Positions 1 to 24,508 of a DNA stretch of 24,508 bases are shown here, piece after piece. A program made the translations under genes and the position numbers. The notes below the pieces were generated by a model that had not been told where the DNA came from, made no database searches, and saw only the letters and a program-made list of their open reading frames with translations. The DNA is from a virus, in IMG/VR virus record IMGVR_UViG_3300007344_000231, positions 1 to 24,508 of that record; one strand, given 5' to 3'. Position 1 is the stretch's first letter. The number at the start of each line of letters is the position of its first letter.

Positions 1-996
1 CAGCTGTTGCCAGGAATACGTGGTGTACCCATTGAACGTTGGCGGTGTGCCGAAGCTGACGCTTTCCCCGAACCCAAGCTCCTGAACAATGCCCGGCTCT
101 ACCCGGTCAATGAGCGGTGGCTTCTTGCCGCCAGGTGTACTGGTGTTTTCGTCCTTGGTGACGAACGCGGCGAAGCAGGAGGCGATCTTCGCCTGCTCCA
201 TCACCGCATCTTCCATTTCGTCGAAGTTGCGCATTCGCTGGATGACAGGTGCCAGCCAGCTATAGCCGCGAGCTTGGCCTGGGCGTTTGCGGAGGAAGAC
301 GTGAATCACATCCTCGGCGGGCACCCGGCGCGATTGCAGGGAGCCCCACACAGCGTTCGCACCAGGATGCTCATCGAACAACCAGTACGCGACGCGGCGG
401 CCGAGGGCGTCGAACTCTACGCCCTGAATAATCCGGTTGAGCCCGACAATGTCCGCCTTAGACTCATCGAGAAAGTCAGCCTCAAGCACTTGCAACTGGA
501 CCGGGACCGGCAAGCCGTCAGAACTGAAGCGCCGGCGCCGGCGAACCAAGCACTCACCGCTTTCTGCAACGGCCTCCATGATCATGTGCTGCAGGCCGTA
601 GAAATTATCCAGCCCGTCAGCATCACAAACGGTGGTCTCGGCCCAGGCCTTCCACAGATCCATAAGCCGTAGTCCATCGCGATCCCGCTTCGCCAACGGC
701 AACGGCACAATGCCAGCGCCTACAGCGTTGTCAGCAATGCCCGTGATTCCGCGCTCGCCGAAAGGATTGTTGCGCCGCTGGTCACGAGCGCGGTTGCGTA
801 GCTTTGCCAGGGCCGGAGCGTTCTCAACGTTCGCATCGGCACCGGTGGCCCGCCATCCATCATTGCGCCGGCCGCCTGCTGCGCCCTCAAACCGCCGCTC
901 GATCATCTTGAGCGCCATGTCCGTACGCGCCTTTTTCAGCCGCATCTCGGAGCGCTTCGCCGCATACCCAGGGAACAAGCTATCGAGCATGCTCAT
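1..996 (-). CDS. Phage portal protein, lambda gpB-like (C-terminus cut by window edge)
   Basis: The portal forms the dodecameric ring at one capsid vertex through which terminase pumps DNA and to which the head-tail connector binds. The 332 visible codons stay open to base 1, so the 3' end is outside the window. The N-terminus is basic and is followed by the lambda-portal pattern: a RNRARDQRRNNPFGERGI segment, NAVGAGI, a WAET acidic stretch, ESGECLVRRR, the LEADFLD turn and GVEFDALGRRVAYWLF. This points to the lambda portal family (PF05136) rather than HK97 or SPP1 types. The chosen ATG at 996 overlaps the gpW stop by 4 bp (ATGA); a second ATG two codons later is possible. It lies downstream of terminase and gpW exactly as in lambda (A-W-B). 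Confidence 0.9.
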   Translation of the reverse strand, partial: MSMLDSLFPGYAAKRSEMRLKKARTDMALKMIERRFEGAAGGRRNDGWRATGADANVENAPALAKLRNRARDQRRNNPFGERGITGIADNAVGAGIVPLPLAKRDRDGLRLMDLWKAWAETTVCDADGLDNFYGLQHMIMEAVAESGECLVRRRRRFSSDGLPVPVQLQVLEADFLDESKADIVGLNRIIQGVEFDALGRRVAYWLFDEHPGANAVWGSLQSRRVPAEDVIHVFLRKRPGQARGYSWLAPVIQRMRNFDEMEDAVMEQAKIASCFAAFVTKDENTSTPGGKKPPLIDRVEPGIVQELGFGESVSFGTPPTFNGYTTYSWQQL

Positions 997-1202
997 GGGC
1001 AATATCCTTTGGAGAATGAGGTGTAACGGCGCCCGCCGTCGTTGCAGGCGTTCAGCCCCAGTTCGGTGGCCATGTGCTTGAGGATCCGCATCATCTCGTC
1101 GAGTGACCGATAGGTGACGCTCTTGTCGGCGTACCGGACCGACAACGCCCCTTCAGCGATTGCCGCCTGCAGGGCGTTGTATTGCTCGATCGTGTAGGCC
1201 AT
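993..1202 (-). CDS. gpW-like head-tail joining protein
   Basis: This 69-residue protein matches lambda gpW (PF02831) in length and sequence character: it starts MAYTIEQYNALQAAIAEGA, continues with V-Y-ADKSVTYRSLDEM, and ends in a short polar tail. GpW plugs the portal after packaging so that tails can attach. It sits between terminase large subunit and portal, the lambda order, and shares 4 bp with the portal start, indicating translational coupling. Its ATG overlaps the terminase stop region by one base. Confidence 0.88.
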   Translation of the reverse strand: MAYTIEQYNALQAAIAEGALSVRYADKSVTYRSLDEMMRILKHMATELGLNACNDGGRRYTSFSKGYCP

Positions 1203-3148
1203 CAGTTTTTATTCCAGTGAGAGGATTTCTTGCGCGGCCGTTCTTCGGCATCCGGTTCGTTGCCCCCAGTGACAGCAGCAACCAACAGATCGAGGTCGAG
1301 CCCGAACCGCTGCTGGCAGATGCGCAGTGCGGCGAGCGCGTACACGAAGCAGTCGAGGGCCTCGTTTCGGCGGCCACCACTGTCCCAGCGCATCACGCGC
1401 TTGCCTTTGGATATGGCTGCCTTTTTCTTTTCTGAGGTGAGTTGCTTGACCTCCGACTCATCGCAGATCGTGTCATTTGCCGGAAGGTGAACAACACCTG
1501 GCTGAGACACGCCTGCCTGTGAGGCAGCTGTATCGACAGGAAGCACCATGCGGCTGTAAAGCAACTCTTTCGCGTTGTCGGTGCCCACCTCGGTGAGGAA
1601 GACCTTGTGCACCTTGTTCTTCGTGCGCGGGAAGTTCGCGATCGGCTTGCCGTAGATGGTCGCACCACGGATTGGCACGACCCAGTGCACGCCATGCTTA
1701 CGGCTTTCGGCGTACACCTCGTCGGCATAGTGGCCGCCGGCGTCCCACGTCCAGCGCTCAACCTTCATGACGGTGCCGTCAACCCGGGTGAATTGCCGGT
1801 GCAACTCCAGCCCCACCTTGCGGCGAAGCTCTTCGCTGGCCGGGTCGCCCATCAGAATGAAGCGATGGACCAGCCATGCCTCCTCGCCTGGGCCGAATGC
1901 CCAGACACGCCCCTCGAAACGGTCGTCCTGGGTATCGATGCCACCAACAAGAACAAGGCCAAGGGCCGGGACCTGCGGATAGACTTCGCGGCGCCCGTAC
2001 AGAACTTCGGAGTCGAGCTTCTCGCCCTGGTCGTCGTCCCACGTTTCGCCGCGCGTGGTGTTCATGAAGGTGATCAGCTTTGAGACATCGCCTTTCACCT
2101 TCAGCCATTCTTCCGCCAGGCTGAGCCAGGTACTCCAGGTGCTGTAAATCGCCCAGATGCTGAAGCTGACGGAGCGCGGTGTGCGCATGATTTCGCCGTC
2201 AACCCCAAACCAGTCCATCCCGTCACGGGTCCATATGCCGGTGTGCTCGCAGATCCAGCGACCGGTCTTCGACGCCTCGACCATCTCGTTGTGCCATATC
2301 ACGCAAGCTGCGTGCTCGCACAAGTACCAAGCTTTTTCAGCCTCGCCGAGTGCGTTCTTTTCCCACTTCAGGCCGAATTCGCAATCCTTGCCACCCCACT
2401 TGAGCGTCTGCTCTTGGTGGCAGTGCAGGCAGTCGATGTGAAACTTCAGCAGGTATGGCGACTCCTCGACCGCCTTGGTGATCTGGCAGGAGCCGACACG
2501 CTTTGGCGTTGAGCCACGAATCGACTTAGGGTAGATCGCACCATTGAGGCGCTTGTCACCCAGGGTGATCGGCGAGCCCTCACCTTCGACGCTCTCGTCG
2601 AAGTTGGACAACTCGTCGTAGATCACCTCGTCGGCTGACTTCTCGCGGTAGTTGCGCGAAGCCTTGCCGCCCCGGATCCAGAGTGTCCGGCGGTTGGCGA
2701 ATATCTTCTGGTCGAGCGTGTTGTCGCTGTGCTTGCGGCCGAACCACGGCGCCAGGTCACCCACCGCAGGTACGTCGCGGATCATGCCGTTGACGTGGCT
2801 CTTGCTGATGTCCTCGGCGTCCGGGTCGGTCGGACTCCACATCATCACGTTGCGGCGCTTGTGCTGAATCTTGTAACCGATGTTCGCCATCAACAGCTTC
2901 GTGTAGCCGATTCGCGCCGACTTGATGAAGTTGACCACGTTGATCAGGTCGTTGCCCATGCTGTTCAGGATTGCAACCTGGAACGGCTCGGTCGTCCACT
3001 TGCCCTCGTTGTAGGAGGACTCAGCCGACATGTAGAAATTCTTGTCCGCCCACTCGACGGCGGTTTGCGGGGGTTCTTTGTAAAGCGCCTGGAGTCCTAG
3101 CTTGATCGACTTGCGCAGATCATTCAGCCACGGACTCAGCGTACTCAT
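1202..3148 (-). CDS. Terminase large subunit, lambda gpA family
   Basis: The 648-residue ATPase-nuclease cuts concatemers at cos and drives DNA into the prohead. Length is close to lambda gpA (641). The ATPase half has a degenerate Walker A segment KSARIGYTK (residues 76-84), as is usual in the gpA family, and a Walker B VIYDE (175-179). A Cys pair CLHC (240-243) and CEHAAC (277-282) looks like a zinc knuckle. The nuclease half begins at VGGIDTQDDR with Asp405 and Asp408 or 409 as likely metal ligands, followed by W-DAGGHYADEVY and a C-terminal RRNEALDCFVYALAA motif. The tail is basic. It overlaps the small subunit by 29 bp. It belongs to PF05876 with high confidence. Confidence 0.95.
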   Translation of the reverse strand: MSTLSPWLNDLRKSIKLGLQALYKEPPQTAVEWADKNFYMSAESSYNEGKWTTEPFQVAILNSMGNDLINVVNFIKSARIGYTKLLMANIGYKIQHKRRNVMMWSPTDPDAEDISKSHVNGMIRDVPAVGDLAPWFGRKHSDNTLDQKIFANRRTLWIRGGKASRNYREKSADEVIYDELSNFDESVEGEGSPITLGDKRLNGAIYPKSIRGSTPKRVGSCQITKAVEESPYLLKFHIDCLHCHQEQTLKWGGKDCEFGLKWEKNALGEAEKAWYLCEHAACVIWHNEMVEASKTGRWICEHTGIWTRDGMDWFGVDGEIMRTPRSVSFSIWAIYSTWSTWLSLAEEWLKVKGDVSKLITFMNTTRGETWDDDQGEKLDSEVLYGRREVYPQVPALGLVLVGGIDTQDDRFEGRVWAFGPGEEAWLVHRFILMGDPASEELRRKVGLELHRQFTRVDGTVMKVERWTWDAGGHYADEVYAESRKHGVHWVVPIRGATIYGKPIANFPRTKNKVHKVFLTEVGTDNAKELLYSRMVLPVDTAASQAGVSQPGVVHLPANDTICDESEVKQLTSEKKKAAISKGKRVMRWDSGGRRNEALDCFVYALAALRICQQRFGLDLDLLVAAVTGGNEPDAEERPRKKSSHWNKN

Positions 3149-3665
3149 CTAATAATTCCGGAAGTTGCTCGCCAAAGCTGGCGGCAATATTTCGAGCAAG
3201 CGCAATCTCCCGCTCGACCGACTCGATGATGCGAGGGTCAACCTCCGGGTGGCGTCGAGTGACGGTCTTGCCGACGGTGTCCAGTTTCGAGCCGATCTGA
3301 GCGGCGATTTTTGCCAGGGCAAATGTAGCGAATGGAACGGGCACGAGCTGCTTGTCCAGCACCAGGTTCTTCTTCTCCTGGGCAATGCGCTGAGCGGCGG
3401 TGAGGCCGCGGCGCTCTTCGAGCAGCTTGTACTCGATCAGCGGATCGAGACCTTCGGTTCCATCCCCCGCCGGTTGTTGTTTCCGCTGCGCGTGTTCAAC
3501 GCGGTTTTCCACCACGTTCTGTACGGTGTAGAACGCCTCTCGACCGATGCGTGCGACGGGCGCAACTCCCCATTTGTCAAAGGCTTGCGGGGAAATCCCG
3601 AGGCTCGAAGCCATCTCGGATTTGTTCAACCACCCGCGCTGTTTGGTTGTTTCGTTTTTGGCCAT
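3120..3665 (-). CDS. Terminase small subunit, Nu1-like
   Basis: The N-terminal part (MAKNETTKQRGWLNKSEM, then ASSLGISPQAFDKWGVAPVAR) is a winged-helix DNA-binding domain like lambda Nu1, which recognises cos. The middle is charged and helical (EERRGLTAAQRIAQEKKN), and the C-terminus, which should bind the large subunit, ends in an acidic helix. I used the ATG at 3665, giving 181 residues as in lambda Nu1; an upstream in-frame ATG at 3704 would add 13 residues. Neither start has a good Shine-Dalgarno. The 3' end overlaps the large subunit gene by 29 bp. Confidence 0.85.
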   Translation of the reverse strand: MAKNETTKQRGWLNKSEMASSLGISPQAFDKWGVAPVARIGREAFYTVQNVVENRVEHAQRKQQPAGDGTEGLDPLIEYKLLEERRGLTAAQRIAQEKKNLVLDKQLVPVPFATFALAKIAAQIGSKLDTVGKTVTRRHPEVDPRIIESVEREIALARNIAASFGEQLPELLDEYAESVAE

Positions 3666-3699
3666 GATTAAACAACAACCAACCGTGGGAAAAAGGTCA

Positions 3700-3816
3700 T
3701 ACATATTTGGCGCGCGGGGCCCGAATTACCCGCATGGGGCTGGGGGCCGGGGAAGGACCCAAAGGGGGGGTGGGTGCACCATCCAGGGGCGCCCACCGCC
3801 GTCCATTCAAGAACTC
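3700..3816. other. Candidate cos region (packaging site)
   Basis: The only sizeable gap in the late operon lies just upstream of the terminase small subunit, where lambda-like phages keep cos. It is unusually G-rich on the plus strand, with runs of five to seven G at 3741-3770. It carries dyads: GCGGGG at 3714-3719 with CCCGC at 3729-3733, GGTGCACC at 3773-3780, and TGGG and CCCA arms around 3771-3795. Position is the main evidence. The nick site cannot be read from sequence alone. Confidence 0.4.
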
Positions 3817-4557
3817 CTATCGTTTCGTCGCCAGTGCCGTGTCCATTGCGCTTTGGAACTCACGAACCCTGTTCGCTTTCACGATGTTGTCGGCGATCTT
3901 GTAGAACGGGAGGATGACTCGGTAGCCAGGCTCCCCATCACTGAAGATGAACACCGGCCGAACCGCATCACCCCACGCCGTCTTCTTCCGCTCCCACACA
4001 CCCTGAGTGCCGTCGACTTCGCCGGCGAAATACTTCTGGGCATTGCCCTTACGCTTACTGCGTTTGCTGCCTGTGGCGTTGGCCTGCACACCACTGACTG
4101 TCTCGGCCGCACCAAGGCCCGACAGGATCTTCATGATCGTGCCGCGCGGTACGTTACCGAACTGATTGAGTGCTGATGCTGCTGGAAGTGCGTACTGCCC
4201 AGGCTTCATGATCCCTTTTGCGATCAATGCTTTCTCGAACCGCTTATGAGGTCGGCGACCACCCTTCACTGCCTGCTGCAGGTAGGTGTCAGCCGGAACG
4301 CCTGATGTCCATGCGTCCTTGAAGAACGTGCGGGCTTCTGGCTTACCAGGCTTTGCAGGCTTCACGTAAAGACTATTCAGGGTCGTTGTAGTAGGCCTAT
4401 CAATGCGGGCCTTCAATACCGACAACTCCCCCTTCTTAACCAGCACAGCCAGGCGCGTAGCCATCAACGCAAAGGCGAAGGGCAGTTGCTTTTCACCAAC
4501 CGTGCGCAACGCCTTCGATAGCTCTTCGATATTGGTTCGAGCGTCGATCTGAAGCAT
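3817..4557 (-). CDS. Phage protein of unknown function between lysis genes and terminase
   Basis: This is a 246-residue, basic, soluble protein with no signal peptide or membrane segment. It has a Pro/Lys-rich middle (VKPAKPGKPEARTFFKDAW), a Lys/Arg-rich linker near residue 165 (GSKRSKRKG) and a C-terminus reading GYRVILPFYKIADNIV then EFQSAMDTALATK. That C-terminal pattern resembles minor tail or tail-completion proteins (gpZ or HK97 gp10 type), but I cannot confirm a family. The gene lies downstream of Rz1 and upstream of the candidate cos, in the late transcript. Its distinct position outside the head-tail block is common in Pseudomonas lambdoid prophages. Confidence 0.6.
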   Translation of the reverse strand: MLQIDARTNIEELSKALRTVGEKQLPFAFALMATRLAVLVKKGELSVLKARIDRPTTTTLNSLYVKPAKPGKPEARTFFKDAWTSGVPADTYLQQAVKGGRRPHKRFEKALIAKGIMKPGQYALPAASALNQFGNVPRGTIMKILSGLGAAETVSGVQANATGSKRSKRKGNAQKYFAGEVDGTQGVWERKKTAWGDAVRPVFIFSDGEPGYRVILPFYKIADNIVKANRVREFQSAMDTALATKR

Positions 4558-4576
4558 CTGAGGTCACCGTGGCTGA

Positions 4577-4849
4577 CTACTTGCTCTGGCTGCGCTTGAT
4601 CTGGGCGTCTACCTGGTCAGCGCACGTGTCGAGCAGGTTGATTGCCCTGTCCTTCAGCTCCCACACATCGCCATTCAGGCGAAGGTCGGCGGGATCCTCA
4701 TCAACTCGTTCGCACGGGATCAGTTCAGGGGCTTCCAGCCTTACGGCCTGGGTCTTTGTCACTACTACCGGCTTTGCCGCGCAGGCCGTCAGGCAGAGGC
4801 TGAGCAGCCCAATCACGAACAGGCTTGCTGTTGCGTTTGAGGTCTTCAA
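4577..4849 (-). CDS. Rz1-like outer-membrane spanin lipoprotein (TTG start)
   Basis: Rz1 is the outer-membrane half of the spanin complex that fuses the two membranes at lysis. The 90-residue reading frame starts inside Rz in another frame. It has a hydrophobic signal segment (SLFVIGLLSLCLTAC) ending in a lipobox LTAC with lipidated Cys23. The mature chain is longer and less proline-rich than lambda Rz1. I chose the TTG at 4849 because GGAGAAG lies about 5 nt upstream and it places the signal sequence at the very N-terminus; the same frame upstream is Rz shadow with no signal peptide logic. It extends past the Rz stop by about 150 bp. Confidence 0.75.
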   Translation of the reverse strand: MKTSNATASLFVIGLLSLCLTACAAKPVVVTKTQAVRLEAPELIPCERVDEDPADLRLNGDVWELKDRAINLLDTCADQVDAQIKRSQSK

Positions 4850-5111
4850 AGTTCTTCTCCGCCTTTTTCGCTTTGTCCTGGCTGGCCTTGAGGCGCTTTG
4901 CCAGGTCGGCCTGGTATTCGGCATTGCGCTTTGCTTCAGCTCGCAGGGTGGTGATGGTGGCCTGGCTCTCGGTATTGGCCTTGATGGCGTCATCCTTGGC
5001 CTGGGTCTCAACCCGCTTCTCTTCGCGAAGGTCCTCAACCCGCAGTTGCTGAATGCCAACCAACAGAAGGCCCACCAGCGCGATGATGATTGCCGCAGCG
5101 ATCGCCTTCAT
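4725..5111 (-). CDS. Rz-like inner-membrane spanin
   Basis: The 128-residue protein has an N-terminal inner-membrane anchor (KAIAAAIIIALVGLLLVGI, residues 2-20). A long charged periplasmic coiled coil (22-92) follows, and then the NSKPVRDWAAQPLPDGLRG tail typical of Rz-type spanins (DUF2514/Rz group). It pairs with the overlapping Rz1 lipoprotein to disrupt the outer membrane. The ATG at 5111 overlaps the holin stop by 4 bp, which fixes the start; a longer upstream reading frame is the holin's shadow. Confidence 0.85.
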   Translation of the reverse strand: MKAIAAAIIIALVGLLLVGIQQLRVEDLREEKRVETQAKDDAIKANTESQATITTLRAEAKRNAEYQADLAKRLKASQDKAKKAEKNFEDLKRNSKPVRDWAAQPLPDGLRGKAGSSDKDPGRKAGSP

Positions 5112-5431
5112 GCCGAGTCCGCCTTTCTGCCCAGGAATCGGATGATCATGTCCCTGATCGCCGTTACGCCGATGAAGCCAATGGCACCACCAGCAGCAAC
5201 AGACAAGCTCGGCGGCCAGGTCATCCACTCGATAATGCTGCTGGCCGACAGGCTGAGAGCACCGCAAATCAGCGCCTCCAAAATGATCCGCCACTTGTTT
5301 GGCTCTTTGGCTTCGTACAGCACCCGAAGAAGAGTAATCGTGACGGCCATGATTGCGCCCTGCCATAGCGGGTTCGAGAGGGCTAGCCAGATCTGGGCCC
5401 ACGTGTCTGGCTTGTCTGGCATGGGTGGCAT
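5108..5431 (-). CDS. Holin, lambda-type phage_holin_3 family
   Basis: This 107-residue protein begins MPPMPDKPDTWAQIWLAL and has three hydrophobic segments near residues 24-38, 48-66 and 74-97, ending in a basic tail (IRFLGRKADSA). This matches the small Pseudomonas phage holins of PF05106. Holins permeabilise the inner membrane to start lysis. The ATG at 5431 has GGAGG 8 nt upstream, better than a start three codons later. It is translationally coupled to Rz. No endolysin gene lies between holin and Rz. Confidence 0.85.
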   Translation of the reverse strand: MPPMPDKPDTWAQIWLALSNPLWQGAIMAVTITLLRVLYEAKEPNKWRIILEALICGALSLSASSIIEWMTWPPSLSVAAGGAIGFIGVTAIRDMIIRFLGRKADSA

Positions 5432-5518
5432 CCGGATTGCCTCCCTCTCGGGGAGATTGATAAATCCGGCCCCATCAGCACTCCCGGCCATAGCAACGGG
5501 TGTGGTGGAGCCGAAAAC

Positions 5519-5545
5519 GAAAAAGCCCCGGCGGATGCCGAGGCT
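5519..5545 (-). terminator. Rho-independent terminator upstream of the lysis genes
   Basis: Read on the minus strand, AGCCTCGGC, a 4-nt loop, then GCCGGGGCT form a 9-bp stem with one G-U pair, followed by a T5-C-G-T4 tract. It ends transcripts coming from the moron and Q side before the holin, so late genes need read-through or antitermination. Confidence 0.8.
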
Positions 5546-5563
5546 ATATGAACTGTAGAAAGC

Positions 5564-5590
5564 AAAAAACCCAACTCATGGTCGGGCTTT
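5564..5590 (-). terminator. Second tandem terminator before lysis genes
   Basis: On the minus strand CCCGAC, a 5-nt loop and GTTGGG pair (one G-U) and run straight into six T. The stem can extend through AAAG with the T run. It lies about 20 bp upstream of the first terminator, giving a double stop. Confidence 0.7.
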
Positions 5591-5649
5591 GCTCGCGGAA
5601 AAACCGCAAAGTAACGAGAAATCTATATGCAGGGACCGGGGCTGTCAAC

Positions 5650-6405
5650 TCACTGGCTTGCTCTTTCTGCCGGTAACGACGATTGCCACATAGAGGCGGC
5701 CTTAAGCGGCCCCACTCGAAGCTGCATTAATGACCCCTCCAGAGACTTAAGCTCCGTCACACGAAACTTCGGCCCGACCTCAAATCCGTGCCTTTCACCA
5801 ATCAAAACTTGGTCACCGTAAAAGCCTAAAACTACATAATCGCCAGCTACCCAATAATAATCATTAGTTGACGCATATTTACTTCCCGCGGCGGAAAAGC
5901 ACAACAAAAAAAAGGCAGCCCCACATAGATAGTATATATACCGACTGGTCGCATGAAAGTTCTTGATAAATTGTTGTTCTTTTTCGTCATCCTGACCCAA
6001 ATCATTAGTAAACTCTATCGTGAACTGTTTAATAACCAGAGCAGAAAATATCCCGATAAAGATAAACACACCAAATATCCAACGCCACATAGGCGTCATC
6101 GACAGATTGAAAAGAATCAGAGCCCCATAGGTGAAGGCAGCAGCACCCAAAATCACCTTTCGTCGAGGCGAAGCGAACTGCACTCCCGAGATGATAACCA
6201 CCATCAGGAACGTGACCATTATTGCCGGATAAACTGTCTTTACGACAGGCAGAATCCCGAAAGAGGATATCTGCAGGAACTCAATAGGCGCTCCAAAAAA
6301 TATGAGTCGACCCATTTCATAGAATGCGAACAATACATAAGCCAGCGGGCCAAGCACCGCCGCAGCTGACAAAATGAAAGTCACGAGTTTTTTTCCATCC
6401 TGCAT
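5650..6405 (-). CDS. Polytopic membrane protein, probable moron
   Basis: I do not recognise this 251-residue protein. It has about five membrane helices: residues 8-30, 50-74, 84-101, 107-126 and 155-172. A soluble C-terminal domain of about 80 residues (YYWVAGDYVVLGFYGDQVLIGERHG) follows and may be periplasmic or cytoplasmic. The gene is clearly A+T-richer than its neighbours and sits between the Q-type antiterminator and the tandem terminators, a typical site for lysogenic-conversion cargo. AGGGAAAAGAA precedes the ATG. A role in superinfection exclusion is possible, but only by position. Confidence 0.7.
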   Translation of the reverse strand: MQDGKKLVTFILSAAAVLGPLAYVLFAFYEMGRLIFFGAPIEFLQISSFGILPVVKTVYPAIMVTFLMVVIISGVQFASPRRKVILGAAAFTYGALILFNLSMTPMWRWIFGVFIFIGIFSALVIKQFTIEFTNDLGQDDEKEQQFIKNFHATSRYIYYLCGAAFFLLCFSAAGSKYASTNDYYWVAGDYVVLGFYGDQVLIGERHGFEVGPKFRVTELKSLEGSLMQLRVGPLKAASMWQSSLPAERASQ

Positions 6406-6416
6406 TTCTTTTCCCT

Positions 6417-6445
6417 GAAATATTGGTGAATCTCTGACGAAGCAA
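6417..6445 (-). promoter_or_regulatory. Candidate promoter for the moron/late region
   Basis: On the minus strand TTGCTT and TATTTC are separated by 17 nt, directly downstream of the Q-like gene. This is where lambda has pR'. The -10 match is weak, so this is a suggestion. Confidence 0.3.
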
Positions 6446-6457
6446 CTTGGACTAAAT

Positions 6458-6811
6458 TTAGGCAGCGTGCCGCTTAGATTCTAGCGCGCCATCGACCCAA
6501 GCGACACCTGCCTTCCAAAGTTGGCGAGTCTTCTCTTCGCCGAAACCCAGCTTCTTGCCGACCTCCATAAGCGAAGTGTCGCGGGTGGTGTAGTACTTCA
6601 TCAGCACCTGACCGCATTCGGGATAGCGCTTGAGCAGCCGCCCCATCAATCCATCGATCATCAGCGCGTCGTCGTCGGTGATCATCGGCGAAAGGATGGT
6701 GTTTTCGCGAGAGGCGCAGCAGGACACACCCGAGCCTAGGACAACCCAGCGGCCCCAGTGCTCCAGCAGATCCTCGGCGGTACGTTCTTTGAAACTCGGT
6801 GTGAAGGCCAT
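6458..6811 (-). CDS. Q-like late antiterminator (Phage_antitermQ family)
   Basis: This 117-residue protein is the likely switch to late gene expression. Q proteins load on RNA polymerase near the late promoter and let it pass downstream terminators. The pattern fits the PF06530 type: an N-terminal LLEHWGRWV segment, a central ITDDDALMIDGLMGRLLKRYP, and an RNA polymerase sigma-like helix-turn-helix (DTSLMEVGKKLGFGEEKTRQLWKAGVAWVDGAL). The start has AGGGGAT upstream and follows the previous stop by three bases. Its position, last in the early operon and ahead of two strong terminators and the lysis genes, is that of lambda Q. Confidence 0.8.
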   Translation of the reverse strand: MAFTPSFKERTAEDLLEHWGRWVVLGSGVSCCASRENTILSPMITDDDALMIDGLMGRLLKRYPECGQVLMKYYTTRDTSLMEVGKKLGFGEEKTRQLWKAGVAWVDGALESKRHAA

Positions 6812-6814
6812 GGC

Positions 6815-7132
6815 TCAATCCCCTGTGAAGTTGGTGCCGCCGGCGCCGCGGCGGTTGTTTTCGTTGTATTGCGCTTCAGCACCGGAAGGCTTGAAGCAGT
6901 TGAATTTCTCTATCTGGTGCTCGGCAGCCTGGAGCCGAATGCTCAGCTGCGTCACCAGCACCGCCAGCGGCAGCGCCTCACCAGTTTCAGCGGTTACCCA
7001 CCCTGAGGCGTTGCACTGCACGCAGGCCAGGTCGTGGAAGACACCCTTGATCACCGCACGACCACGGCATGCCGGGCACTTGGCCAGGTCGAGCTGGGCG
7101 GCGCGGAATGCTGGGCCGTGTAACCTCTTCAT
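6815..7132 (-). CDS. Small zinc-ribbon phage protein
   Basis: The 105-residue protein has a four-cysteine zinc-binding site: CPAC at 19-22 and CVQC at 37-40, like a DnaJ-type or zinc-ribbon knuckle. A helical segment (LPLAVLVTQLSIRLQAAEHQIEKF) and a disordered Asn/Gly-rich tail follow. It overlaps the preceding gene by 4 bp and is followed by Q after three bases, so it belongs to the early operon. Similar small Cys4 proteins are common before Q in Pseudomonas lambdoids; the function is unknown to me. Confidence 0.75.
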   Translation of the reverse strand: MKRLHGPAFRAAQLDLAKCPACRGRAVIKGVFHDLACVQCNASGWVTAETGEALPLAVLVTQLSIRLQAAEHQIEKFNCFKPSGAEAQYNENNRRGAGGTNFTGD

Positions 7133-7398
7133 GCCTTCACCCAGCGGCGAACAACAAGCTCACACCCTGACATCAGCGCGACGCCGTTGCATTTACCGAC
7201 ATGCGACTTCCGAGACCTGCATCCGCAATGGCAAAGCTTGCGGGACTTCGGTACCAGCGCCTCCATATAGCGGATGTGCTCAGGCAGGCCGCCGACCTGG
7301 CCCCAGCCCTCCATTCCGCCGCGCATTGCAGCTGACCTCGCTGCTGGAGACAGCGAATTCAGGTCGGTCTGGGCGGGGTCACTGCTCTTTTTCATCAT
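7129..7398 (-). CDS. Small Cys-rich phage protein
   Basis: The 89-residue protein has a Ser/Ala-rich N-terminus and a compact Cys cluster at residues 56-79 (CHCGC, then HVGKC and GCE), which could bind zinc. The start is the first of two ATGs at 7398 with GCGAGG about 7 nt upstream. That ribosome binding site overlaps the stop of the internal recombinase. It is coupled to the next gene by ATGA. Function is not recognised. Confidence 0.65.
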   Translation of the reverse strand: MMKKSSDPAQTDLNSLSPAARSAAMRGGMEGWGQVGGLPEHIRYMEALVPKSRKLCHCGCRSRKSHVGKCNGVALMSGCELVVRRWVKA

Positions 7399-7400
7399 TT

Positions 7401-8681
7401 TTAAACCTCGCCTATGGTTGATTCTTGAATGGCCTTGCAGCCCTTATGCGCCGTGGCCTCCAGCGAATTACCGGAATCTTCAAATCTAAAGCCGGTCAAT
7501 CCGTGAATCGCTGCAAAGCCTTTCTGATCTAGATGCGCGTGCCACTGCTCCAGGGCATCACGCTTGCGACTCATCACGTCCGACTGGATGTACACCTTCA
7601 CGTTGTGCCCCATGGCGTGGTTGATCAGCAGCTCGCCAATCAGGTGGTCGATGCCGAGATCTGCCCAGCCTGTGCGGGCCACCTTGCGCAGGTCATGACT
7701 GGTCCACTCGCCCTGCCCCAATCGACGGAACACGGCGCAGCCCTGAGCCTCGCCCAACGCCTTGCCGTTGCGCGCCGGGAACATGCATTGACCCTCATAG
7801 CCTCGGATGTACTGACCTTCGCGGTACTGAGTCAGCAGCGCGCACACCTGCTCGGTCAGGGGCAAGTGATGCTCGACACCGGTTTTTGTGTTCTCGGCCG
7901 GGATGAACCACTCGCGTTCGGCAAGGCTGATGTGCGACCAGCGGGCCATCCGGGTTTCGCCGATCCGCGTGCCGTGACAGAGCATCATCAGCGCGAGCAT
8001 CGAATCAAGCGGGGCAGTGACCATGACGTCAGCCAGCTGCCCAAGCAGACCTTCCAACTGCACACCGCGAAGACGGGATGGCTTGATGCCGACCTTCGCC
8101 TTGGAGAAGTCGTTGAACCGAATCGCGGCCATCGGGTTGGACGTGATCATCCCCAGCTTGGCCGCCTGCCGGAATGCCAAAGCCAGCAGTTGGAATGCCG
8201 AACGCACGTAGTCGATGGAAACCGTCTCCTGAAGCGGCCACATCAGCAAGTTATCGAGCGCAGCCTTGTCGATGGCGATCAGGGGAAGGTCGCCCAGGCG
8301 CGGTTTCAGGTGGCACTTGATCAGCGACGCACCGGTGTTCTTGCGCTTGGCGGACAGGTTGCGATCGCGCGACATGCGATCGGCGAACCAGTCCAGCAGT
8401 TCGCCGGCGTTGTTCCATTTGGATAGGCTCGCCCCTTCGCCAGCGGCCAGGCGCAGACGAATCGCCGGGAGCGCAGCGACCACCTGGCTATGAAAAAGCT
8501 CAGGGTAAGTGCCGATGTGGTTCCACTCCCCCTTCAGCACCAGGAACCATGAACCGCCATTGCGGGCCTTATTGAAGCGCAGGTATAGGCCCTTGTTCTC
8601 GAGGTCACGCAGATCCTGCACGTTGCCCGTGGCCTGCCGTTTGATTTCAGCCTGGGTAATCTTCACGGCGGCAGTCGTCAT
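7401..8681 (-). CDS. Internal tyrosine recombinase, P4-integrase-like
   Basis: This is a 426-residue tyrosine recombinase. Catalytic residues can be read as Arg239 (CHGTRIGETRMARW), Lys266 region (TKTGVEHHLPL), His329/Arg332 (TSHDLRKVARTGW), His355 (LLINHAMGHN) and Tyr364 (VYIQSDV). The LLINHAMG-then-Tyr spacing and C-terminal RRDALEQWHAHL-type helix resemble P4-type integrases. The N-terminal 80 residues resemble a DUF4102-like arm-binding domain. The ATG at 8681 has GGGAGG 7 nt upstream and overlaps the previous stop by 4 bp. It lies deep inside the early operon, far from the prophage end and its own integrase, so an integration role for this prophage is doubtful. Confidence 0.88.
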   Translation of the reverse strand: MTTAAVKITQAEIKRQATGNVQDLRDLENKGLYLRFNKARNGGSWFLVLKGEWNHIGTYPELFHSQVVAALPAIRLRLAAGEGASLSKWNNAGELLDWFADRMSRDRNLSAKRKNTGASLIKCHLKPRLGDLPLIAIDKAALDNLLMWPLQETVSIDYVRSAFQLLALAFRQAAKLGMITSNPMAAIRFNDFSKAKVGIKPSRLRGVQLEGLLGQLADVMVTAPLDSMLALMMLCHGTRIGETRMARWSHISLAEREWFIPAENTKTGVEHHLPLTEQVCALLTQYREGQYIRGYEGQCMFPARNGKALGEAQGCAVFRRLGQGEWTSHDLRKVARTGWADLGIDHLIGELLINHAMGHNVKVYIQSDVMSRKRDALEQWHAHLDQKGFAAIHGLTGFRFEDSGNSLEATAHKGCKAIQESTIGEV

Positions 8682-8950
8682 GCGGGCACCTCCCGCAACT
8701 TCTGTTGTTCTGGGGTGAAGTCGCCGCGCAAGGGCATCAGATTCTTTTCGTGCTTGATTGCCCACTCACCACGGAAGCGGCACATCCACCCCCCAATGCC
8801 CGCAGCCGGGCGGAACTGATATTTCTTCCCAGTCGCCGGGGAGACCACCACCTCACCTGGCAGCACGAATCGAACGAGTTCAGCCGTCTGGCCCATGTAC
8901 CCTCCGGATATCACCAGTGCCAGGTCGCCGGGCTTGAAGTTATGGCTCAT
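8678..8950 (-). CDS. Small hypothetical phage protein, beta-rich
   Basis: The 90-residue protein begins with a KOW/SH3-like beta pattern (FKPGDLALVISGGYMGQTAELVRFVLPGEVV). A Gly/Trp/Arg-rich segment (AAGIGGWMCRFRGEWAIKHEKNLMPL) and a polar tail follow. It overlaps its neighbours by 4 bp on both sides, so it is a genuine operon member. No function is assigned; a small nucleic-acid or protein-binding barrel would fit. Confidence 0.65.
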   Translation of the reverse strand: MSHNFKPGDLALVISGGYMGQTAELVRFVLPGEVVVSPATGKKYQFRPAAGIGGWMCRFRGEWAIKHEKNLMPLRGDFTPEQQKLREVPA

Positions 8951-9363
8951 GCTGCAGCCCTCGTTTGTGGTTGAAGTAGGTAGGCGCGGATCGCCTCAAT
9001 GGCGTCGAAGTGCCCACGGCAGACGATGGCGAGGTAACCCTGATCGGTCAGCGCCTGCAGGTAAGCGTCCTGGGCCGGGGAAACAGCGGCGTCATGCGGC
9101 GCGGTAGCCTTGAACTCGATGTACAGCCCGAAATACCCGCCGCGGGCCATCGGCAGCACAAGGTCAGGAACACCGGCCTTCACGCCCTGCTCTTTCAGCT
9201 TGACCGCCACCAGCTTGTGCCGGTGCCCACCGTTTGGGACGTGGAAGATCAGCTTCGCGGCGGCGGGATAGCGCAGGCTGATTTCCTTGATCAGGGCTGC
9301 CTGCTCCAGACCTTCCCGGTCCACGGCCTTGGCACGCGCCGGCTTCACGGTGAACGTCTTCAA
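8947..9363 (-). CDS. VRR-NUC domain endonuclease (TTG start)
   Basis: This 138-residue protein is a stand-alone VRR-NUC (PF08774) nuclease of the PD-(D/E)XK fold. Visible active-site elements are Glu20/Gln21 in the first helix, Pro66-Asp67 (GVKAGVPDLVLP) and Glu83-Phe-Lys85 (YIEFKA), then SPAQDAYLQALTDQGYLAIV. Phage VRR-NUC proteins are believed to act as structure-specific or Holliday-junction nucleases, filling the place of RusA or NinG. The start is a TTG at 9363 with GGAAGG about 8 nt upstream, overlapping the preceding stop (TTGA). Downstream it is coupled by ATGA. Confidence 0.85.
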   Translation of the reverse strand: MKTFTVKPARAKAVDREGLEQAALIKEISLRYPAAAKLIFHVPNGGHRHKLVAVKLKEQGVKAGVPDLVLPMARGGYFGLYIEFKATAPHDAAVSPAQDAYLQALTDQGYLAIVCRGHFDAIEAIRAYLLQPQTRAAA

Positions 9364-9656
9364 AGTTTCACCTTCCCTTCGCGAATGAGGATGTCCTGGG
9401 TGCGCATGACGCCCTCGGCCAGGAATAAACGGATCTCGTACTTGGTCAGCTCGCCAGGTGCGCGCAGGCGCCCGTCGGCGATGTCGTGGCAGTAACCGCA
9501 GGCCCAGGCGGCCTGGAAGTCGTTAGGCTTCATGCCCATGCCGCAGGTGCCGGCCAGGCGGTAGTGCGCCAGGACGGTGGTTGACGGCTCGCAAGAGCAC
9601 CCAGGGAATCGGACCTGGCACTCTCGATCCCGGGCGGCGGCGGTGAGTCTGCTCAT
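9360..9656 (-). CDS. DUF1364 (HNH-like) phage protein
   Basis: The 98-residue protein starts MSRLTAAARDRECQVRFPGC and has the family pattern of paired cysteines, TTVLAHYRLAGTCGMGMKPND and WACGYCHDIADGR. This is DUF1364 (PF07102), a Cys/His-rich fold resembling HNH nucleases and found near replication genes of lambdoid phages. Nuclease activity is inferred from the family, not shown. I chose the ATG at 9656, which overlaps the helicase-loader stop by 4 bp; the longer upstream frame is shadow. Confidence 0.85.
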   Translation of the reverse strand: MSRLTAAARDRECQVRFPGCSCEPSTTVLAHYRLAGTCGMGMKPNDFQAAWACGYCHDIADGRLRAPGELTKYEIRLFLAEGVMRTQDILIREGKVKL

Positions 9657-10336
9657 CGTGAACCACCTGCAAGCGCCGCGCGAAGTTCGGCGATAGCGCC
9701 CTTGCCGACCTCTGGGGTGATTCGCCCGTCGACCTTTGCGGGAAGCGCCTTGGGCATTGGCTGAAGCGGCAATCCATCGAGCAAGCGCCGAATGGTGATC
9801 GTGTAGTTCCGGTCGAACAGCTTGAGGCTGAGCGCAGCATCGAGTTTGTTCAGGCTCTCGAAACCGCATTCTTTGGCCGCGTGCCAGACAGCGTCGTGCG
9901 ACCACCTGCCCTGCCCCGCCATGCTCGGATGGGCGTTTCGAACAGCTTCACGGTGTGCAGCCGCCAGCGGAGGAAGCCCGAGCATTTCCGGGGTTGGCTT
10001 GCACCACTCGATGAACTGCCCAGGGCTGGGGATGAAATCAGATACCTGCTTGCGAGCCTTGATCATGCCGAATTCAATCTGCCCCTGAGTGCGGATGCCT
10101 TCATCGAGGAACGCCTGCATCCACTGGACCTTGGCGGCGCGGTAGGTCTCCTTGTCCGGCCACGCCTGCCTCCAGGCCGAACGAATCAGTCGCAGTTCGG
10201 TGAACAGGTCGTTGATTGCCACGGCCATCTGGCGGCGACCTTCGTCCTGGGGAGCCTGAATCTCGTCCTTCGGGATAAACTCGCCGGCGGCGGGGTTGGC
10301 CCAAAGGCCCTGGGTTACTGCGGCGACCTGTTTCAT
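9653..10336 (-). CDS. Replication protein P-like DnaB helicase loader
   Basis: The 227-residue protein follows the initiator gene and matches lambda-P type proteins (PF06992). It has an early INDLFTELRLIRSAWRQAWP segment, WMQAFLDEGIRTQGQIEFGMIKARKQVSDFIPSPGQFIEWC, which is the family hallmark, and a polar C-terminus. P recruits the host DnaB helicase to the initiator at ori. A GTG codon one position upstream of the ATG is an alternative start; both overlap the initiator stop. It is coupled to DUF1364 by ATGA. Confidence 0.85.
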   Translation of the reverse strand: MKQVAAVTQGLWANPAAGEFIPKDEIQAPQDEGRRQMAVAINDLFTELRLIRSAWRQAWPDKETYRAAKVQWMQAFLDEGIRTQGQIEFGMIKARKQVSDFIPSPGQFIEWCKPTPEMLGLPPLAAAHREAVRNAHPSMAGQGRWSHDAVWHAAKECGFESLNKLDAALSLKLFDRNYTITIRRLLDGLPLQPMPKALPAKVDGRITPEVGKGAIAELRAALAGGSR

Positions 10337-11085
10337 CACGATTGCACCCCGTTCTGCCAGTCGATGCTGTCGTCATCAAAATCGGAAGCGGCCGGGGGCT
10401 TCTGGCGGATAGGGGTGACGTTGTTGGCTGCCGCACGGACCTTGTCGTTGTTGACCCACTTGACCAGCATGCTGACCCACTCAGCCTGGGTATTGACCTG
10501 CCCTTGAGGCTCGTAATGAGCGGTAAAGGCTACGCGCACCTCCTCGGTGAACAGGTCGCGGGCCAGCCCACGGTGGAATGCGTAGGTGGTGAGCAGCTTT
10601 TCGTCAGGCACCCAGTCGAGGGTCATCTCGCTGGGCATACGAGGGTCGACAGGCTCACGCGCAGAGAGAGGGTCTTTATTCTTCTCTACATCTTCTTTAG
10701 GTAACGCGCCGCTAACGTTCGCAGCGTTACCTTTTGCGTTACCGGCTTTGTGGTTTGCCACCCGTTTAGCCGTGAGAAGCCTGTTTTTAGCGGTCTTGCC
10801 GTTATGCCGGTCAAAATGCGGAAGGCTTATCACCCCTTCCGCTTCGAGCATCCAATCGACAGACTTCATGTGTTCGCAGAAACCGGTAACGCCAACCAGA
10901 CGGTCGAGTAACTTTTTACTAACGCTCGGAGCGTTACCGTTTTCGGTTTGCTGATCGAACCATCCCCATACACGCATCAGCTTGCCGACCACAGCATCTG
11001 GGTCGATGTCAGCCAGGTCCGCGATCTGGCAAACCTCGGGTTTATCCAGGGTGGTGAGTTCGAATTTGATCCAATCGCCGGCCAT
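10336..11085 (-). CDS. Replication initiator, O-like / DnaT-like
   Basis: The 249-residue protein has an N-terminal winged-helix-like DNA-binding part (DWIKFELTTLDKPEVCQIADL, KLMRVWGWFDQQ; residues 4-95) and a basic linker with repeated Gly-Asn-Ala (residues 50, 115 and 119). Its C-terminal domain (about 152-215, DWVPDEKLLTTYAFHRGLARDLF ending EWVSMLVKWV) resembles the DnaT/PriC-like domain of phage initiators. It probably binds the phage origin, which appears to lie inside this gene. The ATG shares one base with the antirepressor stop (TAATG). The next gene is the P-like loader, completing a lambda O-P pair. Confidence 0.8.
   Translation of the reverse strand: MAGDWIKFELTTLDKPEVCQIADLADIDPDAVVGKLMRVWGWFDQQTENGNAPSVSKKLLDRLVGVTGFCEHMKSVDWMLEAEGVISLPHFDRHNGKTAKNRLLTAKRVANHKAGNAKGNAANVSGALPKEDVEKNKDPLSAREPVDPRMPSEMTLDWVPDEKLLTTYAFHRGLARDLFTEEVRVAFTAHYEPQGQVNTQAEWVSMLVKWVNNDKVRAAANNVTPIRQKPPAASDFDDDSIDWQNGVQS
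10673..10938. repeat. Candidate replication origin: GGTAACGC iterons and A+T-rich flank
   Basis: Inside the initiator gene the octamer GGTAACGC occurs exactly five times in 240 bp: on the plus strand at 10700-10707 and 10885-10892, and on the minus strand at 10724-10731, 10736-10743 and 10931-10938. Two 20-bp units (10712-10731 and 10919-10938) differ at only two positions and form inverted repeats TAACGyTC-GAGCGTTA. An A+T-rich, strand-biased tract lies at 10673-10699. Lambda ori has the same logic: iterons in O followed by an A+T-rich element. Confidence 0.5.
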
Positions 11086-11783
11086 TACGCGGCCTCCTGC
11101 AGTAGTTCAGCGAGGCGTGTAAGCCCCTTTGGGGTGATCATTGGGTCGAAGGCCGCGCGATCGATACCGGTCTCGGGATCAGGCTTCAACGCAGTGACCT
11201 TATGGGTCATGAACCCGGAGGTTATGCGGGGCTGGTATGCGACCCATCGCTTGCAGCCGTGGCGGCGAAATATCCAGCGGTGCTGTTCAAGCCAGGCGAA
11301 TAGTCGAGATGGCGCCACACCAAGTTGCTTGGCGGCATCAGTGATGCAGATAGCCCCGCCGGCGGCGGCAAGCCGCTTGATGGCGGCCACCTTGGGCGCC
11401 TGATCTGAAACCAATCGCTGAAGCTCTCCGTTTCTGTCGGCGAGATCGGCGGCAAGGCGCAGTGCTTCTGGCAGGGACTGAGGAATGGAGACGTGTCGTG
11501 ACACGCTTTCAAGTTCGTGCAAACGTGTCACGACACGATGACGAAGCGGGACGCTGTAGCCGGTCAGCAGCGTCATGACGAGATCCGGCGGAAGCAGGTA
11601 CTCGGTTTGCTTGCGGTTGGAGGAGTCGAAATAGATGCATCCAAACTTGGATGCATCTAAGTTTAGCTCGGTCAAGTTGTGTTTGATGTCGCGCACGACG
11701 TGGTGATGCTGCTTTCCGGTTAGATCAGCGACCTCCCGGCTTGACATCGTTACGGTATTGCTTGGAGCGACGAGTGTGTTCAT
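11085..11783 (-). CDS. Phage antirepressor, Rha N-terminal plus ANT/KilAC-type C-terminal
   Basis: The 232-residue protein has a Rha regulatory domain at residues 10-92 (MSSREVADLTGKQHHHVVRDI, then EYLLPPDLVMTLLTGY and R-HRVVTRLHELE). An ANT/KilAC-like domain follows from about 128 (ITDAAKQLGVAPSRLFAWLEQHRWIFRR, QPRITSGFMTHKV, ITPKGLTRLAELL). Such proteins modulate lysogeny by interfering with repressors. Its place between the CII-like gene and the replication genes is typical. A 26-bp palindrome lies within the coding sequence at 11633-11658. Confidence 0.85.
   Translation of the reverse strand: MNTLVAPSNTVTMSSREVADLTGKQHHHVVRDIKHNLTELNLDASKFGCIYFDSSNRKQTEYLLPPDLVMTLLTGYSVPLRHRVVTRLHELESVSRHVSIPQSLPEALRLAADLADRNGELQRLVSDQAPKVAAIKRLAAAGGAICITDAAKQLGVAPSRLFAWLEQHRWIFRRHGCKRWVAYQPRITSGFMTHKVTALKPDPETGIDRAAFDPMITPKGLTRLAELLQEAA
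11633..11658. repeat. 26-bp palindrome inside the antirepressor gene
   Basis: Two perfect 12-bp arms, AGATGCATCCAA and TTGGATGCATCT, are separated by AC. It encodes residues 42-50 of the antirepressor. It could be a protein-binding site or an mRNA hairpin. Confidence 0.6.
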
Positions 11784-11817
11784 AATGGCCCCACAAGTTT
11801 TATTGCTGTTGAAAGAG

Positions 11818-11840
11818 CCGCCCTGCCAGGCGGTTTTTTT
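11818..11840 (+). terminator. Plus-strand terminator between CII-like and antirepressor genes
   Basis: CCGCC, a 6-nt loop and GGCGG precede seven T on the plus strand. The flanking genes read the other way. On the minus strand the same hairpin is followed only by CTCTTTC, so it would be a weak stop for the early operon and a better stop for antisense transcripts. Confidence 0.5.
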
Positions 11841-11851
11841 ATGCCTGAGAT

Positions 11852-12274
11852 TCAGGCGGCCTTGAGCGATTCGCGCAGGATGTGCAACGCATCGATGGCT
11901 TCCTGAATAGCTTTCTCGCCCTGGGCTTTTTCGTGCTGGCTGATGTGGTTGTCAGCAGCCGCGTCGAAGATCAAGCGACCAACGTCACCGCACTCGGCGG
12001 ACAGATGGCCCAGGGCAACCATCAATGGCTTGGCTGCCGGCTTCTCACGGGCAACGAGTTCGTAGCCAAACTTGTCAGCGAGGGCCATCAGCGGCCGCAT
12101 GTCGCCGGTGTGCAGCAGGACGCCGAACAGATGCTCAATCGTCAGGTGGTGAGCGGAGTTATCCGGGTTCGAGCGCTGAAGCAGGCTCACATGCGCAAGG
12201 CACATCTTCCCGGCCAGCTCCTCTGCCCCACTTTCCTTGATGGTGGTGTGGCAAGCCCTCAAGAAATCTTCCAT
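11852..12274 (-). CDS. Phage regulatory CII-family protein (CP76 type)
   Basis: The 140-residue protein begins MEDFLRACHTTIKESGAEELAGKM and continues VSLLQRSNPDNSAHHLTIEHLFGVLLHTGDMRPLMALADKFGYELV. This is the CP76/CII-like regulator family (PF06892), which replaces lambda CII in many Pseudomonas phages and is expected to influence the lysis-lysogeny decision. The N-terminal half is a helix-turn-helix fold; the C-terminal half is an acidic helical bundle. I used the ATG at 12274, which has GAGG about 10 nt upstream. It is second after cro. Confidence 0.85.
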   Translation of the reverse strand: MEDFLRACHTTIKESGAEELAGKMCLAHVSLLQRSNPDNSAHHLTIEHLFGVLLHTGDMRPLMALADKFGYELVAREKPAAKPLMVALGHLSAECGDVGRLIFDAAADNHISQHEKAQGEKAIQEAIDALHILRESLKAA

Positions 12275-12357
12275 TCGTAAAACCTCAAATTTGTTTCCGT
12301 GGTAGCGGCCGCCAGGTCCGGCGATCATTCGCTCAACAGATCAATGACAAGGACGCC

Positions 12358-12537
12358 TTATGCAGCGGTTTTCTTTTTGTCGGCCTTCAATTGGCCGTTG
12401 GTTACAAGTTCAAGCTGGTACTGACGTAGCTCAGGGATCTCTTCGCCCCACTGCCGGACTGCCTCGTATGTGATGCCGAGCGCTTTGGCGAGGGGGGCGA
12501 TCCCTTTGAAATAGTTAATTGCGTCGGCACGGTTCAT
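12358..12537 (-). CDS. Cro-like repressor
   Basis: The 59-residue protein reads MNRADAINYFKGIAPLAKAL, then GITYEAVRQWGEEIPELRQYQLELVTNGQLKAD, and ends with a Lys-rich tail. This matches P22-type Cro (PF14549): one helix-turn-helix whose recognition helix is YEAVRQW. The same YEAVRQW appears in the divergent CI, as expected if both bind the same operators. GGAG lies about 9 nt upstream of the ATG. It is the first gene of the leftward operon and should shut off cI transcription in lytic growth. Confidence 0.9.
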   Translation of the reverse strand: MNRADAINYFKGIAPLAKALGITYEAVRQWGEEIPELRQYQLELVTNGQLKADKKKTAA

Positions 12538-12565
12538 GGCTGACTCCTTTGGGTATACGGCAATT

Positions 12566-12613
12566 CAAGCATGCTTGTGTTTACTAAGCAAGCATGCTTG
12601 CCAAGCTAACTTG
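12566..12613. promoter_or_regulatory. O_R-type operator: three CI/Cro sites between cro and cI
   Basis: Two perfect palindromes CAAGCATGCTTG (12566-12577 and 12589-12600) and one variant CAAGCTAACTTG (12602-12613) fill the divergent cro-cI gap. The centres are 23 and 13 bp apart. The same consensus recurs in a second cluster at 14918-14972. A -10-like TATACC for cro (minus) lies at about 12553-12558. Confidence 0.85.
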
Positions 12614-12625
12614 TAGATTGCTTGC
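12614..12625 (+). promoter_or_regulatory. Candidate pRM -10 box giving a leaderless cI mRNA
   Basis: TAGATT at 12614-12619 ends 6 nt before the cI ATG, so transcription would start at or next to the start codon. No Shine-Dalgarno precedes the ATG. Lambda cI from pRM is leaderless too. Confidence 0.45.
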
Positions 12626-13474
12626 ATGAAAATTACTGATCGAATTGCGAAACTTGTCCTGGCGCGAAAGCCTGAGATCGGGCCGCGAGGATTCAAAAGG
12701 GATATAGCGACCACCTGCGGGGTCAGCTATGAGGCTGTTCGTCAGTGGTTTGCTGGTGATACCGGCAACATAAAGAACGAAAATCTGGTCGCGATCGCTG
12801 AAGGCTATGACACGACCGTCGACTGGCTACTCTCAGGCAAGGGTGAGCCGCCGAGCCGGAAGGCCGCGGATGCTCAAAAAGCGGGAAATTATTCTTCGGC
12901 GGACCTGGTCAAGCAGATGCTCGCGAAGCACGGCCGGGGCTTATCGGAAGAGGCGAGAGCGCGAATTGCCGAAGTAGTAGAAGAAGTGGCACTTGAGTCC
13001 AAGTCGACCAATGTAGTTAAAGTCGACTTCACCAGGGCGGGCCAGGTCGGTGACGAAGTATGGATTGCCCACTATGACGTGCGCGCAGCGATGGGCGGCG
13101 GGCAGATCCCGCATGAATACCCGGAAATGCTCCAGGACATCAGGGTCAGCCCCAAGCATCTGCGCGACCTGGGTCTCACGTTCAAAGAACACTTTCACCT
13201 GAAGATGATCACAGGGTGGGGTCAGTCGATGGCGCCAACGATCAAAGACCGCGACCCACTGCTCGTGGACATCACGATCCGTGAATTCACCGGCGATGGC
13301 ATCTACCTCTTTTCCCACGACGAAATGCTGTACGTGAAGCGTTTGCAGAAGAAAGGCAAGGACCGCTTTAAGATGATATCGGACAACAAGCACCACGATC
13401 CCGAGGATATCCGGGTAGATGACACCCACATCTTGGCGCGCGTGCTGTACGTGTGGAACGGCCTGCCGGTGTAA
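12626..13474 (+). CDS. CI-like prophage repressor, S24 peptidase type
   Basis: The 282-residue repressor has an N-terminal helix-turn-helix (residues 1-75, with GVSYEAVRQWFAGDTG) and a linker containing the probable self-cleavage region near AAMGGG (154-159). A C-terminal LexA/S24 domain follows with catalytic Ser201 (GWGQSMAPTI) and Lys238 (MLYVKRLQ). It should hold both operator clusters in the lysogen and be inactivated by RecA-stimulated self-cleavage after DNA damage. It is divergent from cro, and the recognition segment is shared with Cro. Usual length is about 230, so the linker is somewhat long. The start has no Shine-Dalgarno and is probably leaderless. Confidence 0.92.
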   Translation: MKITDRIAKLVLARKPEIGPRGFKRDIATTCGVSYEAVRQWFAGDTGNIKNENLVAIAEGYDTTVDWLLSGKGEPPSRKAADAQKAGNYSSADLVKQMLAKHGRGLSEEARARIAEVVEEVALESKSTNVVKVDFTRAGQVGDEVWIAHYDVRAAMGGGQIPHEYPEMLQDIRVSPKHLRDLGLTFKEHFHLKMITGWGQSMAPTIKDRDPLLVDITIREFTGDGIYLFSHDEMLYVKRLQKKGKDRFKMISDNKHHDPEDIRVDDTHILARVLYVWNGLPV

Positions 13475-13580
13475 GACCGTTGTATCAACAGATGAAGCTA
13501 CAGGGTGCTTGGTATAGCGCGGCACCGTGCTCTAAGTTTCTCGCGATTTTATGGTGTTTCCAGATTAGGGATGATGATCA

Positions 13581-13871
13581 ATGAGCGAAGAAAAACCCGT
13601 GAGCAAGCGGAATAGAATTAACCTTGAAAAGGTACAAGAATTCTTCGACACCCAAAAAATCTCGATTGAGTGTCCAATCTGCAAAAATGACAAATGGAGC
13701 GTTCCATACGCTCAGTCCATTGGAGGCAACACCATTCCATGGGGATCTGGCGATGGCAACATGTTCATGACAGGCATACCCGTCCTGGTGATGGTATGTT
13801 CGAAATGCAAGTTTGTGCGCCAGCATTCATTGGTCGACAATGACATACCAGGTGCGGTAGAGGAGTTCTAA
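13581..13871 (+). CDS. Zinc-ribbon protein in the rexAB position
   Basis: I do not recognise this 96-residue protein by name. It has a charged N-terminal helix, CPIC at 31-34 and CSKC at 73-76 (a split zinc ribbon), a Gly/Asn-rich loop between them and a hydrophobic strand (MFMTGIPVLVMVC). AGGGATG lies upstream of the ATG. The next gene starts at the base after its stop, so the two are translated together. The pair lies just downstream of cI on the same strand, where lambda has rexA-rexB, and would be expressed in the lysogen. A role in exclusion of other phages is plausible but unproven. Confidence 0.7.
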   Translation: MSEEKPVSKRNRINLEKVQEFFDTQKISIECPICKNDKWSVPYAQSIGGNTIPWGSGDGNMFMTGIPVLVMVCSKCKFVRQHSLVDNDIPGAVEEF

Positions 13872-14510
13872 ATGCTCTTCTCCTCCAGCCCAGGTCATCT
13901 AAAGCGTGAAGACCTCCGTTACATCGACAGGCTCGCCAGAGCACCAGAGCATGTCGACTGGATGGAGCTCGCCCTGTCCAAAAAGCCAGTAATTTCTCCT
14001 GGTGGACTGGAAAAATCCTATTTTAAAGGGGGGCGAGTACTGCCGGATCCTCATGAATTATTAGAGCTAGTGCAAGACAGAACGCAAGAACGAAGCGATA
14101 CTGGCCATATGAACGATATAACTCGCGAAGAATTCAACGCAAAGCTAGAGACCATCGAAGTCAAGATGGATGCTCGAGTAGAGTCTGTATCTTCGAAAAT
14201 TGACAGCTTTTTGGCCTCCCAGGCAGAGCGGGACAAGGCGCAGATCGAGCGTGATAAGCGCTTTGAGTTGCTTGCTGAGCGCGTCACGAAAGCCGCCGAA
14301 GGCGCAGAAGAAGCAGCCAAGCAGGCCGCGACGGTAAAGTCTAATTACTGGGCTGCGGTTATAGTTCAATTATTAGCTGTGGTCGCTATTCTAGTCGGTG
14401 CTTACTACGCGAATCAGGCTAACGTCCTGGGCGCGATGCAGACGACAATGTCGGCATTCCAGGCAGGAAAAGCAGAAGCCGTCCCTACTTCAGGCGCGCC
14501 TACTAAATAA
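13872..14510 (+). CDS. Coiled-coil protein with one C-terminal membrane helix, rexB position
   Basis: The 212-residue protein has a soluble N-terminal part (1-78) and a long coiled coil (about 79-158, starting MNDITREEFNAKLETIEVKMDARV). A single membrane helix (about 159-181, WAAVIVQLLAVVAILVGAYYA) and a short polar tail follow. The coiled-coil plus helix part looks like a widespread small prophage protein, so the N-terminal part may be a separate fused module. GAGGAG lies 6 nt before the ATG, inside the preceding gene. It forms a two-gene unit with the zinc-ribbon gene and is followed by a terminator. Membrane anchoring suggests a sensor or effector in superinfection exclusion; this is inference. 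Confidence 0.7.
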   Translation: MLFSSSPGHLKREDLRYIDRLARAPEHVDWMELALSKKPVISPGGLEKSYFKGGRVLPDPHELLELVQDRTQERSDTGHMNDITREEFNAKLETIEVKMDARVESVSSKIDSFLASQAERDKAQIERDKRFELLAERVTKAAEGAEEAAKQAATVKSNYWAAVIVQLLAVVAILVGAYYANQANVLGAMQTTMSAFQAGKAEAVPTSGAPTK

Positions 14511-14517
14511 GAATGAT

Positions 14518-14543
14518 AGCCAGGACCAGTGCCTGGCTTTCTG
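14518..14543 (+). terminator. Terminator after the cI-distal gene pair
   Basis: AGCCAGG and CCTGGCT pair around a 7-nt loop, followed by TTTCTGTTG. It separates the rightward lysogenic unit from the convergent DUF1654 gene. The T tract is interrupted. Confidence 0.55.
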
Positions 14544-14550
14544 TTGTCCT

Positions 14551-14868
14551 TCAGAAAAGCACCACCTCTTCTTCCTGCTCAAACTCACCCTCTCCCCTCT
14601 CCGTCACCTCAATCTCCTGCTGCTCCCACCTCACCGTCACGCTGCCGTCGTCATTGAGCGTCAACTCAAGCTCGTCAGTTTCGGCGATCACCCCTAAAAC
14701 CTCTTCCCACTCACGATCGCCATCCGTGTCCAGGCGATGAATTTTCACCCAGCGCTGCGCCTGCGCCACGGGGTGGTTGATCATCGATGACACCCTCAAT
14801 CCCAGCCGTTCCATACCCGTCATTTCTGCCCGTGCCGAGCCTGCCGGGCTTCCCTTCTGCTTAGCCAT
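14551..14868 (-). CDS. DUF1654 protein, SOS-controlled
   Basis: The 105-residue protein has the DUF1654 (PF07867) pattern found in Pseudomonas and its phages: MERLGLRVSSMINHPVAQAQRWVKIHRLDTD, then WEEVLGVIAETDELELTLNDDGSVTVRW and a Glu-rich tail. The biochemical role is unknown. GGGAGG lies 6 nt upstream of the ATG at 14868, and a perfect LexA box lies just upstream. The gene runs opposite to cI and faces the rex-like pair, and its control region abuts the O_L operators, so both LexA and the phage repressor could govern it. Confidence 0.8.
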   Translation of the reverse strand: MAKQKGSPAGSARAEMTGMERLGLRVSSMINHPVAQAQRWVKIHRLDTDGDREWEEVLGVIAETDELELTLNDDGSVTVRWEQQEIEVTERGEGEFEQEEEVVLF

Positions 14869-14886
14869 AACCACCTCCCAAGAATG

Positions 14887-14902
14887 CTGTACATACATAC
14901 AG
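14887..14902. promoter_or_regulatory. LexA (SOS) box
   Basis: CTGTACATACATACAG fits CTGT-N8-ACAG exactly with an alternating A/T-rich core. It is 18 bp upstream of the DUF1654 start codon, where LexA would block its promoter. Confidence 0.85.
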
Positions 14903-14917
14903 TAAGCAAATTAAACA

Positions 14918-14972
14918 CAAGCGTGCTTGCATTCAATTCACAAGCATGCTTTTATAAATGCAAGCCGACTTG
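14918..14972. promoter_or_regulatory. O_L-type operator: second cluster of three CI/Cro sites
   Basis: CAAGCGTGCTTG (14918-14929), CAAGCATGCTTT (14941-14952) and CAAGCCGACTTG (14961-14972) match the cI-cro sites. The first two are 23 bp apart, the same spacing as the first pair of the other cluster. A -10-like TATAAA (14954-14959) between sites two and three suits a repressed rightward promoter. Confidence 0.8.
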
Positions 14973-15250
14973 TGCTTCTCCGCAAGCACAGGACGCCCAC
15001 CGCTCTTTAACAGCCAGCGCAACAAACAACAGACCGCATTGCCTCTACCGGCGACCGGCGAGCAGACAGGCCCGAAAGCCTGCCAACGACAGGGAAAACC
15101 TTGTACGGCTGCTCGATGGTGAAACGCCAGAACCGAGTGAATGACCCGGCAAGCAATGCGCCCCGCCCCTTCCGGCGGCAATTGGACGGACAGCATCACT
15201 GCTGCACCTTGGCGACAGGGTGTAGCGGGATGACAACCGAGGGCATGAAG
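14973..15250 (+). other. Rightward leader before the first gene
   Basis: This 278-bp stretch holds boxA, a CAGGC/GCCTG hairpin, and one small open frame at 15141-15233 (30 codons, start MTRQAMRPAPSGG). The stop of that frame overlaps a possible ATG at 15230 for the next gene (ATGA). It lacks a good ribosome binding site and is weakly supported. Confidence 0.5.
15001..15012 (+). promoter_or_regulatory. boxA antitermination element in the rightward leader
   Basis: CGCTCTTTAACA is a consensus boxA, the NusB/NusE-binding RNA element of rRNA leaders and lambdoid nut sites. It starts 29 bp after the last operator, at the beginning of the rightward transcript. No clear boxB hairpin adjoins it; CAGGC-CCGAAA-GCCTG at 15066-15081 is the nearest candidate. 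Confidence 0.65.
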
Positions 15251-15541
15251 ATGAAAGTCCTAGACCATGCAGGCAAGAAAGTAAGTTCGATCAACCAGTG
15301 GTCAATCGACACCCACACCATGCTTGCAAAAGAGCACTGCCGCAGCGCACGTGATCTCGCACACCGCGCAGGCGTTCGCTCCTACCACATCAGCCAGGCG
15401 CTCAAGCATGTTCGAGCTGCCCGGGTCAGCATTCTGGGCGAGGTGAGCCGGCTGGGTTCGAATCATCCGCAATACTTAGCCGCCGCGCACAAACTCAAGG
15501 CACTCGACGCCAAGACCCGTGCCCGACGGTGTGCCGCCTGA
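15251..15541 (+). CDS. Small basic hypothetical phage protein, first in the rightward operon
   Basis: The 96-residue basic protein begins MKVLDHAGKKVSSINQWSID and is helical, with His/Arg-rich segments (CRSARDLAHRAGVRSYHISQALKHVRAARV) and an Arg-rich C-terminus. It occupies the place of lambda N, the first gene after the left promoter and boxA. It lacks an N-terminal arginine-rich motif, so I do not call it N. The ATG at 15251 has GAGGG 7 nt upstream; an in-frame ATG at 15230 is the alternative. Net positive charge suits a nucleic-acid binder. Confidence 0.6.
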   Translation: MKVLDHAGKKVSSINQWSIDTHTMLAKEHCRSARDLAHRAGVRSYHISQALKHVRAARVSILGEVSRLGSNHPQYLAAAHKLKALDAKTRARRCAA

Positions 15542-15892
15542 CAACCAGCGCCACGACAGCCTGTCGTTAACTTCCCGAGGCCCTGGTACTCCCCAGCACC
15601 AGGCCGCATCGGAATGTGATTTGTTTGCCCCGCGATGGGTGGGCCCAGAAATGGGAAGCCGGAGCGGAGGAATATGGGAGGCGAAAGCCAGTAAGCCGGG
15701 CAGCCCAGACCGGACGACAGATCACACCCCGATGCGGACGAAAACGCGGCCTATAACCGCCCACCTGCATGCAGAACGGTGGCCACTGCCAACCCAGTGA
15801 GCGAACAACGGAGGACTCAGCTATGACCAAATAAACCCAGGCGCTCAACCGCTTCCCCCTGCGTGACATAGGGAGGTCTATGTAACGCAACG
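15542..15892 (+). other. Leader segment without a convincing gene; structured, with mini-ORFs
   Basis: No long frame here has a ribosome binding site and natural composition. It contains a hairpin at about 15574-15602 (GGCC-TGGT with ACCA-GGCC). Three very short frames have strong Shine-Dalgarno sequences: 15674-15694 (MGGESQ), 15823-15834 (MTK) and 15880-15885 (ATG then TAA). It ends at a strong terminator. It may be a regulatory RNA or leader. Confidence 0.45.
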
Positions 15893-15919
15893 AAAAGCCC
15901 GGTCCCTACCGGGCTTTTT
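15893..15919. terminator. Strong bidirectional terminator in the rightward operon
   Basis: AAAAGCCCGGT and ACCGGGCTTTTT form a perfect stem around a CCCT loop, with A and T tracts on both sides. It sits about 880 bp after boxA and before all the remaining rightward genes, as expected for an antitermination-controlled stop. Confidence 0.88.
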
Positions 15920-15929
15920 ACGGACTGCC

Positions 15930-15997
15930 TTTATTCGTCAGCTCCCTCCCCTGGGCCCACCGGCACCCACCAGGCGGTCAGGCTGCTGACGAATAAA
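15930..15997. repeat. Long inverted repeat before the next gene
   Basis: TTTATTCGTCAGC (15930-15942) and GCTGACGAATAAA (15985-15997) are perfect 13-bp arms around a 42-nt GC-rich loop. In RNA this is a stable hairpin ending 24 nt before the start at 16022. RNase III processing or translational control is possible. Confidence 0.6.
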
Positions 15998-16021
15998 CGC
16001 AACCACAACCAAGGAGTCGGC

Positions 16022-16384
16022 ATGAACCCAGCCATCCAACAAAGCCAAGCCGTTTTGCAGGCCCTGCGGGAACGTGTTTCGCTTTCCACTTCGGAGATGT
16101 ACATGAAGATCGGTCGCGAAGAACCAGTGAAGGTGCCCCGCTTCAACGTGGTGCCGCTCGGCAAGAACCTGTTCGATGTGGTGGAGCGCTCCACCGGAGT
16201 TTCCCGCGGCGCGCGCACCGGCCACGACGGCGCCTGCCAGTACGCTGATCAGCTCGAGCGCAACGCTGACTTCTTCTGCGCTGCCAAGGCAACGTCACGG
16301 CGCTTCGGTTTCCGCATGCTGCGCGGGACGCTGGGCTTCGCGGCGATGATGGTGGTGTTCGCCTACTACGGTGCGCAGCCATGA
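16022..16384 (+). CDS. Hypothetical phage protein with C-terminal membrane helix
   Basis: The 120-residue protein starts MNPAIQQSQAVLQALRERVS and has a polar middle (VPRFNVVPLGKNLFDVVERSTG) resembling a small beta domain. It ends with a hydrophobic helix (GTLGFAAMMVVFAYYG), so it is probably tail-anchored. AAGGAG lies about 8 nt before the ATG. It is the first gene after the terminator and the long inverted repeat, and it overlaps the next gene by 4 bp. I do not recognise its family. Confidence 0.65.
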   Translation: MNPAIQQSQAVLQALRERVSLSTSEMYMKIGREEPVKVPRFNVVPLGKNLFDVVERSTGVSRGARTGHDGACQYADQLERNADFFCAAKATSRRFGFRMLRGTLGFAAMMVVFAYYGAQP

Positions 16385-16695
16385 TCGGCGTGCCTATGCC
16401 CAACCCGCGGGACTCGATCATCGAGACCCTGAACCAGCAGGTGGACGCTTTCTTCAGTTCAGGAAAGACCGCCCAGGTCATCCCGAGCGGCGTTGGAGCA
16501 GAAGGTCCCTACAACGGGACCACCGCTCACCACGAACGCCTCCGCAAAGAACGCGACAAGCTGGCACCGGCCGTGCGCGCAGAAGCTGCCAAGGGCGTCG
16601 TAGCCAGCGTGGCAGCAAAGAACCTGGGCATGCACATCAAGCGCGTGACGCTGATCGCCCAAGAGAACGGCTTCAGGTTCGCCGACACCCCATGA
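16381..16695 (+). CDS. Small hypothetical phage protein, helix-turn-helix-like C-terminus
   Basis: The 104-residue protein has a polar N-terminus (IIETLNQQVDAFFSSGKTAQVIPSG). The C-terminal part (LRKERDKLAPAVRAEAAKG, then SVAAKNLGMHIKRVTLIAQENGFRF) reads like a helix-turn-helix where LGMHIKRVTLIA is the recognition segment. It may bind DNA. The start ATG at 16381 overlaps the previous stop (ATGA); MPNPRD at 16396 is an alternative. Confidence 0.65.
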   Translation: MIGVPMPNPRDSIIETLNQQVDAFFSSGKTAQVIPSGVGAEGPYNGTTAHHERLRKERDKLAPAVRAEAAKGVVASVAAKNLGMHIKRVTLIAQENGFRFADTP

Positions 16696-16889
16696 GGCGC
16701 ATCAGCAACCAGGTGCGCCAGCGCCGGCGCCAGGCATGGATTGATTTGCCAGCACACGAAATCGAAGAGGTAGGCCATGGCCAAGGACAACGCGCAGATC
16801 CAGCGGGACAAGCGCGCGAAAGAGAAGGCGTTGCTCGACAGGATCGGCGCCGAGAAGCGAACGCTGATTGTCTCGAAAGCGCTCGATGA
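16692..16889 (+). CDS. Doubtful small basic protein
   Basis: An ATG overlapping the previous stop by 4 bp opens a frame reading MRRISNQVRQRRRQAWIDLP then AHEIEEVGHG. The first 25 or so residues look like a real small basic protein and fill the gap before the next gene. The rest runs in a second frame through the 16777 gene and has low-quality Arg/Gln composition. It may be only a coupling peptide. Confidence 0.3.
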   Translation: MRRISNQVRQRRRQAWIDLPAHEIEEVGHGQGQRADPAGQAREREGVARQDRRREANADCLESAR

Positions 16890-17085
16890 TGCACTTCAGG
16901 TGCTGGGCGAGCGCCATGATTTTGAGGAGTGGCAGGAAACGCTCTCTACGCTCCTGATCAACCTGGCGGCAGCGCCTGCCGCCGAATCTGCGCGCTTCGC
17001 CACCATGTCGCGACCTGTTTTTGAAGTTACCGAAAAGCAGTCGCGACAGCTGGCGCAGTTTGCAAAGACCGGGAACGAAGCATGA
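16777..17085 (+). CDS. Hypothetical phage protein, possibly ribbon-helix-helix
   Basis: The 102-residue protein starts MAKDNAQIQRDKRAKEKALL and continues IGAEKRTLIVSKALDDALQVLGERHDFEEWQETLSTLLINLAA. A strand followed by two helices, preceded by a basic N-terminus, resembles small ribbon-helix-helix DNA-binding proteins seen in Pseudomonas prophages. The C-terminal FEVTEKQSRQLAQFAKTGNEA is polar. GAGGTAGGCC precedes the ATG. It is the last plus-strand gene before the minus-strand insertion. Confidence 0.65.
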   Translation: MAKDNAQIQRDKRAKEKALLDRIGAEKRTLIVSKALDDALQVLGERHDFEEWQETLSTLLINLAAAPAAESARFATMSRPVFEVTEKQSRQLAQFAKTGNEA

Positions 17086-17228
17086 CCGATTTCACTTCCC
17101 CGCTTGCAAGCGGCGAAGCAACTCGAGCCCGTCATCGCCAGTCTTCAACTGCCAAGGCTCCACGATCAAGACAGTTTCGATGCCACCAGGCAGACATTGG
17201 CAAAGATGAATGCAGAACTTATGAGTAG
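17082..17228 (+). pseudogene. Truncated coupled open frame at the edge of the minus-strand cassette
   Basis: An ATG overlapping the 17085 stop (ATGA) opens a 48-codon frame, MTDFTSPLASGEATRARHRQ and on, which runs antisense into the 3' end of the HEPN-like gene. The start looks like the normal next gene of the operon. The rest appears to be replaced by the cassette, so this may be a remnant. Confidence 0.3.
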
Positions 17229-17673
17229 CTTTGAGCAGGTTCATAATATCGCCGTCTTTGATTGTGTGTGATACGGAAGACGACCCAAACACAGTAGCTA
17301 AATCGTTATGCGCGATTAACTTATTTCTATATGTCTTTATATTTAGGGCCTGATAACGACCCTTTAGCTCATCGAATTCAGAGCGCAAAGCGTCGTTGGC
17401 ATATGTGCGGTACTTATGTTCTAAAAAATCTAGAGACAAGTTCTCATTAGACCCAAGAGATTTCGAATCGAAAACCGCAGAAACTCGCGTCAATATACTA
17501 ATGAACATGGATTTCTGGATGATGCTAAACACCGGAGTAATATTTTTATTCAAAATCTCCGTCGAAGCCGACAAGCAGTAAAGCTGCTCGTATAGCTGAA
17601 CCTCCCTCCTGATGTCGGAGATGTATGAGTTGTAACGCGATAGTTCGGCTAGCGCTGTTTTTAGATCAAACAT
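17092..17673 (-). CDS. HEPN / AbiU2-like protein, candidate abortive-infection effector
   Basis: The 193-residue protein is helical with A+T-rich codons unlike its neighbours. Its central part reads FISILTRVSAVFDSKSLGSNENLSLDFL, then YQALNIKTYRNKLIAHNDL. The RNKLIAH segment is an R-x5-H motif as in HEPN ribonucleases, and the layout resembles AbiU2-type HEPN proteins (PF18734). HEPN proteins often act as RNases in toxin and anti-phage systems. The ATG at 17673 has GGGG 6 nt upstream; in-frame ATGs at 17679 and 17697 are alternatives. It runs against the plus-strand operon and lies downstream of a small two-helix membrane gene. Assignment rests on motif reading. Confidence 0.65.
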   Translation of the reverse strand: MFDLKTALAELSRYNSYISDIRREVQLYEQLYCLSASTEILNKNITPVFSIIQKSMFISILTRVSAVFDSKSLGSNENLSLDFLEHKYRTYANDALRSEFDELKGRYQALNIKTYRNKLIAHNDLATVFGSSSVSHTIKDGDIMNLLKATHKFCIHLCQCLPGGIETVLIVEPWQLKTGDDGLELLRRLQAGK

Positions 17674-17723
17674 TTTCATCCCCGATTCCGGCTCCATGCC
17701 GGTTACCCGTAATAGCCCATATC

Positions 17724-17744
17724 AACGAATCACGCCAGCCGCCA
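17724..17744 (+). repeat. 21-bp direct repeat, copy 1
   Basis: AACGAATCACGCCAGCCGCCA matches the copy at 17990-18010 at 19 of 21 positions. The two copies bracket the small membrane gene (17750-17944) closely. Confidence 0.6.
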
Positions 17745-17749
17745 GCGCC

Positions 17750-17944
17750 CTATCGCCTTCCGTTCGTATTGGGAATAAAGCTACCCAAGAAAAATACAGC
17801 CGCAGGCCCTATGAGCCAAGCGGCGGTCGTTCCCGGACTGACAATAGGTACAGCGATAGCAATTGCAAACAGGCCTATTCCTGCCCACAGCCGCCTACGC
17901 GGCGTGAACCACTCACGGAACGCTTCAAGCTTTTTACCGGCCAT
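17750..17944 (-). CDS. Small two-helix membrane protein
   Basis: The 64-residue protein has a basic N-terminus (MAGKKLEAFREWFTPRRR), two hydrophobic segments (about 19-36 and 41-57) and a short polar end (PNTNGRR). The ATG at 17944 has an ideal AAGGAGGT ribosome binding site. It lies 5' of the HEPN-like gene on the same strand with a 50-80 bp gap, and the methyltransferase start is divergent. It could be a partner of the HEPN-like protein or an independent moron. Two direct repeats flank it. Confidence 0.65.
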   Translation of the reverse strand: MAGKKLEAFREWFTPRRRLWAGIGLFAIAIAVPIVSPGTTAAWLIGPAAVFFLGSFIPNTNGRR

Positions 17945-17989
17945 TACCACCTCCTTGTTTGATAAGCAGCAAAGCATATCACCCACTTT

Positions 17990-18010
17990 AACGAACCACG
18001 CCAGCCGGCA
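17990..18010 (+). repeat. 21-bp direct repeat, copy 2
   Basis: AACGAACCACGCCAGCCGGCA is the second copy of the 17724-17744 repeat. It overlaps the leader of the cytosine methyltransferase. Confidence 0.6.
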
Positions 18011-18020
18011 AGGATCCCCT

Positions 18021-20066
18021 ATGTCCGCACAACAGAAGAAACACCCCTTCGATTTCAAAACCCAATACGGACTCGGCTTCAACCCTCAGGACGATGAGAT
18101 CGTTGCCGACTTCTTCTGCGGCGGTGGCGGCGCCGGTACCGGGCTGGAAATGGGCCTGGGCCGCACGGTAAACGTGGCGAAGAACCACAGCCCGCAAGCG
18201 ATCAGCATGCACACCGTGAACCACCCGGGCGCGAAGCACTTCACCACCGACGTGTTCGAGGGTGATCCGGACACCGAGTGCGGCGGTAAGGCCGTGGGAT
18301 GGTTCCACATGTCGCCGGACTGCACCCATCACAGCCAGGCGGCCGGCGGGCAGCCGCGCAAGCGCGAGATCCGCAACCTGTCGTGGATCGGCCTCAAGTG
18401 GGCTGGCATGAAGCGTCCCCGGGTGATCAGCCTGGAGAACGTGAAGCAGATCCTGCAGTGGGGTCGGCTCATCGCAAAGCGCGACAAGGCCACCGGACGC
18501 GTGGTGAAACTCGGCGGCGATGTTGCCGCACCGGGCGAGGTTGTGCCGGTGGGCCAGCAGTTCCTGATCCCTGACCCGAAGCAGCGCGGCCGAACCTGGC
18601 GCCGCTTCGTGGCTCTGCTGGAAGGCATGGGCTACGTCGTCGAGTGGAAGGTGATCAAGGCCTGCGACTTCGGCGCGCCGACCAGCCGCGAACGCCTGTT
18701 CATGATTGCCCGGTGCGATGGGCAGCCCATCGTTTGGCCGGAGCCGACCCACGCCAAGAACCCTGCCAAGGGTCAGCAGAAGTGGAAAACAGCCGCTGAC
18801 TGCATAGACTTCACCGACCTGGGCAAAAGCATATTCGGACGCAAGAAGGACCTGGCACCGGCCACCCTGCGCCGCGTAGCCAAGGGCATGAAGAAGTTCG
18901 TTATCGACAGCGCGGCCCCGTTCATTGTGCCAATCGCCAACTGGTCGGGAGAGACAGTGCAGTCGGCCGGAGAGCCGCTGCGCACCATCACCTCCTACCC
19001 AAAGGGCGGCGCCTTCTCGGTGGTCAGCCCCATCGTTGCCCCGGCAACACACCAAGGCAGTGACCGCATCAATGACCCGCTTGAGCCGCTGCCGACAGTG
19101 ACCTGCGCGAACCGCGGCGAGCTGACGCTGATCAGCCCGGTGATGGTTGGGGCCGGTGGCCCGGAGTACTCAGGAAAGCCGGTGGGCATGGACCAGCCGG
19201 TGGGCACGCTGATGACCCAGAACCACCGCGCGATCGCTGCGGCACACCTGGTGAAGTTCCGCTTCAATGACGCGGGCAAGGCGCTGGATGAGCCATTGCC
19301 AACCATCACCAGCGGCGGCAACTATCAGCGCCCGGCCGGGGCCGCACATGCCATGGCCATCTCCACGGTGTTCATGGCCCAGATGAACGGCGGCTTCAAC
19401 ACCACCGCCGCCAAGAGCATCGAAGACCCGATGACCACCGTAACGAACACCGGTAGCCAGCAGCAGCTGGTGGCGGCGAACCTGGTGCACCTGCGCGGCA
19501 ACTGCGATGCACGGGACGTTAACGACCCGCTGCACACCGTCAGCGCCGGCGGCCAGCACCACGGGTTGGTCAGCGCATTCATGGAGCGGGCCTTCGGCGG
19601 CAGTGTTGGCCAGGGCCTGGAAGATCCAGCGCCCACTATCACAGCCGGCGGCGGTGGCAAGAGTTCGCTGGTATCGCTGACCCTGTCGCCAGAGCATGAA
19701 GCGGGTGCCCTGCGCGTTGCAGCGTTCCTGATCAGCTACTACGGCACCGAGAACATCAGCGCTTGCGACTCGCCGGCGCCGACGATCACCACCAAGGACC
19801 GCCTGGCCATGGTCACCGTTATGGTCAAGGGCACGCCCTACGTGATCGTCGACATCTGCCTGCGGATGCTCAAGCCGTCCGAGCTGTACAAGGCCCAGGG
19901 CTTCCCGGCCGACTACATCATCAGCCACGGCGCCGATGGCAAACCGTTCACCAAGACCCAGCAGGTGCACATGTGCGGCAACAGCGTCAGCCCGCCGCCG
20001 ATGGCTGCGCTGGCACGGGCCAACGATCCATGGCGCACTGAGCAACGCCAAGCACGCGCCGCGTAA
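18021..20066 (+). CDS. DNA C5-cytosine methyltransferase with internal repeats
   Basis: The 681-residue enzyme should transfer methyl groups from S-adenosylmethionine to cytosine C5 in phage DNA, protecting it from host restriction. The motifs are complete: motif I DFFCGGGGAGTG (30-41), motif IV SPDCTHHS with catalytic Cys101 (Pro-Asp-Cys instead of Pro-Pro-Cys), motif VI LENV (138-141), motif VIII TSRERLFM (221-228) and the closing GNSVSPP (653-659). Between about 315 and 595 there are eight units with the core P-x-x-T-(I/V/L)-(T/S), in place of an ordinary target-recognition domain. The usual length is 330-450, so the repeats explain the excess. The ATG at 18021 has AAGGAT 5 nt upstream. 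No cognate restriction enzyme is visible. Confidence 0.9.
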   Translation: MSAQQKKHPFDFKTQYGLGFNPQDDEIVADFFCGGGGAGTGLEMGLGRTVNVAKNHSPQAISMHTVNHPGAKHFTTDVFEGDPDTECGGKAVGWFHMSPDCTHHSQAAGGQPRKREIRNLSWIGLKWAGMKRPRVISLENVKQILQWGRLIAKRDKATGRVVKLGGDVAAPGEVVPVGQQFLIPDPKQRGRTWRRFVALLEGMGYVVEWKVIKACDFGAPTSRERLFMIARCDGQPIVWPEPTHAKNPAKGQQKWKTAADCIDFTDLGKSIFGRKKDLAPATLRRVAKGMKKFVIDSAAPFIVPIANWSGETVQSAGEPLRTITSYPKGGAFSVVSPIVAPATHQGSDRINDPLEPLPTVTCANRGELTLISPVMVGAGGPEYSGKPVGMDQPVGTLMTQNHRAIAAAHLVKFRFNDAGKALDEPLPTITSGGNYQRPAGAAHAMAISTVFMAQMNGGFNTTAAKSIEDPMTTVTNTGSQQQLVAANLVHLRGNCDARDVNDPLHTVSAGGQHHGLVSAFMERAFGGSVGQGLEDPAPTITAGGGGKSSLVSLTLSPEHEAGALRVAAFLISYYGTENISACDSPAPTITTKDRLAMVTVMVKGTPYVIVDICLRMLKPSELYKAQGFPADYIISHGADGKPFTKTQQVHMCGNSVSPPPMAALARANDPWRTEQRQARAA

Positions 20067-20083
20067 CTCCCCCACTCCACCGC

Positions 20084-20105
20084 CCGGGCATGGCCCGGCA
20101 AGGAC
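20084..20105 (+). promoter_or_regulatory. Hairpin-RBS module before the DUF4406 gene
   Basis: CCGGGC and GCCCGG pair around ATG, followed at once by CAAGGAC as ribosome binding site and then the GTG start 5 nt on. Similar modules occur at 21411, 22767, 23037 and 23085. Confidence 0.55.
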
Positions 20106-20110
20106 TCCCT

Positions 20111-20422
20111 GTGAAACGAATTTACCTCAGCGGCCCCATGACCGGCCTCCCCGATCTCAACTTCCCGGCATTCGCCGCAATGACCGATAACCTGCGCGCC
20201 GACGGCCACACCGTCACCAACCCGGCCGAACTCAACCCGGACGGCGGCTCCTGGAACGACTGCATGCGCCGCGACATTGTCGCCCTGATGGAGTGCGACA
20301 CCGTGGCCACTCTTCCCGGCTGGGAAAACTCGAAGGGCGCCCGCCTGGAAGTCCTGATCGCCGAACGCCTCGGCATGACGGTTGTGAATGCCCATGATCT
20401 GGTAGCGAGGGAGACTGTATGA
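20111..20422 (+). CDS. DUF4406 protein, nucleoside deoxyribosyltransferase-like fold (GTG start)
   Basis: The 103-residue protein reads MKRIYLSGPMTGLPDLNFPA, then HTVTNPAELNPDGGSWNDCM, MECDTVATLPGWENSKGARLEVLIAERLGM. This is DUF4406 (PF14359), related to nucleoside 2-deoxyribosyltransferases. YLSGPMTG is the nucleotide-loop motif and WENSKGARLE the conserved acidic helix. The enzymatic role in phages is unproven; nucleotide handling is a reasonable guess. I chose GTG at 20111 because AAGGAC lies 5 nt upstream. It overlaps the next gene by 4 bp. Confidence 0.82.
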   Translation: MKRIYLSGPMTGLPDLNFPAFAAMTDNLRADGHTVTNPAELNPDGGSWNDCMRRDIVALMECDTVATLPGWENSKGARLEVLIAERLGMTVVNAHDLVARETV

Positions 20423-20913
20423 GCGCTCAATGGAAACTGGTGCCAGTTGAGCCGACCGAAACGATGGTGATAAACGGCTTCGAGTCGGTGCCGGACGAGT
20501 GTTTTTCCGATGAGGCAGTCTGGGAGCAATACCAAGGTATGAGCGGCTGCCAGCAAGCGGCCTTCCGCGCGAAACTGTGCTGGGCCGCTATGATCGGCGC
20601 CGCTCCTACATCACCAGAAAAGGATGCGCAGCCGGTAATGAAACTGGAAGCTGAAAAGCTCTGGGGTGGGCATGGTGAGTATGCTGTGTCCTTCGTCCGC
20701 GCCGGCTGGCTGGATGAATGCCGGGCGAGTGGCGGCGAATTCTTGCTCTACACCCATCCTGATGTGGGAAAGCTTGCGCGACTCACCGCAGAGCGTGACA
20801 CCCTACAACAGCGCCTGACCGTGGCAGATCAGCAGATAGATGATTTGCGGACTGAACTCGCCGCTGTTCGTCTTGGCCCCTGCAAGATGATCGTCGGAGA
20901 CGAATTGCCATGA
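20419..20913 (+). CDS. Hypothetical phage protein with C-terminal coiled coil
   Basis: The 164-residue protein begins MSAQWKLVPVEPTETMVING, a phrase common at the start of accessory proteins in lambdoid phages of Gram-negative hosts. It continues AAFRAKLCWAAMIGAAP, and a C-terminal coiled coil (LARLTAERDTLQQRLTVADQ, about 121-152) leads to a polar end. It is coupled by ATGA on both sides. Function is unknown. Confidence 0.7.
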   Translation: MSAQWKLVPVEPTETMVINGFESVPDECFSDEAVWEQYQGMSGCQQAAFRAKLCWAAMIGAAPTSPEKDAQPVMKLEAEKLWGGHGEYAVSFVRAGWLDECRASGGEFLLYTHPDVGKLARLTAERDTLQQRLTVADQQIDDLRTELAAVRLGPCKMIVGDELP

Positions 20914-21356
20914 CCACCAACCAAACGATTGACGGCGGCCCGGGCGAGCAAATGGCATGCATGCCGGTTGAACGCAGCTACGACGTCCGGGCGAAGATGA
21001 TCATCGCCTTCAACGAGGCCAAGAAGGCCGGCGGTGATTTGGATGACGCGCTCGACGCCGCATACAAGTCAGCCCTGCGCTATTCACCAAACCCACTGAG
21101 CGCCGAGGAGCCCGATAGGTCACCAGAGGCTTATGCCATCGAGCACGGCGAGTACATGGCCAAGTCAGCCGACCAGGTGCTGGCGAAGTTCCAGGCATAC
21201 GGCCTGGCTCTGCTGGCCGTTGATGAGGGCGGTGACGACGGCGAAGGTGAGCTGCTGGAGAATATCGACTCCGCCCGCAGTGACCTGCAGGAGTCACTGG
21301 TTGATCTGCGCAGCATGGTTTACGAGTTCCGCAAGCGTGCCGCCAAATCCCGATAG
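20910..21356 (+). CDS. Hypothetical acidic phage protein
   Basis: The 148-residue acidic protein contains AKMIIAFNEAKKAGGDLDDALDAAYKSALRY and a C-terminal helix (NIDSARSDLQESLVDLRSMVYEFRKRA). It has no signal peptide, membrane helix or catalytic motif I can name. It starts in a 4-bp overlap with the previous gene. It may be an accessory protein dispensable in the laboratory, as many left-operon genes are in lambdoids. Confidence 0.65.
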   Translation: MTTNQTIDGGPGEQMACMPVERSYDVRAKMIIAFNEAKKAGGDLDDALDAAYKSALRYSPNPLSAEEPDRSPEAYAIEHGEYMAKSADQVLAKFQAYGLALLAVDEGGDDGEGELLENIDSARSDLQESLVDLRSMVYEFRKRAAKSR

Positions 21357-21410
21357 GAGTACATCCGTACTCCACCCGCAAAACCTGTAACCCCTCCCCC
21401 TTCAAAGTCA

Positions 21411-21430
21411 GCCGCTATAGCGGCAAGGAC
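21411..21430 (+). promoter_or_regulatory. Hairpin-RBS module before the 21437 gene
   Basis: The perfect palindrome GCCGCTATAGCGGC is joined directly to AAGGAC, 6 nt before the ATG at 21437. Confidence 0.6.
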
Positions 21431-21436
21431 GAAGTC

Positions 21437-22177
21437 ATGCCCAAGCATAAGCCAGAGTTGGCCGCCATCTACAACGTGTTCGGCCTCAGCTCAAACCACG
21501 AACTGTCGACACTGTTGGCCAACATCGAAAACACCAAACGTTTCTCCGATCTTCTGCACGATGTCGAGCGCGAGTTCTTCATGGTGCCGGGTGAACCGTC
21601 TGGAGAGCCTGAAGACGAAGGTTCAGCGGTTGATGCTGAGTGCCTGGTTAATCGCTGGGGATCGAAGCCGAGCGAGTACCTGGAACAGTTCCGGGCTGCC
21701 CTGCCTTTCGCCGCTGCGAACGCTATTCCTGACTATGAAGCGCCCGCAACCGGCGAGAAGTGGTCGCTCACAGGTGAGAATGGTTCTTGGGATTACGACA
21801 GCCTTGATGAATTGCTGAAGGACAACTATGGCCATGACAGCGATGGAGATGGACACCCGGCCAGCTTCAGCCTGGGCTTGTACGAAGGCGGCACGGTCTA
21901 TCGCGGAACCGAATGCAAGGACGATCCGGCGGCCTTTCTGCCAGACCAAAGTGAATTGCTCGACCACATGAGCGAGCGCGCTTACGACAGCGACGCGGGC
22001 GAGTGGGCGGACAACTACCCAACACTCGACGCAACGGCGAAGGCGGATCTGGAACGGGCGATGCGGCCACTTATGGCGTGGGCTCGCAAGCATTGCCAGC
22101 CGGAGTTCTTCACGATCGAGGACGTTACGCCGCACATCGTCACCGAAGAGGATGTCACCCGGAGCAGGAAGTCGTGA
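21437..22177 (+). CDS. Hypothetical acidic phage protein
   Basis: The 246-residue protein is strongly acidic, with a helical N-terminus (PELAAIYNVFGLSSNHELSTLLANIENTKRF). The middle (SWDYDSLDELLKDNYGHDSDGDGHPASFSLGLYEGGTVYRGT) is rich in Asp and Gly and could bind metal. The C-terminus (YPTLDATAKADLERAMRPLMAWARKHCQPEFFTIEDV) has a Trp-Ala-Arg-Lys-His segment. I recognise no family. Its stop overlaps a GTG of a tiny coupled frame by 4 bp. Confidence 0.68.
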   Translation: MPKHKPELAAIYNVFGLSSNHELSTLLANIENTKRFSDLLHDVEREFFMVPGEPSGEPEDEGSAVDAECLVNRWGSKPSEYLEQFRAALPFAAANAIPDYEAPATGEKWSLTGENGSWDYDSLDELLKDNYGHDSDGDGHPASFSLGLYEGGTVYRGTECKDDPAAFLPDQSELLDHMSERAYDSDAGEWADNYPTLDATAKADLERAMRPLMAWARKHCQPEFFTIEDVTPHIVTEEDVTRSRKS

Positions 22178-22230
22178 TCGCCACCCTCTGGTTCGCCTAC
22201 GTCTTCATCTACAAGGGGCCCAGGCCATGA
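22174..22230 (+). CDS. 18-codon hydrophobic microprotein, coupled on both sides (tentative)
   Basis: GTG at 22174 overlaps the previous stop (GTGA), and its own stop overlaps the Dam start (ATGA). The peptide MIATLWFAYVFIYKGPRP is hydrophobic then basic, as in small membrane peptides. It exactly bridges the gap between two genes. No homology is known to me, so it may serve only as a coupling peptide. Confidence 0.4.
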   Translation: MIATLWFAYVFIYKGPRP

Positions 22231-22730
22231 GTGGAATGATCGGTGCCCGCGAGGCACCGCCAAAACACAAGAGCGTCGAGTGGTACACGCCCGCGTGGAT
22301 CTTCGAAAGGCTCGGTCTGCAGTTCGACCTCGACCCATCCAGTCCGCACGACTACGTGACGGCGGTACCGGCAATCACGAAGTACACGATCTTCGATGAC
22401 GGCCTGTCGAAGGAATGGTCGGGGCGGGTATGGATGAATCCACCTTACGGCCCTGACACAGGCTTCTGGATGCGACGGCTGATTGCTCACGGCGACGGCA
22501 TTGCGCTGGTATTCAGCCGAACGGATGCCGAGTGGTTTCAGGAAGCCATGGCCAATGCGTCGGCAACGCTGCTTGTCAAAGGGCGAATCGCCTTTGTGCC
22601 CGGTCACGAGAACAGCCACAAGAAGGGCCGATCCGGTGCCGGAAGTGCGCTGTTTGCCTTCGATGAATGCGCGATCGCGCTGCAGGGCCTGGCGGATCTC
22701 GGTGTTTTGGTTCCACGAATCGCCGCCTGA
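22227..22730 (+). CDS. DNA N6-adenine methyltransferase, phage Dam family
   Basis: The 167-residue enzyme matches the phage Dam-like family (PF05869): VEWYTPAWIFERLGLQFDLDP near the N-terminus, the catalytic NPPY at 71-74 (VWMNPPYG), then IALVFSRTDAEWFQEAM and GRIAFVPGH. DLDP at 34-37 is the likely cofactor acidic segment. It should methylate adenine in phage DNA, protecting it from restriction or tuning gene expression. It is the second DNA methyltransferase in the rightward operon. The start ATG at 22227 overlaps the microprotein stop. Confidence 0.88.
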   Translation: MSGMIGAREAPPKHKSVEWYTPAWIFERLGLQFDLDPSSPHDYVTAVPAITKYTIFDDGLSKEWSGRVWMNPPYGPDTGFWMRRLIAHGDGIALVFSRTDAEWFQEAMANASATLLVKGRIAFVPGHENSHKKGRSGAGSALFAFDECAIALQGLADLGVLVPRIAA

Positions 22731-22766
22731 TTCGCCCCGATTGAAGTAACCCCAATCCCCCTACAT

Positions 22767-22792
22767 GCCTGCCGGTGAGCGGCGGGCGAGGT
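22767..22792 (+). promoter_or_regulatory. Hairpin-RBS module before the 22799 gene
   Basis: An 8-bp stem, GCCTGCCG with CGGCGGGC (one G-U pair) around GTGAG, runs straight into GAGGT, 6 nt before the ATG at 22799. Confidence 0.55.
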
Positions 22793-22798
22793 ATCGCT

Positions 22799-23026
22799 AT
22801 GCCTTTCATCATGATAACGAGCGCAATCACAACAGTCTTCGAGGTTCCAGAAGGGGTCGATCTTTTGCGTGTTCGCCAGCTGGGCCTTTCAGAGCTTGGC
22901 GATGACGAGGACGCCACCGACTCCGTATCCATTCAGCACGACAAAGTCATGAACGAGATCTTCCTCGGAGACGCTGCGCGGAAGACGGTTTCAATTTCGC
23001 ACAGCATCGTCGACCCAAACGAATAA
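22799..23026 (+). CDS. Small hypothetical phage protein
   Basis: The 75-residue acidic protein reads MPFIMITSAITTVFEVPEGV then LLRVRQLGLSELGDDEDATDSVSIQHDKVMNEIFLG. It alternates strand-like segments with charged loops and has no motif I can name. GAGGT is 6 nt upstream of the ATG at 22799. It lies between Dam and DUF4224 in the integrase-proximal end of the operon. Confidence 0.6.
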   Translation: MPFIMITSAITTVFEVPEGVDLLRVRQLGLSELGDDEDATDSVSIQHDKVMNEIFLGDAARKTVSISHSIVDPNE

Positions 23027-23036
23027 CCCACCTTCT

Positions 23037-23107
23037 GCCGCCCAGAGCGGCAAGGACACCAAATCAAATTGATCAAGAAAGCGCGGCCCAGCAGGGCCTG
23101 CGGGAGG
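23037..23107 (+). promoter_or_regulatory. Two hairpin-RBS modules before DUF4224
   Basis: GCCGC-CCAGA-GCGGC (23037-23051) is followed by AAGGAC with no good start nearby; a TTG at 23069 would give a 13-residue peptide. A second hairpin GGCCC-AGCA-GGGCC (23085-23098) leads to GGGAGGT before the ATG at 23113. Confidence 0.5.
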
Positions 23108-23112
23108 TAGGT

Positions 23113-23307
23113 ATGTTTTTGACAGCAGAGGAAGTTGCCGACCTGACCGGATACAAAAAGCCAGGGGCACAGATAAAGTGGCTGACCGCCGAACGATACG
23201 GGTTCGCGGTAGGTGGTGATGGGCACCCGAAGGTGCTGCGCCAAGTTGTCATCGGGCGGCTGGGTGGTATTCAATCAAGGAAGGGGCCGGAGTTGCGGCT
23301 GTGCTGA
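23113..23307 (+). CDS. DUF4224 protein
   Basis: The 64-residue protein starts MFLTAEEVADLTGYKKPGAQ and continues WLTAERYGFAVGGDGHPKVLR, the DUF4224 (PF13986) pattern. It is a short winged-helix-like domain often found next to integrases of Pseudomonas and Burkholderia phages. It may act as a directionality or accessory factor; that is inference from position. GGGAGGT lies about 6 nt before the ATG. The integrase starts 10 bp after its stop. Confidence 0.8.
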   Translation: MFLTAEEVADLTGYKKPGAQIKWLTAERYGFAVGGDGHPKVLRQVVIGRLGGIQSRKGPELRLC

Positions 23308-23317
23308 GGTGAGATAG

Positions 23318-24307
23318 ATGCGACCGCGCAAGAAGGACCGGCACCTGCCGGCGTGCATGTACCAGAAGCACGGCGCCTATTACTTGGTCCGCAAGGGCAA
23401 GTGGTTGCGCCTCGGCACAGAGTTTCAGGCGTCCCTCGCTGAGTACGCCATGCTGCTGGACAAACGCAGCCTGGGCGGGATGCCCAAGCTGATCGACGAC
23501 GCGCTCGAGCACATGCGCACCAGGAAGAAGCCGGCGCTGAAGCCGAACACGCTCAAGCAATACGAGGCGGCGGCCGAGCGATTGAAGGAAAACTTCGCCG
23601 ACTTCGAGCCGCGCGAGGTGCTTCAGCGGCACGTCGTCGCGCTCAAGCTGCACATGGCGGATACGCCGAACATGTCGAACCGGGTGATCTCGGTACTGCG
23701 CGCGGTATTTACCTACGCGCTGGAGCAGCAGATTGTTGATTCGAATCCGTGTATCGGCGTACGGCGGCACCTGGAGCACAAGCGTGACAGGTACATCACC
23801 CACGGCGAGTTCCAGGCGATCTGCGCCAACTCAAGTGACAACATGCGCGTCATCTATGAAATGTGCTACCTGACCGGCCAGCGTATCGGTGACGTCCTGG
23901 CCATTCGGTTGGCCGACATCAGCCCCGAGGGCATCGCCTTCAAACAGGAGAAGACGAACGCTAGGCTGCTGGTGCAGATGACGCCAGACCTGGAAGACCT
24001 GGTGGCCCGGGCAAAGGCGCTTCCACGGAAGATCCGCGGGCTCACTTTGTTCTGCTCGCCTCGCGGCGGAAAGCCGGTGCATTACAGCTCGGTCAAGGAT
24101 GCATTCGCGATCAGCTGCAAGAAGGCCGGGGTCGAGGATGCCAGCCTCCACGACCTCCGTGCGAAGTCGCTTTCCGATACGGACGACCAGGGCAACGACG
24201 CACAAAAGCTCGGTGGCCACACCGATGCCAAGATGACGCAACGTTATCTGCGCCTGCGCAAAATCAACGTAGGCCTGCCGCCGACAATGCCTAAAAAATC
24301 CCTGTAG
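23318..24307 (+). CDS. Prophage integrase, tyrosine recombinase
   Basis: The 329-residue enzyme inserts and excises the prophage by cutting att sites through a 3'-phosphotyrosine link. The N-terminal 65 residues are basic and bind arm sites (PRKKDRHLPACMYQKHGAYYLVRKGKWLRLG). A core-binding domain covers about 72-150. Catalytic residues are Arg189 (TGQRIGDVL), Lys212 (EKTNA), His278 and Arg281 (SLHDLRAKS), His301 (LGGHTDAKM) and Tyr310 (TQRYLRL). GAGGTGA precedes the ATG. It is the last gene before host mutS, so an att site should lie within or just after it. Confidence 0.93.
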   Translation: MRPRKKDRHLPACMYQKHGAYYLVRKGKWLRLGTEFQASLAEYAMLLDKRSLGGMPKLIDDALEHMRTRKKPALKPNTLKQYEAAAERLKENFADFEPREVLQRHVVALKLHMADTPNMSNRVISVLRAVFTYALEQQIVDSNPCIGVRRHLEHKRDRYITHGEFQAICANSSDNMRVIYEMCYLTGQRIGDVLAIRLADISPEGIAFKQEKTNARLLVQMTPDLEDLVARAKALPRKIRGLTLFCSPRGGKPVHYSSVKDAFAISCKKAGVEDASLHDLRAKSLSDTDDQGNDAQKLGGHTDAKMTQRYLRLRKINVGLPPTMPKKSL

Positions 24308-24317
24308 TATTAGACAG
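24302..24317. promoter_or_regulatory. LexA-like box overlapping the integrase stop
   Basis: CTGTAGTATTAGACAG fits CTGT-N8-ACAG but its core is not the usual alternating A/T. It lies 42 bp before the mutS start. TAGACAG repeats at 24311-24317 and 24333-24339 could also be recombinase arm sites or an att edge. Confidence 0.35.
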
Positions 24318-24358
24318 ATGTGAATTGTCAAATAGACAGGTAGAGCCGAAAGCCCCGT

Positions 24359-24508
24359 ATGACAGACCTTTCAAGCCACACTCCAATGATGCAGCAGTAC
24401 TGGCGCCTGAAAAACCAGCACCCTGATCAATTGATGTTCTATCGCATGGGCGACTTCTACGAGATCTTCTATGAAGACGCGAAGAAGGCCGCCAAGTTGC
24501 TGGACATC
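24359..24508 (+). CDS. mutS: DNA mismatch repair protein MutS (N-terminus only; cut by window edge)
   Basis: The 50 visible codons read [20 protein letters not shown] and then [20 protein letters not shown], the mismatch-binding N-terminal domain of MutS. The Gly-Asp-Phe-Tyr-Glu segment is the conserved mismatch-recognition region just before the Phe-X-Glu element. MutS recognises mispairs and recruits MutL. It is a host gene and marks the prophage boundary. Its own promoter may have been replaced or moved by the insertion. No clear Shine-Dalgarno is seen. Confidence 0.95.

Follow-up and report, generated by a model that had tools for sequence, protein, structure and literature searches.

The window, i.e. 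the whole stretch of DNA analysed here, is a virus record of 24,508 nucleotides (24.5 kb). The feature under study is located at positions 7401–8681 on the minus strand and encodes a tyrosine recombinase of 426 amino acids, as judged from the frame, Pfam, the alignment and the structural model. Within its operon the genes follow the order cII-like, Ant/Rha-like, O-like, P-like, YbcO, VRR_NUC, phrog_2529, recombinase, phrog_28528, phrog_5085 and Q. Upstream of the recombinase, and likewise on the minus strand, lie an O-like replication initiator (10336–11085), a lambda P-like helicase loader (9653–10339), a YbcO-type HNH nuclease (9360–9905, true start probably around 9656), a VRR_NUC nuclease (8947–9363) and the small gene phrog_2529 (8678–8950). 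Downstream, on the same strand, follow the variable small gene phrog_28528 (7129–7398), the Zn-ribbon gene phrog_5085 (6815–7132) as downstream partner, and the gene for the late antitermination protein Q (6458–6811). An earlier note on this DNA had proposed a second intact tyrosine recombinase deep within the early lytic operon, translationally coupled to its neighbours. Both points held: the frame of 426 codons is open and lies between the O/P-like genes and Q, its start shares an ATGA overlap with phrog_2529, and its stop stands 2 nt before the ATG of phrog_28528. No sigma70 promoter-like site was found at 6300–9000 of the window.

At the other side of the window a boundary integrase of 329 amino acids is encoded on the plus strand (23318–24307), which is likely the lysogenic integrase. 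It ends 51 nt before the start of the host mutS gene (24359–24508, plus strand), whose MutS domain I is recognized from 24359 (E 1.9e-17), corroborating the boundary integrase beside mutS that had been noted before. Prophages of the mutS-cinA type are the subject of PMC2647930. As the window ends in the large terminase region, the opposite end of the prophage lies outside the view.

The recombinase matches the Phage_integrase family (PF00589) at residues 208–368 with E 2.5e-15 and 57.1 bits against a cut-off of 27.1. The seven catalytic positions R239, E242, K266, H329, R332, H355 and Y364 are identical in all 97 aligned sequences, that of the window among them, and are also invariant in a separate alignment of 23 sequences. 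The full set of catalytic residues claimed earlier is thus present, and a loss of the catalytic tyrosine in close relatives, which the note had named as counting against its reading, was not seen (Y kept in 97/97). By its residues the recombinase appears catalytically complete, and DNA cleavage and strand exchange are predicted. The AlphaFold model (mean pLDDT 79.7, pTM 0.49) comprises an N-terminal part, a core-binding domain and a catalytic domain, followed by a C-terminal tail (residues 397–426) with pLDDT below 50. The top Foldseek match was lambda Int (1z1b, E 4.1e-10, 364 alignment columns), and VIA-align returned Xer, Brujita Int, XerH, Tn1549 Int and lambda Int at Z 13–19, mostly over residues 86–386. 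Taken separately, the lambda core-binding domain gave Z 13.1 (93 residues) and the lambda catalytic core Z 13.2 (149 residues); SroF of phi3T was also among the structural matches (Z 12.2). For residues 1–80 a folded part is predicted, which most of the structural matches do not cover. The label ‘P4-like’ used in the earlier note was not confirmed: no Pfam arm domain, the P4-type family included, was listed in the recombinase even at E 5, and in structure it comes closest to lambda Int. A sequence search against solved structures gave no match at E 0.001, no match to a defence family was found for the recombinase, and a protelomerase partner (ResT-TelK catalytic domain) was found in 0 of 16 named records.

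Relatives of the recombinase are widespread. By tblastn, 263 phage records carried a match, 165 of them at a query cover of at least 80%, and among plasmid records the corresponding numbers were 348 and 38. The scan of viral contigs confirmed 259 relatives, the best 80 of which form the viral-contig set. Scanning genomes yielded 40 loci, of which 39 belong to Pseudomonas and a distant one to Rugamonas. Among 97 Pseudomonas-type loci with at least 3 kb on each side, 95 have early genes upstream of the recombinase, 96 have Q or late genes on its downstream side and 94 show both; the Zn-ribbon gene was found downstream in 90. O, P or DnaB downstream and the large terminase upstream were each seen in 0 of 97. 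The arrangement is consequently conserved in many Pseudomonas prophages, a point that the earlier note had proposed to check. The set of 97 loci and that of 128 loci used below were not dereplicated; various counts exclude L001 and L002, which duplicate the window, L049, which stops at the gene, the frame-shifted L075, L113 with its Ns and the truncated L138.

The position is shared by most but not all relatives, as some distant named relatives depart from it. In pPL-38ph, p114-2, VPHZ6, H905, K303 and PARCL1pr the recombinase stands in a rightward operon after leftward genes, and terminase or packaging genes follow it. In all but one of these six, a repressor or regulator is annotated among the leftward genes. 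Exceptions are the Vibrio Va p16 relative (33% identity), which adjoins a tail-region gene and the host thrS-infC genes, R19R, where many early genes are located downstream of the recombinase, and 237E40-1 and Aeromonas 59.1, where the recombinase is close to the record end. In the truncated locus L138 (P. syringae PA-6-8C) the recombinase is fused at about residue 91 to genes that by eye resemble tail genes; this junction is an ordinary prophage deletion.

With respect to the question whether the recombinase is itself the lysogenic integrase, PF00589 matches were counted in 48 records, 32 of which held at least two and 16 one. The second match was located at a median of 127 bp from the record end, and within 1.2 kb of it in 22 of 26 IMG/VR records; in the same 26 records the recombinase was at least 11,270 bp away from any end. 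Thus, a gene at the prophage end beside att, as expected of a lysogenic integrase, was not found for the recombinase, the Va p16 relative excepted. A ParA-type match (PF13614) was present in 10 of the 48 records, and in nine of these the recombinase was the sole PF00589 match, while four ParA-bearing records have an additional annotated recombinase or invertase. Three of the nine are plasmid submissions (P. lundensis pPL-38ph, V. parahaemolyticus p114-2 and an A. veronii plasmid); the tenth, G014, has two PF00589 matches, and its ParA hit lies in a longer frame. The presence of the recombinase is independent of the mode of lysogeny, and the recombinase is probably not the lysogenic integrase. 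In a tree whose rows were picked by similarity and in which long branches meet, 35 sampled recombinases separated from seven second integrases (99/99). Of the suggestion that the gene is a captured satellite integrase, a recent capture finds no support in this separation. Lysogeny and the ends of prophages are often called from genes annotated as ‘integrase’, a label that is probably wrong for this large family.

Inspection of the 3' end of the gene unveiled a bipartite DNA element. Block i (7467–7499, minus strand; TTGACC...GGTAAT with the core ACM-N6-RGA) lies in the codons of the C-terminal tail and is the proposed arm-type part. Block ii (7396–7420, minus strand), the proposed crossover part, covers the last codons, the stop and the ribosome-binding site of the next gene; it reads CAACCATAGGCGAGGTTTAAAAATG in the group of the window and, e.g., AAATTAATCATATAAGAGGATTTTAAA in the pPL-38ph group, and in different relatives it is coding, spans the stop codon or lies past it. 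The position directly 3' of the site is an accessory position, occupied in the window by phrog_28528, and the 109 genes that directly follow the element fall into 13 clusters, with 62 of them in the Zn-ribbon cluster. Synonymous codon identity over 63 non-redundant relatives has a mean of 0.66 for the gene and peaks at about 0.88–1.0 in windows near codons 391–396 and 413–422. Across a broader set, the final ten usable codons outrank all 352 internal windows in synonymous conservation. The last ten codons of the Zn-ribbon gene (41 windows) and of TerL (575 windows) likewise exceed their own internal windows, and d was 0.55 for the first ten codons of cII, 0.50 for the first ten of TerS and 0.44 for the last ten of TerL (10 sequences for each terminase). 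Since the ends of the Zn-ribbon and TerL genes are conserved too, and the starts of cII and TerS no less strongly, conservation at a gene boundary alone is unspecific, and block i, which is internal to the gene, appears more telling. AGA accounts for 3.9% of the Arg codons, and 58 of 110 AGA codons (87 genes) share one distance from the stop.

Both motifs were found in 105 of 110 loci with at least 60% identity, in 13 of 18 with 50–60% and in 14 of 35 below 50%, the latter all belonging to the pPL-38ph group. Every locus holding both has a pair of blocks spaced by 87, 86–87 and 87 bp in the three identity classes, respectively; counting only the last match, the spacing was 87 in 92 of 105 loci. 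Distances were also measured from an anchor at the catalytic site, which could be placed in all but five of 128 loci. In the other 123, block ii lies at 89–90 nt, while the stop ranges over 81–132 nt. For 19 distant loci, with a motif list that was widened after their inspection, block ii was found at 87–90 nt in 13, at 99 in two and at 78 in one, and was absent in three. The pattern ACM-N6-RGA missed 22 of the 128 loci, and one of its 106 hits (L089) fell outside the tail. An inverted repeat in the element is weak only. The next best match to the 25-mer had at least seven mismatches in the scanned loci, most of which are at most about 21 kb long, and no phage scanned had its accessory gene flanked by two copies of block ii. 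RNA structure in the 3'-terminal region found no backing, as no pair had both sides changed and no Rfam match was obtained. In L091 (Aliivibrio phage H905) about 95 bp just after the recombinase, comprising the region of block ii and the first part of the following gene, are directly duplicated.

Copies of the element also stand free of the gene. In 3.04 Mb scanned, the two-block pattern at a spacing of 87 gave 144 hits, 136 of them at recombinase 3' ends, and the control spacing of 72 gave zero. The remaining eight hits comprise five free-standing ones (in L190, L191 and L192) and three that resemble chance. A scan of 20 Pseudomonas genomes for the core gave 37 matches with up to two mismatches: 18 exact matches and two with one mismatch were at recombinase loci, and 17 others (five with one mismatch, twelve with two) compare with six for a control pattern. 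The five places with one mismatch are two full recombinase loci (L189, L193) and the three free-standing ones. L190, L191 and L192 keep tail codons only, beginning at about residue 369, 387, 395 or 396; the catalytic domain is absent, and no recombinase of this family was found in the 12–13 kb around L190 and L192. An exact free-standing core was not found in the scan of viral contigs. The free-standing sites occur in two Pseudomonas genomes; L191, in the second of these, is a prophage remnant in which the tail codons are followed by Zn-ribbon and Q. L190 (genome G037, contig C20, 6355–10475) holds four sites in one orientation within about 4.1 kb, namely three pattern sites and one degenerate copy that keeps more of the gene. 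These four sites best match the 3' ends of L126, L003, L162 and L112, i.e. different recombinase types. The array surrounds a LysR regulator and an MpaB-type oxygenase and adjoins a SIR2-domain gene and an HNH gene; the neighbours of L192 are a beta-lactamase-fold gene, HipA and a chemotaxis receptor. Because such copies lie in bacterial chromosomes without the enzyme, the DNA at the 3' end looks like the enzyme's own working site, and we regard the free-standing copies as the decisive fact for reading gene and element together as a recombination module.

L190 and L192 (genome G044, contig C17, 6641–7053) share a unit of 415 bp with 87% identity that ends within block ii; beyond it the sequences diverge, and the chromosomal settings are different. 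Its first ~100 bp match DNA before or overlapping the starts of small-terminase genes in 18 loci as well as the first bases of the linear phage records F10 and MD8, the terminase of MD8 starting at base 27, and are therefore described here as a cos-like region, a putative cos. The middle 195 bp had no other match among the loci compared except for a 28-bp piece in L190 itself. The cos-like region is thus joined to a recombinase-type site in two genomes, and neither a recombinase nor a terminase gene lies beside it. A 436-bp unit as a whole was present in no phage or plasmid record searched, which held parts of it only, and a core repeat at another end of L192 was not found. These units suggest that other DNA may exploit the recombinase. 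The link to satellites drawn in the earlier note is hence retained in reversed form, as it is small chromosomal elements that carry the site of the recombinase. As a separate observation, a 54-bp repeat at 4953–5006 and ~6553–6606 of L192 flanks the beta-lactamase-fold gene.

The slot before the Zn-ribbon gene was compared between phages. This gene is present in 16 phage records, four of which have the recombinase, the other 12 representing ten distinct phages. Eight of these were fetched, and the gene directly before the Zn-ribbon gene was identified by Pfam as NinG in five, RusA in two and DUF1064 in one; phi2 and D14E are counted as NinG phages solely from their annotation. Each of the eight comparator records has one PF00589 match, and block ii is absent before their Zn-ribbon genes (best match 7–9 mismatches of 22). 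In turn, NinG, NinB, RusA, RecT and Erf were each found in 0 of 41 recombinase-bearing records, several of which may be fragments (the 48 records minus L008, L013, L027, L038, L044, L074 and L078), and NinG is common in Pseudomonas phages, where 125 records match. The recombinase thus alternates with NinG/RusA in the slot before the Zn-ribbon gene. It shares with NinG/Rap, RusA and NinB of the lambda nin region the place before the Zn-ribbon gene and Q, whereas the protein families are unrelated and never occurred together with it in the 41 records.

From these results, a role of the recombinase on replicated phage DNA, i.e. on dimers or multimers, is the best one remaining. We lean, somewhat more than not, towards a site-specific recombination module of the lytic phase that acts on its own 3' site and joins or resolves phage genomes. 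Accordingly worded as a proposal, a lambda-Int-like recombinase would be expressed from the early operon and would recognize the bipartite element through block i in the tail codons and block ii, with the crossover at the stop and ribosome-binding site. During replication, copies of the site on different molecules or within a multimer would be recombined, so that phage genomes would be joined or resolved before packaging. We infer that the protein binds the site and exchanges strands there, as well as where the crossover falls and what the substrate is. Cre/loxP of P1 and Xer/dif work with one site per genome in the joining and resolving of circles, and the recombinase would work alike, since one site per genome suits such reactions. 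Lambda-type packaging requires concatemers, according to PMC3784561. None of five usual recombination and junction families was found in the phages considered here, and a dedicated site-specific enzyme would be another solution. If the proposal is true, site-specific recombination can replace homologous recombination in the handling of genomes before packaging.

Four other explanations were considered. The alternation in the nin slot is what would be expected of a general junction-processing enzyme with little sequence specificity that replaces NinG/RusA in homologous recombination or at forks, and the absence of NinG, NinB and RusA from all 41 records fits equally well. Against it speaks an element of fixed spacing that accompanies the gene and also stands free, and 18 of the 41 records additionally hold a VRR_NUC nuclease; we consider this explanation improbable. 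The element and its free-standing copies would suit a second integrase with its own attP, which inserts the phage or site-bearing elements at other chromosomal places: the fold is lambda-Int-like, the layout resembles attP, the free-standing sites, one set of which is arrayed, could mark past insertions, and the Va p16 relative lies at the border of host genes. Against it speak the distance of at least 11 kb from the record ends in 26 records, the early and late genes flanking in 94 of 97 loci, the finding that all 18 exact core matches in 20 Pseudomonas genomes are recombinase loci, and the nine ParA-bearing records in which the recombinase is the sole PF00589 recombinase; this explanation, too, is unlikely.

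The two other readings concern exchange at a linker and regulation. The first sees in block ii a linker for the homologous exchange of modules combined with a ribosome-binding site, in block i a constraint on the protein, and in the free copies leftovers of decayed prophages. It would explain the 13 clusters among the 109 following genes, the conservation of other gene boundaries, the ribosome-binding site within block ii, the prophage remnant L191 and the degenerate copy in L190 that keeps more of the gene. We nevertheless regard it as doubtful, as the spacing is fixed wherever the stop falls, one 415-bp unit of cos and site lies in two chromosomal settings and ends within block ii, three of the five free-standing pattern hits lie in one 4-kb stretch and belong to different recombinase types, and eight phages with NinG, RusA or DUF1064 lack the element in front of this Zn-ribbon gene. 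Furthermore, the protein could have kept the recombinase fold for regulation, binding DNA at the 3' end of its own gene and controlling the Q/late switch in analogy to MrpR/SroF. The repressors MrpR and SroF of the SPbeta group represent this fold in phage biology, SroF of phi3T is among the structural matches, the element precedes the Q cassette, and MrpR is described as a repressor with this fold in PMC10516654. According to the same paper, MrpR has lost most of the active site and keeps three of the seven catalytic residues, whereas all seven are invariant in the present family; no promoter-like site was found at 6300–9000, and free-standing sites joined to a cos-like region are ill-suited to a switch of late genes, which leaves regulation as a very remote prospect.

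Returning to the lytic recombination module, the site may also serve other DNA: cos-plus-site elements could be joined to phage DNA or moved in trans, and the module probably acts in trans on small satellite-like elements. A further-reaching and clearly more speculative version, which we put forward tentatively, is a mobilisation run by the phage, in which the recombinase replaces the nin-region enzymes, handles multimers and recombines elements of cargo, cos and site in trans, while the elements accumulate in arrays like that of L190 and the phage packages them, in a manner resembling integrons or satellites. If true, the cos-plus-site units would be minimal satellites that borrow both the packaging and the recombination machinery of their helper.

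Compared with known systems, the module resembles lambda integrase/attP in its complete active site, in a two-block site that adjoins the 3' end of the gene and in the best Foldseek match. Unlike lambda integrase, the recombinase is located between P and Q instead of at the prophage end, 32 of 48 records have another PF00589 gene, and the recombinase is also present in ParA-bearing records without one. It differs from Cre/loxP and Xer/dif in its extra N-terminal domain, the two-block element and its place in an early lytic operon. The action on dif-like sites of the host (28 bp in Xer/dif systems) that had been suggested earlier gained no support: no dif-like 26-mer with up to three mismatches was present in the window. 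The L190/L192 units resemble phage satellites with a helper-type cos in that they combine a cos-like region with an attachment-like site; different is that the latter is the site of the lytic recombinase of a phage, and the mobility of the units is putative. PseuP_224 has a 71% identical internal ‘site-specific integrase’ in the same place, reported as part of the lysogeny/replication cluster, and a further integrase at another position (PMC10305613). The gene arrangement is hence already in print, and the accessible part of that paper gives no function, site or distribution for the gene. In a search of a limited literature library, descriptions of the family, its site, the alternation with NinG/RusA and the free-standing sites were not found.

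Several further features of the operon and the window were recorded. The Zn-ribbon gene phrog_5085 (6815–7132), which precedes Q in recombinase, NinG and RusA phages alike, is weakly similar to the Lar restriction alleviation family PF14354 (E 0.0074, below the cut-off). Conserved 12-mers, GAACGGGGTGCA, were tried as binding sites and rejected, as they correspond to iteron-like repeats spaced by 22 bp in the O-like gene. Copies inside the O-like genes of relatives (L010, L038, L041 and others) are spaced by 22 and 41 bp, several relatives have an inverted copy, and the window holds one exact copy (10342–10356); these repeats look like origin iterons. CGCTCTTTAACA was found upstream of the recombinase in 26 of 52 long loci, and its copy at 15001–15012 of the window resembles a boxA/nut antitermination element. 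Finally, the plus-strand frame at 17625–20066 encodes a C5-methyltransferase (phrog_116), which probably begins some way into the listed frame and whose middle, judged by eye, carries several alike short units around P-x-x-T-[IV]-T.
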